Source: Haloarcula rubripromontorii
GTDB lineage: Archaea; Halobacteriota; Halobacteria; Halobacteriales; Haloarculaceae
Assembly (NCBI RefSeq): GCF_001280425.1
Contig: NZ_LIUF01000003.1
Coordinates: forward strand, 186,001 to 250,000
DNA length: 64,000 bases
Direction: 5' to 3'
Of the stretch, positions 1 through 64,000 are shown piece after piece. Made by a program: the position numbers and the translations under genes. Every line of letters starts with the position of its first letter. The stretch's first letter is position 1. The notes under the pieces are model-generated. The model was not told the origin of the DNA. It made no database searches and was given only the letters and a program-made list of their open reading frames with translations.

Positions 1-1
1 G

Positions 2-1114
2 CTCATCGTGGAACTTGAACTCGCCGACGGCTCCGTCGCGACCGGCGACTGCGCCGCAGTCCAGTACTCCGGGGCCGGCGGCCGCGACCCGCTGTTCCGG
101 GCCGAGAAATACCGCCCGGTCGTCGAGGGGCCAGTCGCCGACGCCCTCCGCGGGCGGGACGCGACCGAGTTCCGGGCGAACGCGACGATGCTGGAGGAAA
201 TGAGCGCCCAGCGCTCGGGCGGCGACCAGCTCCATACTGCGGTCCGCTACGGCGTCTCGCAGGCGCTGTTGAACGCCGCCGCCCGGGCACGAGGTGTGAC
301 GCCGACGGACGTACTCGCCGACGCCTACGACACTGAGCCGGCGACCTCGCCGGTCCCCGTGTTCGGCCAGTCCGGCGACGAACGGCGCATCAACGCCGAG
401 AAGATGCTCATCAAGGGCGTGCCGGTGTTGCCCCACGGCCTGTTCAACAGCGTCGAGAAGGTCGGGGAGAACGGCGAGGGCTTGCGGGACTACCTCGCGT
501 GGCTCTCGGACCGGGCGACCGCGCTCGGGCCGGAGCCGTACTCGCCGCGCTTCCACGTCGACGTGTACGGCATCCTCGGGAAGGTGTTCGGCCCGCCGTA
601 CGACCGGACCGAGGTGACCGACTACTTCGAGACGCTCCGGGAGGCCGCCGCGCCGTACCCCCTTCAGGTGGAGGGACCGATGGACGCGGGCGGCCGCGCC
701 GACCAGATCGCCGAGATGGCCGAACTCCGCGAGGGGCTGGCCGACGCCGGCGTCGAGGTCGACATCGTCGCCGACGAGTGGTGTAACACCTTCGAGGACG
801 TGCAGGCGTTCGTCGACGCGGGCGCGGCCGACCTGGTCCAGGTGAAGACGCCTGACCTCGGCGGCGTCCAGCGCTCGGCCGAGGCGGTCCTGTACTGCGA
901 CGGCACGGACACCCGCGCCTACGTCGGCGGAACCTGCAACGAGACCGTGACTTCGGCGCGGGCCTGCGCCCACGTCGCGCTGGCGACCGACGCCGCACAA
1001 GTGCTTGCGAAACCGGGCATGGGCTTCGACGAGGGGTTCATGGTCGTCACGAACGAGATGCGGCGGGCGCTTGCACGCCGGGAGGCCACACGGGAGGTGC
1101 CGGCCGATGACTGA
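2..1114 (+). CDS. mal: Methylaspartate ammonia-lyase, 5' end outside the window
   Basis: Enolase-superfamily lyase that deaminates 3-methylaspartate to mesaconate in the methylaspartate cycle of acetyl-CoA assimilation. The reading frame is open from the window edge, and 370 residues are visible of about 410 usual for the family, so the N-terminal cap is missing here; the GTG at base 8 is internal. Visible active-site landmarks are the PHGLFN segment, FHVDVYG, EGPMDAG, ADEWCNT and VQVKTPDLGG, whose lysine matches the catalytic lysine of the clostridial enzyme. It overlaps the next gene by 8 bases, indicating translational coupling. Glutamate mutase would be expected just upstream of the window (inference). 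Confidence 0.93.
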   Translation, partial: LIVELELADGSVATGDCAAVQYSGAGGRDPLFRAEKYRPVVEGPVADALRGRDATEFRANATMLEEMSAQRSGGDQLHTAVRYGVSQALLNAAARARGVTPTDVLADAYDTEPATSPVPVFGQSGDERRINAEKMLIKGVPVLPHGLFNSVEKVGENGEGLRDYLAWLSDRATALGPEPYSPRFHVDVYGILGKVFGPPYDRTEVTDYFETLREAAAPYPLQVEGPMDAGGRADQIAEMAELREGLADAGVEVDIVADEWCNTFEDVQAFVDAGAADLVQVKTPDLGGVQRSAEAVLYCDGTDTRAYVGGTCNETVTSARACAHVALATDAAQVLAKPGMGFDEGFMVVTNEMRRALARREATREVPADD

Positions 1115-2183
1115 CTGGACCGACCCCGACGCCGTAGACCTCTCGGACGGCGAGACGTTCGACGCCCTGCTCGACCGCGCCGAGACCAGGGAGAAGGGCC
1201 ACTTCTTCGAGTTCTTCGCGGAGGGCGACGAACTCGTCCACGACCCCGGCCTGCGCCTCTCCCAGCACGGCAGCGAGCAGTGGATGGGCCAGACGCTCAA
1301 CCACGACCCGGCGTACTGGCGGGCCGACGCGGCTCGCGAGCGCGACTACGAGGACGTGCCAGTCCACCCCGATTACCTGCTCGCCTGCGTCATGGGCATC
1401 ACCGTCGAGGACCTCTCGGAGAAGGGCGGCTACTTCCTCGGGCGCGACGACGTACAGTTCCACCGCCCGGCGACCCCGGGAACGCTGCTGGCCGTCACCT
1501 CGACCGTCGTCGACACGCGGACCTCCTCGTCACGGCCGAAGTACGGCATCGTGACGTGGGAGACGGAGGGCCGCGACCGCGAGACGGGCGAGACGCTGGT
1601 GACCTACCGGCGGACGAACATGATTCCGCGCCGGGAGCCCGCGGCGACCGACGGCGGCGCGGTCGGCGAGCAGGACGCGGGCGGTCCGACGCTCCCCGAC
1701 ACGCTACTCTCGCCCGACGGCGAACACTTCGCGGACTTCCAGCGGGCGCTCGACACCGCTCGTGAGGAACAGGCCGCCGTCGCCTACCGCCACGAACGCG
1801 GCCGGACGATGGACGACCAGCTTGTCGCCGGCCTGCCGCTGGCGACGCTCAACACCGCGCGCCAGCACCACAACCGCGACGAGATGGCCGACTCGCCCTC
1901 GGGCGACATCGTCGCCTATGGCGATGTGACCCGCTCGATTGCGCTTGCCCACGCCCGCTCCGACGAGGCGACCTACCGGGAGCACCGGTTCGCAGACGAG
2001 CGGTTCCACGACTTCGTCACGCTGGGCGACACCGTCTACGGCTTCACCCGCGTCCTCGATTGTGACCCCGACGCCGGACCGGAGCGGGCCGGCGCGGTCA
2101 CGTTTGAACACGTCGCGTTCAATCAAGAGCAGACCCCGGTCTACTCTGGCCGGCGAACCGCACTCATCCAGCGAGACACATGA
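1107..2183 (+). CDS. mch: Mesaconyl-CoA hydratase (MaoC-like, methylaspartate cycle)
   Basis: Hydrates mesaconyl-CoA to beta-methylmalyl-CoA. The 358-residue protein has the double hot-dog layout of MaoC-type hydratases, with an N-terminal half containing the FHRPATPG region and a C-terminal half containing GDVTRSIALAHARS. The ATG at 1107 overlaps the end of the lyase gene; a longer open frame upstream of it is rejected because it runs through that gene and has no haloarchaeal acidic character. The stop overlaps the next start by 4 bases (ATGA), so all three genes form one coupled operon. Assignment rests on family resemblance plus the diagnostic neighbours. Confidence 0.92.
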   Translation: MTDWTDPDAVDLSDGETFDALLDRAETREKGHFFEFFAEGDELVHDPGLRLSQHGSEQWMGQTLNHDPAYWRADAARERDYEDVPVHPDYLLACVMGITVEDLSEKGGYFLGRDDVQFHRPATPGTLLAVTSTVVDTRTSSSRPKYGIVTWETEGRDRETGETLVTYRRTNMIPRREPAATDGGAVGEQDAGGPTLPDTLLSPDGEHFADFQRALDTAREEQAAVAYRHERGRTMDDQLVAGLPLATLNTARQHHNRDEMADSPSGDIVAYGDVTRSIALAHARSDEATYREHRFADERFHDFVTLGDTVYGFTRVLDCDPDAGPERAGAVTFEHVAFNQEQTPVYSGRRTALIQRDT

Positions 2184-3220
2184 CACGACTCTGCCGCACC
2201 TTCCAGACCGCACCGGCCGCGATTCCGAATGACAACAGCGCGAAGTTCCTCGTCTCGGGGCTGACGAGCGAGGGGTTCCAGGCCCCGGACTGGCTCGTCC
2301 CCGACATTGAGGACGGCACCGCGCCGTCGATGAAAGACGAGGCCGTCGATAACATCATCGAGCACGTCCCGGACCACGCCGACGACTTCGCCGGGGACAT
2401 CCTTCCGCGCGTGGAGTGGGCCTACGACGACGCCGACGCCCGCGAGCGCGGTATCGAGCAGGTGACCCGCCTCGCGGCTGAGGTCGGCGAGGAACTCGAC
2501 GGCTTCGTCTTCCCGAAAACCGGTCGCCTCGACGACGTGCGTGACGCTGCGGGGGTCGTCGCCGACGCGGAGCGCGACGCCGGGCTTCCCGAGGGGACGC
2601 TGGAAATGGCAATCATTCTGGAGACAGCGCCGGGCCGCTCGGACCTGCGCGAGATTTGCCAGTACGCCACAGATACCCGGCTCTCCGGGCTCGTGTTCGG
2701 GCCGGTCGACTACACAGCGGAACTCGGCGGTCGCACACTCGACGGCGAGCGGCCCCGCTGGGACGGCCTGCTTGAAGCGCTGTCGAACGAGACGAGCGCG
2801 GCCGACATCGTCGCCATCGGCGGCCCCTTCGACCAGCTGTTTCACGAACGGGCCGGCGTGACCTACTACAACGCCGAGGGCTACGCCGACCAGGTCGAAC
2901 ACGAGGCGACCATCGGCATCGACGGGTCGTGGTCGCTACACCCCAAGCAGACCGAGCAGGCCAACCGCATCCACATGCCCACGACCGAGGAACTGGAGCG
3001 GGACCTCCACAAGATCGAGTCGTTCAACGAGGCCAAACGCGAAGGGACCGGCGCGGTCGTCGTCGACGGCCAGATGGTCGACGAGGCGACCTACAAGAAC
3101 TTCGCGAACACGGTCAAGACAGTGCGCGCCATCGACGAGACCCACCCCGCCCAGACTGCGGAGTACTACGACGGCGACCTGCTGGCGCGGGCGACCGACG
3201 TGGACCTGATTTTCGGCTGA
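2180..3220 (+). CDS. mclA: Beta-methylmalyl-CoA lyase (HpcH/HpaI-CitE family)
   Basis: Cleaves beta-methylmalyl-CoA to glyoxylate and propionyl-CoA, the step that links the methylaspartate cycle to malate synthesis and propionyl-CoA carboxylation. The 346-residue TIM-barrel protein shows family signatures such as PDIEDGTAPSMKDEA near residue 40, a metal-binding region around LEMAIILETAPG, and LVFGPVDYTAELGG near residue 175. The start overlaps the hydratase stop by ATGA. CitE-like relatives can act on malyl-CoA or citramalyl-CoA, but the position directly behind mal and mch makes the beta-methylmalyl-CoA role by far the most likely. Confidence 0.9.
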   Translation: MTRLCRTFQTAPAAIPNDNSAKFLVSGLTSEGFQAPDWLVPDIEDGTAPSMKDEAVDNIIEHVPDHADDFAGDILPRVEWAYDDADARERGIEQVTRLAAEVGEELDGFVFPKTGRLDDVRDAAGVVADAERDAGLPEGTLEMAIILETAPGRSDLREICQYATDTRLSGLVFGPVDYTAELGGRTLDGERPRWDGLLEALSNETSAADIVAIGGPFDQLFHERAGVTYYNAEGYADQVEHEATIGIDGSWSLHPKQTEQANRIHMPTTEELERDLHKIESFNEAKREGTGAVVVDGQMVDEATYKNFANTVKTVRAIDETHPAQTAEYYDGDLLARATDVDLIFG

Positions 3221-3240
3221 GACAGCGACCCTCTTTTCGG

Positions 3241-4359
3241 CTATTCGAAATACGCCGCCAGCCGCGCGGCCGCCTCGTCGACCCGGGGCGTCACGAGCGC
3301 GAACCGTATCCAGTCGCTCCGGGATTCGCCGAACGCCTCGCCGGGCATCCCGGCGACGCCGGCCTCGTCGATGAGTTCGTACACGTTCTCGAACGACCCG
3401 GGGAAGTCGGGGAACCGCGCCATCACGTAGAAGCCGCCGTCCGGGCGGTTGTACTCGGCCCCGGCCTCTGCCAGTGCGGTACAGAAGTCATCAACGCGCT
3501 CTTCGAGCCGCCGTCGGCAGGCGGCGTAGTAGTCCGGACTCGTCGTCTTCAGCGCCCGCAAAACGGCGTACTGGGCCGGTCGGCTTCCGGTGACGTTCGT
3601 GAGCATGTGCTGGGTCCGGGCGCGCTCTATGAGCGAGCCGGTGGGACCGTCCTCTGGTGGGAAGATAGCGTAGCCGACCCTGAACCCCGTTATTGCCATC
3701 GTCTTCGAAAAGGAGTTGGTGGCGACGACGTGGTCTGAGTCGGCGTGCAGCGCCGAACTGAACCGGCCCGCGTAGTCGAAGTGGTCGTACACTTCGTCAC
3801 TGAGCAGTAGCGCGTCGTACTCCTCGGCGATGGCAGCGAACTCGGCCATCGCGTCGGCGTCGTACACCGCGCCGGTGGGGTTGTTCGGGGAGTTGACGAC
3901 GATGACGGCCGTCTCGTCGCTCGCGGCCGCCCGGACGTCCGCGGGGTCCAGCCGATTTGCTTCGTCGACTGGAACGAATGAGATGTCTGCGCCGATGAAG
4001 TTCGCTCGGCCGGCGTAGTAGGGGTAAACGGGGTCAGTCAGGAGAATCTCGTTGCCATCGAAGTGGTGGAGCCCGCCGGTCATCGCGAGGTGGTTCGCCT
4101 CGCCAGCGCCGTTCGTGACGAGGACGCGGGTCCGGTCCACGCCGCGCCGAGCGGCGATTTCGTCGCGGAGCGGTGTCAGCCCAACGGATGGCGGATACTG
4201 GTAGTCGTCGGCCGGGGCCTCGGCGTAGTCCCTGAGCCCGTCCCGAAGCCCCTCGGGCGGGTCCCAGTCGGGATTGCCCGACACCATGTCCACCACGTCC
4301 CGGTCGGCCCGGGCCGCGTACTGCATGACCCGGAAGAACTGGGGTTCCGTGTAGTCCAT
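3241..4359 (-). CDS. Class I/II pyridoxal-phosphate aminotransferase
   Basis: A 372-residue aspartate-aminotransferase-fold enzyme. The PLP lysine lies in TNSFSKTMAITGFRVGY, preceded by the NSPNNPTG turn and the LLSDEVYDHF segment that binds the pyridine ring. I start it at the ATG giving MDYTEPQFF; 40 residues encoded upstream are Arg/Gly/Pro-rich and look non-coding. It converges on the methylaspartate operon with only 20 bases between stops, so it is not part of it. The substrate cannot be read from sequence; haloarchaea carry many such paralogues, and a link to glutamate or aspartate supply for the neighbouring cycle is only a guess. Confidence 0.88.
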   Translation of the reverse strand: MDYTEPQFFRVMQYAARADRDVVDMVSGNPDWDPPEGLRDGLRDYAEAPADDYQYPPSVGLTPLRDEIAARRGVDRTRVLVTNGAGEANHLAMTGGLHHFDGNEILLTDPVYPYYAGRANFIGADISFVPVDEANRLDPADVRAAASDETAVIVVNSPNNPTGAVYDADAMAEFAAIAEEYDALLLSDEVYDHFDYAGRFSSALHADSDHVVATNSFSKTMAITGFRVGYAIFPPEDGPTGSLIERARTQHMLTNVTGSRPAQYAVLRALKTTSPDYYAACRRRLEERVDDFCTALAEAGAEYNRPDGGFYVMARFPDFPGSFENVYELIDEAGVAGMPGEAFGESRSDWIRFALVTPRVDEAAARLAAYFE

Positions 4360-4397
4360 ACGGGCTCTGTGGCCGCCGGCTCCGTCTGCTTTTCTGT

Positions 4398-4541
4398 CTA
4401 CTGGCGGACGTACAGCGTCAGTCCACCAAGCACCAGCAGCAGTAGCCCCCACAGGAGGTCCGACCCCGGCAAGACCCACAGGAACAGCGTCACGAGGCCC
4501 GACGTAACGAGTGACCAGCCAAGCGTCGTCTGATAGCTCAT
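4398..4541 (-). CDS. 47-residue two-helix membrane protein
   Basis: A small gene reading MSYQTTLGWSLVTSGLVTL at its start and LTLYVRQ at its end. It encodes two hydrophobic helices (about residues 8-24 and 28-44) joined by a short LPGSD turn, so it should be a membrane hairpin with both ends on the same side. It sits 38 bases upstream of the aminotransferase and could share its transcript. No function is recognisable. Support for it being real comes from unbroken hydrophobic pattern, a basic C-terminus that fits the positive-inside rule, and a tidy position between the aminotransferase and the divergent pncC promoter. Confidence 0.65.
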   Translation of the reverse strand: MSYQTTLGWSLVTSGLVTLFLWVLPGSDLLWGLLLLVLGGLTLYVRQ

Positions 4542-4586
4542 ACGCCCATTTATGTCTCTAAACTGAAATACCCCGGCCTGGGATGA

Positions 4587-4596
4587 ACGCTTATTC
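4587..4596 (+). promoter_or_regulatory. TATA-like box of pncC
   Basis: The sequence CGCTTATTCG is centred about 28 bases before the pncC ATG. This spacing implies a leaderless or near-leaderless transcript, the usual haloarchaeal arrangement. Confidence 0.5.
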
Positions 4597-4619
4597 GCCC
4601 GTCACGACAATTACCGCTA

Positions 4620-5129
4620 ATGACAGACGACACAGCGGACCTGGTCGAGAAGCGCGTCGGCAAGCGTCTCCGGGAAGCCGATGCCACAGTCGCTACCGCG
4701 GAGTCCTGTACCGGTGGTCTCGTCGGCTCGAAAATAACAGATATCCCCGGCTCAAGCGATTACTTCGACCGCTCGCTGGTCACCTACTCCTACGAAGCCA
4801 AGCGGGAACTGCTGGCCGTCTCGCGTGAATCGCTGGATGCCCACGGTGCAGTGTCGGAGCCGGTCGCCGCGGAGATGGCTCAGGGCGTTCGCGACACCGC
4901 CCGGACCGACTGGGGCGTCGCCACAACCGGCGTTGCTGGGCCGAGCGGCGGTTCGCCGGAGACGCCTGTCGGGACGGTGTACATCGCCGTCGCCGAGGCG
5001 GCCCCATGGGGAACCAACGAGTCCGGCGTGACGGTATCTCGCTACGAGTTTGACGGCACCCGTCGCGAAATCAAAGCGGCCATCGCGACACAGGCGCTCC
5101 GGGACCTGGAAACCGCCTTACAGGAGTAG
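4620..5129 (+). CDS. pncC: Nicotinamide-nucleotide amidohydrolase, CinA C-terminal family
   Basis: Stand-alone CinA C-terminal domain of 169 residues, the normal length for PncC, which deamidates nicotinamide mononucleotide to nicotinate mononucleotide in pyridine-nucleotide salvage. The family motifs TAESCTGGL (residues 26-34) and GVAGPSGGSPETPVGTVYIA (about 104-123) are intact. The N-terminal molybdopterin-like domain of full CinA is absent, as in other archaeal and bacterial PncC forms. A leaderless promoter lies directly upstream. Activity on NMN is inferred from the family. Confidence 0.88.
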   Translation: MTDDTADLVEKRVGKRLREADATVATAESCTGGLVGSKITDIPGSSDYFDRSLVTYSYEAKRELLAVSRESLDAHGAVSEPVAAEMAQGVRDTARTDWGVATTGVAGPSGGSPETPVGTVYIAVAEAAPWGTNESGVTVSRYEFDGTRREIKAAIATQALRDLETALQE

Positions 5130-5165
5130 TAAGCCATTTCAGTCGGGACACAGACGGTCAGGTAG

Positions 5166-5672
5166 ATGAACAAACGTGGGCACGTCCTGAACGCCGTCCT
5201 CCTGAGCATCGGACTGGGGTACGTTCTCGACCCATCGGGCGACGTGACGACTTTCGCGACAATCGCGGAGGTGTTTCTCCCCGTCGTCCTGGGCGCACTG
5301 TTCCCCGATGTCGACACGGCCTTCGGCAAGCACCGCAAGACGCTGCACAACATCCCTGTCCTCATCATATTCCTGGCCCACCCACTGTATCACGGCGGTA
5401 ATCTCCAGTGGGTGTGGCTCGGCGTCCTCACGCATTACGTGCTGGACTACTTCGGCTCCCGCCGGGGCATTGCCCTGTTCTACCCGTTCTCGGACACGGA
5501 GTACGGCTCGCCGACGGGCGTTACAACGTCCAGCGACCGCGCCGAAGCCGTTACCGTCGTGATTACCGCCTTCGAACTGCTCGCGGTCGCCCTGCTTGTC
5601 CACGTCCTCCCGCAGTATCTGCCGCCGGTGGTCAGAACCTTCGTCGTCGACAACAGCGCATTTCTGGTTTAG
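5166..5672 (+). CDS. DUF457/YdjM-type membrane-bound metal-dependent hydrolase-like protein
   Basis: A 168-residue integral membrane protein with four or so hydrophobic stretches. It has the DUF457 (YdjM) signature: an acidic segment ALFPDVDTAFG after the first helices, then HRKTLHN, and a later HYVLDYFGSRRG motif whose His and Asp residues could bind metal. The family is annotated as metal-dependent hydrolases but no substrate is established. It follows pncC by 36 bases in the same direction. A second member of the same family lies at 27197-27682. Its stop overlaps the stop of the convergent PHP gene. Confidence 0.75.
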   Translation: MNKRGHVLNAVLLSIGLGYVLDPSGDVTTFATIAEVFLPVVLGALFPDVDTAFGKHRKTLHNIPVLIIFLAHPLYHGGNLQWVWLGVLTHYVLDYFGSRRGIALFYPFSDTEYGSPTGVTTSSDRAEAVTVVITAFELLAVALLVHVLPQYLPPVVRTFVVDNSAFLV

Positions 5673-6430
5673 TACACCTTCACGTCGTTGAACCGACCGT
5701 CGTACGCGACGTGGTCGGGGTGCGTCGGCTCGGTCCCCTGCAGCATCAGCCGGTCGAACTTGCCCCACGTGTTTTCCAGCCCCAGATGTGCCCACTCGAC
5801 CGCCCGCCGGAGGTCGTGTGAGAGCCCGTCGCGATGGAACAGCGACCGCTCCACGTCGTTTTTCAGTGCCGTACTGAGCGCCGCCACGTCGTCGAACGCC
5901 TCGGCGAAGGTCACGTACGCCTCACCGACGGTCCCACGGACGTGGGCATACGACGAGACGAACGGCTCGTGACCGGTTGCCGACGTGAACGACTGCGCGC
6001 GGTCCCGGTGGTGGGACAGCTGTTTGGGGTTGTACACTTCCAGCGCGTCGATACTGTCCTCGTACGCTTCGATGTCATCCAGTCCGAGACTGACATTGAG
6101 AAAGCCGGGATGGGGGACGAGGACGGCCGCGTCTTGGCGGTCCAGTTCTCGCATCGCGCCGTCGAAGGTAATGAAATCTGGAATCGGCGCTTCGAGACCG
6201 ATGGCCAGTACGTGCCGGCGCTGTTGCCAGGTGCCAGTAAAGATCTCTCTGGCCGGGAACACAGTCAGCTCTTCGTCGGAAAACGCCTCTGCTTGCCGCC
6301 GTATCTCCGGGAGCCGCGTGAAATGCGGCGCGTACACCAGCGCGTCGAGGCCACGTGCCTTCGCGCGCTCGACGACCCCGTCGTCGAGCACTTTCACGTG
6401 GAGATCAACGGCGTACCCCTCGGGTTGCAC
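5669..6430 (-). CDS. PHP-domain phosphoesterase-like protein
   Basis: A 253-residue protein of the PHP fold. The VDLHVKVLDDG start, the APHFTR segment, AREIFTG, LVPHPGF and a C-terminal SYAHVRG place metal-ligand histidines in PHP order, although the first motif is DLHVK rather than the usual DxHxH, so one metal site may be altered. I choose the GTG at 6430 because it directly precedes the conserved fold; the longer frame upstream runs antisense through the zinc-finger gene. Haloarchaeal PHP proteins are generally uncharacterised, and the substrate here is unknown. Confidence 0.72.
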   Translation of the reverse strand: MQPEGYAVDLHVKVLDDGVVERAKARGLDALVYAPHFTRLPEIRRQAEAFSDEELTVFPAREIFTGTWQQRRHVLAIGLEAPIPDFITFDGAMRELDRQDAAVLVPHPGFLNVSLGLDDIEAYEDSIDALEVYNPKQLSHHRDRAQSFTSATGHEPFVSSYAHVRGTVGEAYVTFAEAFDDVAALSTALKNDVERSLFHRDGLSHDLRRAVEWAHLGLENTWGKFDRLMLQGTEPTHPDHVAYDGRFNDVKVY

Positions 6431-6545
6431 GGTCGACGCTAACTCCGTACTGCCATTAGGGGTTTCCGTTTCGGCAGTCTGCGAGACAGACGGCTGACAG
6501 GTGGCAGCCAACGTTTTTAACCCCGCGTCGCCTGCCACTGAGCAA

Positions 6546-6845
6546 ATGCCACGCTGGGAGTGCGACATCGAAGGGGACGACAGACAGTTCGACCGCGTCG
6601 AGGAACTCATCATCCACCAGTCGGTCGAACACGACCGCATCGAGTGCAAGGTCTGTGGTGCCGTCGTCCCCGACGGCTACTTCGCTATCAAGCACGCGTT
6701 CGACGAACACTCCCGCGCGGAGTACGTTCGCGCCTACGACGCCTCTGCCGCTGAGGTCCGCCGCCGCGAACAGATCAAGGAGTCCGTCGAGGCCGCCGCC
6801 AACATGAGCGAAGTCATCGATCGACTGGAAGGCGGCGAAGCGTAG
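6546..6845 (+). CDS. Small C2H2-type zinc-finger protein
   Basis: A 99-residue acidic protein containing one apparent zinc site, CKVCGAVVPDGYFAIKHAFDEH, that is C-x2-C-x12-H-x4-H at about residues 37-58, followed by a charged C-terminal helix. The promoter element ACGTTTTTAA ends 26 bases before the ATG, consistent with a leaderless transcript and supporting this start. It is divergent from the PHP gene. The fold suggests nucleic-acid or protein binding; no specific role can be assigned. Confidence 0.75.
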   Translation: MPRWECDIEGDDRQFDRVEELIIHQSVEHDRIECKVCGAVVPDGYFAIKHAFDEHSRAEYVRAYDASAAEVRRREQIKESVEAAANMSEVIDRLEGGEA

Positions 6846-6966
6846 CGACCGCCGTTTGTTTTACCGCGCCGCCTGACCAGATAGTGGTCACTGGAAACTA
6901 GTTTGAAAACGCAATGTAATCGCTTTTTGCCGGCTTACTCCGCTATGATTCGAGGTGAACGGAGAG

Positions 6967-7404
6967 CTATCGCTCTTCTGAGTCAAGAACCCGGATCTGG
7001 TCACCACGCACGGTCACCGGAATCGGGACCGTCGCCTCGTACAGTTCGACGGTGACCTGGTCCTTGCCCTCGTCGATGCGCTGGACCTGTGCCTTCTCGC
7101 CCTTGAACGGGCCGGCGATGAGTTCGACGATGTCGCCCTCTGCGATCCCTTCCACGTCGGGTTTCGGGGAGAGGAAGTGCTCGACTTCCGCCATCGAGGA
7201 CTCCCCCTGCACGACGCCGTTGGCGTGGGGAATCTCGTCGAGGATACGGTCGAACACCGCAGCGTCGTCGGCTTCCACCATCACGTAACTCGTCAGCGAG
7301 TCCGGCGCGAGCGCGGCGTGAATCTCGTCTTCCTCGCGGGAGATGATCATGTCCGCGACGGTGCGTTCCTGGCTGGCCGTGGTTTTGACTGCGTAGATCC
7401 CCAT
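6967..7404 (-). CDS. spt5: Transcription elongation factor Spt5 (NusG homologue)
   Basis: The 145-residue archaeal Spt5 has an N-terminal NGN domain (MGIYAVKTTASQERTVADM onwards) that binds the RNA-polymerase clamp, and a C-terminal KOW domain (GDIVELIAGPFKGEKAQVQ). It increases processivity together with Spt4. It lies 4 bases downstream of secE on the same strand, the secE-spt5 arrangement conserved across archaea and bacteria. The length is exactly typical for archaeal Spt5. Confidence 0.95.
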   Translation of the reverse strand: MGIYAVKTTASQERTVADMIISREEDEIHAALAPDSLTSYVMVEADDAAVFDRILDEIPHANGVVQGESSMAEVEHFLSPKPDVEGIAEGDIVELIAGPFKGEKAQVQRIDEGKDQVTVELYEATVPIPVTVRGDQIRVLDSEER

Positions 7405-7408
7405 CGGT

Positions 7409-7588
7409 TTACACCGGCTTGCTGCCAGGTACGAAGGTCATCACGGCGAAGATGATGAACCCGAGCAGTCCGACCAGCGCGATGCCCGCGCCGGCGATTT
7501 TCGCGATCTGGGAGAACTCCTCCCACGACGGCGTACTCGCAAGTTTGAGTACGCGGATGTAGGAGGTGAGATCGTATGGAACGTCCAT
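7409..7588 (-). CDS. secE: Protein translocase subunit SecE (Sec61 gamma)
   Basis: A 59-residue single-pass membrane protein starting MDVPYDLTSYIRVLKLAS. An amphipathic surface helix (EEFSQIAKIAG) is followed by one transmembrane helix (about residues 34-53) and a short tail. This is the standard small archaeal SecE that clamps the two halves of SecY. The adjacency to spt5 with a 4-base gap confirms it. An ATATAGAAAA element centred about 28 bases before the ATG is a plausible promoter for the secE-spt5 pair. Confidence 0.93.
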   Translation of the reverse strand: MDVPYDLTSYIRVLKLASTPSWEEFSQIAKIAGAGIALVGLLGFIIFAVMTFVPGSKPV

Positions 7589-7727
7589 AGCGGGTCGTAC
7601 CCACTGGTGGCTTTTCTATATTGTGGTGCGCGGCGACGACTCGAACCGCTCACAGTGTATCGCGTCATCAAAAAACGTAGTCGACAGAGAGAGCGATACC
7701 CGGAACGGGCGTTCCGAACCCGTTCGA

Positions 7728-10181
7728 TCAGTCGTCAGTCAGCGCAGTTCCGCCCGCTCCGTGCGTCCCCAGATCGCTACCGTCACCGGCATCGCTGGTT
7801 TCGAACTGGTCGATAAGCTCCTTGAGGTCAGTCGCCTGACTGGAGAGCGACTGTATCTTCTCGGTGACCTCTGTGATCGACGCCGTCTGTTCCTCGGCGG
7901 ACGCGGCGACGTTTTCTGCCTCGGCAGATGTCTCCTCGCTGATCGAGCCGACTTCCTCGGCCATCGAGACGACCTCTTCCATCGAGGCGGCCTGTTCGTC
8001 GGTCGCGTCGCTGATAGCCTGCACGCCGTCATTGGCCTCGTTGACCTGCTGGACGATACTGGTCAGCGCGTCGGTCGCGTTTTCGACCGTCTCTTTCCCG
8101 GTGTCGACGCTCTCACCCATTTCCTGCATGTCCTCGACGGTGGTGTCCGTCCGGGACCGAATGTCGTCGATCATCGACTCGATATCAGTCGTCGCTTCCT
8201 GCGTTTCCTCGGCGAGCGTCTTGATCTCGCGGGCCACGACAGCGAACCCTTCGCCCGCCTCACCGGCCCGCGCAGCTTCGATGTTCGCGTTGAGCGCGAG
8301 CATATTCGTCTGTTCCGCGATTTCGTCGATGAGCGTCGTGACCTCGCCGATGCGCTCCATCTCCTCTGCGAGGGACTCCACCTGTTCGATAGCCTCGGTG
8401 GACTTCCGTTCGAGCGCCTCGATTTCAGCGGCGGCCTGCTCGGCGTATTCGCGGCCGGACTCGCCGTCGTTGACGGCCTGCTGGGACTTCGACGCGACTT
8501 CGTCGGTCGACGAGGTGATTTCCTCGACGGTCGCCGACAGGTCGGTCATCTCGTCGCTCACCTGCTGGATGTTCCGGTTTTGCTCGTCAGCGCCTTCGGC
8601 GATCTGTTGCACCGACTCGCTCACCGACTCGCTGGCCGACCGCACTTCCTGTGCGCTCGCGGAGATCGTCTCCGTCGAACTGTCGACAGTGCCGGCGAAC
8701 CCTTCGATGCGGTTGACCGTTCGTTCGAGTTCCGCGATCATCTCGTTGAAACTCTCCGCGATGTCGACCATCGCGTCGTAGTCGCTATCGGTCGCCATCC
8801 GCTGGGTGAGGTCCCCGTCTGCCGACTTGTCCATCACTTTGCTGAACTCGGCCGCCTTGGCTTCGAGGGCAGCCGCCATCGACTCGGCGTCTTCCTTCGC
8901 CGCCTCCGCCTCGTCTCTGGCGGCCTCGACATCGGTGATCAACGTCTGGATGTCCTCGCCCATCTCCTCCAGCGCCGCACCGAATTCGCCGGGGATGCTC
9001 TCTTCGAGCGCCGGGTCGTCGAACCGCTTTGCAGCGAGTGCGTCGGCCTGGTCTGCGGCGGTCGTCAGGTACGCCTGCATCGATGCGAAGGAGTCGTACA
9101 GCTGTCCCATCTCGTCGACGCGAGTGGTCTCTGGAAGGGTGCTGTTGATCTCACCTGCGGCGATGTCCTCGGCGCTTTCAGCGACACGGGCGAGTGCGTT
9201 CGCGGTTCCGCGCCCGATTGTCACCCCGACGACAAACAGCGCCCCGACGGCAAGCGCAAGCAGGAGCGCGATGTTCTGGGAGACAGCCGACTGCAGTGCG
9301 AACGCGCGGTCCTGGGGCACGTGATACAGCAACGCCCACTCAGTGCCAGTCACTGGCGTGTACGCCATCACGTACTGCCCGTCTTCCATCCCCGTTCTGG
9401 CGGAGACAGATTTGTAGCCGGTTTCGCCGTTCAGTGCCGCTTCGACACTCGTATCGGTCGCGTCCCCGGTTGCCGCGTACTCTTCGAGAATCGAACTCTT
9501 TCGGTTGTCGAGGATGATCTGGCCGTCCGATCCGACGACTTTCACGTCGCCGGTCGCAAACGGTGACGTGAACTCGTGGGAGCGAGCCTCGAGCGACGCC
9601 GTCAGTACGACGTATTCGTCACTGCCGGAGACGGGCTGGACGAAGGCGATAACCGATTCGTTACCGCTCTGGTACGCTTCGGACGTGCCCGTCGGTCCCG
9701 ACGAGACAACTGCCCCACTCGCGTCGGTCCACGGATCGTCAACGTCGCTCAGTGCGACGCCGTTCAGGTCGTCGTCGGTGCTGGCGGTGACTGTACCGTC
9801 AGCAGCGTCGACGTAATGCAGCGCACGGACGTCTCCCGGAAGCCCGATGAGCTTCTGTTCGAGCCACCGCTGGTGTTCTGTGTCCGAGGTTGACTCGGAT
9901 CGGTCACCGATAGACGCCGCGAGGAACGCCGCCGTAGATTGCTTGTTCGAGACCCAGCTCGACACAGAACTCGACTGCGACTCCGCAACGCCGAGGATCT
10001 GCTCCTCAGTCTGTGACTCGACCAGCGACCCCGTGTCGAGGTGGATCGCTGCGCCGCCGAGCGCGAGGATGACGACAACACCGAGCAACAGGACGCCGAA
10101 CTTCGCGGCGTATCGCCGCCGAATAACGTCAGGGAGCGCACGTTCCGTCGCCTGCACCATCCGGCTGGGGAGTGAACTCAT
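7728..10181 (-). CDS. Htr methyl-accepting chemotaxis transducer, BasT-like
   Basis: An 817-residue transducer: a first transmembrane helix (about residues 27-47), an extracellular Cache-like ligand region (50-300), a second helix (303-323), a HAMP segment, a long coiled coil and the conserved signalling hairpin ([20 protein letters not shown]) that binds CheA and CheW. Glu/Gln-rich heptads flank the hairpin and are candidate methylation sites. The start overlaps the stop of the upstream solute-binding lipoprotein gene by 4 bases. In Halobacterium, BasT receives signals from the lipoprotein BasB; the gene order and coupling here suggest the same partnership. The ligand is an inference. Confidence 0.9.
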
Positions 10182-11416
10182 TGATTGCCTCCTGATTTGA
10201 AGAACCGTGACTGGAGTAGCTCCAGCGACTCGACCGACCCGTCCGTGACCCGTTCGATCAGATACGAACTCAGCGGTTCGAGATTCGCTGTCAGATCAAC
10301 GCTTCCGGACGCGCCCTGATAGTTCACCGCTCGACCGGCCTCAGTGAGTGACCGAACACGACCGAAGTCGCCGACTGAAACAGTGTGCCCGGACCCGCCG
10401 GAGACCGACTGAATAGTCTCGGCGATTGCCGGACCGCTGGCTTCACCGGCCTGCTCGGCGGCACACGCCATCAAAAACAGCGCGTCATAGGCATTGACCG
10501 AGTACGCTCTTGGCTGGTCGATATCCGAGAGCCGCCGAACGAGTTCGAAGTACGCCTGGGTCCGCGCAGAGGACAGCGACGCGCTGTAGAACCCGTCGTA
10601 GTACGACGGGAGGTCACCGCCGAACATCCCAGCGGACAACACCCACGGAACGTCGTACTCCGACTGGCTGTATGCATCAAGGATGCCCCGCTCCTGCCCG
10701 GAGACGCTGGTGAAGGTGACGGCATCGGGGTCGTTCTGGAACACCTCCGCAAGCGTGTCGTCGAACGATTCTGACGACGGGTCGTACCGAACATCGGCGA
10801 CAACCTCGGCGTCCAGCGCCTCACGCTGTGCCGCTGCCAGTCCAGCACCGAATGAGTTGTCGATGCTCAGTAATGCGACGGAATCAGCGTCGATGTACAG
10901 CGAGTCGTCGACGACCTTCGCCATTACTACCGCTTGCGTCCCGTCGCTTGGCACCGTTCGGCCGAAGTATTTCCGCCCGTTGGCTCGACCGGCAGTCGAT
11001 AGCTGCGGAGCAGTACTGGCCGGGCTGACCTCCATAATCTCGTCGCTGGCCGCCTCCGGTGCGAGAGCGAGCGACGCGTCACTGACGAGGCCACCGACGA
11101 AGCCAATGACACCACGATCGACGAGCGTCCGGTACTGCTCGACAGCGGTTTCTGCGTTCGCTTCAGTATCAAGGATAGTCACTTCGACATCGTTCCCGCG
11201 GATACCACCGGCCGCGTTGACATCGCTCGCTGCCTGCTCGACCATGCGCTTGCCGTGTTGCCCGAGTGGGGCGAGCGCACCACTGAGCGGAAGGAGCGCA
11301 CCAAACTGCACAGTGCCACCGCTCCCGTTCAGGGAACCAAGGCAGCCAGATGAGATGCCCAAACCTCCGGCTGCCAGACATTTTTTGAGTACACCACGCC
11401 TCGAGTCTGAGTACAT
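10178..11416 (-). CDS. Branched-chain-amino-acid-type substrate-binding lipoprotein, BasB-like
   Basis: A 412-residue periplasmic-binding-fold protein of the LivJ/BasB class. The N-terminus carries a Tat motif (SRRGVLKK) and a lipobox ending SSGC, so it is exported folded and lipid-anchored. The mature part starts with [18 protein letters not shown], typical of type I binding proteins. There is no permease or ATPase beside it; the only partner is the transducer, with a 4-base ATGA overlap. That points to sensing rather than transport. The start is the ATG at 11416, with a GATAAA element (read on the minus strand as TTTATC) 26 bases upstream; a TTG two codons earlier is rejected. Confidence 0.85.
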
Positions 11417-11438
11417 GAGCAAAGAATCTGAATTTCCG

Positions 11439-11444
11439 GATAAA
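11439..11444 (-). promoter_or_regulatory. TATA box of the BasB/transducer operon
   Basis: TTTATC on the minus strand is centred 26 bases before the lipoprotein ATG at 11416, as expected for a leaderless haloarchaeal transcript. Confidence 0.55.
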
Positions 11445-11542
11445 CGCTTTTCGGCGAGAGTATCATTTATGATAGCAAAATGTAGATAGAGATGTACGTA
11501 ACGGTGATTAGAGGGAAGTAAAAACCGGGGCGACGAGGCAGA

Positions 11543-12703
11543 TTAGTCGACGTAGTCGATGTCTTCGCCGAGTTGCTGGGCGGCCTTCTCCTGTTCGGCC
11601 TCACTCTGACCGTAGATCTGTGGGCTCTCGACGCCGGTGACGACAATCATCGTCTCCATCTTGCCCTCGAACTCGTTGTTGACCGACGCGCCCCAGATGA
11701 TGCGAGCGTCGGGGTCGATGCGGTCGTAGATTTCCTCGACGACGCCCTCGGCTTCCTCGATGCTCATGTCTGGACCACCGACCACGTTGACGAGCGCAGA
11801 GTTCGCGCCGTCGAACTCCACGTCAAGCAGCGGCGAGCGGAGCGCCGAGCGGATAGAGTCCTGGGCCTTGTTCTCCGAGTCGGATTCGCCGAGACCAATC
11901 ATCGCGACGCCGCCGTTCTCCATGATGGTCCGAACGTCGGCGAAGTCCACGTTGACGAGGCCGGGCTTGGTGATGAGTTCAGTCATGCCCTTGACCGAGC
12001 GCATGAGCACGCGGTCGCAGATTTTGAACGCGTCCTGCAGTGGCATGCTGGGTGCGTAGTCGAGCAGGCGGTCGTTCGGGACGACGATGACCGTGTCAGA
12101 GACGGAGCGGAGGCGTTCGAGGCCAGCGTCGGCGTTGGCGCGCCGTCGCTCCCCCTCCGCAGTAAAGGGAATCGTCACGATAGAGATGGTGAGCGCGCCG
12201 GCTTCCTGGGCGGCCTGTGCGACGACCGGGGCCGCGCCGGTACCGGTGCCGCCGCCGAGACCCGCGGTGACGAACACCATATCCGAGCCGTCGATAGACT
12301 GCTGGATGTCCTCGATGTCCTCCTGTGCGGCCTCCTCGCCGATCTTCGGGACCGAACCGGCCCCGCGGCCGCCGGTGCGCTTGCGGCCGATGAGAATCTT
12401 CGTGTCAGCAGCGACCTCATCGGCGAGGTGCTGTGCGTCGGTGTTTGCGGCGACGAGCTTGGCCCCGTGGATGCCTTCCTCCATCATCCGGGTGACCGTG
12501 TTCCCGCCGGCACCGCCACAGCCAACGACGGTGATCTTCGTCTCTAGGTCTTTGACGACGCTTGCCAGTTCCTCGTCGGACATCGTCCCCGACGTGGACA
12601 TGTCCTGTGACGGCGAGGATGTAGTTTCGTTTACATTCCCTCCGTCCGCGTCCTCCCCGTCTTGTTCTGCCTCGTCGATAGCGTCGTCAATTATCGAATC
12701 CAT
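11543..12703 (-). CDS. ftsZ1: Cell division protein FtsZ, FtsZ1 type
   Basis: Tubulin-like GTPase of 386 residues. It has an acidic N-terminal tail starting [16 protein letters not shown], the nucleotide loop [15 protein letters not shown], the tubulin signature [15 protein letters not shown] and the NDRLLDY segment. Haloarchaea carry two division FtsZs; the N-terminal sequence and the genomic link to secE-spt5 match FtsZ1, which scaffolds the division ring, rather than FtsZ2. The sequence ends EDIDYVD. A TTATTAG-like element lies about 30 bases upstream of the ATG. The FtsZ1/FtsZ2 choice is from memory of these traits, not a tree. Confidence 0.92.
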
Positions 12704-12806
12704 AATTTAAAGCGTCCTTGCAGACGAATAGTTATTAGTTTTCCCCCTCTGTCTGACGCTCGTCTGACGTGTTGAGTCCCAGTTTCGGCGGCTAACGCGC
12801 CAGTGT

Positions 12807-14162
12807 TCACAGCGTATATCGACGTATACGCTCGCGCTGGAAGCGCTCCGGCTCGATCTCTTCCCCGTCGATCTCGACTGACTCGCCCGAGGCGAGCTTC
12901 CCGAATTTCGGTCCTTCAGGGATGCCAGCAGTTCGCGCGAGGTCCGGATCGAACGCTGTCTCGCGGGCAACGAGTTCGTCCGCGGCCCACTCGACGCTGT
13001 CGAAGCGTCGTTCGAGGATTGCGACGAGCGGGTCGACGACCGCTTGCAGGTCCGTCCCGGCCGGACAGACAACCGGCCCGGTGAACACCGTCCCGTTTTG
13101 CTCGGTTACGTACGCGATAGACTGACCTTCGATGGTCTCACGCAGCGCTTCGCTATCGACTCCGCGTACGTCTGCGATTAGTTCGTCGGGGAGGTCGAGC
13201 ACGGTCCACTCGCCGTCGTGTCCGGATGAAAGCGCTCCGAACCTGAGACCGTCGTCTACCGGCCCGACAGCGGCTTCGAGTGCCTCGACAAGGCTCAGGT
13301 CGACACCGGTCGTCTCCTGAACGAACGTCTCGCTGACGACGCGGTAGCCAAGCGATTCGATAGCCGCCTGTAGGTCCGGACGCTCGCCCTCCATGAGGGC
13401 GTAGTCGGCCGCACTGGCCCGGAAGGCGCGTTCGAGAACTGCGTCACGCTCCTCCTCGCTGTCGGCCCACTCTGCCAGCGCGTCCAGCGACCAGTTGGCG
13501 GCAATATGGCCGACTGCCCAGTCCGTCTCGCGGACGACCCGTTCGAACCGCGGAGCGTAGTGGCCGCCACCGACACCGAGGAGGTGGCGGCGCGTCCCGT
13601 TCTCCCGCGGTTTGTCGGCCGGTTCGTCCGCAAGGTCCAGTATCGCTCTGGCGGCGGCTTCGGCGGCGTCAGGGTCCTCCCACTGTGGCTCCGCACTGCC
13701 GACCTCGACGAACATCGACGGGACGCCGACGTCTGTCGGGCCGTGGTGTGTACACTCCATGCCGACCTCGTAGTCCGGTGGGGCGTGGCGCTGGAGCGCC
13801 GAAACCACGGCCGTGTGTGCACCGGGACAGGCGCGGGCGAACTGCCCGTCCTCACCGCCGTACTCCGCGACGCCGAAGTTCCCGGTGTGGTGTGCCGTCA
13901 GGAGTTCGTCCGTCTCGCCGGCGTGTTTCGATGCGAACACCAGCAGGTCGGGGTCGTCGAACGCCGCCGCGACGTTTTCGATGTCCAGATGAAGCGGCTC
14001 GAACTCGCGGAGTTCGACGCTGTCAGTCCGGTACACCGTGCCGCCGCCCTCGGTATCGGGCCGCGTGTTGTCGACGTGAGTGTCCCAGTCTCGCAGCGAG
14101 CGCAGGTGCTCCCCAATGTGAGTCGACGCCGCGTCAGCGTGTGACACAACGATGCCGAGCAT
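12807..14162 (-). CDS. dtdA: D-aminoacyl-tRNA deacylase (DTD2 type)
   Basis: A 451-residue homologue of archaeal/plant DTD2, which removes D-amino acids mis-attached to tRNA. Conserved elements include HHTGNFG, CTHHGPTDVGVPSMFVEVGS and GVGGGHYAPRF. A C-terminal extension of about 150 residues beyond the catalytic core is usual in haloarchaeal members. The ATG shares one base with the stop of the exchanger gene upstream (TGATG), so the two are co-transcribed. Nothing in the sequence suggests functional coupling between the two products. Confidence 0.92.
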   Translation of the reverse strand: MLGIVVSHADAASTHIGEHLRSLRDWDTHVDNTRPDTEGGGTVYRTDSVELREFEPLHLDIENVAAAFDDPDLLVFASKHAGETDELLTAHHTGNFGVAEYGGEDGQFARACPGAHTAVVSALQRHAPPDYEVGMECTHHGPTDVGVPSMFVEVGSAEPQWEDPDAAEAAARAILDLADEPADKPRENGTRRHLLGVGGGHYAPRFERVVRETDWAVGHIAANWSLDALAEWADSEEERDAVLERAFRASAADYALMEGERPDLQAAIESLGYRVVSETFVQETTGVDLSLVEALEAAVGPVDDGLRFGALSSGHDGEWTVLDLPDELIADVRGVDSEALRETIEGQSIAYVTEQNGTVFTGPVVCPAGTDLQAVVDPLVAILERRFDSVEWAADELVARETAFDPDLARTAGIPEGPKFGKLASGESVEIDGEEIEPERFQRERIRRYTL

Positions 14163-15547
14163 CAGTCCGCGTTCTCCAGATTGGCGGGTTCACGACCCAT
14201 TGCGGTCCGGACGGCGTCTCCGGCCAGCCCGAACAGGTGTTTCAGCGCCTCGCGCCGCTGGACGAACAGTCCGGCCCCGATGACGACATACAGCCCCGTG
14301 TACGCCAGCAGGAGGTCGTGACTCGATATGGGCACAGCGACGAGGTCCCTGATGATAGCGAACTCCAGACCCACCTGCGAGATGAACAGCACGAACAGCC
14401 CGATTGCTTCGCGGATGCTGATCTCGAAGTTGACCAGAATGGCGAGCGCAAAGAAGGACTGGGCCGCCGTAATCCAGATCTCTGCGCCCTGTCTGGCGTC
14501 GAACGGCAGCACGCTGTACCCGCCGAGCGCGATGGAGTACACCACCGCGATGGTCCCGATGAGCAGTGTCCACTGATTGAGTTTCGAGGAGATGAGGGCG
14601 TTGAACCCCGCCGTCGACCGGGCCTTGTTGACCAGCACGGCGACGACGATGAGTTCGGGCGACTCGCTGGCCAGCGGGGCGACCCACTGGATCATGAAGA
14701 ACTCGGGGATGCCGTTCGCGACACCGATTTCTTCCAGCCCGTGGGCGAACGGCTCGACCGCAGTGAAAATCATTGCGCCGGAATAGCCAAATAACGCCAG
14801 AACGACGAGCGGCCGCCACGGCAGCGACCACTCCTGGAAGTACTTGGGCACGCCGACGGTGTGCTCGCTGTGTTCGATGTCGGACTTGAGCACGAGACCG
14901 ATGTACGCGACGTAGAGACCGACCAGAAACAGCGTATCGAGGATACCGATACCGCCGCCGAGGGGGACGAGAAACGCCCACATTGTCGCCAGAAAGAGGA
15001 AGGAAATCTCGGTCGCGATGTCGGTGTCCAGCTGGACGGCATCGGTCAGGAAGCCGTCGCGTTTCTGGACCGCCGGGTCCCGGGTTTTCGCCGCGCGCCA
15101 GACGGTAAACACGGCGATGCCCGCCCAGCCGATGCCGATGAGGATACGGTTCGCGCCGGTCATGTTCGCGATGGCGAGGTTCGCGTCGTGACAGGCGCGA
15201 GCGAGCCCCCCGCTCGCCGACTCGATTTCTGCCGCCGTGAACTGCCGACAGGCTTCTGTCGTCGCACCGCCTGCCCCGGCGTTCCATGCGTACAGCGCGT
15301 CGACGGCGTACTCGGGAGCCACGGCAAGAATAGCGAGGACGGCGATAGCAAAGGCCCTCGGCACGTCTTTTTCGGCGGTTTCAGCGCCCCAGGCCAGCAG
15401 GAACGACGCCCCGAGAACGGCGAACCCACTGACCGCGACGGTAGTCAGGTTCCCGACTTCAATGCCGGAGATAAAGAGGTAAATCCAGCCGACGGTCAGG
15501 GCCAGCGCGACGGCAACCTGCAGCAGTGGATGACGTAGACGACTCAC
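14162..15547 (-). CDS. Sodium/calcium exchanger family membrane protein
   Basis: A 461-residue integral membrane protein of the CaCA cation-antiporter superfamily with about ten hydrophobic helices in two halves. The alpha-repeat motifs are visible as LAVAPEYAVDALYAWNAG in the first half and PLASESPELIVVAVLVNKAR in the second, each with the acidic residues that coordinate the cation. A soluble stretch between residues 90 and 120 contains two cysteines and faces outside by topology. It is translationally coupled to dtdA. Whether the ion is calcium or another divalent cation is unknown. Confidence 0.85.
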   Translation of the reverse strand: MSRLRHPLLQVAVALALTVGWIYLFISGIEVGNLTTVAVSGFAVLGASFLLAWGAETAEKDVPRAFAIAVLAILAVAPEYAVDALYAWNAGAGGATTEACRQFTAAEIESASGGLARACHDANLAIANMTGANRILIGIGWAGIAVFTVWRAAKTRDPAVQKRDGFLTDAVQLDTDIATEISFLFLATMWAFLVPLGGGIGILDTLFLVGLYVAYIGLVLKSDIEHSEHTVGVPKYFQEWSLPWRPLVVLALFGYSGAMIFTAVEPFAHGLEEIGVANGIPEFFMIQWVAPLASESPELIVVAVLVNKARSTAGFNALISSKLNQWTLLIGTIAVVYSIALGGYSVLPFDARQGAEIWITAAQSFFALAILVNFEISIREAIGLFVLFISQVGLEFAIIRDLVAVPISSHDLLLAYTGLYVVIGAGLFVQRREALKHLFGLAGDAVRTAMGREPANLENAD

Positions 15548-15653
15548 TGTCGGAAATGTGGCTAGGTCCGGCTGAAAAGCTTGCGAAAGTGTCGGCCGGG
15601 GCTGTGTCCCACAGAGCGTGGCGTTGATACGACCGGGGCGCGCTGACGTTGGT

Positions 15654-16451
15654 ATGGACGTTTACGGACTCATCGGAAACCCGGTCGGGCACTCGCTGTC
15701 GCCGCCGATGCACGAGGCGGGCTACGAAGCACTGGGACTGGATGCACGCTACGTCACGTTCGAACCAGCGGCCGACTCTGGTGCCGACGCCATCGAAGCG
15801 GCGAAGACGCTCGGAATCGACGGCCTGAACGTCACGATTCCGTTCAAACAGGACGTGCTAGACGCCGTCGACCCCGCGCCGCTCGCAGAGCGCATCGGCG
15901 CGGTCAACACTGTCGACTTCGACGGCGGGACGCCGACGGGCTACAACACCGACGCCGTCGGCGCGGTCCGGGCGCTGGAGCACCACGGCGTGTCGCTGTC
16001 GGGCACAGCTGTCGTCGTCGGGGCCGGTGGCGCGGGCCGAGCGGTCGCGTTCGGCCTCGCCGACGAGGGGCTGTCGGTGCGGATTGCGAACCGTACCGAA
16101 TCGAAAGCCGACGCACTCGCAGACGAGGTCCCGAACGCCTCCGGCCATGGGCTCGACTCGCTTCCCGACCTGCTTGCGGACGCCGACATCCTCGTCAACT
16201 GCACCAGCGTCGGCATGGATGAAGATGCGACGCCGGTCCCCGCTGACGCGTTGCACGGCGAACTCGCGGTGCTCGATGCGGTGTACACGCCGATTGAGAC
16301 CCGCCTGCTACGGGACGCGGCAGCCGTAGGTGCAACGACCGTTGACGGCGCGTGGATGCTCCTGTATCAGGGGGTCGAAGCGTTCGAACGCTGGACTGGC
16401 GAGGACGCGCCCGTGGATAGGATGAACAGCCAGTTGCGCGAACGCCTGTAG
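15654..16451 (+). CDS. aroE: Shikimate dehydrogenase
   Basis: NADPH-dependent reduction of 3-dehydroshikimate to shikimate. The 265-residue protein has the substrate-binding motif [16 protein letters not shown] at residues 7-22, NVTIPFKQ with the catalytic lysine near residue 65, and the nucleotide-binding [14 protein letters not shown] start it at MDVYGLIGN; 12 residues upstream are non-conserved. It is transcribed away from the exchanger. Other aromatic-pathway genes in this window (aroK, chorismate mutase) lie about 34 kb away, so the pathway is dispersed. Confidence 0.95.
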
Positions 16452-16501
16452 CGGACCGGTCACCAGCAAGAGATTTGTGTAGGGGATAAATAGGTTCATG
16501 T

Positions 16502-17101
16502 ATGGGTCTGCTTCAGAAATTGAAATCCGCCCTCGGGCTTGACGGGACTGGGTCAGCCACGTCGGGAACGAACCGCGACGTGGACGTGACCGTCGAGCGA
16601 GAGCCCTCTACTGAAGACGAAGACGCTGTGAAGGGGACGAACACCGCCGCAACTACCGAGACCCACACATCCGATACTGCGGACGGGGCCGGGACCGAAT
16701 CAGGGGATGGGAGTGGAACAGCCACGCAGGCAGACGAGTCGGAGACTGCAGCGTCACCGACCACCGTCGACGGCGAATCAGAATCAGTGACCGATGATTC
16801 TACCACGGAGTCCGAGCCAGAAACAGCGGTCGACGACGACGCTGGCGACTCGGCACCCACCGATGATGAGGAACCAGCCGAGGCTGCTGATGGGGACGCG
16901 GCTGAGACCGATGACGGGGAAAGTACCGCCCCGGTGACGGAGATCAAAGGTATCGGTCCCGCCTACGCTGATCGGCTCGCCGGTATCGGCATCGAGACTG
17001 TCGGCGAACTGGCCACTGCTGACGCAGCGGCAATCGCCGCGGACACCGACCTCTCAGAGAGCCGCGTTTCGGGCTGGATCGAGCGGGCCGAAGACTTCTG
17101 A
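16502..17101 (+). CDS. Helix-hairpin-helix protein with amphipathic N-terminus and acidic linker
   Basis: A 199-residue three-part protein. Residues 1-14 (MGLLQKLKSALGLD) form an amphipathic helix of the kind that binds membranes peripherally. Residues 15-140 are a low-complexity Asp/Glu/Ser/Thr-rich linker that should be disordered. Residues about 143-199 form a helix-hairpin-helix/SAM-like domain with EIKGIGPAYADRLAGIGI, resembling the pentad-repeat HhH domains in RNA polymerase alpha, helicases and nucleases. No catalytic domain is present. It precedes pabB by 70 bases and may be independent. The function is unknown; a DNA- or protein-tethering role is an inference. Confidence 0.8.
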   Translation: MGLLQKLKSALGLDGTGSATSGTNRDVDVTVEREPSTEDEDAVKGTNTAATTETHTSDTADGAGTESGDGSGTATQADESETAASPTTVDGESESVTDDSTTESEPETAVDDDAGDSAPTDDEEPAEAADGDAAETDDGESTAPVTEIKGIGPAYADRLAGIGIETVGELATADAAAIAADTDLSESRVSGWIERAEDF

Positions 17102-17170
17102 GACAGTGGCGTTCCAGCTTTTTGTGCCGAACCGCAAGGGAATTAGTCGCTGCACTGTTTTCGTTCGGTA

Positions 17171-18640
17171 ATGCCAACGGTCGAAACCGACCGGACTACG
17201 GTCACCGATCTCGCAGCCGACGCGCCCGCAGAGGCGCGCGTCCCTGTCGAGGTTCGAGTGGACGTTGCTGACCCGTTTCTCGCCTATCGCCGGGCGCGCG
17301 ACGAAACTGGTGGCGTGTATCTGGCGACGACTGGGGGCCAGTCGGGATGGGGCTACTTCGGGACCGCTCCGGCGGACTTCCGCGAGGTCGACCCCAGAGC
17401 GGGTGGGGCCTTCGCTGCACTGACCGAGTTCCTCGATGGCGAGGAACTGGTCCGCGGTGACTGTGACGTGCCGTATCCCTGTGGAGCCGTTGGCTGGCTC
17501 TCCTACGATGTGGCGCGGGAACTGGAGTCACTGCCCGACAGCGCCGACGCCGACCGCGCGCTCCCGAACCTACAGGTAGCTCGCTACGACCGCTTCGCCG
17601 CCTGGGAGGAACCTCGCGGTGAGCCGGTGACGTTGCGCGTGACGGCCTGTCCGCGGGTCGGTGACTTCGAGACGCCAGCACTGGCCTACGAGTTCGGCAA
17701 ACAGCACGCGCTGGACCTGGCTCGGGCGGCCGCACAGGGCGACCCTGCTGTCGGGGAGCCGCCGGTCGAGACCGACGAAGCGACCTTCGAGAGCGACTGC
17801 ACGCGCGAGTCATTTGCTGACCGGGTCCGAACGGTCAAGCAGTACATCCGCGACGGCGACACGTTTCAGGCGAATGTCTCCCAGCGCCTCCGTGCCCCCG
17901 CTGCGGTCCATCCGGTCGAGGCCTTCGACGCGCTTCGGAGCGGGAACCCCGCCCCGTACTCGGCCCTGCTCGAGTTCCCCGGCGTCGACCTCGTCAGCGC
18001 CAGTCCGGAACTGCTCTTGCACCGCGATGGCGACCGAATCGAGACCGAACCGATTGCTGGCACCCGGCCACGGGGCGAGACGCGCGAGGCCGACGACCGC
18101 CTGGAGACGGACCTGCTGGACGACGAGAAGGAACGGGCCGAACACGCGATGCTCGTCGATCTGGAGCGCAACGACCTCGGAAAAGTAAGCAAATTCGGCA
18201 GCGTCGAGGTGTCGGACTACCGCCGCGTCGACCGCTACTCCGAAGTGATGCACCTCGTCTCGGTCGTCGAGGGGCGACTCCGCGACGGCGCGACTCTGCA
18301 GGACGCCATCGCGGCGGTGTTCCCCGGTGGCACTATCACCGGCGCGCCCAAGCCACGGACGATGGAGATAATCGACGAGGTCGAGGCCACGCGGCGGGGA
18401 CCCTACACGGGTTCTATCGGTCTATTCGGCTTCGACGGTCGGGCGACGCTGAACATCGTCATCCGGACTTTAGTCCGCTACGCCGAGGAGTACCACCTTC
18501 GTGTCGGTGCCGGCGTGGTTCACGATTCAGACCCGGACAGCGAGTATCAGGAGACGCTGGACAAGGGCCGCGCGCTCGTCAACGCCGTCGACGAGGCGCT
18601 CGGGAAGCGCGTCGACCTAGCGATGGAGGACGAGCAATGA
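17171..18640 (+). CDS. pabB: Aminodeoxychorismate/anthranilate synthase component I
   Basis: A 489-residue chorismate-binding enzyme. The C-terminal catalytic domain has [18 protein letters not shown], the [20 protein letters not shown] block and [19 protein letters not shown], all intact. It is the first gene of a three-gene coupled operon with a glutaminase and a class IV PLP lyase, which argues for p-aminobenzoate synthesis. However the PIAGT motif carries alanine where bacterial PabB has a nucleophilic lysine (PIKGT), a trait of anthranilate synthase TrpE, while GGTITGAPK is more PabB-like. The name is therefore favoured by context, not certain. Confidence 0.78.
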
Positions 18641-19347
18641 GCGGCCATCGTGGCGGCAGTGACTCGACGGCTGACTCGCTGGCGCCGACCGTGTTGGTCG
18701 TCGACAACTACGATTCCTTCGCGTACAACCTCGTCCAGTACGTCGGCGAAGTGGTCCTCCGCCTCGGCGGGAGTGAAGGTGACGTCATCGTCCGGCGCAA
18801 CGACGCCATCGACATCGAAGACATCCGAGAGATGGACCCCGACGGTATCGTCGTCTCGCCGGGGCCGGGGACGCCCGAAGAGGCGGGCGTCTCGATGCCG
18901 ATATTCGAGGAGCTGGAATACCCCACACTGGGGGTCTGTCTCGGACACCAGGCGCTGTGTGCGGCCAACGGCGCGCCCGTCGGCCACGCCGAAGCGGTCG
19001 TCCACGGCAAGTCTTCGTCGGTTACCCACGACAGCACAGGGGTGTTCGAAGACATCCCGGACCCGTTCGACGTCGGCCGGTACCACTCGCTTGCGGTCGA
19101 CCGCGAGGCCCTCCCTGATGCGCTGACTGAGACAGCGTACACCGTCAGCGACGACGCTGGGACCACTGTGGCCCCCGATTCAGTCGCCACTGCTACCGTC
19201 GACGGCACGGACGAGTCGCAGGTCGTCATGGGCGTCCGCCACAGTGACCGCCCGCACATCGGCGTCCAGTTCCATCCCGAAAGCATCCTGACCGACCACG
19301 GCAAGACCATGATCGAGAACTTCTGCCTGCTATGCAATACCACGTAA
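18637..19347 (+). CDS. pabA: Glutamine amidotransferase, component II
   Basis: Class I glutamine amidotransferase of 236 residues that supplies ammonia to the component I enzyme. The [10 protein letters not shown] start, [12 protein letters not shown], the nucleophile elbow [10 protein letters not shown] with its catalytic cysteine, and the FHPESILT histidine-glutamate pair are all present. An extra 25-residue acidic N-terminal segment precedes the domain. The start overlaps the pabB stop by 4 bases and the stop overlaps pabC by 16 bases, so expression is tightly coupled. Confidence 0.9.
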
Positions 19348-20204
19348 ACGGGGCGCTCGTCCCCGAAGACGAGGCAACGGTGTCAGTGCGCGACCGCGGG
19401 TTCATGTACGGCGACGCGGCGTTCGAAACGCTCCGGGCCTACGGCGGCGAGCCGTTCCAGTGGAACGCCCACCGCGAGCGCCTCCAGCGGACGGCTGAGA
19501 CGCTGGGCTTCGCCGACGCCGTGCCTGATGACCTCCGAGAGCGTGTGGACGAGACGCTCGCGGCCAACGACCTCGACGAGGCCTACGTCCGACTGTCTGT
19601 CACGCGGGGTGTCCAGCCCGGAAAGCTTACTCCGGGACAGGATGTCGACCCCACTGTCATCGTCATCTGCAAGGGACTGCAGCGTGGCGGACTCAACGGC
19701 AAGCGCGTCTGGGACGGACCGGCGTCGGTCCAGACGGTCCGGACCCGGCGGATTCCCGGCGCGGCCGTCCCGGCGGACGCGAAGACGCATAACTACCTCA
19801 ACGGGATTCTCGGCAGACTCGAACTCCGGAAAGCCGCCGCTGGCGGCGAACCCGCCGACGAGTGTCTCATCCGGGACACCGACGGCAATCTGGCCGAAGG
19901 GGCGACGAGCAACCTCTTTTTCGTCACGGACAACGGCCTCCGGACCCCGAGTACGGATCTCGACCTGTTGCCGGGGGTCACCCGCGACGTGGTGCTGGAC
20001 ATCGCCCGCGGCGAGGACTTCCCAGTCGAGACCGGCCACTACTCGCTCGATGCGCTGCGCGACGCCGACGAGGCGTTTCTCACGAACTCGACGTGGGAGA
20101 TCCGCCCCATTGCGACCGTCGACGGCATCTCCGTTGGGAGCGGGCCGATGACGAAACTCCTTCAGCGGCTGTTCGACGAGCGAATCGAGGAGCGACATTA
20201 CTGA
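19332..20204 (+). CDS. pabC: Class IV PLP enzyme, aminodeoxychorismate lyase / branched-chain aminotransferase family
   Basis: A 290-residue fold-type IV PLP enzyme. The probable PLP lysine is in DAKTHNYLNGILG, followed by the phosphate-binding EGATSNLFFV. The DRGFMYGDAAFETLR start is typical. The family includes aminodeoxychorismate lyase, branched-chain aminotransferase and D-amino-acid aminotransferase, which are hard to separate by eye. The 16-base overlap with pabA favours release of pyruvate from aminodeoxychorismate to give p-aminobenzoate. Confidence 0.82.
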   Translation: MQYHVNGALVPEDEATVSVRDRGFMYGDAAFETLRAYGGEPFQWNAHRERLQRTAETLGFADAVPDDLRERVDETLAANDLDEAYVRLSVTRGVQPGKLTPGQDVDPTVIVICKGLQRGGLNGKRVWDGPASVQTVRTRRIPGAAVPADAKTHNYLNGILGRLELRKAAAGGEPADECLIRDTDGNLAEGATSNLFFVTDNGLRTPSTDLDLLPGVTRDVVLDIARGEDFPVETGHYSLDALRDADEAFLTNSTWEIRPIATVDGISVGSGPMTKLLQRLFDERIEERHY

Positions 20205-20296
20205 GACCGATTCAGTTCTGGCGTTCATCCCTTCAATACGAGAATAGAGCCGGGACCGGCGGTTTGAAACGCCTTACTTCCTAACAGGCGTGTAGT

Positions 20297-20713
20297 ATGG
20301 ACGAGGACAGCCGTATCGTCGCGCTGGAGGAAGTGCCCGATGACGGAACGTTTCTGTTCACTGTTCGCGACGGGTTCGACACGAAGGAAGCGATTATCGT
20401 CGAATTGTCGGACGCGGTCGTCGCGTTCGAAAACTACTGTCCACACTGGACAGATGTCCGACTTGACAAAGGCAGCGGGGCGACGGTTCGGAATGGGCAA
20501 CTCGTATGTGAGAAACACGGGGCGACGTTCGAATCCGATTCGGGGCTGTGCAACTACGGCCCCTGCGAAGGGGCTGTTCTGGAAGAGGTCTCGGTCACCA
20601 CCGAGAACGGCGTCGTCTACCTGACCGACGAACGCTACGAGTTCGAAAACCAGGGGCCGTCAGGCGACCACGACCTCTCCTCGCGCGGCCGGATTGGCTT
20701 CTCAGGGAACTGA
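20297..20713 (+). CDS. Rieske [2Fe-2S] ferredoxin-like protein
   Basis: A 138-residue soluble Rieske-fold protein. The cluster ligands are visible as NYCPHW (C-x-H) and LVCEKHGATF (C-x2-H), about 30 residues apart. There is no signal sequence or membrane anchor, so it is cytoplasmic and differs from the respiratory Rieske at 34817-35683. Such proteins serve as electron carriers for oxygenases or act in sensing. No oxygenase is adjacent. A CTTACTT element about 22-26 bases upstream supports the start. Confidence 0.87.
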   Translation: MDEDSRIVALEEVPDDGTFLFTVRDGFDTKEAIIVELSDAVVAFENYCPHWTDVRLDKGSGATVRNGQLVCEKHGATFESDSGLCNYGPCEGAVLEEVSVTTENGVVYLTDERYEFENQGPSGDHDLSSRGRIGFSGN

Positions 20714-20750
20714 ACGGACAGAATCAGTGCGGTCGGGCATCATACCTGTA

Positions 20751-21041
20751 TCAACTGATCCGGTATGCCGGCTCCGAGACGGCCTCGCATTTACACTCCG
20801 GACACCGACTCGGTCGGTTTGTCAGGTCGTCGAAGTCCGTGAAGCCGCACTCCTCGCACTCCGGCGGCGCGACGAGGAGCTGTTCGTCGGTCGATTCCAG
20901 CGACTTTGCGATATGCTCTACGTGCGTGAGCGCGTCGCTGGTCTGTATTTCGAACTCGTTTGCGATTGTCCCTGCAGCCATCGCTTCGTCGCGTAGTTGG
21001 TCAGCGATGCGCTGGCGCGTCGTCCGACTTGCCTCGCGCAT
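20751..21041 (-). CDS. HTH/zinc-ribbon transcriptional regulator-like protein
   Basis: A 96-residue protein with an N-terminal helical, winged-helix-like region (MREASRTTRQRIADQLRDEA, residues 1-20) and a C-terminal zinc ribbon with two CxxC pairs, CEECGF and RCPECKC. This layout is seen in a family of archaeal predicted regulators. I start at the second ATG because the minus-strand TATA element TATAAC at 21063-21069 lies 25 bases from it but only about 10 from the first ATG (21056), so the upstream codons would lie outside a leaderless transcript. The target is unknown. Confidence 0.78.
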   Translation of the reverse strand: MREASRTTRQRIADQLRDEAMAAGTIANEFEIQTSDALTHVEHIAKSLESTDEQLLVAPPECEECGFTDFDDLTNRPSRCPECKCEAVSEPAYRIS

Positions 21042-21062
21042 GGGAACAGTTCGCATCCGCCT

Positions 21063-21069
21063 GTTATAG
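21063..21069 (-). promoter_or_regulatory. TATA box deciding the start of the zinc-ribbon regulator
   Basis: CTATAAC on the minus strand is centred 25 bases before the ATG at 21041 and too close to serve the ATG at 21056. Confidence 0.55.
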
Positions 21070-21167
21070 GCTTTGTTCTGTTCTCGGAGCGCCGCAGTAG
21101 CGCTCTCTCAGTGTTCCTGTCTCGGCCACGATACTTTATCACCGACGGCGGTGAATAGCGACACCCA

Positions 21168-22037
21168 ATGTTCGATAGAATCCTCGTTCCGACCGACGGC
21201 AGCCCCGGGTCCGAGCGCGCCTTCGAGGTCGCTGCGACGCTTGCCAGCACTCACGATGCAGCGGTCCACGTCCTCTCGGTCGTCGACGAGCACGGCCCCA
21301 CAGACGACGACTGGGACTACGACGGTGGCACCCCGGCAGAGGCCTTCATCGAATCGCAGGCCGATCACGTCGACACCGAGGGCCTGTCCGTCACTCCTGC
21401 CGTCCGCGAGGGAGTCGTCCACGACGCGGTTCTCGACTACACCGACGAGAACGATATCGACCTCATCGTCATGGGAACCCACGGTCGGACCGGCGTCCGA
21501 CGGTTCCTTCTGGGCAGTGTCACCGAAAAGGTCGTCCGCCTCGCCGATGTGCCGGTCCTCTCGGTCAAGGCCGACGCTGAGCCGGGGACCGTCTCGTTTG
21601 ACGACATTCTTCTCCCGACCGACGGCAGTAGCGGCGCAGAGGCAGCTATTGAACCGGCTGGCGCGCTCGCAAGCGCAACCGATGCCACTGTCAATCTTGT
21701 TTCGGTCGTGGACACGCGGTCGCTCGGTATCGATGTCGGATCGACTGTCATCGTCGACGAACTAGAGTCGGTTGCGACGGATGCTGTCGGGGACGCGTCC
21801 GACCGACTCTCCGGGCTGGGAGTCGAGACTGTCGAGACAGCTATCACTCACGGCGTCCCGTATCGGGCCATCCTCGACGCTATCGAGGATACTGATGCCG
21901 ACCTCGTCGTCATCGGGACTCACGGCCGCACCGGTGTCGACCGCTACCTCCTTGGTAGCGTCGCGGAAAAGCTGGTCCGAACGTCGCCGGTACCGGTGAT
22001 GACTGTTCGAGCACCAGACGCCGGTGGCGAGAGCTAA
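21168..22037 (+). CDS. Universal stress protein with two UspA domains
   Basis: A 289-residue tandem Usp protein. Both halves start with a DxILxPTDGS-type strand (RILVPTDGSPGSERAF and DDILLPTDGSSGAEAA) and end with the ATP-binding signature GTHGRTGVxRxLLGSVxEKxVR, so both domains look able to bind ATP. Such proteins are common, poorly defined stress-associated factors in haloarchaea. A CTTTATCA element about 32 bases upstream is a likely TATA box. Confidence 0.92.
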   Translation: MFDRILVPTDGSPGSERAFEVAATLASTHDAAVHVLSVVDEHGPTDDDWDYDGGTPAEAFIESQADHVDTEGLSVTPAVREGVVHDAVLDYTDENDIDLIVMGTHGRTGVRRFLLGSVTEKVVRLADVPVLSVKADAEPGTVSFDDILLPTDGSSGAEAAIEPAGALASATDATVNLVSVVDTRSLGIDVGSTVIVDELESVATDAVGDASDRLSGLGVETVETAITHGVPYRAILDAIEDTDADLVVIGTHGRTGVDRYLLGSVAEKLVRTSPVPVMTVRAPDAGGES

Positions 22038-22103
22038 CACCGTTACCACCGGTCAATCGGTGAGTTAGCAGGCGGGACGACGCTCGAACGGCGCTGGGCC
22101 GAG

Positions 22104-22739
22104 CTATCCGAAGTTCTCGACCTTTGCGTCGTCAGTGCTGACGCCGGCGGCTTCGAGCGCTTCCGTGGCGGCATCGAGGAAGTCCGCGAAGCCGTAAATG
22201 AACACTTGCCCACCGTCCTCAACGGCGTCGGCGACCGGCTCGGTCAGGGACGCCTCGCCATCGATGACCGAGACGAGCGCCCCGGCCTCGGCGAGCGCGT
22301 CCAGTCGATCCTCGTGGACCGGCGCGTCGTCCTGATACACGACTGCGGCCTCGTTGCCGTCGTCCAATGCACGCTCGGCAATACCGACCGCTGGACCGAC
22401 GCCAGGGCCGCCGGCCAGCACGACGACGCGGCTCTCACCCTCGTAGTAATCCGACCCGAACGGCCCAGCGATACGGACGCCGTCGCCCGCTTCGAGCGCG
22501 CCGAGCTGCGGTGCCAGTTCGCCGTCGGGGTCGATACCGACGGTAATCTCGAAAGCCTTGTCCACCGTCGGCGAGGAGATCGTGTAGAACCGGGAGATAT
22601 CCTCTCCGTCGACGGTCAATGTCAGTTTGACGAACTGACCCGGCTGTGCGTCGAAGGCATCCGGTGTCTCAAAGTCGATCGCCACGGTGCCCGGTCCGAC
22701 ATCTCGGACGGCAACCACGTCGAGGACTCGTTCATCCAT
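22104..22739 (-). CDS. FAD-binding ferredoxin/flavodoxin reductase-like oxidoreductase
   Basis: A 211-residue protein of the ferredoxin-NADP reductase fold. The FAD-binding RFYTISSP (residues about 50-57) and the GPFGSDYYEGE/LAGGPGVGPAVGIAE nucleotide region are present, but there is no iron-sulfur domain. The protein is shorter than most FNRs and may be a stand-alone reductase for a ferredoxin or another partner. It diverges from the 2-oxoacid:ferredoxin oxidoreductase genes, which makes ferredoxin a tempting substrate, but this is inference. Confidence 0.82.
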   Translation of the reverse strand: MDERVLDVVAVRDVGPGTVAIDFETPDAFDAQPGQFVKLTLTVDGEDISRFYTISSPTVDKAFEITVGIDPDGELAPQLGALEAGDGVRIAGPFGSDYYEGESRVVVLAGGPGVGPAVGIAERALDDGNEAAVVYQDDAPVHEDRLDALAEAGALVSVIDGEASLTEPVADAVEDGGQVFIYGFADFLDAATEALEAAGVSTDDAKVENFG

Positions 22740-22944
22740 ACCCCAGAGTTACCGTGACTGTCCAAGGGGGTTACGGTCGCGGAGTTTCAGTCTAGCCGGC
22801 TCGTATTGCCGGTTTTTTCCTACATACGGGTGATTGTGCCGGTTTTCGCTCGAAACTATGCCAAAATTCACTCAAAAGCGAGTAGTACGCGCGCGGGCGC
22901 TTACGGAAGGCTTTTCCTACCACGCTGGCTACCCGAGGGATATA

Positions 22945-24705
22945 ATGCCAGAGGACCTGAACTGGGCCATCGGCGGCGAAGCCGGCGATGGAATCGACTC
23001 CACCGGGAAGATTTTCGCGCAGGCACTCTCCCGGGCTGGTCGACACGTCTTCACCTCAAAGGACTTCGCCTCCCGCATCCGCGGCGGGTACACTGCCTAC
23101 AAGGTACGGACGTCAGTCGACCGGGTTGAGAGTGTCGTCGACCGCCTCGACATCCTGATTGCACTCACCGAGCGCACCATCCACGAAAATGAGGACGAAC
23201 TCCACGAGGGTTCAGTCATCATCTACGACGGTGAGCGCTCGACGATGCAGGACGTGGAAGTCCCCGGCGACGCGACGGCACTCGAAGTACCGCTGAAACG
23301 ACTCGCTGAGGACGCGGGCGGGGCTATTATGCTCAACGTCGTCGCGCTGGGCGCGGCATGTGAGGTCACTGGTTTCCCCATCGAGAACCTCGACGAAAGC
23401 CTCGAAAAGCGGTTCGGCGACAAGGGCGAGGCCATCGTCGAGAACAACAAGGAAGCCGCCCGGAAGGGACAGCACTACGTCCAGGAGGAGTACGGCGAGT
23501 TCGACTACGACATGGAGACCACCGACGAGGACTACGTCCTGCTGAACGGCGACGAAGCCATCGGCATGGGCGCTATCGCCGCCGGCTGTCGCTTCTACGC
23601 CGGCTACCCCATCACGCCAGCGACGGACGTAATGGAGTACATGACCGGCCGCGTCGACCAGTTCGGCGGGAAGGTCGTTCAGGCGGAAGACGAACTCTCC
23701 GCGATCAACATGGCGCTGGGTGCGGCCCGTGCCGGTGCCCGAGCCATGACCGCCACGTCCGGGCCGGGTATCGACCTGATGACCGAGACGTTCGGGCTGG
23801 TCGCCACCAGCGAGACCCCGCTGGTCATCTGTGACGTGATGCGCTCCGGTCCCTCGACCGGGATGCCGACCAAGCAGGAGCAGGGCGACCTCAACATGAC
23901 GCTGTACGGCGGGCACGGCGAGATTCCGCGGTTCGTCGTCGCGCCGACCACGGTTTCGGAGTGCTTCTGGAAGACCGTCGAGGCGTTCAACCTCGCCGAA
24001 AAGTACCAGACGCCCGTGTTCCTCGTTTCGGACCTCGCGATGGCCGTGACCGAACAGACGTTCTCCCCCGAGACCTTCGACATGGACGAGGTCGAAATCG
24101 ACCGTGGCAAGGTCGTCGACGAGAACGACATCGACGCCTGGCTCGACGAGAAGGGGCGCTTCCAGGCCCACTTCGCGGCCGCCGACGGCATCTCGCCGCG
24201 GGCCTTCCCCGGGACGACCGACGGCGCACACATGACGACCGGCCTCGAACACGATGAACTCGGTCGGCGGACCGAAGATACGGACGTGCGTATCGAGCAG
24301 GTCGACAAGCGCCAGCGGAAAGTCGAGACCGCCCGCGAACAGGAGGACTTCGACTACCGCGAGTTCGGCGACCCCGACGCGGACACGCTGGTCATCTCCT
24401 GGGGTTCCAACGAGGGTGCCCTGCGTGAGGGACTGACGCTGCTGGAGGAGGACGGCTACGACGTGCGGTTCCTCTCGGTCCCGTACATCTTCCCGCGACC
24501 GGACCTCTCCGAGGAGATCGAGGCGGCCGAGGATGTCATCGTCGTCGAGTGTAACGCCACCGGCCAGTTCGCGGATGTCATCGAACACGACGTCCTCGAA
24601 CGGGTCCAGCGCATCAACAAGTACAACGGCGTTCGGTTCAAGGCAGACGAACTGGCGACAGAGATCAAGCAGACGCTTGACACACCCGCGGAGGCAACAC
24701 AATGA
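22945..24705 (+). CDS. korA: 2-oxoacid:ferredoxin oxidoreductase, fused gamma-alpha subunit
   Basis: A 586-residue subunit in which the gamma domain (IGGEAGDGIDSTGKIF, residues about 8-190) is fused ahead of the alpha, pyrimidine-binding domain (GAIAAGCRFYAGYPITPATD, from about 210). It oxidatively decarboxylates a 2-oxoacid and reduces ferredoxin. The start giving MPEDLNWAIGGEAG is preferred over an in-frame upstream extension of 37 basic residues. The start of korB overlaps its stop by 4 bases. Haloarchaea have separate pyruvate and 2-oxoglutarate enzymes; I favour the latter from the gamma-alpha fusion, with moderate certainty. Confidence 0.88.
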   Translation: MPEDLNWAIGGEAGDGIDSTGKIFAQALSRAGRHVFTSKDFASRIRGGYTAYKVRTSVDRVESVVDRLDILIALTERTIHENEDELHEGSVIIYDGERSTMQDVEVPGDATALEVPLKRLAEDAGGAIMLNVVALGAACEVTGFPIENLDESLEKRFGDKGEAIVENNKEAARKGQHYVQEEYGEFDYDMETTDEDYVLLNGDEAIGMGAIAAGCRFYAGYPITPATDVMEYMTGRVDQFGGKVVQAEDELSAINMALGAARAGARAMTATSGPGIDLMTETFGLVATSETPLVICDVMRSGPSTGMPTKQEQGDLNMTLYGGHGEIPRFVVAPTTVSECFWKTVEAFNLAEKYQTPVFLVSDLAMAVTEQTFSPETFDMDEVEIDRGKVVDENDIDAWLDEKGRFQAHFAAADGISPRAFPGTTDGAHMTTGLEHDELGRRTEDTDVRIEQVDKRQRKVETAREQEDFDYREFGDPDADTLVISWGSNEGALREGLTLLEEDGYDVRFLSVPYIFPRPDLSEEIEAAEDVIVVECNATGQFADVIEHDVLERVQRINKYNGVRFKADELATEIKQTLDTPAEATQ

Positions 24706-25565
24706 GTTCCGACGTTCGCTTCACAGACTTCAAATCCGACAAGCAACCGACCTGGTGTCCCGGCTGCGGTGACTTCGGGACGATGAACGGCATGATGAAG
24801 GCGCTCGCGGAGACGGGCAACGATCCCGATAACACCTTCATCGTCGCTGGTATCGGCTGTTCCGGTAAAATCGGAACCTACATGCACAGCTACGCGCTCC
24901 ACGGTGTCCACGGCCGCGCACTGCCCGTGGGCATCGGCGTGAAGATGGCCAACCCGGACCTCGAAGTGATGGTCTCTGGCGGCGACGGCGACGGCTACTC
25001 CATCGGTGCCGGCCACTTCATCCACGCCGTCCGCCGGAACGTCGACATGAGCTACGTCGTGATGGACAACCGCATTTACGGGCTGACGAAGGGCCAGGCC
25101 TCGCCAACCTCGCGCGAGGACTTCGAAACCTCCACCTCGCCTGACGGGCCGAACCAGCCGCCGGTCAACCCGAAAGCACTGGCGCTGGCCTCCGGCGCGA
25201 CGTTCATCGCGCAGTCGTTCTCATCGAACGCACAGCGCCACGCCGAAATCGTCCAGCAGGCCGTCGAACACGACGGATTCGGCTTCGTCAACGTCTACTC
25301 GCCGTGTGTCACGTTCAACGACGTGGACACGTACGACTACTTCCGCGACGCCATCGTCGACCTCGACGAGACCGACCACGACCCGTCGGACCGCGACCAA
25401 GCCAAGGACAAGATTCTCGAAAGCGAAAAGGAGTACATGGGCGTCCTGTATCAGGACGAAGACTCCGTTCCCTTCGAGGAACGCGAGGGCGTTGAGGGCT
25501 CGATGGCCGAGATTCCCGACGGCGCGCCCGAAGGCGCGATGGACCTCGTCCGCGAGTTCTACTAG
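24702..25565 (+). CDS. korB: 2-oxoacid:ferredoxin oxidoreductase, beta subunit
   Basis: A 287-residue thiamine-diphosphate-binding subunit. The CPGCGDFG cluster-associated motif lies at residues 19-26, GIGCSGKIGTYM at about 50-61 and the ThDP/Mg motif GGDGDGYSIGAGH at about 91-103. No separate ferredoxin-like delta subunit follows, consistent with the two-subunit haloarchaeal enzymes that use a plant-type [2Fe-2S] ferredoxin. It is followed by a remarkable series of hairpins that may end the transcript. Confidence 0.9.
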   Translation: MSSDVRFTDFKSDKQPTWCPGCGDFGTMNGMMKALAETGNDPDNTFIVAGIGCSGKIGTYMHSYALHGVHGRALPVGIGVKMANPDLEVMVSGGDGDGYSIGAGHFIHAVRRNVDMSYVVMDNRIYGLTKGQASPTSREDFETSTSPDGPNQPPVNPKALALASGATFIAQSFSSNAQRHAEIVQQAVEHDGFGFVNVYSPCVTFNDVDTYDYFRDAIVDLDETDHDPSDRDQAKDKILESEKEYMGVLYQDEDSVPFEEREGVEGSMAEIPDGAPEGAMDLVREFY

Positions 25566-25582
25566 TACCTTTTTCCGCCTCG

Positions 25583-25682
25583 GGTGCGCTTCGCGCACCT
25601 CTCGGCGCAAAAATCTACGCTAAAAAGGCCGGAATCGAGGCTCTGCCTCGATTCCGGTGAAACGGCGGCCTGCGGCCGCCGT
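25583..25682. repeat. Array of three trinucleotide-loop hairpins with a conserved-looking spacer
   Basis: Three palindromes lie within 100 bases: GGTGCGC-TTC-GCGCACC (25583-25599, 7 bp), a 13-bp perfect stem with loop TCT (25629-25657), and a 9-bp stem ACGGCGGCC with loop TGC (25662-25682). Between the first two lies an AT-rich spacer containing GGCGCAAAAATCTACGCT. All three loops are three bases long. I recall similar GC-palindrome/AT-spacer units dispersed between genes in haloarchaeal genomes, so this is probably a REP-like intergenic element; it may also act as a terminator or mRNA 3' protector for korAB. Confidence 0.7.
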
Positions 25683-25804
25683 ATGCGTACCGCGGTGGCT
25701 TCTTCACTCGCTGACCACTTGGCGACAGCACATTGGCTTTGGGACTGACGCTTACACAATAGAATCGGGTTCGGACCCATATGCCGGTATCCCTAAAGAA
25801 TGAT

Positions 25805-27175
25805 ATGCACGTCTTCTGGCATCAGCGGGACCTCCGGATACCGGACAACCGGGGACTGACTGCCGCCGCCGCGGACGACGAGGTACTGCCGGTGTACGTT
25901 CTCGATACGGACCTGCTGTCGAAGGTCGGGAAGCGGCAGCGAGCGTTCCTGTTGGCCGGTGTCAGGGCGCTGAAAGCGGCGTATCGGGACCACGGCGGGG
26001 ATCTGCTCGTCAGGAAGGGGACCGCCACCGATGTGCTCTCGACTGTCGTCGAGGAGTACGATGCTGACCGGGTGTACTACAACGAACACTATCGGCCCGC
26101 ACGGCGGAACCGACAGCGCCGCGTGGACGAGGCGCTCCCGACGAAATCGCTGACCGACCTCGTACTCGTCGACCCGGCGGGACTCGATACTCGGTACGAG
26201 AACCACAGTCGCTTCTACGATGACTGGCAAGCCCACCACAAGCTCCCGCCGGTGGGCCGGCCGGACGGGGACTCGCTTGTCGATGTGTCGGACCCGACGA
26301 CGACCCCGAGCATCGAGACGGATATCGACTTGCCCACACCCGGCTACGAGGGCGCACGGCAGCGGTACGACGACTTCCTCACCGGCGGCATCGAGACGTA
26401 CAGCGACACCCGTGACGACATGCAGGCCGCTGTCGAGCGGCCGACGAGCGCCGTCTCGCGCATGTCGCCGTACCTCGCCGCGGGGATGATCGGCATCCGC
26501 GAGATGTGGCAGGATGCGTCCGACCGCCACACCGAAGCCACCGGTGACGCCCAGCGCAACGTCCAGAAGTACCGCTACGAACTCTCGTGGCGCGAACAGA
26601 GCTACCACCTGCTGTACCACACCCCCACGCTGCTGTCGGAGAACTACAAGACGTTCCCGAACCCAATCGAGTGGGAGAACGACGAGGATAACTTCGAAGC
26701 CTGGAAGCGCGGCGAGACGGGGTATCCGTTCGTCGACGCAGGTATGCGCCAGCTCGAACGGGAGGGGTACATCCACAACCGGCCACGCCAGAACGTCGCG
26801 TCCTTCCTCACGAAACACCTCCTTGTCGACTGGCGCGAAGGCGCGCGGCACTTCCGGAAGCGATTGGTCGACCACGACCCCGCTAATAACGCCGCAAGCT
26901 GGCAGTGGACGGCGTCTACTGGGACCGATTCCGTGGATGTGCGTATCTTCGACCCGGTCGCACAGATGAGCAAGTACGACAGCGGGGCGGATTACGTCAC
27001 GGAGTACGTGCCGGAGCTTCGTGATGTTCCGGCGAACAAGATCGTCGACTGGCCGACGCTCTCGGACGGCGAACGCGAGGAACTGGCTCCGGACTACTAC
27101 CACCCAATCGTCGACCGAAACGCCGCCTACGAGCGAGCACAGCGCGTGTTCGAGACGGCACTAGGGAAGCGCTGA
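25805..27175 (+). CDS. phr: Deoxyribodipyrimidine photolyase, class I CPD type
   Basis: A 456-residue photolyase/cryptochrome that repairs UV-induced pyrimidine dimers. The N-terminal antenna-chromophore domain starts MHVFWHQRDLRIPDN. The C-terminal FAD domain has GYPFVDAGMRQL, HNRPRQNVASFLTKHL and ASWQWTASTGTD, the standard FAD- and DNA-contact segments. I use the ATG directly before the conserved HVFWHQRDLR; an ATG 24 bases upstream (25781) would add MPVSLKND and cannot be excluded. The gene stands alone. Confidence 0.9.
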   Translation: MHVFWHQRDLRIPDNRGLTAAAADDEVLPVYVLDTDLLSKVGKRQRAFLLAGVRALKAAYRDHGGDLLVRKGTATDVLSTVVEEYDADRVYYNEHYRPARRNRQRRVDEALPTKSLTDLVLVDPAGLDTRYENHSRFYDDWQAHHKLPPVGRPDGDSLVDVSDPTTTPSIETDIDLPTPGYEGARQRYDDFLTGGIETYSDTRDDMQAAVERPTSAVSRMSPYLAAGMIGIREMWQDASDRHTEATGDAQRNVQKYRYELSWREQSYHLLYHTPTLLSENYKTFPNPIEWENDEDNFEAWKRGETGYPFVDAGMRQLEREGYIHNRPRQNVASFLTKHLLVDWREGARHFRKRLVDHDPANNAASWQWTASTGTDSVDVRIFDPVAQMSKYDSGADYVTEYVPELRDVPANKIVDWPTLSDGEREELAPDYYHPIVDRNAAYERAQRVFETALGKR

Positions 27176-27196
27176 GGCGGTCGAGTCCGGGCGACG

Positions 27197-27682
27197 CTAC
27201 GCTCTGTACTGCACGAAGAGGTAAGTCGCCACTGCAACAGAACCGGTGACGCCTGTGAGCCAGATGTCCGTGCTCAGATACAGCCCCGGCGTGGGCGGGT
27301 GGTACTGTGTCAGTGGCCACAGCACTTCGTACGATCGCCCAGAGGCCTTCAACAGAAGCGAATCGGCGAACAGGTGACTGGCCGCCCCGAGCGACAGCAG
27401 CATGAACACGCGCCGTCGGTCGGCGCGGTTCACGACGACCGTCCCTACGAGGACGGCGACGAACGCGCCGCCGAGCGTGTGGACGCCCAGCCAGTTGAAC
27501 GGGATGCCCAGCGCCGCTTCGACGGCTGCAGCGTCCACGAGAAGCTTAATTTTCGCCATGTCCGGGATGAAGGCGCCGGCCATCCCCACAGTGACATACT
27601 CGCCAGTGAGCCAGTTGTACCGTAGCGACAGGAGGGTACAGATGGTGAACGCGATGAAGGCGTGCGAGAGCAGATCCGGCAT
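27197..27682 (-). CDS. DUF457/YdjM-type membrane protein
   Basis: A 161-residue integral membrane protein with four or five helices. Family-like features are the MPDLLSHAFIAF start with an early histidine, GAFIPDMAKI, LGVHTLGG and ASHLFADSLLL. It belongs to the same class as the protein at 5166-5672, annotated as metal-dependent hydrolases without a proven substrate. The ATG shares a base with the stop of the upstream OB-fold gene, so the two are coupled and may work together in the membrane. Confidence 0.75.
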   Translation of the reverse strand: MPDLLSHAFIAFTICTLLSLRYNWLTGEYVTVGMAGAFIPDMAKIKLLVDAAAVEAALGIPFNWLGVHTLGGAFVAVLVGTVVVNRADRRRVFMLLSLGAASHLFADSLLLKASGRSYEVLWPLTQYHPPTPGLYLSTDIWLTGVTGSVAVATYLFVQYRA

Positions 27683-28230
27683 CAGGCACGCACCGCCTGT
27701 ACCCTCTTGCGAAGCGCCTGTATCGGCCGGAGTGGGTCCTCACGCCGGCACAGTGCCCCCGTCTGCCAGTTCAGCCGCCACCCACAGACCAGTCGCCACA
27801 GCGTCCACAGGCCGGCGATGGCAGAAACGAGATACATCGCCGTGTAGTTCACCGCCGGCACGCGCACGCTGTTCTCCGCAGTGATGGTTCGGTCTGGACC
27901 GACTGTCCCGTACACCTGCAGCGACTCACCCTCGTCGACAGCTATGTCGACGTCCCGGACCGTAACCGTGAGCGTGCCGCTGTGGTACTCGCCGCTGGCA
28001 GTGTACTCGTATTCGACGGCGATTTCGACTGGTTCGGTTCCGGTGACACTGCCGGTCACCTGAACGTACTCACCGACGTGGTTGTCAGGATGCTGGGCCA
28101 GCGCATTTCCATCGGGATAGTCGCCCAGTTCGGGAGCCGGCGTGGTCATACCGAATCCGATCATGAGTGCGAACAAGATGGTCAGCAGTCCACAGATCGC
28201 TGCGACCCTGCCCACCCGCGAATGAAGCAT
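27682..28230 (-). CDS. Membrane-anchored OB-fold protein
   Basis: A 182-residue protein with an N-terminal transmembrane helix (residues about 9-28), an extracellular domain (30-125) and a second helix (129-150) followed by a basic cytoplasmic tail (RRE, RKR). The middle domain (HVGEYVQVTGSVTGTEPVEI and ESLQVYGTV) has the strand pattern of an OB fold, as in haloarchaeal proteins labelled nucleic-acid-binding. Being outside the cell, nucleic-acid binding is doubtful. It is coupled to the DUF457 protein downstream. Confidence 0.7.
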   Translation of the reverse strand: MLHSRVGRVAAICGLLTILFALMIGFGMTTPAPELGDYPDGNALAQHPDNHVGEYVQVTGSVTGTEPVEIAVEYEYTASGEYHSGTLTVTVRDVDIAVDEGESLQVYGTVGPDRTITAENSVRVPAVNYTAMYLVSAIAGLWTLWRLVCGWRLNWQTGALCRREDPLRPIQALRKRVQAVRA

Positions 28231-28294
28231 TCAGATTTCGGTGTGAGCGGTGGGATATAAACTCTGGCGCTTGGGTTGGGTGTCGCTGGTGGGC

Positions 28295-29482
28295 CTACTC
28301 GGGCCTACCGGGCAGGACATCCGGATCGCCGGAGCGATAGATGTACTCGACAGCGACGCCAGTCAGCGGCGAGTCGGCGGCCGTCGCGTACGACTTCGCG
28401 AGATCGAGATACTGTTCGGTTACGTCGACGACGCGCCGATAGGCGGCTTCATCGTCGGGCGCGAGCAGGTACTCGGCGGTGACGGGCGTCAGTTGGCCCT
28501 CCGCTCGATCATCCTCGTAGTCGTCCACGTCGTCAAGCCACACCTGTGCACCGATAATGGCGAGAACGATGGCCTTGGCGAACTCGTCGTCGATGTCGAG
28601 GCCAGCGAGTCGGTAGAGATCGAGCATCCCGTCGTAGAGGACGCCGACGCGGGCGTACTGGGTTTTGCTGTAGGGAAGTTCTTGCTCCGTCTCAGTGAGC
28701 GTCGCTGGCTCCTCGTCGTACTCGGCGAACTTGTACTCCTCGCGGATATCGGTCAGAGCATCGGCGTCACCGTCCTCTGCCGCAGTCATCAGTTCTCGGA
28801 AGTGGTCGTCCCGGTCCTGATGGGCCTCGCTGTAGTCGACGGCCCACTGGTAGGCGTTCTCGACAACAGGCGGCATATCCGCCAGTAAGCCATCGAGGTG
28901 GGACTGCAGCGCCGATTGGGCGACCTCGGCGACGCGGCGGCGGTCTGCTTCGCTCCCGCTCCCCGATTCGCTTTCTTTGAACTCGACCTCGAAGTCCTCG
29001 AATTCGTCGTCGTTGATGGCGTCGCGCATGTCACCGTCGATGAGCGCCTCGATGGAGAGGCGGGTCATCTGCTCGGCGCGCACGACCATCTCACGGGGTG
29101 CAAGGTCCTGCGCCGGCCCCCGTTCCAGCGCTGTCTCATCGACGGTCGGAACGCCGTCGGCGATTGTATCGATGACAGGGTCGCCGGGGGCCTGCTGACG
29201 GGCGTTACGGTAGACGTAGCCCAGCGTCAGCTGTGCGGGGAGGATGAGCTTCGTATCATAGGAGAACTCGACCGGACAGCCGAACTCGTCTTCGAGGGCA
29301 GCCTCGATGCGGTCGGTCACGTCGTCAACCATCGCCTCGGTGCGGTCGTCAATCTCGGATTTCAGTGAGAGGCTGCCAGCGTCGAACACGCCGGTGTCTG
29401 CATAGTATCCCAGCACCGCCCGTAGCGCCGTGGGCAGCCGCCGCCTGTCCGCGAGCACGCCCGCGCCTGTCTTGAGAACCAT
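28295..29482 (-). CDS. Uncharacterised protein with a prenyl-synthase-like Asp-rich motif
   Basis: A 395-residue, mostly helical, acidic protein. I do not recognise the family. Its most striking segment is AQVWLDDVDDYEDDRAEGQL at about residues 318-337, followed by TPVTAEYLLAP, which recalls the second aspartate motif of class I isoprenoid synthases. A matching first motif is not obvious, so enzymatic activity is uncertain. It diverges from a geranylgeranyl reductase 112 bases away, which makes an isoprenoid or lipid role worth testing. An alternative is a purely structural, haloarchaea-specific protein. Confidence 0.65.
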   Translation of the reverse strand: MVLKTGAGVLADRRRLPTALRAVLGYYADTGVFDAGSLSLKSEIDDRTEAMVDDVTDRIEAALEDEFGCPVEFSYDTKLILPAQLTLGYVYRNARQQAPGDPVIDTIADGVPTVDETALERGPAQDLAPREMVVRAEQMTRLSIEALIDGDMRDAINDDEFEDFEVEFKESESGSGSEADRRRVAEVAQSALQSHLDGLLADMPPVVENAYQWAVDYSEAHQDRDDHFRELMTAAEDGDADALTDIREEYKFAEYDEEPATLTETEQELPYSKTQYARVGVLYDGMLDLYRLAGLDIDDEFAKAIVLAIIGAQVWLDDVDDYEDDRAEGQLTPVTAEYLLAPDDEAAYRRVVDVTEQYLDLAKSYATAADSPLTGVAVEYIYRSGDPDVLPGRPE

Positions 29483-29593
29483 TGTATGTCGCCCCGGGTG
29501 TTCCCGTCATGGTAGTGGGGCCGTCTTTACCCTTTCGAGACCGCCCTCGGTGTATTCGGAAAGACTGATTACCGACAGGCAACACGCACAACC

Positions 29594-30829
29594 ATGCGCG
29601 AGCGCTTTGACGTGGTGATAGCCGGTGCCGGCCCTGCAGGGGCGCAGTGTGCCCGTGATCTAGCGGAGCGAAACTACGAGGTGCTCGTTCTCGAAACCGA
29701 GTCAGAAGACGGGTTCCCGCGTCAGAGCAACAAGTCCACCGCCGGGACGTTCATGTCGGCGATGACGGGCTTTGCGATTCCAGATGACGTGGTGATGAAC
29801 TACACGGACAACGTCGTGCTTGAGTCCCCCAACGACCACTACGTCCGCAATCAGACGGGGGCCGTCCTAGAGTTTGCGGAGTTCAAACAGTGGCTTGTCT
29901 CGGAGGGACGGACCAAGGGTGCGACCTACCGCTTTGACTCCCGCGTCTCGGCCCCAATCATGGAGGACGGGGAGATCGCCGGCGTCCGCTATGACGGCGA
30001 CAAAGAGGTGTACGCGGACATCGTCATCGACGCCACCGGCCCCGCCGCGCCGCTGGCGAAGGAACTTGACGTGTGTGACCTCAAGCGGAACCATCAGGCG
30101 ATCGGCGTCGAGTACGAGTTCGAGGGCGTCGAAGTCAACCACGACGACTACGCCGACCTCCGGGACGCAATGATGCTCCGTCTGGATCACGATCTCGCCC
30201 CGGGTGGCTACTCCTGGATTTTCCACACCGGCGAAGACACGGCGAAAGTCGGCCTCTGTTACATCCAGAACGGCTCCCACGATAAGTACGCGAAAGACGG
30301 GATGGGCATCGACGACTATCTGGAATACTGGCTCGATTCGGACCCCCGGTTCGACGACGCCGAGCGAATCGAGGGGACGCAAGCCCACCGGGGGTCAGCC
30401 CACATCCAGCCCCCGGACTCAATGAGCACGGACAGCTTCATGGCTATCGGTGATACTGTCCCGACTGTCGACCCGCTGTGGGGCGAAGGGATCCACAAAG
30501 GGATGAAGTCGGCCCGTGCCGCCGCCGCGACGGCTGATTCCGCGCTCAAGCCGGACGAGCCCGACACCTCGGCGGAGAACCTCTCTGTCTATGACCAGCT
30601 CTGGCACAGCGAGGTGGCTCCGAAACACAACGCCCGCCTGATGATGACGGAACTGCTGTATCTCGCCCCGAACGAGCGGTACGATCAGCTGATGGACGAC
30701 CTCCGGAGTACCGGACAGGACACTCTCAGGCAAATCAACGGCGGCGACCGTCGGGCGATTGCGAAGCTCACCCATCTCTCCGACTTGCCGATTCTCGTGA
30801 ACTACGCGCGCCGCCGGTTCGACATCTGA
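29594..30829 (+). CDS. Geranylgeranyl reductase family flavoprotein
   Basis: A 411-residue FAD-dependent reductase. The N-terminal Rossmann motif is VIAGAGPAGAQCARDLAERN (residues 8-27), and the second FAD motif is SFMAIGDTVPTVDPLWGEGI. Members saturate geranylgeranyl chains of archaeal lipids (digeranylgeranylglycerophospholipid reductase) or other isoprenoids such as menaquinone side chains. Several paralogues exist per haloarchaeal genome and the substrate cannot be picked from sequence. A start giving MRERFDVVIAGAG is clear. Confidence 0.87.
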   Translation: MRERFDVVIAGAGPAGAQCARDLAERNYEVLVLETESEDGFPRQSNKSTAGTFMSAMTGFAIPDDVVMNYTDNVVLESPNDHYVRNQTGAVLEFAEFKQWLVSEGRTKGATYRFDSRVSAPIMEDGEIAGVRYDGDKEVYADIVIDATGPAAPLAKELDVCDLKRNHQAIGVEYEFEGVEVNHDDYADLRDAMMLRLDHDLAPGGYSWIFHTGEDTAKVGLCYIQNGSHDKYAKDGMGIDDYLEYWLDSDPRFDDAERIEGTQAHRGSAHIQPPDSMSTDSFMAIGDTVPTVDPLWGEGIHKGMKSARAAAATADSALKPDEPDTSAENLSVYDQLWHSEVAPKHNARLMMTELLYLAPNERYDQLMDDLRSTGQDTLRQINGGDRRAIAKLTHLSDLPILVNYARRRFDI

Positions 30830-30887
30830 ACACGAATACACGACGAAGTGCGGCAGGTTTTTTTCCGCCGGCCCGGAGATTCAGGTG

Positions 30888-31601
30888 ATGGGAACCCCCG
30901 TTGGTGTGGTCGGTGACGACGGCCTAGCAGACGTGCTCCGAGACGCCGGCGTGGCTGTTGAACGGGGTCGTGACGGCGCTGTTCCGAATACTGACCGGGT
31001 CGTCGCCGTCGGCGAGGACGCCGTCGCTGCCGTGGCACGGGCCGAGGGTGACCCGCTCGTACTGCCGGTCGCGGCGGGTCGCGGCGTCCGGTCAGTACCC
31101 AGAGACGACGCTGTCGCCGCCGTGTCGGGACTTGCTGAAGCACGGGTCGAAAGCCATCCAGTTCTCCGTGTGACGATGCCTGACGGGACGGTCGAACAAG
31201 CCTTCTGGGACGTGACCCTCGTCACCGCAGACGCCGCCCGCATCTCCGAGTTCACTGTCGCGTCGACGGCCGACCGCATCGGGCAGTTCCGGGCCGACGG
31301 CGTCGTGATCGCAACGGCCGCTGGTTCTCCGGGCTACGCCCATCGCGTCGGCGGCCCGATTCTGGCACCGTCGGAGCAGGCAGTGGTGGCACCGATCGCG
31401 CCGTTTGCGACTGATCCGGATCACTGGGTCTTGCCGGCCGATGGCCTCAGCGCCTTGGTTGAACGCGATGAGGCGACCGTCAAATTACTCGTCGATGACC
31501 ACATATCGCGGCCCGTCAGCTATCAGGAGCGTATCACGATCTCGCTCGGGTCCCCCGTTCGAACCGCTGTCGTTGACGAGAGTCGGTCCAGATTCGAGTG
31601 A
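30888..31601 (+). CDS. NAD-kinase-like (ATP-NAD/AcoX) protein with degenerate motifs
   Basis: A 237-residue protein that aligns by eye with the NAD kinase fold. The diagnostic GGDGT motif is replaced by AVGEDAV (about residues 40-46), while the second region is ATAAGSPGYAHRVGGPIL instead of PTGSTAY...GGPI. The kinase aspartate is thus shifted or lost, so catalysis of NAD phosphorylation is doubtful. I use the ATG at 30888 rather than the GTG one codon before; a poly-T element lies about 27 bases upstream. It may bind nucleotide as a regulator. Confidence 0.72.
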   Translation: MGTPVGVVGDDGLADVLRDAGVAVERGRDGAVPNTDRVVAVGEDAVAAVARAEGDPLVLPVAAGRGVRSVPRDDAVAAVSGLAEARVESHPVLRVTMPDGTVEQAFWDVTLVTADAARISEFTVASTADRIGQFRADGVVIATAAGSPGYAHRVGGPILAPSEQAVVAPIAPFATDPDHWVLPADGLSALVERDEATVKLLVDDHISRPVSYQERITISLGSPVRTAVVDESRSRFE

Positions 31602-31642
31602 GATTGGAAAGACACTAATGGACGGTGGACAGAGCTTTGCAT

Positions 31643-32104
31643 ATGCAGCCATCCGTAACGTTCTTTGGGCCACTGGATACCATTCTGGGGAGCCCCACAG
31701 TCGGCGGTGCGCTCCTCATCGAATACATCATCTTCGGAGTGGTAATTGTCAACTTCCTCACGCGGCAGCTCGCCCATAGAAGCCACGTCAAGCAGTACAA
31801 AAACGATGGCGCGGACGCAATCAGCCGTCACCCGGCACACACGTTCAGCAACATCGCACTGGTCGTGTTGTCGTTTTTCTACATGACGCTTCACCACCAC
31901 GGTGGGATGGTCCTGTCCGTACTCGTGCTCGGCGCAGTCATCACTGACTTCTTCGAGTTTGAGTCCCGCAAGGTCGAAGCCCGCCGTGACATTCCGCTGG
32001 AACGGCCGAAAGGAGCCATCGTCGCCGCCCTTGTAGTGTTCATGTATGCGGGCTACCAGAGCCTGTTCTGGCTCATCAAGGGCCCGTGGAGCGCCATCGT
32101 CTGA
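31643..32104 (+). CDS. Haloarchaeal membrane protein of unknown function
   Basis: A 153-residue protein with four hydrophobic stretches (about residues 20-40, 70-86, 89-107 and 125-143) separated by short basic loops. A histidine cluster (MTLHHHGG) lies between helices two and three. It starts at MQPSVTFFG; a GTG 18 bases upstream is rejected because an ACTAAT element sits 26 bases from the ATG. It resembles one of the DUF73xx families commonly found near respiratory genes in haloarchaea, and the cytochrome bc cluster is close by on the other strand. Confidence 0.68.
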   Translation: MQPSVTFFGPLDTILGSPTVGGALLIEYIIFGVVIVNFLTRQLAHRSHVKQYKNDGADAISRHPAHTFSNIALVVLSFFYMTLHHHGGMVLSVLVLGAVITDFFEFESRKVEARRDIPLERPKGAIVAALVVFMYAGYQSLFWLIKGPWSAIV

Positions 32105-32335
32105 AGACAGATTCTCGTTTTACCGACTTCGTCTACGTGTCGCTTCCCAGCCGCGCCTATCGATAGCGCTTTGCGTATGGCAGGCAACCATCACGCAGCC
32201 ATTCAACGCGTATGTACAGTTTTAGTTCGAGAAGCTGTATTAATATCTAATTCTATCCGAATACAGTGCCAGAATGAGCTGCACTTGGGCGAAATAACTT
32301 AATACTGCCACGACAATGTATCGATGTAGACGAAA
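32105..32335. other. AT-rich intergenic region with TATA-like elements
   Basis: 231 bases without a convincing gene. The second half is unusually AT-rich for this genome (for example GTATTAATATCTAATTC) and carries at least two TATA-like stretches (around 32240 and 32290-32305) that could serve the small HTH gene downstream. Confidence 0.5.
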
Positions 32336-32512
32336 ATGTCACACAGGTCCCTCACAACGGCACTGACACTGTATCGCGGGGAAACATTCACACTCGAAGA
32401 AGCAGCGACGTACAGCGGGGTGTCTCCGAGCAAGTTCGCTACGGCGCTTCGGTCCCGCGGGATTCAGGTACGCGACGAAGACCACACGCCGGTCGATCGG
32501 ACTGCGAACTGA
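32336..32512 (+). CDS. 58-residue helix-turn-helix-like small protein
   Basis: A small gene encoding MSHRSLTTALTLYRGETFTL followed by EEAATYSGVSPSKFATALRS and a short charged tail ending DRTAN. The central EEAATYSGVSPSKFATALRSRGI reads as a helix-turn-helix, with GVSPSKF at the turn and a recognition-helix-like segment after it. Similar tiny HTH proteins occur widely in haloarchaea. It lies between the membrane protein gene and the convergent respiratory cluster. DNA binding is inferred only from the pattern. Confidence 0.72.
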   Translation: MSHRSLTTALTLYRGETFTLEEAATYSGVSPSKFATALRSRGIQVRDEDHTPVDRTAN

Positions 32513-32557
32513 GAGCGGCGTCGGTCCCGGTTAGAAAGACACGGCGACTGCGTCCTG

Positions 32558-32827
32558 TTACGCCGACCGCTCGTCAAGGTACGCCTGGAATTCACTGATC
32601 AGCGGCAGCACGACCCAGAAGGTCAGTGCGCCCAGCACCGCGAACCAGAAGAACGCGTCGCCCATGAACAGGGCGATCTGGTCGAACGTGGTCGGTTCCT
32701 CGATAGTAAGTTCGCCAGTGAGCTGTGCCCCTTCGAAACTCGGCGTGTTGTACCATCCCTTGATGGTCATCCAACCCAGTCCGCCGACCATGAGGCACGC
32801 GAACCCCTTCATGAACTCGTCAGCCAT
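32558..32827 (-). CDS. Small two-helix membrane subunit of the bc-complex cluster
   Basis: An 89-residue membrane protein starting MADEFMKGFACLMVGGLGWM, with two hydrophobic helices (about residues 6-22 and 55-75) and an extracytoplasmic loop between them. It is the last gene of the respiratory block, 10 bases after its neighbour, and matches the small DUF7314-type proteins that travel with haloarchaeal cytochrome b genes. The in-frame extension upstream of the ATG is Arg/Ser-rich and non-coding. A structural subunit role is inferred. Confidence 0.7.
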   Translation of the reverse strand: MADEFMKGFACLMVGGLGWMTIKGWYNTPSFEGAQLTGELTIEEPTTFDQIALFMGDAFFWFAVLGALTFWVVLPLISEFQAYLDERSA

Positions 32828-32837
32828 TATTCGAACG

Positions 32838-33137
32838 TTAGGTAGCGTCGTCTTTAGACTTTCCCATTTCCTCGGTACGGAACCGCGTCGAGAACGCGTA
32901 CACGACTGTGCCAGCGAGGATGCACGCGATGCCGGCGATGCCGACTGGCACGTCGATCTCCGAGGCCGGGGCTGACGCACGCTGTGTCGCCACGTCGACG
33001 AGGATGAATCCGGCGACGACGCTTACCACCGCAAACAGCGTCGAGAACACTGTCACGGCCTTGTACACGCGCAGCGGGACCACGACATCCCGCCGGTCCG
33101 AACCGCCTTCAGTCCCCGCTGGCTGGTCCTCTGTCAT
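32838..33137 (-). CDS. Small membrane subunit of the bc-complex cluster (DUF7315-like)
   Basis: A 99-residue protein with two hydrophobic helices (about residues 26-46 and 64-82) and charged termini. The ATG at 33137 gives MTEDQPAGTEGG; a GTG two codons earlier is possible. It lies between the cytochrome b C-terminal subunit and another two-helix protein in the same direction, as in the conserved haloarchaeal operon. No cofactor ligands are visible, so it is probably structural or an assembly factor. Confidence 0.7.
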   Translation of the reverse strand: MTEDQPAGTEGGSDRRDVVVPLRVYKAVTVFSTLFAVVSVVAGFILVDVATQRASAPASEIDVPVGIAGIACILAGTVVYAFSTRFRTEEMGKSKDDAT

Positions 33138-33240
33138 CGTCACTACTAGGGACGGGAGCCACTTTACTGCGGCGAGACGCGGGCGAGACGCCCGGCAGTG
33201 CGACGAGTGGAAACGGCGAGAATAAAAGCGCCGGCCCGGA

Positions 33241-34005
33241 CTACTTCGGCGGTCGCAGCCGGTAGTACCGCCGGTTGAGGTCGAACATGTAGCCCTCGCG
33301 CATCGTCTTGAGCACCGCGTAGGTGATCGTCGCGCTGACGATGGGGACGAGGAACGTCAGGTCAAACAGCAGGTGGGAGTCCATCGGGACGAGGTTCTTG
33401 ATGGACAGTGCGGCGATGGTCAGGCTGAAGATGACGCCGGACATCCCGACCGCGGCCCAGAACGGCTGCTCGACGGGACGCCGCGCGGACCCCTTGTTCA
33501 GGAAGGGGACGATGGCGACGAAGCCGACGACCACGACGTTCGCCAACACACCGTAGGTCCGGTCGGCCATGAGCTTCGAGCCGCCGAGGATGCTCAGGTC
33601 AGGGTTCAGCGGGCCGAGCTTGAGCAGGCCAAAGGACCAGTAGAGATACCAGTCCGGCAGGATAATTGCCGGCGTCACACTGGAGTTAGCAGGGTTTGGC
33701 ATCTCCGGGGGCAGCGTCGCCGAGACGAACAGGATCATGCCCACGAAGAAGGATGTCAGCGCGATGTTGCGCATCATCTCGTGAGGCCAGGCCGGGAACG
33801 CGAGTACGTCGCGCTCGACGTAATCCGACTGCTGGCGAAGGTCCTGGTCCTCGCGGCGCGCCCGCTCGAAGTACTCGTAGGTCAGCCGGGAGAGCCCCTG
33901 GGTCCGCTCCTTGCGTTCGGACCACGCGGGGGTCTCGTCGTCCGGCGAGACGATACCGGTACCGGAACCGTCCGTGCGAACGTCGTCTGTGTCGTTGTCG
34001 CTCAT
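33241..34005 (-). CDS. petD: Cytochrome bc complex, C-terminal cytochrome b subunit (PetD-like)
   Basis: A 254-residue subunit corresponding to subunit IV of cytochrome b6f. After a 70-residue hydrophilic N-terminus come four hydrophobic segments. The quinol-oxidation-site motif appears as LPDWYLYWSFGLLKL, the PDWY variant of PEWY. It is 4 bases downstream of the N-terminal cytochrome b gene, so cytochrome b is split in the b6f manner. The long soluble N-terminus, with YERARR-like charged helices, is not part of the plant or cyanobacterial protein. Confidence 0.88.
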   Translation of the reverse strand: MSDNDTDDVRTDGSGTGIVSPDDETPAWSERKERTQGLSRLTYEYFERARREDQDLRQQSDYVERDVLAFPAWPHEMMRNIALTSFFVGMILFVSATLPPEMPNPANSSVTPAIILPDWYLYWSFGLLKLGPLNPDLSILGGSKLMADRTYGVLANVVVVGFVAIVPFLNKGSARRPVEQPFWAAVGMSGVIFSLTIAALSIKNLVPMDSHLLFDLTFLVPIVSATITYAVLKTMREGYMFDLNRRYYRLRPPK

Positions 34006-34009
34006 AGTA

Positions 34010-34813
34010 TTAGTGTGGCTCAGCGATCCCCTGCATCCAGACGATGCCGATGTGGACCGCGATGATGGCAGTCGTGATGAACGGCAGGAAGAACACGTGC
34101 AGGATGTACATCCGCTGTAGCGTGGCCTGCGAGAGCGTGAACCCGCCGAACATCAGCTGTGCGACCCACTCACCGATGAGCGGGATGGAGAGTGACATCT
34201 CGACGCCGATCTGGCCGGCCCAGAAGGAGAGCTGGCTCCACGGCAGCAGGTAGCCGGTGTATCCGAACACCAGCGTCAGTGAGATCAGGACGATCCCGAT
34301 GAGCCAGTTCAGCTCGCGCGGTTCCTTGTACGCCCCAGTGAAGTACACACGAAGCATGTGAAGGAACACGGCAGCGACCATAATCTGGGCGGCCCAGCGG
34401 TGGACCGAGCGCAGGAAGTAGCCGAGGTTGAGCTGGCCCATGATGAGCATCACCGAGTCGTACGCGACCGTCGGTGATCCGTCGGCAGCCGCGGCGGCCG
34501 GTGCGTAATAGAACCCGAGCAACGCGCCGGATATCGCGGCGACGATGTATGCGACCGTCGAGAACGACCCGAGTGCGTACAGCGGGTACCAGTACCAGAA
34601 CTTGTTGTCGAGATTGTACTGTTCCGTGTGGCTCTTCGGCATCTGCATGTTGACTTTGTAGTAGAGATCTTCGAGGATCTCAAGGTAGTCAACGACGCGC
34701 AGCCGTCGGTCGAGCCAGATAAGCACGGTCAGGTACACCGATTCTACCGGCGTCAGCTCGCGCGATTCCATCCAGCCTTTGTGATCGTGTTCGTCTTTGC
34801 GTTCGAGACTCAT
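34010..34813 (-). CDS. petB: Cytochrome bc complex, N-terminal cytochrome b subunit (PetB-like)
   Basis: A 267-residue four-helix subunit that binds both b hemes. The first ligand pair lies in SVHRWAAQIMVAAVFLHMLR (13 residues between the histidines) and the second in ILHVFFLPFITTAIIAVHIG (14 residues between). The 13/14 spacing is the cytochrome b6 pattern rather than the 13/13 of mitochondrial cytochrome b. It lies between the Rieske gene and petD with 3-4 base gaps, so the quinol:halocyanin oxidoreductase is expressed as one operon. Confidence 0.92.
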   Translation of the reverse strand: MSLERKDEHDHKGWMESRELTPVESVYLTVLIWLDRRLRVVDYLEILEDLYYKVNMQMPKSHTEQYNLDNKFWYWYPLYALGSFSTVAYIVAAISGALLGFYYAPAAAAADGSPTVAYDSVMLIMGQLNLGYFLRSVHRWAAQIMVAAVFLHMLRVYFTGAYKEPRELNWLIGIVLISLTLVFGYTGYLLPWSQLSFWAGQIGVEMSLSIPLIGEWVAQLMFGGFTLSQATLQRMYILHVFFLPFITTAIIAVHIGIVWMQGIAEPH

Positions 34814-34816
34814 TGG

Positions 34817-35683
34817 TTACTCCGTCTGTGGTGGGCGTGGCAGCGCCACGAACGTCGATTGCACGGGACTGAACGGGTCGTACACTGACTGGTGGCACTG
34901 ACAGTAAATAGCGTTTGCGCCGCCGAAGTTCGCACTCCCTTCCTGAGTCTTGAACCCAGGCACACAGCAGAAGTGCGTACACTTGTTCAGCCAGGCGATG
35001 AAGCCCTGGTCAGTCGCCTCGGAGACGAACGACTGGACGCTGCTGGGAAGGTCCGCGTACTCCCCTTCGCCGTTGGCCATCTTTTCGACTTCGACTGACC
35101 TGATTATCTGCACCGGAGCGCCGTTCTTTCCGTCGCTGTTGGTCCGCCAGACGACGCTTGCGGGCTTCCCGACGCCGGGGTCGCCGATGCCATTGCCCCA
35201 GTCCTGGTAGTCCTCGAACATGTCGACCGTGAGCGGTTTGCCGGACTCGTACTCACCCTGCCAGGTGAACGTACCAGTGTCGTTGAGGAACGTGTTGTTT
35301 CGGTCCGATTGCGGGTAGATAGCTGCCGTACTCTGGATACCGCAGTACTGGAACCACTGCGAGGAGTAGTCGATACCGCTCCCGCCGAAGTCCGGGGCGA
35401 CGGCTGCACCGGCGTTCTCGTCGTACTCCGGCCAGAGACCACTGATCTCGCCACCGTTAATCTCGATCGGGATGATCGGCATCCCTCGCGGAGCCGGTCC
35501 GGCGGTGTTCTCGACGGCGACAAACGGGGTCGTCCCGCCACCTTCACCGGCGGCGTCTGTCGTCGCGTCGACGGCTGCGGCGCCACCGACACCGACGCTG
35601 GAGAGTGCTGCACTCCCGACGACGCCCTTTACGAAGCGACGACGGCCTGTTTCAGCCGGATATTTGTCTTCATCAAGTGGCAT
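34817..35683 (-). CDS. petA: Rieske iron-sulfur protein of the bc complex
   Basis: A 288-residue Tat-exported protein (ETGRRRFVKGVVGSAALSS, residues about 10-28). The [2Fe-2S] ligands are in NKCTHFCCVPG and YCQCHQSVYDP, and the extra cysteine in each box could form the stabilising disulfide. A 120-residue insertion before the cluster domain, rich in Gly/Asp/Asn, is larger than in bacterial Rieske proteins. It ends 3 bases before petB. The start at MPLDEDKYPAE follows the upstream stop by one base, and the longer open frame is rejected. Confidence 0.9.
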   Translation of the reverse strand: MPLDEDKYPAETGRRRFVKGVVGSAALSSVGVGGAAAVDATTDAAGEGGGTTPFVAVENTAGPAPRGMPIIPIEINGGEISGLWPEYDENAGAAVAPDFGGSGIDYSSQWFQYCGIQSTAAIYPQSDRNNTFLNDTGTFTWQGEYESGKPLTVDMFEDYQDWGNGIGDPGVGKPASVVWRTNSDGKNGAPVQIIRSVEVEKMANGEGEYADLPSSVQSFVSEATDQGFIAWLNKCTHFCCVPGFKTQEGSANFGGANAIYCQCHQSVYDPFSPVQSTFVALPRPPQTE

Positions 35684-35684
35684 A

Positions 35685-36104
35685 TTATTTCTTGTAGTAT
35701 GGGTACACTGCGCGTTTGAATGTCTCTGCAAGCTTGTCGCCGTCCGCCATCGTTGTTCCGTCGACGTCTTCCTGACGGATGTAGAGGTCTTCCCACTTGC
35801 GACGGCGCTTCTTGACGATCATCACGTCGGGAAGGAACTCCTTGCGGTACAGCAGCATGATGAACGCCAGATCGATGAAGATCGCCGTCAGCACGCCGCC
35901 CATGAACATATTGGCCTCGATGAGGCGGACGGTCAACGTTGTCCCGATACCGGACGCCCAGCCGGCTATCATACCGTAGGTGAACAGCCCGACGAGACCG
36001 ACCTGAATAATCGTCAGGAGCACGATGCCGACAGCCGCCGCCGTACTCTCTCGTGGCGGTTCGTAGCGGTGGATGTCGCCGTAGGTGGAGCCTTCGGATG
36101 CCAT
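35685..36104 (-). CDS. Membrane subunit of the bc-complex cluster (DUF7318-like)
   Basis: A 139-residue protein with two hydrophobic helices (about residues 22-48 and 62-86) and a basic cytoplasmic region KKRRRKWEDLY, followed by an acidic/aromatic tail ending YPYYKK. It shares one base with the halocyanin stop (TAATG) and is followed one base later by the Rieske start, so it is embedded in the operon. No heme or metal motif is visible; a role in docking or assembly is inferred. Confidence 0.72.
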   Translation of the reverse strand: MASEGSTYGDIHRYEPPRESTAAAVGIVLLTIIQVGLVGLFTYGMIAGWASGIGTTLTVRLIEANMFMGGVLTAIFIDLAFIMLLYRKEFLPDVMIVKKRRRKWEDLYIRQEDVDGTTMADGDKLAETFKRAVYPYYKK

Positions 36105-36760
36105 TAGTTGTTCCCTCCGCTAGTGTGGGGCGATTCGCCGTACTTCAGCTGGAAGAAAGTGAATATCAGCGGGATGATGACTGCAAGCCCAGCGCCGAAC
36201 CCGACGAAGTGGGGCTGGATTGGGACGCCAGCATAGTGGGGGTCAACTTCGACCGGGCCGCCGCCGCCGATCGTCATTGTCGGGTACTCCTCGCCGACGA
36301 CGATAGCGCCCTTCATGTTGAGTCCCTCGTGGGGGACACAGAGGTACGGGTAGATACCGTCCTCCTCAAAGGTATGCTCGTAGTTGACGCCGGCCTGCGA
36401 TACCGTGCTGCCGGAATCTAGCGGCCCGTCACCGTCGGAGACGACGTTGTGGCCGCCGCCTTCGCCCGTCCACTCGAACTGGACGGTCGCGCCGTTGTCG
36501 ACGTGGACGGCTGGCGGACCGAACCCGTACGCGCCGCCGTTGGCCTGCACGCCGACCTCGACAGTTACTGTGTCCTGCCCGGTCGCATCGACGGTCGACC
36601 CGTCGAAGTTACCGACCGAATCCAGGAAACCGCCGTAGTCCGGGACGGTTTTCGCACCGTCACCGCCTTCCTCCTGTGCGGCGGCGGCGCCGGTGGCACT
36701 GAGGGTCGCCGCAGCGCCGGCGGCCCCCCCTGCTGTCCGGACGAACTCCCGTCTATTCAT
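36104..36760 (-). CDS. Halocyanin, membrane-anchored blue copper protein
   Basis: A 218-residue protein. It has a Tat signal (MNRREFVRTAGGAAGAAA), a plastocyanin-like domain and a C-terminal transmembrane helix (about residues 183-203). Type I copper ligands are apparent: the histidine in GGGHNVVSD, and the cysteine, histidine and methionine in YLCVPHEGLNMKGA. It accepts electrons from the bc complex and passes them to the terminal oxidase. It heads the operon and is coupled to the next gene. The anchor at the C-terminus, not N-terminal lipid, sets it apart from classical lipid-anchored halocyanin. Confidence 0.88.
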   Translation of the reverse strand: MNRREFVRTAGGAAGAAATLSATGAAAAQEEGGDGAKTVPDYGGFLDSVGNFDGSTVDATGQDTVTVEVGVQANGGAYGFGPPAVHVDNGATVQFEWTGEGGGHNVVSDGDGPLDSGSTVSQAGVNYEHTFEEDGIYPYLCVPHEGLNMKGAIVVGEEYPTMTIGGGGPVEVDPHYAGVPIQPHFVGFGAGLAVIIPLIFTFFQLKYGESPHTSGGNN

Positions 36761-36821
36761 ATACACTCTTGAATCAGGACTGAGTTTGTATAAACCCACC
36801 GAATACCACCCGCAGGAACCG

Positions 36822-37730
36822 TCATTGCCCGGCTTCGTCAGTTTCGCTAGCCCCCGCTTCAGACCCCGAATTCTGCGGGTCAAGCTCCGGGACGAACTCC
36901 GGTCGTTCGCCGTCCTCAAGCCCGATGGCGCGCAGTCTGTCTCTGTACTCTTCGGAGCGGAAGGTATCGGAGAGTCGTGCGTTTGCGACGGTGAAAAAGA
37001 GGACGAGCGACACGCCGATGAAAGCGACGCCAGCCACGACCAACAGTGCAATACTGGTTCCTCTGTTGCCGATGACGCCAGCGGTCGCAAGTACTGCGCC
37101 CCCCAGCAGTGCAATCCCAGCCAAAAACTGTGCCCCGGCAATCGCCTGCAGCATCCAGTTCCCGAGTTCGCCGCCACCCTCGGGGACCTCTTCCGGCTGG
37201 GGAAGGGGCCGGTCGGGGACGTTCTCAGGTGCGTCGTAGGAATCCATGGAACACAGCGCGACCGTGGGCTTTACGTCACGCATGACGGTTCCCTCACCTT
37301 CGAGGCTTCCGTCGGGATAGACGACCGCGTAGCCCTCATCAGAGTACGCAAGCACTCGCGGTGGGTCCCGGTGGCGTTCGATACGGGCGAACACGTCGCG
37401 GTTTGCGACGCGGTTTCGCAGGTCCCGAGCGACCCGGTCGAGGAGTTCGTCGCCGGTGATCCAGGAGTCCTCGTCAAAGGCAACGTCCCACTCCTCGGCG
37501 GTCATCTCGGCCATATCCGCCGGGCCGAAGTTGTCGAAGTCGTACTTTTTTTCGACCTGCTTTCGGAGCGCCTCCGTATCGAGTTCCTCGCCCGACTCGC
37601 CGTCATCGTCCGCCTCAGCGCTGTCGCCCGTGGCTCCGGGCTTGCCGGGTTCGGGTTCGGCAGTTACCGCGTCCGCAGGGGTGTTCCCGCGCTCGTCCTC
37701 CGTGGGAGACGTCGAGTCCGGGTCGGCCAT
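36822..37730 (-). CDS. Membrane protein associated with the bc complex (DUF7319-like)
   Basis: A 302-residue protein with an acidic, disordered 60-residue N-terminus, a soluble domain (60-180), two hydrophobic helices (about residues 192-215 and 225-247) and an acidic C-terminus. The soluble domain contains AEMTAEEWDVAFDEDSWITG. It precedes halocyanin by about 60 bases in the same direction and occurs in this position in other haloarchaea as I recall. No catalytic motif is visible. It could be an accessory or assembly factor of the respiratory complex. Confidence 0.72.
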   Translation of the reverse strand: MADPDSTSPTEDERGNTPADAVTAEPEPGKPGATGDSAEADDDGESGEELDTEALRKQVEKKYDFDNFGPADMAEMTAEEWDVAFDEDSWITGDELLDRVARDLRNRVANRDVFARIERHRDPPRVLAYSDEGYAVVYPDGSLEGEGTVMRDVKPTVALCSMDSYDAPENVPDRPLPQPEEVPEGGGELGNWMLQAIAGAQFLAGIALLGGAVLATAGVIGNRGTSIALLVVAGVAFIGVSLVLFFTVANARLSDTFRSEEYRDRLRAIGLEDGERPEFVPELDPQNSGSEAGASETDEAGQ

Positions 37731-37817
37731 TGCTCGGGTGTACGGACCGCGACGGCTTACAAGTTCTGACCTTCTGCATCCGGCAGTCTTTAGCGAGCAC
37801 TGTCCCTAGGTCGGCCT

Positions 37818-38300
37818 ATGGTGTCGGACGGCCTCGTGGCCACAGTCGTGTTACTGTCGGTGAGCCTCAGTCTCCCCTGTTTCCTGTACGGCGCGTACTA
37901 CATCATCGAGACGGAGCCGGTCACCTGGGACGTGCTCGTGCATCATCTGAAGTTCGTCACGACGGGGCTGGTGCTGACCACCGTCCCGATGGTATTCTGG
38001 ATGATCCCGCGCCTCCCGGACCAGCTCGGCGGTCTGTCCGCCGTCCACGCGATGCTCGGCCTGCAGGCCTACGCGCTGCTGGCCTTCGGCGGAACGGGAA
38101 TCGTTCGCATCTTCCGTGCAAAGCGGGAACATGACCTCTATAACGAGTACGATGAAGACCTGTTGCTTGACGAAATCGGTGACGAGACGTTCAGCCACTG
38201 GCGCTCACGGCTCCGTATCGGCGTGTTCGGCTACGTCATCTTCTGGCTGCTGGCGTATCTGGTCGGCATCGCCCGCTACGCTCTCCGGTACGTCGCGTAA
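37818..38300 (+). CDS. Membrane protein divergent from the bc cluster (DUF7321-like)
   Basis: A 160-residue protein with four hydrophobic helices (about residues 5-27, 42-60, 73-95 and 132-153). A histidine pair (VLVHHLKFVT) and another histidine (SAVHAMLGLQA) inside or near helices could be heme ligands, and the pattern resembles cytochrome-b561-like four-helix bundles, but this is not established. It diverges from the bc-complex operon 87 bases away and probably belongs to it functionally. Confidence 0.68.
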   Translation: MVSDGLVATVVLLSVSLSLPCFLYGAYYIIETEPVTWDVLVHHLKFVTTGLVLTTVPMVFWMIPRLPDQLGGLSAVHAMLGLQAYALLAFGGTGIVRIFRAKREHDLYNEYDEDLLLDEIGDETFSHWRSRLRIGVFGYVIFWLLAYLVGIARYALRYVA

Positions 38301-38390
38301 GTGCCGCTGCCAGCGGGACTCATTCTCGGCGTCTGCGAACAGGCTAGATGTTTCATTAGCATTGCATGTCCATCGCTAGCTGTGGTTCCA

Positions 38391-38897
38391 ATGTACGAAC
38401 ACATTCTCTTTCCGACAGACGGGAGTGACGGAGCAGCAGCCGCGCTGGCACACGCACGGAATCTCGCCGAGACGCACAACGCGACGTTGCACATCATGAC
38501 CGTCCTCGATACGTCGTCGCCACACATCGGGATGACCGCCGCCGGACCGGAGGGAGCGACGACCGGCATGGTTGCGGAGGAACACGACGCGTCGGAGCCG
38601 GGGATGGTCGGCGAAGAGCACAACATCGAATCGTCACTACAGGAGCGAGCGCAGGCAATCGTCGAGGCTGCGGCGGACGAGGTTGACAGCGTCGATACCG
38701 TTACCGCTGTTGAACGCGGCCCCCCGCACAGCGCGATCCTCGACTACGCCACCGAGAACGACATCGACCTCATCGTTATGGGGACCCACGGTCGGACGGG
38801 TATCGAGCGGTATCTGCTCGGCAGCGTCGCTGAAAAGGTCGTTCGGACGTCCGACGTGCCTGTGCTCACTGCACGCCTCGGTGACGACGAAAACTGA
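38391..38897 (+). CDS. Universal stress protein, single domain
   Basis: A 168-residue UspA-fold protein. It starts MYEHILFPTDGSDGAAAALA and ends with the ATP-binding signature GTHGRTGIERYLLGSVAEKVVR. A 30-residue insertion after strand two contains GMTAAGPEGATTGM and acidic residues, longer than the usual loop. The start at MYEH is chosen because it begins the first strand; 30 upstream in-frame residues are unlike any Usp. It is unrelated by operon to its neighbours. Confidence 0.9.
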   Translation: MYEHILFPTDGSDGAAAALAHARNLAETHNATLHIMTVLDTSSPHIGMTAAGPEGATTGMVAEEHDASEPGMVGEEHNIESSLQERAQAIVEAAADEVDSVDTVTAVERGPPHSAILDYATENDIDLIVMGTHGRTGIERYLLGSVAEKVVRTSDVPVLTARLGDDEN

Positions 38898-38913
38898 GCC
38901 GTTCGGCACGCGG

Positions 38914-39597
38914 CTACCACGCCTCGCCGGTGGCAAGGTCGACCTCGCTGTCGCCCTTTTCCGAGGGACAGATATCCGCGAGTACGCACGCACCGCAGTC
39001 CGCCGAACGCGCCCCACACACCGCTCGCCCGTGGTCGATGAGCAGGTGTGTGAACTGTTGCCACTCGTCTTCGGGTACCACGTCGAGCAGATCCTGCTCG
39101 ATAGCTTCCGGGCGCTCCTGCTCCGTGAGCCCCAGCCGTCGTGACAGGCGCTGGACGTGCGTGTCGACGACGATTCCCTCAACGATGTCGTGGCCGTGCT
39201 GGAGAACGACATTGGCCGTCTTGCGGCCGACGCCCGGGAGGTCAGTGAGGGCGGACATCGTGTCCGGGACCTCGCCGTCGTGTTCGTCTGTCAGAATTTC
39301 TCCGATTCCCTGAAGATAGCCGCCCTTGTTGTTGTGGAACGTGATGCCGTAGATGTCCTCGGCAAGTTGCTCCTCGGAGGCCGCGGCGTAGTCCTCGGGG
39401 CTCTGGTACTTCTCGAACAGGTCCGCTGTGACTTCGTTGACTCGCTCGTCAGTACACTGCGCCGAGAGGACGACGGCAATCAGCAGTTCCAGACGGTTGC
39501 TGTAGTTCAGCGAGATAGCCGAATCGGGGTATTCTTCATGGAGACGGTCGACGACTTCCGTTGCCTGTTCCTCGCGTGACTCCAGCGGTGTTCCCAT
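38914..39597 (-). CDS. nth: Endonuclease III, [4Fe-4S] DNA glycosylase/AP lyase
   Basis: A 227-residue base-excision-repair enzyme that removes oxidised pyrimidines. The helix-hairpin-helix with catalytic lysine (LPGVGRKTANVVL) is followed by the catalytic aspartate in VVDTHVQRLS. The cluster ligands fit C-x6-C-x2-C-x5-C in VCGARSADCGACVLADIC. The domain order and length are standard. It converges on the Usp gene. Confidence 0.95.
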   Translation of the reverse strand: MGTPLESREEQATEVVDRLHEEYPDSAISLNYSNRLELLIAVVLSAQCTDERVNEVTADLFEKYQSPEDYAAASEEQLAEDIYGITFHNNKGGYLQGIGEILTDEHDGEVPDTMSALTDLPGVGRKTANVVLQHGHDIVEGIVVDTHVQRLSRRLGLTEQERPEAIEQDLLDVVPEDEWQQFTHLLIDHGRAVCGARSADCGACVLADICPSEKGDSEVDLATGEAW

Positions 39598-39714
39598 ATC
39601 GCAGGGCAGTGCTGGGCTCCCTTTTCCGTGTCGCTTTCCGATGGTCGGTATTTGCTTGGTGTCACCTCACAGACGACGGTAACACCCTTGTGTCAGTTGC
39701 GAGTGGGGCCACAC

Positions 39715-40233
39715 ATGCCAGGTCCAGTGTTTATCCACGGCGACCGGGTGACGCTTCATCCACAGCACGCAACCGATAGCGACCTGCTCCAGCGCCTGTT
39801 CAACGAGCCGCAGGTCCGGCAGAACATCGGATTCTGCGAGCCACTCTCTGAGCCTGCCGCCGAAGATTTCGATCGTCGCGATGCCGATACGCACTTTGTT
39901 GTCTGTGTGGACGATGAGCCGGTCGGGTCGTGTCTGCTTCACGAAGACCGACATCAGTGGGGGTTTGGTGTACTCGGGTACTCGATCTGTCCGGACCACT
40001 GGGGCAACGGCTACGCCACCGATGCTGTCGACTGTCTCGCCCAACATGCGTTTCAGGAACTGCGACTGAACAAACTCGGTGCGGACTGCTATGCCACCAA
40101 CCCGGCCTCCGCACGTGTACTCGAAAAAGTAGGGTTCCAGCAGGAGGGCCGACGGCGCGACCACGCCTTCGTCGACGGCGAGTACGTCGACTTGCTGGAG
40201 TATGGCCTGCTCGCTGACGAGTGGACAGCTTGA
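39715..40233 (+). CDS. GNAT N-acetyltransferase, RimJ/RimL type (first of tandem pair)
   Basis: A 172-residue acetyltransferase with the acetyl-CoA motif region HWGNGYATDAVDCLAQHAF and the C-terminal NPASARVLEKVGFQQEG. It starts at MPGPVFIHGDRVTLHP, matching its tandem neighbour MPGPTFLRGETVALRT. The two proteins align throughout, showing a local duplication. RimJ/RimL-type enzymes acetylate protein N-termini or small amines; the substrate here is unknown. Confidence 0.85.
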   Translation: MPGPVFIHGDRVTLHPQHATDSDLLQRLFNEPQVRQNIGFCEPLSEPAAEDFDRRDADTHFVVCVDDEPVGSCLLHEDRHQWGFGVLGYSICPDHWGNGYATDAVDCLAQHAFQELRLNKLGADCYATNPASARVLEKVGFQQEGRRRDHAFVDGEYVDLLEYGLLADEWTA

Positions 40234-40288
40234 AATCCACTCACACACCTACCGAAGCTTCTTTCAGTTCCCCCTCGTCGGTTCGTGT

Positions 40289-40828
40289 ATGCCCGGACCA
40301 ACATTCCTCCGGGGCGAAACGGTAGCGCTCCGAACGGTCGAAGACGAAGATGTCGAGTTCCTGCAAGAGACGGTCAACGACCCGGATGTGAGACACGGCC
40401 TCTCTGCCACAGAGCCGATCTCCGAACAGGCAGAACGCGAATGGGTCGAATCCGTCGCCAGCGGCGAGACCGACGACGTGCATCTGCTCGTCTGTGTCGA
40501 CGGCGAGGCGGTCGGCATCATCGGGCTGAACGATGTCACAGACCGGATCGGAATGGCCGAACTCGGCTACTGGCTCACGCCGGACGCGTGGGGCAACGGC
40601 TACGCGACCGACGCCGCCCGGACGATCACCGAGTACGCCTTTCAGGAGCGTCGATTCCATCGGGTGTACGCGAAGGTCTTCGCCGGCAACGAAGGCTCCC
40701 AGCGCGTGCTCGAGAAGACCGGGTTCCAGCGAGAGGGGACGATGCGGGACCACTGGTTCCGCGACGGCCGTTACGAAGACGTGTGCCTCTACGGCCTGTT
40801 AGAAGGCGAACTGAACCGCGGTGTATAG
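40289..40828 (+). CDS. GNAT N-acetyltransferase, RimJ/RimL type (second of tandem pair)
   Basis: A 179-residue paralogue of the preceding gene, 55 bases downstream. The acetyl-CoA segment is AWGNGYATDAARTITEYAF and the C-terminal signature NEGSQRVLEKTGFQREG. The substrate-side residues differ more than the cofactor side (for example SICPDH versus WLTPDA), suggesting divergence of specificity after duplication. The start at MPGPTF is supported by the paralogue; the in-frame extension overlaps the first gene and is rejected. Confidence 0.85.
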   Translation: MPGPTFLRGETVALRTVEDEDVEFLQETVNDPDVRHGLSATEPISEQAEREWVESVASGETDDVHLLVCVDGEAVGIIGLNDVTDRIGMAELGYWLTPDAWGNGYATDAARTITEYAFQERRFHRVYAKVFAGNEGSQRVLEKTGFQREGTMRDHWFRDGRYEDVCLYGLLEGELNRGV

Positions 40829-41284
40829 CTACAGCTCGGCGAGGCCACGCAGAACCGTGTCGAGAGCCGACGCGGTCCCGTCAGCGTCGTCGACCAGAGT
40901 CGCCGCCCGAACACGACATCGCTGGTCGACAACGAACACCGCTCGCTGGCCGTGGCCGTCCTGTATTCGGACGCCGAACTGAGCAGCGACACCGTGGGTG
41001 TCGGCCAGCAACGGGTAAGGCAGCGATAGCGATGCCGCGAGCGACCGGCAGTCGTCGATGCCTGCCGCGAGAACGCCGAAGACAGCCACGGCATCTGATA
41101 TGCTCGCCCAGTCTGTCTGGGCGAACTCGGTGAGAAGGCTTCGTGAATCGGGGTCGTCACTGGGCACGAACGCCACAACCGCCGGCGCGCGGTTCGTCGC
41201 AGCCGACAGTCGATAGGCACCGACATCCCCGTACGCGGTCCCTTGCAGACCGAAATCGGGGGCGGGGTCACCGGGAGAGAGCAT
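40829..41284 (-). CDS. Peroxiredoxin/redoxin-fold protein lacking the peroxidatic cysteine
   Basis: A 151-residue thioredoxin-fold protein starting MLSPGDPAPDFGLQGTAYGD, the typical AhpC/TSA/Bcp beginning. The peroxidatic loop, normally P-x3-T-x2-C, reads FVPSDDPDSRSLLTEF and contains no cysteine. The only cysteines are in GIDDCRSLA and DQRCRVRA, neither at the catalytic position. The later segment FGVRIQDGHGQRAVFVVDQ is peroxiredoxin-like. It may have lost peroxidase activity and keep a binding or regulatory role. It ends directly against the convergent GNAT gene. Confidence 0.8.
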   Translation of the reverse strand: MLSPGDPAPDFGLQGTAYGDVGAYRLSAATNRAPAVVAFVPSDDPDSRSLLTEFAQTDWASISDAVAVFGVLAAGIDDCRSLAASLSLPYPLLADTHGVAAQFGVRIQDGHGQRAVFVVDQRCRVRAATLVDDADGTASALDTVLRGLAEL

Positions 41285-41451
41285 ACTGAGCGAACGGGAG
41301 TGCGGGACAAAAGCTCCGTGGCCCGACCAAGCGACCGCTCCCCGTGTGGAGACAGCGCTGCCGGCGCGACGAGAGCAGCCCGACAGTCGGGTTTCGAACG
41401 GACTGCGTGAGAGTGACGCCCCGCATGACGGATGTTTCAGTCGCAAAGAAG

Positions 41452-41458
41452 CTTTATA
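41452..41458 (+). promoter_or_regulatory. TATA box of the PRC-barrel gene
   Basis: TTTATAA is centred 28 bases before the ATG at 41483, and fixes that start over the earlier in-frame codon at 41432, which lies upstream of the box. Confidence 0.65.
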
Positions 41459-41482
41459 ACCCGTCCGACCAACCACCGTCGT

Positions 41483-41788
41483 ATGGGAATGGAGAATCTG
41501 CCACAGGAGATTACAGCCCTCGTTGGTCGCGAGGTGTATTCGAAAAACGGTGTGTTCGTCGGCGAAGTCGAAGACCTCCGGCTGGAACTCGACCGCAAGG
41601 AAGTGACAGGGCTGGCACTCCACCAGCTTAACACGGAGCTGTTTGACGAAGAAGTGAACGCGGCACGCGGCGTCATTATTCCGTACCGGTGGGTCCAGGC
41701 CGTCGGCGATGTCGTCATCGTTAGCGATATCGTCGAACGGCTCCGTCAGCCCGAAGCCGGCGACGAAGAAGAAGAAGTCCCCGCCTAG
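41483..41788 (+). CDS. PRC-barrel domain protein, CdpB-like
   Basis: A 101-residue acidic protein made of one PRC-barrel domain (ITALVGREVYSKNGVFVGEV to PYRWVQAVGDVVIVSDIV) and a Glu-rich tail. Haloarchaeal stand-alone PRC-barrel proteins of this size include CdpB1 and CdpB2, which link SepF and FtsZ in the division ring. This gene fits that class in length and layout but could be another paralogue. The start is set by the TATA box. Its stop codon overlaps that of the convergent TrkA-N/DHH gene in the four bases CTAG (41785-41788). Confidence 0.8.
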   Translation: MGMENLPQEITALVGREVYSKNGVFVGEVEDLRLELDRKEVTGLALHQLNTELFDEEVNAARGVIIPYRWVQAVGDVVIVSDIVERLRQPEAGDEEEEVPA

Positions 41789-43251
41789 TTGCCGTTCGAA
41801 CTCTCGCTACTGGAACTGTCGACACCCATCGCTTCGAACAGTTTCCGTTTGACCGCTTCTTCGGTGAGTTCCAGCAGTGTATCTCTGTTGTCGTCGCTCG
41901 TATCCAGGCCGGTGAAGATGCCCAGCGGAATCTCGACACTGGCATCGGTGGAGTGGCCCGCTGTCTCGCCCATCCCGCCGAACGCGTCCGACAGCACCTT
42001 CCCGATATTCATCCGGATATCCTTCGAGCGCGCGGCGAGGTAGATGGTGTCATCGGCGATGGCGAACACCGCTGTGGTCGTGATGCCTTCCAGATTGAGA
42101 AGGTGCTGTGCTGCCTGTGCTAGCGCGTCGCGATCCCGGATGAACCCGGCATTGGAAACAAGGTGGCTCCCCTGGACCTCGCGGTTCCGGATCGCTTCGG
42201 CGAGTACGTCCAGCGTTTCCGGACTCATCGACGGCGATTCGACCTGTTCGAGGGTGTCGTGGTCGGCGAACGGGTACAGGTACGCCGCGGCGGTCAGGTC
42301 CGCCGGCGTCGTATCCCGCTTGAAATCCAGCGTCTCGGCGCGGATACCGTACAACAGCGCCGTGGCGACGCTCTGGTCGAGATTGAGGTCCAGTTCCTGG
42401 ATATACTTCGTCAGAATCGTCGACGTGGCCGAGATGTTCGGTCGGATGTCCGAGAAGGCAGCGTCGTGTTCCAGTTCGTGTTCGTGCTCGTAGTGGTCGA
42501 TGACGATGTCTACCGTGTCGATAGCCGGTTCGCCACCCTTGGCAACGTCTACGAGCGCGAACGTGTCGTACTCGTCGAGGTCGACATCCTCGTTCGAGGT
42601 CAGTTCGATACCGAGGAGGTTGACGAACGCGCGGTTCTCCTGATGGCCGATTTCGCCCTCGTAGATGATATCGGCCTCGACGTCGCGGCTCGCGGCGATG
42701 GCCCGCAACGCGGCGGCCGATGCGATTGAGTCCGGGTCCGGCGACCGGTGAATCAGAATCGCCATACGCTCTTCGGTCCCGTCGATTACATCGCCCAGCT
42801 GTGATGCTTTGTACTCCAGTTCGCCCGTTTCGAGCGCCCGGAGCGCAGAGTCCGCGATGACCGCGGAGGGGTTGATGACTATGTCTGCGCCAAGTTCAGT
42901 AAGGTCGTCGGCCGACACGGGGTCGTCGGCACGAGCGACAATGAACTGTTCACCGCCGGACTCGCGGATGTTTTGCACTGCTTCGGCGTTAGCGTTCACG
43001 TCCGGGGACATGATGAGAACCACGTCGCGGTCGGCAACCGTCTGAGCGACGTCAGTCTCGCAAATGTCGGCTTGCTGTGCATTGAGGTCCTGATCACGGA
43101 GCGCCTCGACTCGCCCCTCGTCCGCGTCGAGGATGAGTACGTCTTTCCCCTCCTCGACGAGTTCTTCCGCCACGGCGTGGCCAACACTCCCACACCCGAG
43201 GATGGCGTAGGTCGACATAGAGGCCATCGTGATGCCGCTGGCTGTGCTCAT
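41785..43251 (-). CDS. TrkA-N (Rossmann) and DHH/DHHA1 phosphoesterase fusion protein
   Basis: A 488-residue protein. The N-terminal RCK-type NAD-binding domain has ILGCGSVGHAVAEELVEEGK (about residues 17-36) and LILDADEG. The second part is a DHH phosphoesterase with HRSPDPDSIASAAALRAIA, VDVAKGG and IDHYEHEHE, and a DHHA1 domain ends with the glycine-rich GGMGETAGHS. Such fusions may hydrolyse cyclic dinucleotides or nanoRNA, with the Rossmann domain as sensor; this is inference. Three in-frame ATGs (43251, 43227, 43218) are possible; a TTTAATG element on the other face of the gap favours 43251. Confidence 0.82.
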   Translation of the reverse strand: MSTASGITMASMSTYAILGCGSVGHAVAEELVEEGKDVLILDADEGRVEALRDQDLNAQQADICETDVAQTVADRDVVLIMSPDVNANAEAVQNIRESGGEQFIVARADDPVSADDLTELGADIVINPSAVIADSALRALETGELEYKASQLGDVIDGTEERMAILIHRSPDPDSIASAAALRAIAASRDVEADIIYEGEIGHQENRAFVNLLGIELTSNEDVDLDEYDTFALVDVAKGGEPAIDTVDIVIDHYEHEHELEHDAAFSDIRPNISATSTILTKYIQELDLNLDQSVATALLYGIRAETLDFKRDTTPADLTAAAYLYPFADHDTLEQVESPSMSPETLDVLAEAIRNREVQGSHLVSNAGFIRDRDALAQAAQHLLNLEGITTTAVFAIADDTIYLAARSKDIRMNIGKVLSDAFGGMGETAGHSTDASVEIPLGIFTGLDTSDDNRDTLLELTEEAVKRKLFEAMGVDSSSSESSNGN

Positions 43252-43501
43252 TAGTGTCTGTATCGCTTGGCGTCAAGCCTCTTTAATGCCAGCTATTTCC
43301 CCAATAACTGGGAACGTCCGTCAGACAGACTGGCCTGAGGGGCCGTCAACCGCCGTTCAGAACCGTCACAGGAGTGCCCGGCTCTTCCCACAGTTAATCG
43401 CCGCTAGCCGAGTGTTGTGTGCAAGCAGCGTGAGACCGACCGACACGAGGCGTCCGAATGAAAACCTATTTTACCAGGCCGTCCAGAGCAATGAGTGCAC
43501 T

Positions 43502-43575
43502 GGGCCGGTAGCTCAGTCTGGCAGAGCGACGGCCTCTTAAGCCGTCGGTCGAGGGTTCAAATCCCTTCCGGCCCG
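43502..43575 (+). tRNA. tRNA-Lys(CTT)
   Basis: The 74-base cloverleaf has acceptor stem GGGCCGG/CCGGCCC, a D arm with AGCTCAG, anticodon stem ACGGC/GCCGT with loop CTCTTAA (anticodon CTT) and T arm GGTTCAAATCC. The discriminator base is G. No intron is present and CCA is not encoded. A CTATTTTACC element lies about 30 bases upstream. Confidence 0.95.
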
Positions 43576-43707
43576 TATTCTTGCGCCGCAAACGAAAACC
43601 GTGAGCGACGCGAATCCGACAGGAAGGGGGTTGCACGATGGCACGAGCGAGTGTCCCGAGCGGCGTGCAGGTGGTTCATATCCCGTTCGGCCTGTCAGAC
43701 GGGCAAG

Positions 43708-44148
43708 TCAACCGTTCAGTCGCTTTCGCATCTTGACGTGTGGGATGCCTGCTTCCTCGAATTCGTCACTGACTGTTTCGTAGCCGAGCTGTTCATAAAA
43801 CGGCTCGACGTGAGTCTGTGCGTGAAGTTTGAGCGCTGTTGCGCCGTCGTCACGCGCGGCGTCTTCGACGGCTCGTATCAGTGCTGTCCCGACGCCATCG
43901 CCCCGATAGGGCTCGCGGACTGCGACCCGCTCGACCTTGCCGACCGAGGGGTCAGGAAACCGGAGCCGGGCGGTGCCGACTGGATACTCGCCGTCACGGG
44001 CCAGAAACTGAACGGCGTCCGAGTCGTTCCCGTCGAGTTCTTCCGCTTCAGAAACGCCCTGTTCCTCGACGAACACCGCCTTTCGAACGGCAGTTGCTGC
44101 ATCTGCGAACGCCTCCCAGGTGCCGACATCGACGTCGAAGTCACTCAT
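43708..44148 (-). CDS. GNAT N-acetyltransferase, ElaA-like
   Basis: A 146-residue acetyltransferase. The segment VRKAVFVEEQGVSEAEE near the N-terminus matches the ElaA/YjdJ-like class, and the acetyl-CoA loop is VREPYRGDGVGTALIRAVED. The C-terminal HVEPFYEQLGYETV contains the family tyrosine. It is not related closely to the tandem pair at 39715-40828. The substrate is unknown. Confidence 0.85.
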   Translation of the reverse strand: MSDFDVDVGTWEAFADAATAVRKAVFVEEQGVSEAEELDGNDSDAVQFLARDGEYPVGTARLRFPDPSVGKVERVAVREPYRGDGVGTALIRAVEDAARDDGATALKLHAQTHVEPFYEQLGYETVSDEFEEAGIPHVKMRKRLNG

Positions 44149-44235
44149 GGCCGCAGCTTCGAGCGGGTCCCCTGTATGTGCTGTTACTGAGAACCGCCGA
44201 AACCATCAACACAGACCCGGGTGTAGCGGGCACAC

Positions 44236-44460
44236 ATGACGTACGACTACGCTCGTGACCACGAGCACGAACTGTCGGCGGAGTATCTGTATGCCTCTGA
44301 CGCGGAGGTCCTGGGAATCTATGACGCCGATGATACTCTACAGGTCGACGTGGCGGTCATCTGCCCCGAGTGCAGCGAGACACTCCGTCTGGAGACGACC
44401 GTCGACAAAGTCACGTCGTCCGGGACGGAGCTACCGCTGGACGAAGACTACTACGACTGA
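44236..44460 (+). CDS. 74-residue acidic protein with one CxxC pair
   Basis: A small acidic protein starting MTYDYARDHEHELSAEYLY and ending LDEDYYD. A single CPEC motif lies near residue 43 in VAVICPECSETLRL, as in half a zinc ribbon, so metal binding would need dimerisation or histidines from the N-terminus (HEHE). It is followed 46 bases later by another small cysteine protein in the same direction. No function is recognised. Confidence 0.7.
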   Translation: MTYDYARDHEHELSAEYLYASDAEVLGIYDADDTLQVDVAVICPECSETLRLETTVDKVTSSGTELPLDEDYYD

Positions 44461-44506
44461 CGAAGCCGCAATAATTTTTTCTGCGGCGCGAGTACAGCGG
44501 GTCGCT

Positions 44507-44623
44507 ATGTCCGACTTCGATACGTTCGAGTGTTCGAGTTGTGGTGAGTCGTTCAAAGCGTACCCCGACGCGAATGCGGCACAGAAAGAAGCGTGTAGTC
44601 CAGCCTGCGAAACCGCGTCATAG
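44507..44623 (+). CDS. 38-residue zinc-binding micro-protein
   Basis: A very small gene encoding MSDFDTFECSSCGESFKAYP, then a helix and a second cysteine pair in CSPAC. The C-x2-C / C-x3-C layout should bind one zinc ion. Micro-proteins of this type are abundant in haloarchaea and some affect biofilm or metabolism. An AATAATTTTTT element about 30 bases upstream gives it its own promoter. The gene is well separated from the convergent guaB stop. Confidence 0.75.
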   Translation: MSDFDTFECSSCGESFKAYPDANAAQKEACSPACETAS

Positions 44624-44641
44624 TCGACTGCGGGCTTTTCT

Positions 44642-46126
44642 TTAGCTGTCGGGGCTGTAGTTAGGCGCTTCGTCCGTAATCATCACGTCGTGTGGGTGGC
44701 TCTCTTGCTGTCCCGCAGCAGAGACTCGCACGAACTCGGCGCGCTGCTTGAACTCGGGAATCGTCTCGGCCCCGACATAGCCCATACCGGACTGCATCCC
44801 GCCGACGAGCTGGTGGAGTTCGGAGGCCAGCGAGCCTTTGTACGGCGTTGCGGCCTCGACACCCTCGGGGACGAACTCTTCGCCCTCCTCGTCGTCCTTG
44901 AGGTATCGTTCGCCGCCGCCCTCGTTCATCGCGCCGACGCTGCCCATGCCGCGGTACTGCTTGTACTTCTTGCCGTTCATCGTGATGACGCGGCCGGGAG
45001 CCTCGTCGGTTCCGGCGAAGTACGAGCCGAGCATCACCGCGTCCGCTCCGGCAGCGATAGCTTTGATTGCGTCGCCGGAGTACCGGATGCCGCCGTCGGC
45101 GATGACCGGCACGTCGTGCTGGCTCGCCACGTCGGCGACCTGCGCGACGGCGGTGATCTGAGGCATTCCCGAGCCCGTGACCACGCGAGTCGTACAGATA
45201 GAGCCGGGACCGATACCGACCTTGACACCGTCGGCGAAGTCGACGACGGCCTCAGCGGCCTCCCGGGTCCCGATGTTGCCGACGACCACGTCGGCGTCGA
45301 CTTCGGCCTTTATTTCGCGGGCGCTCTCGATGACATTCGCGTTGTGGGCGTGCGCGCAGTCGATGAACAGGATGTCAGCGCCGGCCTCGTCCGCAACCTG
45401 CGCGCGGTCCATCTCGAAGGGGCCGACGGCCGCGCCACAGCGGAGCGAGCCGTCGTGGTCGCGGGCGGCCTGGTCGTACTCGCGACGCTGGAGGATGCCC
45501 TGCATCGTGACCAGCCCGACGAGTCGGTTCTCGCCGTCGACGATGGGGACGCGCTCAATCTTGTGGTCGTACATTAGCTCCAGCGCTTCGCGGGGCGTCA
45601 CGTCTTCGGGGGCGGTGACGACTTCGTCGGTCATCGCGTCCGTGACGGCGTCGTCCTCGCCGACTTCGAGGTACGGGCGGATATCCGTCCCGGAGATGAT
45701 GCCAAGCACTTCGCCGTTGTCGTCGTCGACGACCGGCGCGCCAGAGACGCCCTCCCGTTCCATCATCTCGTCGACCTCGCGCACGGTCTGGTTCGGACTG
45801 GCCGTCACAACGTCGCGGATAATGAGTTCGTCGGCGCGTTTGACCCGCTCGATTTCGGTCGCCATCTGGTCGGCGTTCATGTTGCGGTGGAGGACACCGA
45901 TACCGCCCTGCCGCGCCATCGCGATCGCCATGTCACTCTCGGTGACGGTGTCCATCGCCGCGGAGAGGACAGGGACGGTCAGTTCGACCGACTTCGAGAC
46001 TCGCGTCGTCGTGTCTGCCTCGTCTGGTTCGACGCGGGACTCCTTGGGTCTGAGGAGTACGTCGTCGAACGTCAGCGCCTCCGGCACTCGGAGCTTCTCT
46101 GAGAAAGGCTCGGAATCGTTCGCCAT
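44642..46126 (-). CDS. guaB: Inosine-5'-monophosphate dehydrogenase
   Basis: A 494-residue enzyme converting IMP to XMP in GMP synthesis. A TIM-barrel core is split by a CBS-domain pair (about residues 95-210: [18 protein letters not shown] and [19 protein letters not shown]). The catalytic cysteine is in [13 protein letters not shown], the flap in [18 protein letters not shown]. Start at [13 protein letters not shown] is chosen; 48 upstream in-frame residues are non-conserved. A GTTTTTG element sits about 26 bases before the ATG. Confidence 0.96.
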
Positions 46127-46538
46127 GTAAATCGTCCACGACGGCCCGGCAAAAACGTTGCGAGACTCGGCGCTACGTGGGGCTCGATGCCACACCTGTC
46201 CCCGATAGCACTTCCAGAAATCCGCTCCTGACCACTCATTTGTCACACCCTGCTGTTGAAGGTGGGACATTCGTCCACAAACGCCGAGGTATTCCGGAAA
46301 AACGGTGGCGTATGTGCGCAGTTCTCACGCAACGATTATGTGCGAATGAAGGATAATTAAAAACATGCGACTCACCGAACCCGCACGGAACGGTACTGCC
46401 CGTCAGATGACGTCCACAGCGTCGGGCAACACAACGTTCACGTGGTTCGGTACCAAGTTCTGGCAAGTCTGTCGTGTTCGTCAGGACCGAGTGAGAACTT
46501 CCCGACGAGAGTTGGGTTACGCTCGACCGTAACACGAC
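46127..46538. other. 412-base divergent intergenic region
   Basis: It holds the guaB promoter at the left end and a strong AT stretch GATAATTAAAAAC (46351-46364), likely a TATA box for the membrane-protein gene at 46539 with a leader of about 150 bases. A 55-codon open frame (46365-46532) is present but looks non-coding. I see no RNA gene or repeat. Confidence 0.5.
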
Positions 46539-47426
46539 ATGAGTATCTCCAGACACCCGATTGCGCTCGACATCGAGCAGCAGGTCGGCCGCGGTGGTCG
46601 ACTGCTGGCAACTGTCATGGGTCTCCCCCTTGTCGACGGTATCTTCCCGGTGCTCGTCCTCGCAGGGGCACTTTCGACCTGGATGGGCGTCCTCGAAGTG
46701 GGCTTGCTCGTCTTCGGCGGCTCGGCCACTGTTGCCGTCGTGTTAGCCGAACTCGAAGGCGGCCCCCGGCAACAGGCGCGCTCGGTTCTCATCATCGGCG
46801 CTGTCCTGATGCCGATTGCGCTCATCGAAGCAGCCCTTGCGCCGACGATCGCGGGGATCGTCAAACTGGGGACCCTCGAACGCTTCGCCGGCCTCGTCAT
46901 CCTCGCAATCGCCGCACAGACCGCAAGCGCCCGCATCGGGGAGTACCTCCCGCGGCCGGCCGTTATCGTCGTGCTCGGCCTGCTAGCCAGCCTCGACCCC
47001 GCGGGCGCAAAGCTGGTCACCGCCATCGAGCCAGGCGTCCTGCTCCGCGCGGCCGCTACCACCGGCGTCGGTATCGGCTTTGCCCTCGCCGTCGCACTGG
47101 CGAGTCCGTGGCTCCGTAACGCCGTCGACATCGACCGGTTCCGCTTCGGTAGCGCTGTCGCGCTCGGCGTCCTCGCCCTCTCTGTCCTCGGCGTGATGCC
47201 GACCGACGCGCCAGTGGCACTGGCTGTGCTTGCCGTCACGGCACTGCTGTCGTTCGACCCGGAAAACGCCCGCACGCGTCACACGGAATACCGACCTGAT
47301 GCCGTGGACCTCACCGCCGCCTTCGCCGACGGCGGCGCGTCCCAGGGCGTCGCCGCCGACGAGCAGACCGATGAAGGAGCCGCGGTCGAGTACGAACCCG
47401 AGCAGGAACGCGCCCCGTGGCTGTGA
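46539..47426 (+). CDS. Haloarchaeal membrane protein (DUF5794-like)
   Basis: A 295-residue protein with about eight hydrophobic helices filling residues 25-235 and an acidic 55-residue cytoplasmic tail. It starts MSISRHPIALDIEQQVGRGG. Positions resemble DUF5794, a haloarchaea-specific family of unknown function. A small zinc-ribbon gene (DUF5795-like) follows 41 bases later, a pairing I recall as conserved. The helix packing with many Gly and Ala suggests a transporter or sensor; no motif proves it. Confidence 0.75.
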   Translation: MSISRHPIALDIEQQVGRGGRLLATVMGLPLVDGIFPVLVLAGALSTWMGVLEVGLLVFGGSATVAVVLAELEGGPRQQARSVLIIGAVLMPIALIEAALAPTIAGIVKLGTLERFAGLVILAIAAQTASARIGEYLPRPAVIVVLGLLASLDPAGAKLVTAIEPGVLLRAAATTGVGIGFALAVALASPWLRNAVDIDRFRFGSAVALGVLALSVLGVMPTDAPVALAVLAVTALLSFDPENARTRHTEYRPDAVDLTAAFADGGASQGVAADEQTDEGAAVEYEPEQERAPWL

Positions 47427-47467
47427 CGAGGGAGAACTTTTAGGCCCGTCAGGCCCGGCTGTCCGGT

Positions 47468-47695
47468 ATGAGCGACAACCGCGTGGTCCAGGGACGGATG
47501 CAGACTCCTGAGAGCCTGGCCGAACTCATCGAAGGCGAGGACGTCATGGACGCAGAACCGATCGAAGATGCCGATGACGACTGTCCGGAATGCGGTGAAA
47601 ACGTCATTTCTGTCGGATACATGCCCTCTGCGCTGGAATTCGTAACAGGGTTCAAGTGCCAGGAATGCGACTGGTCCGACACCGACCGCGACTGA
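47468..47695 (+). CDS. 75-residue zinc-ribbon protein (DUF5795-like)
   Basis: A small acidic protein with two CxxC pairs, DCPECGENV and KCQECDWSD, separated by about 25 residues, giving a classical zinc ribbon. The acidic N-terminal half (MDAEPIEDADDD) is probably unstructured. It follows the DUF5794-like membrane gene and is likely co-transcribed. Role unknown. Confidence 0.78.
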   Translation: MSDNRVVQGRMQTPESLAELIEGEDVMDAEPIEDADDDCPECGENVISVGYMPSALEFVTGFKCQECDWSDTDRD

Positions 47696-47749
47696 TCGCC
47701 GTCTGCCAATCGAAATCCCTTTAATGCGAGTCGGCTTACGCCGGAGTGC

Positions 47750-47930
47750 GGGGTCGTGGCCTAGTCCGGGAAGGCGGCTGACTCCAGAGGCCACGCGCCT
47801 GGGACGACACTTCGAGGGCTGATATACTGAGCGGCCGGCTGATCACCGGTTCGCGACGATGACCCTCTGGAGTTCCGAGGCGCAGGACGGAGATATCAGC
47901 CGATCGGGGGTTCAAATCCCTCCGACCCCA
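47750..47930 (+). tRNA. tRNA-Trp(CCA) with a 107-base intron
   Basis: The exons are 47750-47787 and 47895-47930. Acceptor stem GGGGTCG/CGACCCC, anticodon CCA at 47784-47786, T arm GGGTTCAAATCCC and discriminator A are clear. The intron (47788-47894) lies after position 37, the conserved haloarchaeal site, and is excised at a bulge-helix-bulge motif. Removing it restores the anticodon stem GCTGA/TCAGC. The precursor folds so that intron sequences pair with both exons, described under the next feature. Confidence 0.95.
47788..47894 (+). ncRNA. Box C/D guide RNA within the tRNA-Trp intron
   Basis: The intron carries box C-like GATGA (47858-47862) and box D-like CTGA (47827-47830) and CCGA (47875-47878). 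The element GGCTGATAT (47817-47825) is complementary to exon 2; the fifth base before CTGA (A47822) pairs with U39 (47896). The element CCTCTGGAGT (47864-47873) is complementary to the anticodon region; the fifth base before CCGA (G47870) pairs with C34 (47784). Both fit the N+5 rule and match the known guiding of Cm34 and Um39 by the haloarchaeal tRNA-Trp intron. The second D box is non-canonical. Confidence 0.88.
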
Positions 47931-48254
47931 TTCCGTATAAAAATAAAGCAGTGTATCTCGATGCTTTCCTTTCACTATTCCAAAGCGAGCAGTATCTCCG
48001 GCGTCACTAACGTGTGAGCCGCGCGAGTCTCGACCGCCGCCCGCCACAGGGCCGTCCGTGAGGTCTATGTTCGGGTCATCGGGGACAGCGACCAGTCATG
48101 CTCTACCCGACGACAGCCGGGGTGTCACATATGACACCGAAACTCACGCTGAAGATTTCGCCGAGACATGAATTCGGCAGGTGAGCGCATGGGCCTCTCA
48201 GAGTGTTTGAGGGGGCAGGTGTCCAAGCGCCGGTCTGTCTCTTAAATCGGATTT
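47931..48254. other. 324-base region without a gene, containing a small inverted repeat
   Basis: Apart from a TATAAAAATAAAG stretch directly after tRNA-Trp, which may end its transcription, the only structure I see is the inverted repeat GGTGTCA-CATA-TGACACC at 48121-48138. No coding frame with haloarchaeal composition is visible on either strand. Confidence 0.5.
48121..48138. repeat. 7-base inverted repeat, operator-like
   Basis: GGTGTCA and TGACACC flank a CATA spacer. It could be a dimeric regulator site, but no promoter or gene start lies next to it. Confidence 0.35.
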
Positions 48255-48776
48255 TCAGGGGTCTTCGCCGGATTTGATGACGTATTCCGCAACGACGAAA
48301 CTGGTGCCGTCCGTTCCGTACCAGATGATCTGAACCGGATCGTCTATCTCAGGCTCGTGAGTTTCACTGTCGTCATCGACATCTGTTCCATCCCGTTCAA
48401 CGTCGATATCGCCACCGCCGCGTTCTCCCGTGATAACGAACGTATCTCCGGACCTGACTGGCAATCCTCCTTCGGACTGGCTCGCCCAGTCTCCCCTGGC
48501 AATGAGGAAGTCGTTCTGTCCCGTTTCATCTTCGTCTCGGATGACGACTTCAAGTCGTTCGGTGTTCGATTTGTCGAACACGTCCCCAGCCGAGTGCCTG
48601 ATTGTCAGCGTTCGCGTCGATTTCTCCCAATCGAAGTCGAAACTCGCCTGTGGTGCGGGGGCAGCCAGATCTTCAGCGGTCCCCAACGCAAAGATGCTGA
48701 TGACAGTCCCCAGAATGACAACGACACCGACGAGGAGAATCGTCGCAATGACGGAAGAAACACCACGGGGCTCCAT
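48255..48776 (-). CDS. Type IV pilin-like protein
   Basis: A 173-residue protein with the archaeal type IV pilin (PilA, DUF1628-type) N-terminus: a short basic leader MEPRG, cleavage before VSSVIATILLVGVVVILGTV, then a beta-rich acidic domain. The leader is cut by prepilin peptidase PibD and the hydrophobic helix forms the filament core. No assembly ATPase or membrane component is adjacent, so it is an orphan pilin gene that would use a shared assembly machine. TATATC near 48794-48803 may be its promoter. Confidence 0.85.
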   Translation of the reverse strand: MEPRGVSSVIATILLVGVVVILGTVISIFALGTAEDLAAPAPQASFDFDWEKSTRTLTIRHSAGDVFDKSNTERLEVVIRDEDETGQNDFLIARGDWASQSEGGLPVRSGDTFVITGERGGGDIDVERDGTDVDDDSETHEPEIDDPVQIIWYGTDGTSFVVAEYVIKSGEDP

Positions 48777-48931
48777 ACAGCAGTTACGGTAATCTATATC
48801 AAAAGTGTGCCGGAGCCTTGAGAATCAGGGATATTGGGGCCCAGATGCCAATTGAGCCGGTTCAATACGCGGCGTGTCGTTTCACTGTCCGAGTCCAATG
48901 AGTTTACTTGGTGGCGGCTATCTGCCCACGC

Positions 48932-49612
48932 ATGAGCCAGTTATTACGCGATTTACTTGCCGGAAACGCCGACCATGCGTCGGAGTTCCGGGACCGGTTC
49001 GATCAGGTCCAGAACTCCCAGACGCCCCATGCTGTCACGGTCTGTTGTTCGGACTCGCGAGTGCTGCAGGACCATATGTGGGGCAACAGCGAGCCGGGAT
49101 ATCTCTTTACGTGTAGCAACATCGGGAACCGGGTCATCCAGCGGACCGCGTCCGGGGAGGCGGTGTCCGGCGACGTGTTGTACCCGATTGAACATACGCT
49201 GACTGAAACAGCTATCGTCGTCGGGCACACCGGTTGCGGCGCGGTGACGGCGACGTACGACGACCTGACCGACGGGCTGGACGAACCGGCGGGTATCGAA
49301 CACTGTCTCAGCGTACTCAAGCCACACCTCGAACCGGCCTTAGAGCACCTCCCCACGGACATCGAGCGGGCGGCGGCCGTCAACCGGCTCGTCGAGTACA
49401 ACGTCGACAGGCAGGTCGAGTTCCTCCGCAGTAGCGACGACGTACCGGACGCCGTCGACGTGTTCGGCGTCGTCTACGATTTCCAGGACGTGTACGGCGG
49501 CCAACGCGGAGAAGTCCACGTTATCAATATTGACGGGGAAACCGATGTCGACGCGCTGCGGGCGGCCAATCCCGACATCGCCTCACGGATCAACCGCCTC
49601 TGGGAGTACTAG
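48932..49612 (+). CDS. Beta-class carbonic anhydrase
   Basis: A 226-residue zinc enzyme interconverting CO2 and bicarbonate. Zinc and catalytic motifs are CCSDSRV (C-x-D-x-R) and GHTGCGAVTA (H-x2-C). The start MSQLLRDLLAGN is supported by a TTTACTT element (48903-48909) 26 bases upstream; the earlier in-frame codon at 48908 overlaps this box. It diverges from the pilin gene and converges on chorismate mutase with 5 bases between stops. Confidence 0.92.
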   Translation: MSQLLRDLLAGNADHASEFRDRFDQVQNSQTPHAVTVCCSDSRVLQDHMWGNSEPGYLFTCSNIGNRVIQRTASGEAVSGDVLYPIEHTLTETAIVVGHTGCGAVTATYDDLTDGLDEPAGIEHCLSVLKPHLEPALEHLPTDIERAAAVNRLVEYNVDRQVEFLRSSDDVPDAVDVFGVVYDFQDVYGGQRGEVHVINIDGETDVDALRAANPDIASRINRLWEY

Positions 49613-49617
49613 TCCCG

Positions 49618-49911
49618 CTACCGACTCTCTCGCTGCTCGACCTTGTTCAACTCAATCAGGAGCCTGAAGATCGCTTTCACGAGGTTCTCGTCGACGTCGA
49701 ACTGCTCCGCGTTGTCGCCGGCTCGGTCCATCACGGCCTGCTCCTGTTGCTCGTCGGTCGTCGGGAGTCCCTTCTCGTCTTTGACCTGTGCGATGGTGTC
49801 GGCCACGTAGGTTCGCTGTGCGATCTTCTCGACGATTTCGCGGTCGATCGTCCGTATTTCGTCGCGCAGTTCGTCTAGCGACATGTCCTCTGGGTTCGGA
49901 TTCGTGCTCAT
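49618..49911 (-). CDS. Chorismate mutase, AroQ type
   Basis: A 97-residue all-helical mutase converting chorismate to prephenate for phenylalanine and tyrosine. Typical residues are seen in LDELRDEIRTIDREIVEKIA (about residues 12-31), with RTYVADTIAQVKDEKGLP next. The start overlaps the shikimate kinase stop by 4 bases, so the two consecutive-pathway enzymes are coupled. The longer open frame upstream belongs to the kinase gene on a different frame and is rejected. Confidence 0.93.
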   Translation of the reverse strand: MSTNPNPEDMSLDELRDEIRTIDREIVEKIAQRTYVADTIAQVKDEKGLPTTDEQQEQAVMDRAGDNAEQFDVDENLVKAIFRLLIELNKVEQRESR

Positions 49912-50786
49912 ACTGTGTGTGTCCCTTCTGTTTGTGTCGTCGTCAGCCAGGTCTGTCCGGGTCGCTCGTCCCAGGCCTCCTGTACGGCTTCGAGTGCCGT
50001 CCGCTCGCCGACGGCGGTGAATGACGGCCCCGTCCCAGACAGGGAGACGCCTTCGACGTGCTGGAGCGCATCGAGAACCGGGTCCGTCTCGAAATCCAGC
50101 GCGGCCGAGAACGCGAGGCCGTTGACCGTCATCGCTCGCTGGTAGTCGCCGTCGAGCGCGAGGTCCTCGACGAGGCGGGCCATCGGCGCTATCTGACGGC
50201 ACCGCTCCACGTCCGCGTCGGCACTGAAAGACTGCTCGGGCGGCGTCCAGACGAGCACGTCCCAGTCGATTTCCTCGCGGGCGAGGAGCGCGTCGTCCTC
50301 GTTGTCGGTGACGGTAACGCCGCCGAGCATCGACGCCGACGCGTCGTCGAAGGCCCCGGTGACGGTGACGCCCACGTCGCGGGCAGCCATGACACCGAGG
50401 CGGGCCATGTCCTCGCGGCTCATCCGCTCAGTTGCGTCGAGTGCGTCGAGCGTCGCCATGATGGTCGCGTTCGCGGCCGCGCTGGAGCTTTTGAGCCCCG
50501 AGGCCATCGGGACCTCGCTCTCTGTGCGGACAGTCCCGCCGGAGACCGCCGGGACGCCCACGTTCTGTGGGCCGCCGTGGGCGTCGATGACGTACTCGAC
50601 ACAGCGTTCGATAAGCCGCGTGTCGGCGTCCGGCGCACCGTCGACCTCGCCGGTGACGCCGTCGGTCTCGGTCGTGAGCGTGACGGCCGCTGTCGTGTAC
50701 TCGTCGATAGCAAACGCCGCGCCGCGGCCGGTCGCGAGCGCGTTAAGCACCGTCCCCGCTGCGGGCGCTGCTGCCTTCCCTTCCAT
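49908..50786 (-). CDS. aroK: Shikimate kinase, archaeal GHMP type
   Basis: A 292-residue kinase of the GHMP superfamily that replaces bacterial AroK in archaea. The ATP-binding motif is VPMASGLKSSSAAANATIMA at about residues 92-111, and the C-terminal SGTGPSFTAVG is the third GHMP motif. The start MEGKAAAPAAG has a GTAAATA element 27 bases upstream; a longer in-frame beginning overlaps that box. It forms an operon with chorismate mutase. Confidence 0.93.
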   Translation of the reverse strand: MEGKAAAPAAGTVLNALATGRGAAFAIDEYTTAAVTLTTETDGVTGEVDGAPDADTRLIERCVEYVIDAHGGPQNVGVPAVSGGTVRTESEVPMASGLKSSSAAANATIMATLDALDATERMSREDMARLGVMAARDVGVTVTGAFDDASASMLGGVTVTDNEDDALLAREEIDWDVLVWTPPEQSFSADADVERCRQIAPMARLVEDLALDGDYQRAMTVNGLAFSAALDFETDPVLDALQHVEGVSLSGTGPSFTAVGERTALEAVQEAWDERPGQTWLTTTQTEGTHTV

Positions 50787-50809
50787 CGACCTGTACTCCC
50801 GCGCGGACC

Positions 50810-50816
50810 TATTTAC
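50810..50816 (-). promoter_or_regulatory. TATA box of aroK and chorismate mutase
   Basis: GTAAATA on the minus strand lies 27 bases before the aroK ATG at 50786 and implies a leaderless transcript. Confidence 0.55.
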
Positions 50817-50918
50817 TAACTGCGATACCCCTGTATCGGGCACGGTGGCCCCAGCAACCGTATCGCAGTACGACAGGTAACACTATACCGACCAGTTCGA
50901 AAAAAATAGCAACGAGGA

Positions 50919-51356
50919 ATGAGCATCGAGAATGCACTCCGCGGACTCACAGCAGGCATCGCTGTCTTGGGCTATGTCTCCCTGTTTCTGTTGTTGCAGA
51001 TCCGTACGACCCCGGTGTCGGCGCTGGCGGGGATTGCGGTACTCGCTACTGCTGCACTTGCTGTCGCAGGCGGACGACCCGCAGTTCGCCAGCTTCTGGG
51101 TCGTGGGCCGTCATCTCAGGCGGACACGCCTGAATGGTGGCTCGCTCGTCTCGAACCCGCTGTGGAAGACGCCTGGAACGCGTATGCGGACCTGGTGCTG
51201 ACAGTCGGGCTATGGGCCATCAGTGTCGGGTCCTTCGGCGGACTCATAACGTATCCGGGCGACGACCCGCCGTTTGGCCTCGCTATTGCCGGGTTCCTGT
51301 CGATGGTCTGTGGCCTCATCTCGCTCGGATTTCTCATCGATTCGAGATACGAGTGA
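50919..51356 (+). CDS. Four-helix membrane protein of unknown function
   Basis: A 145-residue protein with hydrophobic helices at about residues 8-27, 33-51, 90-108 and 118-138. The loop between helices two and three (60-88) is soluble with TPEWWLARLEPAVEDAW, an amphipathic aromatic segment. I do not recognise the family. It diverges from aroK and converges on the tiny membrane protein next to it. Confidence 0.68.
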   Translation: MSIENALRGLTAGIAVLGYVSLFLLLQIRTTPVSALAGIAVLATAALAVAGGRPAVRQLLGRGPSSQADTPEWWLARLEPAVEDAWNAYADLVLTVGLWAISVGSFGGLITYPGDDPPFGLAIAGFLSMVCGLISLGFLIDSRYE

Positions 51357-51378
51357 ACGTGAGCGGGACGGGTTTGGC

Positions 51379-51513
51379 TCAGGCCGGGAACAGAAGGTAC
51401 GGCAGAATAAACAGCAACAGGAACATGAACAGGAGGATGATGCCATAGCCGGCGAGCGTCCCGGCGGCTGTCAGCCATGCCGGATGGTCGAACTGCTCGG
51501 GGAGATGTGCCAT
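51379..51513 (-). CDS. 44-residue single-helix membrane protein
   Basis: The sequence starts MAHLPEQFDHPAWLTAAGTL and then has a long hydrophobic helix (about residues 13-42, with GYGIILLFMFLLLFILPYLL) ending in FPA. This is a membrane micro-protein with an outside or inside hydrophilic N-terminus of 12 residues. The upstream in-frame extension from 51612 is Arg/Ser-rich and rejected. Its function is unknown; short single-helix proteins often modulate transporters, and the Trk genes start 125 bases away. Confidence 0.68.
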   Translation of the reverse strand: MAHLPEQFDHPAWLTAAGTLAGYGIILLFMFLLLFILPYLLFPA

Positions 51514-51637
51514 ACCGTGGGATTCAGTCGGGGACAGTATAGTGGTTTGGGAGCGGGATGTAACCGAGCGACAGCACTGTCCTCCCCGTGCCTGCGAACG
51601 GTAGGCTTTCAACTATCGGTTCAGTACACTGGCAAAA

Positions 51638-52321
51638 ATGTATATCGTCATCGTCGGTGCCGGTGATATCGGGTCGCCGTTGCTTGAAATTGCGACAGCA
51701 GGCGGCAACGAGGTTGTCGTCATCGAACGCAACGAGGAGCGAGCGGAACGCGCGTCGAGACAGTACGATTGTCTCGTGATTAACGACGATGCAACCTCGA
51801 AGGATACGCTGGAGGACGCCGGTGCTGACCGTGCTGACGCACTCATCTCGACAACCGATCAGGACGCGACCAACATCATGGTCTGTCTGCTGGCACAGGA
51901 ACTTGAGGTGCCGGACATCGTCTCAGTCGTCCACAACCCCGAACACATGAGCGTGTTCCGCCAGATCGGCGTCAACACGATGCAGAACCCACAGCGGCTC
52001 ATCGCCGAGTATCTCTATCGAGCCGTCAAACGACCGTCTATCGTCGATTTCATGCGCATTGGTGAGCAGGCGGAAGTGTTCGAGATAACAGTCCAGCCGA
52101 ATGCGCCGATTGCGGGCAAGACACTGCAGGAAGCCAACACAGCGGGTCTCATCGGTGGGCAGACGCTGATCGTGGCAATCGAGCGCAACGGCGACAACGA
52201 CCCGATAACGCCCCGCGGCGATACACGTATCGAAGCGGGCGACCTCCTCACGGTCTACTCGGGAGACGGTGCGACGCCGGAGGTGACCGACATCTTCGGT
52301 CACTCCGAGGACCACAGCTGA
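51638..52321 (+). CDS. trkA: Trk potassium uptake regulatory subunit TrkA
   Basis: A 227-residue cytoplasmic regulatory protein with an RCK-N domain (MYIVIVGAGDIGSPLLEIAT, NAD/ATP binding) and a C-terminal RCK-C domain (from about 140, containing IAGKTLQEANTAGLIGG). It gates the TrkH channel. The trkH start is two bases after its stop. Haloarchaea accumulate molar potassium as their osmotic balance, so these genes are central to salt adaptation. Confidence 0.92.
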   Translation: MYIVIVGAGDIGSPLLEIATAGGNEVVVIERNEERAERASRQYDCLVINDDATSKDTLEDAGADRADALISTTDQDATNIMVCLLAQELEVPDIVSVVHNPEHMSVFRQIGVNTMQNPQRLIAEYLYRAVKRPSIVDFMRIGEQAEVFEITVQPNAPIAGKTLQEANTAGLIGGQTLIVAIERNGDNDPITPRGDTRIEAGDLLTVYSGDGATPEVTDIFGHSEDHS

Positions 52322-52322
52322 T

Positions 52323-54017
52323 ATGTCGCGACGGAACGGCGGGCTGTTTCCGGCGGACCTGCAGACAATTGCCCGGGATATCGGCTCGCTTCTGCTGATG
52401 GAGGCTGGGCTGATGACGATCACGGCCGTGGTTGCGCTGGGCTTTCGGGAGTTCTACGCCGCTTTTGGGTTCGTCACTGCGGCCGGAATGACCGCCGCTG
52501 TCGGCGGCCTCGCGACTCGTGGGTTCGCCGATGCCCCGGCCCCGAAGATGAAACATGGGATGGTCATCGCTGCCGGCGGGTGGCTGCTGGTCGCTGCGTT
52601 CGGGGCACTCCCGCTCCTGTTGACCGCGTGGTTCACGCCCCCCGCCGTCATGGACACGTTCGTTCCGGTCGGGATGGACACGAGTACGTGGGAGCCGATC
52701 AGAGTCGGAGGGACGACAACGCTCTCCAGTCTCGCATACTTCCGAAACCCGCTCCACGCCTTCTTCGAGAGCATGAGCGGGTGGACAGGGAGCGGCCTGA
52801 CGATGGCGATTCACGAGCCCTCGCTGCCCCGCGCAGTCCAGTGGTGGCGGTCGTTCATCCAGTACGTCGGCGGCGTCGGCGTCATCGTCCTGACCGTGTC
52901 TATCCTTTCACGGCCCGGTAGCGGCAGTTACGCGCTCTATCAGAGCGAGGCCCGCGAAGAAAAGATCCATCCAAGCGTCGTCTCCACCGTCCGAACGGTC
53001 TGGAAACTCGTCGCCGGCTACACAGTGCTTTCCTTCGCATTGCTGTTCGGTGCGATTCTCGCCAGTGACAGCGAGTACGCCGAGTCGCTGCCGCTGTGGG
53101 AGGTCGCGTGGCAGGCGCTCAATCATGCCATGACCGGGCTCACGACTGGCGGATTCTCGGTCACCGACAATTCGATTGCGACGTACAACTCACCGCTCGT
53201 CGAGACCGTTCTGTTGCCGATTATGATTCTCGGCGCGATTGCGTTTCCCGTCCACTACGTCGTCTTACACGACAGGGAGGTTCGCGAACTCGTGTCGGAC
53301 CTGCAGACCCGCTGGCTGTTCATCCTGCTTGTAATCGGCGTCGTCGCTCTCTCAGCACAAAACGTGTGGTCAGTCTCCGAGACAACCGGCGCGTTCGCCA
53401 CACAGTCGTTTCTCCCGTTTTCCGTGCCGATGCTCGACGCCGCACAGCTCGATGCGGTTCGGGACTCGACGTTTCAGTGGGTCAGCGCCCTCAGCTGTAC
53501 CGGCTACCAATCGGCTCCAATCGGTCGCTGGCTGGCCGGCGGCAAAGTGCTCGTAGCCGGCGCGATGGTGCTTGGCGGTGCTGCAGGGTCCACTGTCGGA
53601 GGCATCAAACTCATCCGGGGGTACACCATCGTTCGCGGCATCGTCTGGCAGTTCTCGCGGGTGTTTCTCCCGACAAATGCAGTGGTTACGGCCCGCATCG
53701 GCGACCGAACACTTGACCGCGAGTCGATGGAGCGGGAGTTCAGCGAAGCGGCCATCGTGACGCTGCTGTGGCTCATCGTTCTCGTCACCAGCAGTGTCGT
53801 TCTCACCAACGTCGCAGGCCCCGCGTTTGGCTACGCTGATGCCCTGTTCGAAGTGGCCAGCGCGCAGGGGAACGTCGGCCTTTCGACAGGTATCACCGGC
53901 CCGTCGATGTCCCCGCTCGCAGAGGGGATGTTCGTGCTGAACATGTGGGTCGGCCGCCTGGAGATCATCCCGATACTCGTGTTCATCCGCGCTGGACTGT
54001 ACGGGCTAGACCCGTAA
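52323..54017 (+). CDS. trkH: Trk potassium transporter membrane subunit TrkH (first copy)
   Basis: A 564-residue membrane protein of the SKT superfamily with four degenerate M1-P-M2 repeats. Filter-like loops are visible as MSGWTGSGLT, GLTTGGFSVT, SCTGYQSAP and AQGNVGLSTG. It has about 60 extra N-terminal residues and a 45-residue loop after helix two relative to the second copy. It is co-transcribed with trkA. It pairs with the convergent gene cluster at 54469-56004. Confidence 0.92.
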   Translation: MSRRNGGLFPADLQTIARDIGSLLLMEAGLMTITAVVALGFREFYAAFGFVTAAGMTAAVGGLATRGFADAPAPKMKHGMVIAAGGWLLVAAFGALPLLLTAWFTPPAVMDTFVPVGMDTSTWEPIRVGGTTTLSSLAYFRNPLHAFFESMSGWTGSGLTMAIHEPSLPRAVQWWRSFIQYVGGVGVIVLTVSILSRPGSGSYALYQSEAREEKIHPSVVSTVRTVWKLVAGYTVLSFALLFGAILASDSEYAESLPLWEVAWQALNHAMTGLTTGGFSVTDNSIATYNSPLVETVLLPIMILGAIAFPVHYVVLHDREVRELVSDLQTRWLFILLVIGVVALSAQNVWSVSETTGAFATQSFLPFSVPMLDAAQLDAVRDSTFQWVSALSCTGYQSAPIGRWLAGGKVLVAGAMVLGGAAGSTVGGIKLIRGYTIVRGIVWQFSRVFLPTNAVVTARIGDRTLDRESMEREFSEAAIVTLLWLIVLVTSSVVLTNVAGPAFGYADALFEVASAQGNVGLSTGITGPSMSPLAEGMFVLNMWVGRLEIIPILVFIRAGLYGLDP

Positions 54018-54044
54018 GCTGTCGGCTATCCCTCCAGCCGTCCC

Positions 54045-54401
54045 TTACTCTTCGTCAGGATACACCTCGCCGAGAAACATCCAGCGGACTTTCGTGCCGC
54101 CTTCGGGTCTGGTCTCCTCCTTGACATGGTACAGATACGGGCCGTGTGGGCAGTCTTCGCAGTCTTCAGCACAGGTCGTCCGCTTCACCACCTCGGTGTA
54201 ACCATCGCGTTTGGTGGCTCGAAGGATCTCCTCGTTGGGACCCGGCTCCACCGGCGATTGCGTCTCGTCGTGGAACCGCAGGAGTTCCTGCGCGTAGATA
54301 ATTGTATTGCGGAGTTCGTCGGGCGTCAACTGTGGCAGTTCCGCCGCCACCGGATCCGGAACTCCCTCAGGGGGTGTCGGTTCGTTTTCATGACTGGACA
54401 T
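54045..54401 (-). CDS. DUF6788-like cysteine-containing protein
   Basis: A 118-residue acidic protein. A helical middle (LTPDELRNTIIYAQELLRFH) precedes a C-terminal basic/aromatic module CAEDCEDCPHGPYLYHVKEE and VRWMFLGEVYP, which resembles DUF6788, a small domain found near mobile DNA and in haloarchaeal proteins. Its cysteines (C-x3-C-x2-C) could bind zinc. The ATG at 54401 has a GGTTATATGCC box (54423-54432) 26 bases upstream, so the longer frame is rejected. The promoter lies inside the upstream trkH coding region's 3' end spacing. Confidence 0.72.
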   Translation of the reverse strand: MSSHENEPTPPEGVPDPVAAELPQLTPDELRNTIIYAQELLRFHDETQSPVEPGPNEEILRATKRDGYTEVVKRTTCAEDCEDCPHGPYLYHVKEETRPEGGTKVRWMFLGEVYPDEE

Positions 54402-54468
54402 ACCGCCATCTCTGTCTGGTAGGCATATAACCGAACTGCCAGCTACAGGTAGAAAGAGTCTCTCGGAC

Positions 54469-56004
54469 TCACTCGTTCCAGAACGCACCGGTAAATAGCA
54501 CGAACACCGGAATTATCTCTAACCGACCGATCCACATCAGGAATATCATCAGCAGTTTGCTGGTCTCCGGGAAGCGTTCGTAGGTCCCGAACGGCCCCAG
54601 AAACCCGAACCCGGGACCGATATTTCCGATAGTCGCTAAGCTTGCGCTGAAGGCTTCAAGCACAGTTAGTTCGAGCCCGACACGGCCCGCATCGAGGAGG
54701 AGGAACACCGTCGCGATACCGAGCGTGAGCAGGTACAACAGCGTGAATCCGTATATCGCGTTGATAACGCCTTCGTCGATGACCTGCCCGCCGAGCCGGA
54801 CTGGTTTGACGGCGCTGGGATGGGCTGTCGTGAACAGTTGGCGTCGGATACTCTTGAACACGACGAGCCATCGGACGATCTTGATACCGCCACCGGTCGA
54901 CCCTGCGGAGCCGCCAATAAACATCGCGAACAACAGGACACCCTGTGCTGTGCTGCCCCACTCGGCAAAGTTGCTCGTCGCATACCCGGTCGAGTTCAGC
55001 AGCGAAGCGACCTGAAACGTGGCCTGCCGGAGCGAGTTTTCAAGCGCCCCCTGCGTGATACCACCGATTTCAAGCGGCGGCGCAGACCCGGTGAACAGCA
55101 GCCCCCAGAGGATGACGGCCACGCCGGCGTTCGCACCGAGGTACGCCTGCAGCTCGCGGTCCTTGAGGAAGGCGGCGTAGTCATCCTGCAACAGGAGGTA
55201 AAACAGCGCGAAGTTCATCCCGGCAATGAGCATGAACGGAACGACGACCCACTGGACGGCCGGCGAGAAGTAGGCGATACTCTCAGCCTGTGGGGAGAAG
55301 CCGCCAGTCGGCAGCGTCGTGAACCCGTGGGCAACGGCGTTGTACGCGTTCATGTTCGGAGCCATCGATGTCTGGCTGAGGCCAAACAGGATGAGGACGA
55401 GCAGGACAGTAAAGCCCAGATAGAACAGCCAGAGCAGTCGGGCGGTCTCGGCTATCTTCGGCGTCAGCTTCTGGAGTTCGGGGCCGGGTGCTTCCGATTC
55501 GATCAACTGCGCCCCGTTGACGGCTGCCTCCGGAAGAATGGCAACCATCAGGACGATGATACCCATCCCGCCGAGCCACTGCGTGAGCTGTCGCCACATC
55601 AACAGCGCGTGGGAGTGCTGAGCGAACGATATCTCCGCAGTTGCGGTCGCGCCAGTGGTCGTAAATCCGGACATCGACTCGAACAGCGCGTTCACGGGCT
55701 CACCGAGCGCTGATTCGGTCCCATACCCGGCGATAACGTAGGGGATAGCGCCGATAACCGCGACAGCACCCCAAGAGAGGCCGACGAACAGCAGCGCTTC
55801 GCGTGGTCCGAGTTCGTGACTGTCGCTGACTTGCTCCAGCGCCACGCCGACCGTGATGGCGACCGCGATAGAAATCAGGAAGGCAGCGGTATCGTCTCCG
55901 TACAGCAAAGCAATCCCGAGCGGGACCAGCATTGCGACGGCGAGATATTTAATCACAGTGCCGGTCAAGGCGATACTCTGTCGCCAGTCGACACGAATCG
56001 ACAT
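54469..56004 (-). CDS. trkH: Trk potassium transporter membrane subunit TrkH (second copy)
   Basis: A 511-residue SKT-superfamily channel protein. Filter loops are MSGFTTTGATAT, FTTLPTGGFSPQ, LNSTGYATSNF and TIGNIGPGFGFLGP. It is distinct from the upstream copy at 52323-54017 and lies convergent to it, with no trkA of its own, so it may use the single TrkA or a paralogue elsewhere. The ATG at 56004 follows a GTG one codon before. It is the fourth gene of the potassium block. Confidence 0.92.
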   Translation of the reverse strand: MSIRVDWRQSIALTGTVIKYLAVAMLVPLGIALLYGDDTAAFLISIAVAITVGVALEQVSDSHELGPREALLFVGLSWGAVAVIGAIPYVIAGYGTESALGEPVNALFESMSGFTTTGATATAEISFAQHSHALLMWRQLTQWLGGMGIIVLMVAILPEAAVNGAQLIESEAPGPELQKLTPKIAETARLLWLFYLGFTVLLVLILFGLSQTSMAPNMNAYNAVAHGFTTLPTGGFSPQAESIAYFSPAVQWVVVPFMLIAGMNFALFYLLLQDDYAAFLKDRELQAYLGANAGVAVILWGLLFTGSAPPLEIGGITQGALENSLRQATFQVASLLNSTGYATSNFAEWGSTAQGVLLFAMFIGGSAGSTGGGIKIVRWLVVFKSIRRQLFTTAHPSAVKPVRLGGQVIDEGVINAIYGFTLLYLLTLGIATVFLLLDAGRVGLELTVLEAFSASLATIGNIGPGFGFLGPFGTYERFPETSKLLMIFLMWIGRLEIIPVFVLFTGAFWNE

Positions 56005-56211
56005 CACTGAACACCGACCATTACCTGACGCTCACACACCCGCTATCAAAAAGCCCCGCGTTCTAACAGCGCTGTTTCCGGTGCCGCTCCTCGTTTTCAG
56101 CGTCGCTTCGGCGGGTTCCTGTTCCGTCCTGACAGCGTATCGAATCGTATGTAGTATCGTCGTCCGATGTTACTTTGCCGCTGGAACTGCCGGCGACGCT
56201 GAACTGACGAG
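56005..56211. other. Intergenic region between trkH and the cohesin block
   Basis: 207 bases with no convincing coding frame or strong promoter on either strand; the sequence has ordinary composition. Confidence 0.4.
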
Positions 56212-56634
56212 TTAGGCGTGGCCGTGTTCTCTTGCCCCCTCGCGGATCTTCTGTGCCCGCTTTCGGACCCGTGAGACGTACCGCTCGATTTTCTCCGGTT
56301 TCTCGCCGTAGAACGACGCAGCCCAGTGGACGTCGACGCCCTCCTGAGTGAGGAAGTAAGCGACGAGCGTGTCACGGCCCGCCTGTATGACCGTTGGAGG
56401 TACGCCGCGGTCGCCGGTTCCGGCTTCCTGAAAGCCGTTCACGTCGAAGTACACGTCGGCGTATAGCGTCGCCATCTCGGGGTCAGCAAACGTGATCCCT
56501 TCGTGGTCCGGGGCCTCGAACCGATACCGCGTGTCACCCTCGACTGTCGTTCGCTCGACGATGCGCACGTCGAGGATGTACTCGCGGTAGGCGGAACTGT
56601 CAGTCGATGCAGCAGCGGTGTCTGATTCTGGCAT
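56212..56634 (-). CDS. Uncharacterised haloarchaeal protein beside the cohesin gene
   Basis: A 140-residue cytoplasmic protein. The N-terminal half has a beta-rich pattern (YILDVRIVERTTVEGDTRYR), and the C-terminal half ends with a strongly basic helix EKIERYVSRVRKRAQKIREG that could contact nucleic acid. I do not recognise the family. It lies 18 bases downstream of the cohesin-protein gene on the same strand, so it may be part of that operon. Confidence 0.62.
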   Translation of the reverse strand: MPESDTAAASTDSSAYREYILDVRIVERTTVEGDTRYRFEAPDHEGITFADPEMATLYADVYFDVNGFQEAGTGDRGVPPTVIQAGRDTLVAYFLTQEGVDVHWAASFYGEKPEKIERYVSRVRKRAQKIREGAREHGHA

Positions 56635-56652
56635 GAATTGGTCGGTTTGGTG

Positions 56653-57402
56653 CTACGGTTGCCGGCTTGTTCTGGCCGCGAGCGCTGCCACCGTGGCGAG
56701 TGAAGCGAGGACCAGCGCTATCGGGAGTGCCCCGTTCGCGCCGGTCGTCGACTGCTCGCCGCCCGTGGAGTTGTCCACTGTGGGTCCTGCGGCATTCGCG
56801 GTACCCGCTGACTCGGCTGTGGGCTCGCTGGCCGGTGACGATGCTTCGGTCGCGGCCGCCGCTGGCTCAGTCATCGCGCCCGGTGATACAGCGAGCGCCG
56901 TCGGCTCGGTCGCCGGCTCGACTGCGCCGCCGCCGTCGGCATCGATTTGGCTCGACGCAACGGTCACCTGCGTCTCGCCGCCGTCGACGCCAGCGAGCTG
57001 GATCGTCGCGAGCGTCACGTCGCTGGCACCGGGTTCGATCTGCCCGTCGAGATCAGCCGCCTCAAGCGTGATTGTCCCGCCGTCTGCGCTAATGACGGGG
57101 TCAGTCGTGAGACTGAGGCTGTCTGGGTAACTCGCGTTTTCGAATCGGGCGACAGCGGGGTCGTCAACTGTGAGTTCGAGCTGGTAGCCCGCCAGTCCGT
57201 CCGGCGCGCTGGTGAGGACGACCGGGACGGCCATCGTTTCACCGGCGGCGACGGAGTCGGTCTCGATGCTGATTGTCGGCGTACTCTGCCCTGCAGTGAG
57301 CGCGGGGACCGTCCCTGCGAGGCAGACGAGCGCGACGAGCGCGAGCAGGATGCCAGCGGCTCGGACGCAACCGCGTATGGAACAAGTGGTGTCGTCGGTC
57401 AT
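56653..57402 (-). CDS. Membrane-anchored cohesin-domain protein
   Basis: A 249-residue surface protein. It has a Sec-type signal peptide (hydrophobic stretch about residues 12-37), a cohesin-like beta-sandwich (about 42-165, with DGLAGYQLELTVDDP and ASYPDSLSLT), a low-complexity Ala/Glu/Ser/Thr/Pro stalk (170-222) and a C-terminal transmembrane helix (ALPIALVLASLATVAALAA) with a short basic tail. The domain is visibly homologous to the cohesin in the PhoX-type protein encoded 43 bases upstream. The anchor and stalk make it a candidate scaffold for a dockerin-bearing enzyme. Confidence 0.82.
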   Translation of the reverse strand: MTDDTTCSIRGCVRAAGILLALVALVCLAGTVPALTAGQSTPTISIETDSVAAGETMAVPVVLTSAPDGLAGYQLELTVDDPAVARFENASYPDSLSLTTDPVISADGGTITLEAADLDGQIEPGASDVTLATIQLAGVDGGETQVTVASSQIDADGGGAVEPATEPTALAVSPGAMTEPAAAATEASSPASEPTAESAGTANAAGPTVDNSTGGEQSTTGANGALPIALVLASLATVAALAARTSRQP

Positions 57403-57445
57403 TGTATTGCTGTATCGAAAGATGGCGGAATCTCGGTTGCGGCCG

Positions 57446-60112
57446 TTAGTTGACCTCTTCGTAGAGCGCCGTCACGTCCGCGAAGTCGAGTTTGCCGTTC
57501 TCGTTGAAGTCGTACGCGCCGGTGTTCAGCTGGACGCTGTCGGAGTCCATGTTCGAGAACAGCACCTGCACGTCCTCGTAGTCGAGGCGGCCGTTGCCGT
57601 TGAGGTCCTCGAAATGGCCGTCGCCGTCTGGATCAGTCGGCGCGTCGTCGCCGACGATCGTTTGCGGGCCGCCCACGACGATACCGTTCCGAGCTTCTGC
57701 CTCGATGGCGTTGCCGTTCTCGTCGTCCATCTGCTCGATTGAGACGGTTAGATCGGTCGTGCCACCGCCGTTGGCGCGGACGTCGAGCGCCGCGAGTTCC
57801 ACGTCCATCGCGCCGGACTGGACGTTTGTATTGACATCGGCGACACGGATCGTCGCCGACGAGCCGTCGTCGCTGATGGAACTCTCGGTGAGTCCGAGCG
57901 CGTCGGGGAAGGAGACGCCGGTGATAGACGCGATTTCCGGGTTCGATACGCTGACGGTGAGTCGAGCGCCGGAGAAGCCAGCGGGGAGCGACGAGGCGGT
58001 CAGCGAGACGGTGCCTGTCGACCCGCTGCCGACCGCGGCGGAGTTGGCGTTGACGACGACGTTGGGCTGATAGACGTAGAGGCCGTCGTTGGGGTACGAG
58101 CGAGCGGGGCCGCCGAAGCCGTCCTCACAGCAGAGTACGCGACCGTCACGCATCGTGTAGACGTTGTCGATGTTTCGGAGCGCATCGTTTGCGTCTTCCG
58201 GGGAGTCGGTGAAGTCGGGGCCAGTGATGACCGGTTCGAGCGTCGAGACGTTGTAGTCTGATTCCAGCACACCGCGGTAGACGACGCCGCCGTCGACGCG
58301 GTCCATCTGGATGTCGCCCTCGTCGTCCGCGAGCGCGTCGTTGAACTCTGAAATGCCGAAGTAGATGAAATCGCCGGGCTGGGAGTCGTCGACGCTGTCG
58401 ACGCCCTCGGCCTTGTTGAACTCGATTGACGCGCCGATTTCCTTGGCGGCCGCGCGGGTCTCCAGAAACGGGATGCGGCGGAGTTCCTCGTCGACACCGT
58501 CGGGGCCGTTCGCCTCGTACTGCTCGGCCCACTCGATGATTTCCTCGTTCGAAATGTAGTTCTGGTTCCCGTTCTCGATGACTTCGAGGTCGGCCTGCTT
58601 GATCGTCTCCTCGGTCACTTCGTCGCCCGCCGCCCAGTCGGCGTGGGCGCTGAGGTAGTCGGCCTGGGTCACGTCGTCGTACTCGGAGATCCAGGACTCG
58701 ACCTCGGCGTTTGTGGCGTGGCCCAGTTCGATCCACTCGATTTCCAGCGGGGTCTGTGCCGGGGAGTTGCGCTGGCCGGCCTCTGCGGCGTTGGCCGCGT
58801 CGTTGGTAATCTTCGGTGCGTACAGCGTCCCGGCGACATCCATGGGGTCCTCGTACTCCGGGATCGGCTCGTCGGCGACGAACTTGTAGATGCCCTTGCT
58901 GTCGCCGTCGGAACAGCCGTAGAGGGTCCGCTGGTCGCCTTCGATGTCGGGGGCCTCCCACGAGGCCCGCCCCATCACGTAGTACTTGACCGCTTCCGGC
59001 TCGTCGGCGGTCGGCTCCCGGAAGTCGACGAAGTAGCCGTACCGGTACGGGTTCGGGTACACGTCGTCAAGCAGCGTCGTCGCGAGGTTCTCGCCGTCGC
59101 CCTGGTCGTCGCGCTCCGCGCCGAGGTAGTACGCGAGGAACTCGACGCCGGTGAGCGCCCAAGAGCCCTGGGCATAGAAGTTCGATTCGAGGTCGCCGTT
59201 CTCCGCGTAGGTCTCGATAGCGCCCGAGATATCGCTGGGGTTCGGTCGGTTCCAGAACTGACACCCGCCGATGAGTCCCTCGCCCGACTCCGCCTCGACG
59301 ATGTCGCTCACCGTCGCCGTCAGACTAACGCGGGGATGTGCGTAGTTCTCCTCGGCAGAAATCATCGTTCCCCACGGACTGAGGTCGCCGTAGCAGTTGA
59401 TCCGCGTCCCGCCGTGTTCGCGGAGCGACTCGGTGTTCGTGAGGTTCATCGCGTTCTCGGTGTCCGCGCTCCACTCGCCGTTCTCGTCCTGGCTGAGCGG
59501 AACCCGCGAGACGCATCCGGGGCTGTTCTCCCAGTTCGTGAACAGGTAGCCCTCGGTCCCCTCGTCGTTGCTCGGGACGAACTGGTTGCAGTCGGGGTTC
59601 GTCGCCGCGCCGCCGTACTGTGTGCCCGCGAAGTTCTCCTGGGTGATGTCCGTCCCGTCGGGCGTCTGAACCACGCCGAGGCGTGCCTCGCCGCCGTTGA
59701 TCGGTTCACGGCCCTGGACGAGAATTTCGTAGTCGCCGGCCGCGGACCGGACCTGTCGCTGTTTCTCTTCGGTGTCCGGAATTCCCACCTCCGGGAAGTC
59801 GTCGTTGCTCCCGTCGAACTCAAACTGGAAGCCGCTGAAATAGCCCACCGCGGCCCGTCCGAACGGTTCGGGATTCTCCCCTTCCGGGTGCTGGAGGCTG
59901 TACAGCAGTGATCCGTCCTCGAAGACGAACGGTCCCGTCACCTCCGCACCGAACGCCGTCGTCGAGAACCGTTTGAGACTCCCGGCGACGCTCGGCGCGC
60001 CCGGTGTGTCTGTCTCTTCGACCTCTTCCCCGCTTGCCACGCCGATGACGCTGGCCCCAAGCGCAGCAGCCACCGATTGTGAAAGTACCTGCCGTCGAGT
60101 GAAATCGACCAT
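57446..60112 (-). CDS. Tat-exported PhoX-type phosphatase with cohesin and dockerin domains
   Basis: An 888-residue extracellular protein. It has a Tat-like signal (MVDFTRRQVLSQSVAAALGA), a DUF839/PhoX beta-propeller (about residues 45-680, with GDLSPWGTMISAEENYAHP and CNQFVPSNDEGTEGYLFTNW), a cohesin domain (685-815) and a C-terminal dockerin (828-888) with two calcium-binding repeats, DLNGNGRLDYEDV and DFNENGKLDFADV. The propeller should hydrolyse phosphoesters, using calcium and iron in the family. The dockerin could dock on the neighbouring cohesin protein. Substrate and partner are inferred. Confidence 0.85.
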   Translation of the reverse strand: MVDFTRRQVLSQSVAAALGASVIGVASGEEVEETDTPGAPSVAGSLKRFSTTAFGAEVTGPFVFEDGSLLYSLQHPEGENPEPFGRAAVGYFSGFQFEFDGSNDDFPEVGIPDTEEKQRQVRSAAGDYEILVQGREPINGGEARLGVVQTPDGTDITQENFAGTQYGGAATNPDCNQFVPSNDEGTEGYLFTNWENSPGCVSRVPLSQDENGEWSADTENAMNLTNTESLREHGGTRINCYGDLSPWGTMISAEENYAHPRVSLTATVSDIVEAESGEGLIGGCQFWNRPNPSDISGAIETYAENGDLESNFYAQGSWALTGVEFLAYYLGAERDDQGDGENLATTLLDDVYPNPYRYGYFVDFREPTADEPEAVKYYVMGRASWEAPDIEGDQRTLYGCSDGDSKGIYKFVADEPIPEYEDPMDVAGTLYAPKITNDAANAAEAGQRNSPAQTPLEIEWIELGHATNAEVESWISEYDDVTQADYLSAHADWAAGDEVTEETIKQADLEVIENGNQNYISNEEIIEWAEQYEANGPDGVDEELRRIPFLETRAAAKEIGASIEFNKAEGVDSVDDSQPGDFIYFGISEFNDALADDEGDIQMDRVDGGVVYRGVLESDYNVSTLEPVITGPDFTDSPEDANDALRNIDNVYTMRDGRVLCCEDGFGGPARSYPNDGLYVYQPNVVVNANSAAVGSGSTGTVSLTASSLPAGFSGARLTVSVSNPEIASITGVSFPDALGLTESSISDDGSSATIRVADVNTNVQSGAMDVELAALDVRANGGGTTDLTVSIEQMDDENGNAIEAEARNGIVVGGPQTIVGDDAPTDPDGDGHFEDLNGNGRLDYEDVQVLFSNMDSDSVQLNTGAYDFNENGKLDFADVTALYEEVN

Positions 60113-60393
60113 GCGAGTGGGGAGTAGCAGTGATTATTAAAGCAGCTTTATAATATTTGTATGATAGGTTTGGGAGCGTTTCGGTTCCCCCTGTTCTGCA
60201 CATACGTCTAACCCGGCGAACATATTATAAATAGGACTGTTTTTTCGGGATACGTACTGTATGACTCCGAGAACGTTCCCTCACGAGCCGGTTCGTACGC
60301 AGCTACTTACCAGTCGGCGAACGGGTCGCTGACGGGGTGGAACAGCCTCCGGTCGGGACAGAAATCGAGCAGGGGAGTCGCCGTAGCCAGCGG
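60113..60393. other. 281-base region with three AT-rich boxes
   Basis: It separates the PhoX-type operon from a DUF-type gene. It contains three TATA-like elements, the strongest TATTATAAATAG at 60223-60234. An ATG 27-32 bases downstream of this box on the plus strand opens a 23-codon frame (60261-60332) that ends immediately. No other gene is apparent. Confidence 0.5.
60134..60141 (-). promoter_or_regulatory. TATA box of the PhoX-cohesin operon
   Basis: TTTAATAA on the minus strand is centred 26 bases before the PhoX-type ATG. A second AT-rich box (60148-60158) and a third (60223-60234) lie further out, so more than one promoter may be used, as in phosphate-responsive genes. Confidence 0.5.
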
Positions 60394-60681
60394 CTACATC
60401 CCCATGTCGGCGGCCGGGTCGGGAATCGGCAGTGCGTTCGGCGACACACCGAGCAGTTCCGCCGCGTGGTCAAGTGCCATGTCGAAGCCGTAGTAGCGTT
60501 CCAGTTCGTCGCCCTCGGCGGTCGGTCGGACCTTCAGCATCGCGTACCCCTCGATGTTCTGGGCGACTGCGGCGCTCTCGCCATTGTTCTCGAATAGCAG
60601 CAGCCGTTCCTCGTCAGTCTCTCTGTAGGTGGCCGTGATTCCGTCAGCCGACACTTCGACAGGGAGTTCGGAGTCGGTCAT
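60394..60681 (-). CDS. Uncharacterised 95-residue haloarchaeal protein
   Basis: An acidic protein starting MTDSELPVEVSADGITATYR with a strand-rich N-terminal half (ITATYRETDEERLLLFENNG) and an amphipathic helix (FDMALDHAAELLGVSPNAL) near the C-terminus. It resembles the small DUF7111-type proteins in haloarchaea; no function is known. It diverges from the PadR regulator 86 bases away. The longer in-frame start is Arg/Cys-rich and rejected. Confidence 0.68.
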   Translation of the reverse strand: MTDSELPVEVSADGITATYRETDEERLLLFENNGESAAVAQNIEGYAMLKVRPTAEGDELERYYGFDMALDHAAELLGVSPNALPIPDPAADMGM

Positions 60682-60767
60682 CGACGGACGTATGGACCGG
60701 GGGCATGCGAACCTGACGGTCGGTTCGAAACCACAAACGCGAAGCGGATGGACCGACACCGACGCCT

Positions 60768-61058
60768 ATGGCGAAGTGGCTCCAGAGTGGTCGCCGACGC
60801 GATATGTGTGTCCTGCTGGCCGCCGCGACGGACGGGGAACTCTCCGGCCAGCGGCTGAAGACGCGGCTCGAACGCCGCTACGACACGCGAATCGAACCAA
60901 AGAGCTTCTACGGCGCGCTCGACGCGCTGGAGTCGGCCGGGTTCGTCGACCACCGCGAGGACGGCATCGCTGACAAGTACTCACTGACCGACGCCGGGGA
61001 GCAGCGGCTTCGAGACCAGTTCGAATGGATGCGGGCGGCGCTCGGCGATGGCAGCTGA
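60768..61058 (+). CDS. PadR-type winged-helix transcriptional regulator
   Basis: A 96-residue regulator with the winged-helix pattern DMCVLLAAATDGELSGQRLKTRL, FYGALDALESAGFVDHRE and KYSLTDAGEQRLRDQ. This is the minimal PadR domain without the usual dimerisation tail. It diverges from the DUF gene at 60394-60681, which it may regulate together with itself; this is inference from position. Confidence 0.82.
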   Translation: MAKWLQSGRRRDMCVLLAAATDGELSGQRLKTRLERRYDTRIEPKSFYGALDALESAGFVDHREDGIADKYSLTDAGEQRLRDQFEWMRAALGDGS

Positions 61059-61148
61059 TGCCGCTGCTCGTCGGCTCCCACCGAGTTTCGCTACGCCGGC
61101 ACTGATGGATGGGATATCCTTTTGTGAGCGGTCCCACAGCACACAGAT

Positions 61149-61403
61149 ATGTCCCTGTCCCGCTCACTCCTCCTGGCAGGTCTGGACGCCCTCCCGTTTG
61201 CGGCACTCGCCAGCATCGCAACGTATGTCTTCGCACGCACAGCGATCCGTCCGTCAGTAGTTGTCGGGATGCTCGCCGCAACGGTCGGCGTCGCGGTACT
61301 CCTCGCGCTGGGGACCATCAGCGCAAATCGGTATCGGGCGGACGGAAAATCGTTCTACTTCACGCGGGCGGTCGTCGTCGAGGGACTCCTCTCGATTCCC
61401 TAA
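61149..61403 (+). CDS. Small two-helix membrane protein
   Basis: An 84-residue protein with two hydrophobic helices (about residues 6-29 and 34-58) and a short polar tail (RYRADGKSFYF). It has a GATATCCTTTT element about 30-35 bases upstream. Its stop overlaps the stop of the convergent acyl-CoA dehydrogenase gene (61400-61403). Function unknown. Confidence 0.68.
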   Translation: MSLSRSLLLAGLDALPFAALASIATYVFARTAIRPSVVVGMLAATVGVAVLLALGTISANRYRADGKSFYFTRAVVVEGLLSIP

Positions 61404-62548
61404 TCGAGAAGCTCGCTGGCAATCGTATTGCGGAGGACCTCGCTGGTTCCCTCGTAGATCTCGTTGAGTTTGGCGTCGCGGTAGAACCGCTCGGCCGGGA
61501 AGTCCTTCGTGTAGCCGTAGCCGCCGTGGACCTGAATGCCCTCGTTGGCCACTTCCCGGGACACCTCTGAGGCGTACAGTTTGGCCTGTGCGGCCTCCTT
61601 GACGAACGACTCGCCGGCCATCTTCTTATCGGCGGCCTGGTGCATCAACAGGCGGGCCGCTTGCGTCTTCGTGTCCATGTCTGCGAGCTTGTGCTGGATG
61701 GCCTGGAAGTCGCTGATCGGCTGGTCGAACTGCTCGCGGTCCTGGGCGTATTTCAGCGCCTCGTCCAGCGCGGCCTGTGCGATGCCGACGCCGCGGGCCG
61801 CGATGGTGATGCGGCCGCCGTTGAGCGTCTTGAGCGCGTGGACGAACCCGCGGCCCTCCTCGCCGAGTCGGCGGTCAGCGGGGAGACGCATGTCGTCGAA
61901 GCGGAGTTCTGCGGTCGGACAGCCCTTGTCGCCGAGTTTGTGCTCCGTCCCTTCGACGATGAAACCGTCGTCCTCCTCGGGACGGACGATGAACGAGGAG
62001 ATACCTTTGTTGCCGGCATCGGGGTCGGTCTTCGCAAACAGAACGACGGTGTCGGCGACGGACCCGTTGGAAATCCAGAGTTTGCCACCGTTGACCAGAT
62101 AGGCGTCACCGCCGTCGACCGGTTCGGCGGTGGTGTCCATCGACGGCACGTCACTGCCCGCGCCCGCTTCGGAGAGGGCGAACGCGCCGATTTCCTCGCC
62201 CGCTGCCAGCGGCGTGAGGTAGGTCTCTTTCTGGGCCTCGTTCCCGAACTCGTAGATCATATTGCAGGCCAGCGAGATGTGCGCGGCGACGATTGTGCCG
62301 AGTCCGCCGCTCCCCCGCGAAATCTCTTCGAGAGCCATGGCGTAGCTGTGGTAGTCCAGTTCGGCCCCGCCGTACTCCTCCGGAATCGGCATTCCCATCA
62401 GGCCGAGGTCGGCCATCTCGTCGACGAGATCCCACGGGAACTCATCGGTTTCGTCGATCTCCGCTGCCCGCGGCTTGACTTCCTCGTCGACGAAGTCCGC
62501 GACCATGTCCTGTATCTGGCGTTGTTCCTGTGTGGGGCTAAGGTCCAT
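61400..62548 (-). CDS. Acyl-CoA dehydrogenase
   Basis: A 382-residue FAD enzyme performing the first step of beta-oxidation or branched-chain-acid degradation. The FAD and substrate motifs AFALSEAGAGSDVPSMDTTA and LWISNGSVADTVVLFAKTDP are present; the catalytic glutamate is in YEGTSEVLRN near the C-terminus, the short-chain-type position. It is followed by a 3-hydroxyacyl-CoA dehydrogenase upstream on the same strand, suggesting a beta-oxidation unit. The chain-length preference is unknown. Confidence 0.92.
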   Translation of the reverse strand: MDLSPTQEQRQIQDMVADFVDEEVKPRAAEIDETDEFPWDLVDEMADLGLMGMPIPEEYGGAELDYHSYAMALEEISRGSGGLGTIVAAHISLACNMIYEFGNEAQKETYLTPLAAGEEIGAFALSEAGAGSDVPSMDTTAEPVDGGDAYLVNGGKLWISNGSVADTVVLFAKTDPDAGNKGISSFIVRPEEDDGFIVEGTEHKLGDKGCPTAELRFDDMRLPADRRLGEEGRGFVHALKTLNGGRITIAARGVGIAQAALDEALKYAQDREQFDQPISDFQAIQHKLADMDTKTQAARLLMHQAADKKMAGESFVKEAAQAKLYASEVSREVANEGIQVHGGYGYTKDFPAERFYRDAKLNEIYEGTSEVLRNTIASELLD

Positions 62549-62653
62549 GACAAATTCTAACGCTGGTTGGGTCTTTACTGTTGGCCAACGCGCGGCCCGT
62601 TGCCGGGTATTGTACTCGGTCCACTACTGTCCGCATTTGTCACTGCGGATCTA

Positions 62654-63511
62654 TCAGTCGTAGTCGTAAAAGCCTCTACCTGACTTTTTGCCGAGGTCGC
62701 CGGCCGCGACTTTGCGTTTGAGCAGGTATGCTGGCTTGTAGCGGTCACCCAACTCCTCGTACAGTGTCTCAGAGGCGTCAAGGACCACATCGAGGCCGAT
62801 GTGGTCGGCCAGTTCGAGCGGTCCCATCGGGACGTTCGTTCCGAGGGTCAGCCCGCGGTCGATGTCGGCCTTGTCGGCAACGCCCTCGTCGTAGGCTCGG
62901 ATGCCCTCGTTTATCCAGGGCATCAGGACGCGGTTGACGACGAAGCCGGGTTTGTCGTCGGCTTCCCAGGTCTCCTTGCCGATGTCGTGGGCGAACTCCC
63001 GACCGAGCGTCACCGTCTCGTCGCTGGTGTGCTCGCCGACGACGAGTTCGACGCCTTTCATCACCGGCACGGGGTTCATGAAGTGTAGTCCAAGGACCTG
63101 TTCGGGCCGGTCGGTGACGCTGGCGATTGTCGTAATCGAGAGCGTACTCGTGTTGCTGGCAAGTACCGTGTCCGGTCCGCAGATTGCGTCGAGGTCCTCG
63201 AACACAGACTGCTTGATGTCCATGTTTTCCGTCACAGCCTCGACGACGAGATCGGCGTCCGCGAGATCGTCCATCTCAGTGGTGCCTGTGATACGGGCTG
63301 TCGCCGCCTCCGCTTCCTGTTCTGTCACGGTGTCGCGCGCAATGAGTGTCTCGAAGCTCGACTGAATCTCCTCGAACCCGGCGGCGACTAGTTCTTCTGT
63401 CACATCGCGCATGATGACATCGTAGCCGGCCGTCGCGGTGACCTGAGCGATGCCGTTACCCATCGTTCCAGCGCCGACGACGCCGACGGTGTCGACTGTT
63501 TCGAGCTGCAT
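62654..63511 (-). CDS. 3-hydroxyacyl-CoA dehydrogenase
   Basis: A 285-residue NAD-dependent dehydrogenase of the short form (HBD/PaaH type). The Rossmann motif GVVGAGTMGNGIAQ (residues 10-23), the catalytic histidine in LGLHFMNPVPVMK and the KPGFVVNR segment are all present, and the C-terminal GDLGKKSGRGFYDYD is standard. It lies about 105 bases upstream of the acyl-CoA dehydrogenase on the same strand. Haloarchaea use such enzymes in fatty-acid oxidation and polyhydroxyalkanoate-related metabolism. Confidence 0.93.
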   Translation of the reverse strand: MQLETVDTVGVVGAGTMGNGIAQVTATAGYDVIMRDVTEELVAAGFEEIQSSFETLIARDTVTEQEAEAATARITGTTEMDDLADADLVVEAVTENMDIKQSVFEDLDAICGPDTVLASNTSTLSITTIASVTDRPEQVLGLHFMNPVPVMKGVELVVGEHTSDETVTLGREFAHDIGKETWEADDKPGFVVNRVLMPWINEGIRAYDEGVADKADIDRGLTLGTNVPMGPLELADHIGLDVVLDASETLYEELGDRYKPAYLLKRKVAAGDLGKKSGRGFYDYD

Positions 63512-63663
63512 ACCCGCGCCTTCGTCCGGCGGTCGTGTAAGTCTGCCGACGGTATCGGCTTATCACGGAAAGAAGTTCTACCGAGGGAATCTGTCACAGG
63601 CTTAGCGGCAAGCACTGCATCGCGGCGGAATATTCACTCGAAATGTAGTAAATGTCAGCAAAA

Positions 63664-63674
63664 AGATACTTATG
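63664..63674 (+). promoter_or_regulatory. TATA-like element upstream of the fbp leader ORF
   Basis: GATACTTATGG is centred about 26 bases before the ATG at 63695, not the fbp ATG at 63780, implying transcription starts at the leader ORF. Confidence 0.5.
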
Positions 63675-63694
63675 GTGTGCCAGAGAACGGACTG

Positions 63695-63787
63695 ATGATG
63701 AGAGACCCTGCGGGCAGCAGGCTCGGAGAAAAATTCGACTGGTCACAGAATGGCCAGTTTCTGCCCCTACATCTGACAAATGAGTAA
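63695..63787 (+). CDS. 30-codon leader ORF overlapping the fbp start
   Basis: The frame starts MMRDPAGSRLGEKFD, ends with LPLHLTNE and stops at TAA 63785-63787, overlapping the fbp ATG (63780) by 8 bases in another frame. A TATA-like element is placed 26 bases before its ATG, so the mRNA would begin with this ORF as a leaderless cistron. Its stop lying just inside fbp would allow translational coupling. The peptide has no known match I can recall. It may instead be an accidental frame in a 5' leader; the spacing argues for function. Confidence 0.5.
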   Translation: MMRDPAGSRLGEKFDWSQNGQFLPLHLTNE

Positions 63788-64000
63788 GTCACTCGACATC
63801 TCGACCACCGAAGCCGAGCAGACCGTCACGGAAGTCATCGATACCATCGCCGCGACCACGCCTGACGTCCGCCGCGCTGTTGCCGACTACCGTGGCCAGA
63901 GCAACTCCGTCAACCCCACCGGCGACGACCAGCTCGCGGCTGACCTGCGCGCCGACGAACTGTTCGAGCAGCGGGTGCTGGGAATCGACGGCGTCGCCTC
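63780..64000 (+). CDS. fbp: Class I fructose-1,6-bisphosphatase, 3' end outside the window
   Basis: The first 73 residues of a gluconeogenic phosphatase. The visible part, MSKSLDISTTEAEQTVTEV, then VNPTGDDQLAADLRADEL and LGIDGVAS, matches the N-terminal FBPase layout in which a Thr/Ser-rich loop and the NPTGD segment precede the metal-binding aspartates. The gene runs off the right edge. Gluconeogenic flux from acetate through the methylaspartate cycle genes at the other end of the window would need this enzyme. Only the N-terminus is visible, so the assignment rests on this segment. Confidence 0.8.
   Translation, partial: MSKSLDISTTEAEQTVTEVIDTIAATTPDVRRAVADYRGQSNSVNPTGDDQLAADLRADELFEQRVLGIDGVA

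Follow-up and report, generated by a model that had tools for sequence, protein, structure and literature searches.

A 199-residue protein of Haloarcula, beginning MGLLQKLKSALGLDG and encoded in the window (the whole stretch of DNA analysed, 64,000 nucleotides in length), is a real and widespread haloarchaeal protein whose plan is of a familiar type, in a combination that is new. Judged by its sequence, the protein appears to carry three conserved sites and not two ends with a plain linker: a short N-terminal helix, a segment at residues 25–48, and a C-terminal HhH domain. We favour, at a probability of roughly 40%, the reading that it is a peripheral membrane protein which holds nucleic acid at the membrane, acting as a flexible mooring line. 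According to this model, the N-terminal helix would be inserted at the cytoplasmic side of the membrane, and segment 25–48, adjoining the membrane, would dock a partner; the acidic linker would give reach and let the C-terminal domain move freely in the cytoplasm, where the (HhH)2 hairpins would weakly grip DNA (or RNA) by its sugar-phosphate backbone, so that the chromosome would be loosely moored to the membrane. The gene, the parts of its product and the neighbouring genes are as follows.

15654..16451, forward strand: aroE (shikimate dehydrogenase), immediately upstream (models NF001319 and TIGR00507 above cut-off; synteny; start codon assigned in this analysis)
16502..17101, forward strand: open reading frame of the HhH linker protein (ATG start, 199 aa, Haloarcula)
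16502..16540, forward strand: N-terminal helix MGLLQKLKSALGL, residues 1–13, SepF-MTS-like (conservation; AlphaFold2 helix 3–10)
16574..16645, forward strand: conserved segment RDVDVTVEREPSTEDEDAVKGTNT, residues 25–48, probable docking site (dN/dS 0.017; VxVE-type core in 63/72 rows)
16646..16921, forward strand: variable acidic disordered linker, residues 49–140 (composition, dN/dS, pLDDT)
16931..17098, forward strand: C-terminal (HhH)2-type domain, HHH_5, residues 144–199 (Pfam, AlphaFold2, structural alignment)
17171..18640, forward strand: pabB-type aminodeoxychorismate synthase component I, directly downstream (TIGR01824 above cut-off; synteny)
18637..19347, forward strand: glutamine amidotransferase pabA/trpG (TIGR00566 above cut-off)
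19332..20204, forward strand: pabC-like class IV aminotransferase/aminodeoxychorismate lyase (listed matches all below curated cut-offs)

The original prediction had read the protein as a tether without an enzyme domain. This is partly supported: both ends are conserved, the N-terminal helix is SepF-MTS-like, and domain-model searches (including Pfam) found no enzyme domain in the 199 residues. What was overlooked is segment 25–48, together with the aroE–pabB context of the gene and the presence of a related HhH domain on PHA synthase.

The best named full-length relatives are from Haloarcula, with an identity of up to 84%. When the single protein served as the query, a match at E 1e-6 was obtained in 379 of the 391 genomes in the class, a count that includes other HhH proteins; a profile built from 22 members was matched at E 1e-8 by 78 of 80 genomes (sampled at one or two per genus; 80 regions were fetched and their frames read), other HhH proteins again being among the matches. 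Reading the frames identified the orthologue in 72 of these 80 genomes, representing 67 of 71 genera, and these constitute the 72 rows to which the counts below refer; therein, the window protein represents genome G055 (L052, a copy that was also read), and L123 and L125–L131, which are not orthologues, were left out. Both the helix and the HhH domain are kept in all 72 orthologues. In six genomes (G001, G007, G021, G217, G285 and G382), tblastn and pattern searches found no such gene within ~1.5 kb of aroE. These genomes are 1.9–2.3 Mb in size, with G217, G285 and G382 being only 88–92% complete, and their profile matches elsewhere, among the matches listed, concern the HhH domain only, in frames of 352–1378 codons, the match of G001 not being among those listed. 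In G345, the gene start only is present, cut by the contig end (L141), and in G071 the locus ends ~0.6 kb after aroE without such a frame. Hence, the protein is probably not universal in haloarchaea and, given its absence beside aroE in six genomes, its function would be dispensable.

In a sample of the phylum reaching outside the class and including it, 65 of 294 genomes matched the profile at E 1e-10. Among these, 51 belong to the same order or closer, although these matches were not each checked as an HhH linker protein, and that of G021 covers the HhH domain only. The other 14, all from family f13, match with the C-terminal part only (model positions 114–198) in frames of 752–808 codons, which are probably topoisomerase I. 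Since the f13 matches are restricted to HhH, the genomes sampled show the complete architecture in haloarchaea only. As a side observation, one HhH match (G036:C7:63195-63362) is located within an unusually long open frame of 9006 codons.

The original prediction of a long linker rich in Asp, Glu, Ser and Thr is borne out, but the linker is not uniform. Residues 14–143 (130 aa) contain 61% D/E/S/T and 31% D/E with three K/R, and residues 49–140 contain 63% D/E/S/T and no K/R; in the AlphaFold2 model, which was computed from 17 sequences (the window protein and related loci), residues 11–140 are devoid of secondary structure with block mean pLDDT values of 45–64, dropping to 45–49 for residues 51–140. 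Among 14 Haloarcula genes, residues 49–140 evolve with a dN/dS of 0.38 and 15% gapped cells. Ahead of them, set off from the N-terminal helix by a short spacer (residues 14–24), segment 25–48 (VTVERE...AVKGT) forms an island that is the most constrained part of the protein, with a dN/dS of 0.017 in the same 14 genes, compared with 0.105 for the HhH domain, 0.20 for the spacer and 0.32 for the N-terminal helix, the last value saying little because pS itself is very low there (0.065). In all five blocks, pN is lower than pS (0.003 versus 0.142 in segment 25–48, 0.047 versus 0.346 in the HhH domain); segment 25–48 and the HhH domain are under purifying selection. By loose patterns, a VxVE-type core (of segment 25–48) is matched in 63/72 rows, an AVKG-type element in 34/72 and an AxSTxS-type element in 31/72. 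These short motifs suggest that the linker is more than a spacer and likely holds docking sites; segment 25–48 is probably one of these, where a partner would be bound at a third site near the membrane.

Two further observations concern this part of the gene. Synonymous change is low at its 5' end (16502–16540, orthologues L005–L017), with a pS of 0.065 for codons 1–13 and 0.142 for codons 25–48 versus 0.40 in the linker, which may reflect an additional constraint acting around the start codon at the DNA or RNA level. Furthermore, a compact version of the protein exists in genome G128 (L124:3821-4189), comprising ~104 residues with ~30 between helix and HhH domain, versus 130 in the Haloarcula protein; its gene, which aroE and pabB flank, is situated on the opposite strand.

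The C-terminal HhH domain that had been originally proposed was readily recovered: Pfam HHH_5 (PF14520) matches at residues 145–198 with an E-value of 3.5e-10 and 40.6 bits against a gathering cut-off of 27, HHH_5 is matched at E <= 0.01 in 22/22 members scanned, and the AlphaFold2 block means of pLDDT amount to 88–92. Foldseek returned no match at E <= 0.001 for the model, most of which is disordered. A Z-scored structural alignment of the C-terminal domain yielded 50 rows at Z 8.3–9.5, a range that is middling for a small helical domain according to the tool's own note. These include DNA-bound MsDpo4 (6jum; Z 9.5, rmsd 2.6, 64 aligned), the N-terminal domain of archaeal RadA (3etl; Z 9.4, rmsd 1.3, 58 aligned) and NusA AR2 with SuhB (6ib8; Z 8.7, rmsd 1.6, 57 aligned), which lie within 1 Z of each other and are counted as tied. 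As modelled, the domain thus has the fold of the RadA N-terminal, DinB and NusA AR2 domains. Domains with this fold serve DNA binding in some cases and protein binding in other cases; with RadA, MsDpo4 and NusA AR2 being tied, the fold leaves undecided whether nucleic acid or protein is bound. The likeness is limited to the domain: in contrast to RadA/Rad51, with which it shares the N-terminal HhH fold, the protein is without a RecA-type ATPase core, and in contrast to NusA it has the AR2 fold without the other NusA domains. No match to a RecA core or to other NusA domains was found in it, and two RadA models match residues 144–197 and 145–196 only.

The residues of the domain speak in both directions. 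With 11 D/E and four K/R, it is acidic, the median net charge over 71 rows being −5, as haloarchaeal proteins generally are acidic. Its only basic residues, K149, R158, R188 and R195, occupy columns that carry K/R in ~78–93% of the 72 rows, while position 187 is Lys in ~62% of rows and Ser in the window protein. K149 lies ahead of the first GIG hairpin and, by the AlphaFold2 helix limits, R188 sits at position three of the helix that follows the second hairpin, a region near where HhH domains contact the DNA backbone. Tyr155 is found in 71/72 rows and Trp192 in 72/72; RadA-type hairpins carry small or basic residues where the Tyr stands here. From the conserved basic residues near the hairpins, we infer that the HhH domain may bind DNA or RNA. 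The strongest competitor, a real if tentative possibility, is a membrane-anchored protein scaffold, in which the helix sits on the membrane and both segment 25–48 and the HhH domain bind proteins, e.g., of transcription, the ribosome or division, in place of nucleic acid. The constraint on segment 25–48, exceeding that on the HhH domain (0.017 versus 0.105), points to protein docking, and the acidity of the HhH domain, the fold shared with SuhB-bound NusA AR2, and the conserved Tyr155 and Trp192 would all suit such a scaffold. Against this stand the conservation of the four basic residues that the domain possesses, two of them at hairpins, and the nine of 72 rows in which helix and HhH domain are kept but the VxVE-type core is unmatched.

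At the other end of the protein, the 72 rows give the helix consensus M-[GA]-[LI]-L-x-K-[LI]-K-S-L-L-G-L, with Gly12 in ~97% and Lys8 in ~89%. The helix is matched by one pattern in 67/72 rows, by the other in 62/72 and by either in 70/72; in the remaining two (L104, MGLLDTISSLWKSLVGG; L122, MALLDKLKSWLGM), it is visible by eye, and it is therefore recognisable in every row; a lack of helix conservation, which would have refuted the original prediction at the sequence level, is thus not observed. The orthologue start codons were picked by a script that favours the helix, hence the position of the Met is not independent evidence, whereas the residues after it are. The amphipathicity originally ascribed to this helix is, in the single sequence, only suggestive: residues 1–11 have a hydrophobic moment of 0.52 (shuffle p 0.07 for the window sequence alone), and the mean family profile, taken over the 61/72 rows with Gly12, gives p 0.049 with a peak at 100–110 degrees. 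Extending the test to 13 residues, past Gly12, weakens it (p 0.31 for the window protein; p <= 0.05 in only 10 of 71 rows, L124 being left aside), the better significance of the 11-residue test going with its stopping before Gly12. Among 49 crude gene models in the window, the moment ranks fourth, and two of them, including the 199-aa protein, combine a moment >= 0.52, a hydrophobicity >= 0.3, a charge >= +1 and no proline. It is the conservation across the class that marks the helix as more than chance. AlphaFold2 places a helix at residues 3–10, with a block mean pLDDT of 61 for the first ten residues. Sought as DNA in ten genomes with two patterns, the helix was hit only at the gene of the HhH protein, once each in five and six genomes, respectively; these patterns miss other spellings, including that of the own orthologue in 4/10 genomes, and looser helices elsewhere would escape them.

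A short N-terminal helix of comparable appearance is found in archaeal SepF. The targeting sequence MGIMSKILGGGG of Haloferax volcanii SepF alone is reported to send GFP to mid-cell rings (PMC8187382), while an N-terminal tag on SepF gave a diffuse signal. In the genome studied here, SepF begins MGLMSKILG (L147; start codon inferred), and the start M-G-[LI]-[LM]-x-K-[IL] is common to SepF and the helix of the HhH protein. In contrast to SepF, the HhH protein gives no match to the SepF domain PF04472, and the single SepF match of the genome, at C2:257055, is separate from it; we regard the likeness as a resemblance of short peptides and not as homology. Over the 72 rows, the hydrophobic positions of the helix swap among L/I/V/F/M, and this exchange, in combination with a hydrophobic face flanked by Lys, would be as expected for lipid contact and not for a specific pocket. 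Sequence, conservation and the likeness to the SepF targeting helix together suggest that the N-terminal helix binds the membrane. The alternative that it serves protein binding or self-association, making the protein a soluble adaptor and not a membrane-anchored one, is improbable: short conserved helices also act as docking peptides, and the weak single-sequence amphipathicity by shuffling and the low pLDDT of the helix would fit, but the hydrophobic face with its Lys flanks and L/I/V/F/M exchange, as well as the likeness to the SepF MTS, argue for the membrane.

The genomic neighbourhood is largely preserved. Over 71 loci (L052–L122), aroE immediately precedes the gene on the same strand in 64 and pabB immediately follows it in 52, with both in 46; otherwise, pabC follows in 10/71, and neither pabB nor pabC was found downstream in 8/71. 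The median gaps of 58.5 and 67 nt are operon-like. In Haloferax volcanii, HVO_0708-0710 correspond to pabC, pabA and pabB (PMC8305020) and HVO_0712 to shikimate dehydrogenase (PMC11834397); based on this gene order, the flanked HVO_0711 is probably the orthologue. A full-text literature search found no paper on HVO_0711. This arrangement could speak for a helper that assists the chorismate/para-aminobenzoate enzymes from the membrane, e.g., by tethering AroE or PabB. Yet the same loci weaken that case, with pabC in the place of pabB in ten and neither of the two found in eight; co-transcription alone accounts for the gene order, the six genomes in which the search beside aroE did not recover the protein do carry aroE, and an HhH domain is not known to play a part in these pathways. 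Such a helper is, thus, decidedly unlikely. Virtually no weight is left for a chance reading frame or an artefact of GC-rich acidic sequence, for which an overlapping 144-aa frame on the reverse strand might be adduced, since pN < pS in all five blocks and orthologues throughout the class refute it.

Several known systems share parts of the plan. ComEA combines a membrane anchor, a flexible linker and an HhH DNA receptor; in contrast to the protein described here, its anchor is transmembrane and its DNA receptor faces outward. In Bacillus Noc, the N-terminal amphipathic helix has a weak affinity for the membrane and attaches only once nucleoprotein complexes have assembled (PMC4331003). Like B. 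subtilis Noc, as portrayed there, the HhH protein has a short conserved N-terminal amphipathic helix (here by sequence only), a variable spacer and a candidate DNA-binding domain; unlike Noc, it has a long acidic linker and a further conserved segment. No ParB domain was matched in the 22 members (Pfam, E 0.01); therefore, neither a CTP switch nor specific DNA binding of the NBS type is indicated. By analogy, the protein may work like Noc, but it is not a Noc. In Caulobacter, PhaH binds the PHB granule by its N-terminus and DNA by its C-terminal HhH, according to the review PMC13052382. Both proteins would couple an N-terminal surface-binding part, predicted in our case, to a C-terminal HhH domain; PhaH, compared by description only, is described as a new phasin type; Pfam gave no phasin match for the HhH protein.

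A closer relative of the HhH domain resides on the haloarchaeal PHA synthase. PhaC at L002:430-1860 (contig C1 of the same genome, ~949992; TIGR01836 above cut-off) bears the best other match in the genome, with E 1.6e-8 for the single query and 2.3e-20 for the profile. It likewise has an acidic linker followed by a C-terminal HhH, but a synthase domain replaces the N-terminal helix, and its hairpin reads VSGIG without a preceding Lys; no match to the Class III synthase domain was found in the HhH protein. For H. mediterranei PhaC, the extension has been noted and its function called unknown, with a pointer to PhaH, in which a domain of this sort is proposed as a granule–nucleoid link (PMC12028471). 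By analogy only, these cases support the notion that HhH domains of this kind may moor a surface to DNA. A role at PHA granules was considered and is judged unlikely: six genomes (G006, G010, G026, G066, G087 and G231) that have the protein lack the additional match at E 1e-8 expected from an HhH-bearing PhaC, so that the protein seems not to be tied to PHA. Independently, ribosomal protein L32e of the same genome (L004, C2:675269; assigned by likeness to a PDB chain) has an HhH-like N-terminal extension, and the top PDB sequence matches of the HhH protein are Haloarcula L32e chains at a non-significant E of 0.16.

Taken together, the mooring model is favoured because 72 genomes, spanning 67 genera, retain both helix and HhH domain, with the gene order preserved in most; because of the SepF MTS likeness, the RadA and MsDpo4 fold matches and the conserved basic residues; and because the same plan recurs in Noc and PhaH. 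It is disfavoured by the acidic HhH domain, the hairpin Tyr in 71/72 rows and the nearly equally good NusA AR2 match, as well as by the single-sequence amphipathicity not reaching significance, the linker of ~30 residues in L124 and the six genomes without the gene beside aroE.

A more far-reaching version, which we consider rather unlikely, is that the protein is the general chromosome–membrane linker of haloarchaea, i.e., an archaeal counterpart of Noc made from unrelated parts. Here, the SepF-like helix would sit on the membrane, the HhH domain would hold DNA without sequence preference and segment 25–48 would dock a division or segregation protein, thereby coupling nucleoid position to membrane events in polyploid cells. 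A narrow literature search, including part of the review PMC7617429, found no chromosome–membrane link described in haloarchaea, and the searches made found no study of this widespread and strongly constrained gene. If true, the proposal would supply haloarchaea with a physical link between chromosome and membrane.

Follow-up and report, generated by a model that had tools for sequence, protein, structure and literature searches.

In Archaeoglobus fulgidus, one protein of the AF2375/AF2376 pair combines a dockerin with a cohesin, with another cohesin encoded by the adjacent gene, and we know of no phosphatase domain in the cohesin–dockerin proteins of this organism. Archaeal cohesin–dockerin pairs are reported to bind specifically (PMC9012536), and the Planctosome, a hypothetical cohesin–dockerin protease complex, has been described in freshwater Planctomycetes (PMC6461901). 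Our literature search found no report linking dockerins with PhoX, or describing a cohesin and a dockerin together in a haloarchaeal context; because subscription literature lay mostly beyond its reach, the novelty of the findings below is provisional. Here we describe a gene pair from Haloarcula rubripromontorii that probably represents a non-cellulosomal cohesin–dockerin system docking a phosphorus-scavenging enzyme at the haloarchaeal surface, with a cohesin of the enzyme itself (CohA) as a second dockerin site.

The phoX–cohB locus

The stretch of DNA analysed (the window) is 64,000 nt long. The original prediction had placed a PhoX-type phosphatase gene and a downstream cohesin gene within it, and the coordinates, reading frames and 43-base gap that it gave were exact. 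Counted from the first nucleotide of the window, the features of the locus are:

57446..60112, minus strand: PhoX-family phosphatase gene (P0001, 888 aa), with Tat signal, PhoX beta-propeller, CohA and dockerin
60026..60112, minus strand: Tat-type signal peptide MVDFTRRQVLSQSVAAALGASVIGVASG of P0001; twin arginine in the sequence, low-confidence helix in the model
58061..59998, minus strand: PhoX-like domain, aa 39–684 of P0001; PF05787 match and aligned PhoX metal-ligand positions
57668..58060, minus strand: cohesin CohA, aa 685–815 of P0001; homology to CohB, model matching solved cohesins
57449..57634, minus strand: type I-like dockerin, aa 827–888 of P0001; PF00404 at 17.2 bits, three model helices, conservation
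57403..57445, no strand: intergenic gap of 43 bp from phoX to cohB, the genes being co-directional; from coordinates
56653..57402, minus strand: CohB gene (P0002, 249 aa), predicted membrane-anchored single-cohesin receptor; signal peptide, cohesin, stalk and membrane helix
56908..57282, minus strand: cohesin CohB, aa 41–165 of P0002; PF00963 at 22.6 bits, model of the Natrinema homologue
56674..56895, minus strand: Thr/Ser/Ala/Glu-rich stalk and C-terminal membrane helix of P0002, from the sequence; helix at about 56674–56730
60147..60154, minus strand: putative TATA element ATTATAAA, 35–42 bp 5' of the PhoX start
56212..56634, minus strand: conserved 140-aa neighbour downstream of CohB; adjoins PhoX directly in Haloarcula pellucida

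The putative TATA element is identical across six Haloarcula-type loci, and full-length orthologues of P0001 with 91–97% identity are present in eight genomes of the same genus.

The genome to which the window belongs is 99.99% complete. Searched down to E 10, it contains a single dockerin, that of P0001, and its only clear cohesins are CohA and CohB. One marginal cohesin match (C1:626376, E 0.44) was discarded, as the region concerned (L154) gave neither a cohesin nor a dockerin match on a family-profile scan. The cassette formed by CohA and the dockerin is found on PhoX alone in this genome, and no scaffoldin with several cohesins was found: each protein of the locus has one cohesin, and the genome holds no other clear one. 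Other haloarchaeal dockerin proteins are large and adhesin-like.

Cohesin and dockerin domains of the two proteins

Since the family scores fall just under the Pfam cut-offs (17.2 bits for P0001 against Dockerin_1, cut-off 22.9; 22.6 bits for P0002 against Cohesin, cut-off 24.1), we tested the domains by other routes. CohA receives no call when P0001 is scanned against Pfam; CohA and CohB match one another by phmmer with 57.7 bits (E 9e-18). The AlphaFold2 model of P0001 has a pLDDT of 84.9 and a pTM of 0.84, and the best PDB fold matches of this model and of a model of Natrinema CohB, a homologue of the CohB in the window, are solved cohesins (E about 1e-9), with target TM values mostly 0.7–0.79 for single-domain cohesins. 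The Natrinema model matches cohesins 6kgc, 3ul4 and 2xdh, the last of which, a non-cellulosomal cohesin of A. fulgidus, is among the fold matches of both haloarchaeal cohesins. By sequence, profile included, CohB gave no useful match in the PDB, and fold comparison alone succeeded. CohA and the CohB homologue thus have the beta-sandwich fold of cohesins in their AlphaFold2 models.

The dockerin of P0001 has two calcium loops, D836–D847 and D868–D879, in which ligand positions 1, 3, 5, 9 and 12 are Asp or Asn in both loops of all 85 homologues, and the model places helices at 845–853, 858–867 and 877–887. It is therefore a duplicated calcium-loop dockerin with helices, despite its Pfam score. 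The fold and conservation results rule out a lone artefact of weak HMM matches and confirm CohA, CohB and the dockerin as real domains. Homology, predicted fold and conserved loops bear out the predicted cohesin at residues 685–815 and C-terminal dockerin of PhoX, and sequence, phmmer and the homologue fold likewise bear out the downstream gene, whose product has a homologous cohesin between a signal peptide and a stalk with a membrane helix at its C-terminal end. The pattern said to be shared by the two cohesins is also present (FPDALGLT..ISDDGSSATIRVAD and YPDSLSLT..ISADGGTITLEAAD).

The PhoX-like domain

P0001 matches the Pfam PhoX family (PF05787) with 64.9 bits against a cut-off of 24, and a profile of the haloarchaeal family finds only Pseudomonas fluorescens PhoX (3zwu/4amf) in the PDB, with E 7e-10 to 8e-10. 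Cys240, Glu255, Glu386 and Asp402 align to Cys179, Glu194, Glu273 and Asp292 of that enzyme, and 54 homologues show little or no variation there; conservation of the metal ligands can be read at these four positions, the remaining ones having no reliable alignment. We take Cys179, Glu194 and Glu273 to be metal ligands of P. fluorescens PhoX. Asp292 has been named as an active-site residue of PhoX (PMC11098088). By eye, Lys567 in the motif FNKAEG may occupy the place of bacterial PhoX Arg385, as in Psip1 (PMC11098088).

On this basis the domain is predicted to be a phosphatase. The docking system could also be as we describe it while the PhoX-like domain is no phosphatase or acts on a different substrate. 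Such a reading would suit the distance from characterized PhoX that the profile E-value implies, and PhoX structures are absent from the best 50 fold matches of the P0001 model. It would also suit the N-terminal motif shared by the haloarchaeal proteins, which aligns (E 1e-4) to residues 510–557, towards the C-terminal end of bacterial PhoX, so that the propeller may be circularly permuted relative to the bacterial one. We nevertheless consider it unlikely, given the conserved Cys, Glu and Asp at the PhoX metal-ligand positions and the presence of the same cassette on PhoD and 5'-nucleotidase proteins, described below.

Conservation of the gene pair

We collected 125 distinct PhoX proteins from the genomes of relatives and a sample of haloarchaeal genomes; 85 carry CohA and a dockerin and 40 lack the dockerin. 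CohB is the next gene for 75 of the 85, always downstream on the same strand, with gaps mostly between –4 and 137 bp and a 4-bp overlap in some species. Dockerin-less PhoX genes have no CohB beside them (0/37), setting apart three tandem paralogues (L081, L090 and L091) that adjoin a complete PhoX–CohB pair. A phylogenetic pairing test on a PhoX tree built with FastTree compared dockerin with CohB across nine independent pairs, of which a mean of 7.8 agreed and 0.2 disagreed (median p 0.008, range 0.004–0.125). The predicted pairing is thus well supported, and many genera of haloarchaea have kept the arrangement. That the two genes might not be conserved together in related genomes had been set out beforehand as a ground for rejecting the idea; with 75 of 85 kept together, it passes.

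On dockerin-bearing PhoX, CohA and the dockerin always occur together, separated by a short linker. Haloarcula pellucida (L017/L085) has lost the dockerin together with the CohB gene; its CohA has diverged, and the gene for the 140-aa protein follows PhoX directly. One dockerin-less PhoX (L025) has what appears by eye to be a PGF-CTERM-like C-terminal anchor, as though docking could take the place of anchoring the enzyme directly. A PGF-CTERM is present in 9 of 31 CohB homologues; P0002 gave no match to it and has a plain membrane segment instead.

Loci without CohB

At ten PhoX–CohA–dockerin loci, spread over nine genomes, there is no CohB gene close by, and searching those nine genomes in full found no other cohesin. 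CohA and the dockerin are kept at these loci with calcium ligands intact, which indicates that CohB is not required for the cassette to persist and that the cohesin partner of the dockerin, if it has one, must be CohA of the same or another molecule. The CohB-less genomes are the best support in this analysis for self-association, and they support equally a clasp in cis.

In the latter case, CohA would bind the dockerin of its own molecule as a stabilizing latch, and CohB would provide secondary anchorage or have nothing to do with the dockerin. The invariable co-occurrence of CohA and dockerin, the short linker that joins them and the retention of both in nine genomes without another cohesin all agree with such a clasp. 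Against it stand a CohB gene that adjoins 75 of 85 loci and is absent from dockerin-less ones, an association with phylogenetically independent support, and the division of the cohesins into separate conserved classes. CohA and CohB fall into two distinct clades, and equivalent positions hold residues typical of each class (Gly/Ala716 and Arg756-Phe/Val757 in CohA; Tyr/Phe73 and Glu114-Ala115 in CohB). The dockerin also argues against it: the Tyr at position 10 of segment 1 (Tyr845 in P0001), which we take to be one recognition position of classical type I dockerins, never varies at loci with CohB but does at the others. We therefore regard a purely cis arrangement as improbable, and return to docking on CohB.

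Position 10 of segment 1 is Tyr at 75 of 75 loci with CohB and at 1 of 10 without (four Asp, two Gly, two Arg, one His, one Tyr), whereas position 10 of segment 2 (Phe/Tyr) and position 17 of segment 1 (Phe) are unchanged. At one such locus (L227), Asp replaces Tyr10 and a short downstream stretch resembles a CohB remnant from which the cohesin is gone, on the strength of weak matches (62–78%). There are three independent losses of CohB, and the Tyr10 change accompanies two of them but not that in Halogranum, so the link between Tyr10 and CohB in these alignments is suggestive rather than proof. Segment-2 position 17 also seemed to track CohB (66/75 versus 2/10) and was dropped, since no consistent independent pairs were left after more sampling. 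It is plausible that the dockerin has two faces and would bind CohB through one and CohA through its counterpart. An AlphaFold2 read-through co-fold of the Natrinema dockerin with CohB, which used the natural in-frame 3-bp junction with the stop read as Gly, gave a pTM of 0.51, with the single domains folded but no confident complex.

The same cassette on other enzymes

In other genomes, the CohA–dockerin cassette occurs on enzymes that are unrelated to each other, most of which act on phosphorus compounds. It forms the C-terminal end of PhoD-like phosphatases (PF09423) in some ten genomes, and likewise of a 5'-nucleotidase-family protein (L175), of choice-of-anchor I proteins (L166, L168–L170) and of proteins of ∼1,150 aa (L176–L179, L183). 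The members of this last group have their own adjacent CohB; L176, the one that was scanned, has a staphylococcal-nuclease domain. No CohB gene adjoins those for the PhoD or choice-of-anchor I cassette proteins, but 11 of 12 of their genomes have a CohB beside PhoX. Genome G272 encodes four cassette enzymes and one CohB. The surface array suggested by the original prediction gains support from the cassette on other phosphorus enzymes together with the nine genomes that keep CohA–dockerin alone. The spread of the cassette over enzymes may be inflated by its common descent.

Adjacency of cohesin and dockerin extends to unrelated dockerin genes (L142, L147–L152, L176–L179). This bears on the reading that the cohesin- and dockerin-like domains serve in adhesion at the surface or in binding substrate and are not mutual partners, to which the adhesin-like character of the other haloarchaeal dockerin proteins lends some weight, as does the interpretation of haloarchaeal glycosidase dockerins as a substrate-binding domain (PMC10963439, PMC13260240). 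Against it stand the co-occurrence and adjacency of the two domains both here and in those genes, and calcium loops that are conserved and have a twofold symmetry within the dockerin; binding between archaeal cohesins and dockerins has also been demonstrated (PMC9012536, citing Bayer 1999 and Haimovitz 2008). We consider this reading very unlikely.

A model for surface docking

In the docking model, PhoX would be exported folded through Tat, and its calcium-loaded C-terminal dockerin would plug into CohB, a predicted receptor whose single cohesin sits on a stalk and is tethered through a membrane helix (in relatives, alternatively, through a PGF-CTERM lipid anchor). CohA, which is of a different conserved specificity class, would serve as a second dockerin site, so that a docked enzyme could take another cassette enzyme or close on itself. 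The further enzyme would be PhoX, or in other species PhoD, a nucleotidase or a nuclease. Dockerin binding would depend on calcium and salt in this model, the assignment of dockerin faces to the two cohesins is putative, and chains may form.

A more far-reaching version is a haloarchaeal phosphorus-scavenging analogue of the cellulosome, in which a small membrane cohesin receptor would recruit PhoX, PhoD, the 5'-nucleotidase and the choice-of-anchor I protein via their shared cassette and CohA would let the complex extend, such that extracellular DNA, nucleotides and phosphoesters would be broken down at one surface site. We offer this version tentatively, at a little under an even chance.

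If the docking model is correct, it gives a clear function to a widespread archaeal cohesin–dockerin system outside polysaccharide degradation, and it implies that, in organisms of hypersaline habitats, phosphorus nutrition was the focus around which enzyme assembly at the surface evolved. The role of archaeal cohesins and dockerins, a long-open question, becomes directly testable in culturable haloarchaea, where natural variants with and without CohB form a set for reading dockerin specificity. The domains are also a potential source of salt-stable plug-and-socket parts.

Comparison with known systems

The novelty appears to lie in the link to phosphorus enzymes, in a dedicated membrane cohesin that is widely conserved together with them, and in the division of the cohesins into two classes. 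With the bacterial cellulosome, whose type I cohesin–dockerin pairs have a dual binding mode, the haloarchaeal system shares the cohesin fold, a cohesin-bearing surface anchor, one dockerin type on several enzymes and a duplicated calcium-loop dockerin with a symmetric segment pair (PMC12484212). It differs in that its enzymes target phosphorus compounds, not polysaccharides, and each has its own cohesin; because no multi-cohesin scaffoldin was found at the locus, the system is not a cellulosome. P. fluorescens PhoX (3zwu/4amf) resembles the enzyme in profile match and conserved metal-ligand positions, whereas the haloarchaeal protein adds a C-terminal cohesin and dockerin and has an apparently permuted N-terminal blade motif.

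The Planctosome is likewise non-cellulosomal and combines an anchoring cohesin protein with an adaptor bearing both dockerin and cohesin, but it is bacterial, concerns peptidases and is predicted for one lineage, as opposed to phosphatases with broad co-conservation here. The A. fulgidus modules are similar in that both haloarchaeal cohesins match 2xdh in fold. They differ in that the haloarchaeal dockerin is fused to PhoX and the second cohesin is a predicted membrane receptor, an arrangement that is conserved across many haloarchaeal genera.

Possible permutation of the PhoX propeller

The N-terminal motif of the haloarchaeal PhoX lies at the following position.

Window 59867-59998, PhoX residues 39-82: haloarchaeal PhoX N-terminal motif

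This motif aligns with residues 510-557 of bacterial PhoX, in the C-terminal part of that protein, and the alignment suggests that the β-propeller of the haloarchaeal enzyme is circularly permuted relative to its bacterial counterpart. In some species (loci L081, L090 and L091), a second PhoX gene lacking both cohesin and dockerin adjoins the complete PhoX–CohB pair.

Cohesins and dockerins at other loci

The CohA–dockerin cassette, the cohesin and dockerin pair that ends PhoX, is also carried by proteins of ∼1,150 residues at loci L176-L179 and L183, each encoded next to its own CohB gene. A domain scan of the L176 protein, the only one of this group scanned, identified staphylococcal-nuclease and GIFT-like domains; these proteins possibly act in extracellular DNA breakdown. 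At L142 and L147-L152, a cohesin gene adjoins unrelated dockerin-bearing genes, and this neighbourhood may therefore be general among haloarchaea.

Two further arrangements were observed at these loci.

L144 and L145, in G029 and G030 (genomes of the same genus as the window): clustered surface proteins, each containing two or three cohesin-like domains, plus several dockerins
L181, G297:C1:2389500-2400500: haloarchaeal locus encoding a 1032-residue protein with five cohesins and one dockerin, two GH5-domain proteins also bearing dockerins, and a 230-residue single-cohesin protein

The L144 and L145 clusters apparently represent an adhesin-like cohesin–dockerin system of a different kind. The L181 cluster is cellulosome-like and includes a genuine multi-cohesin scaffoldin.
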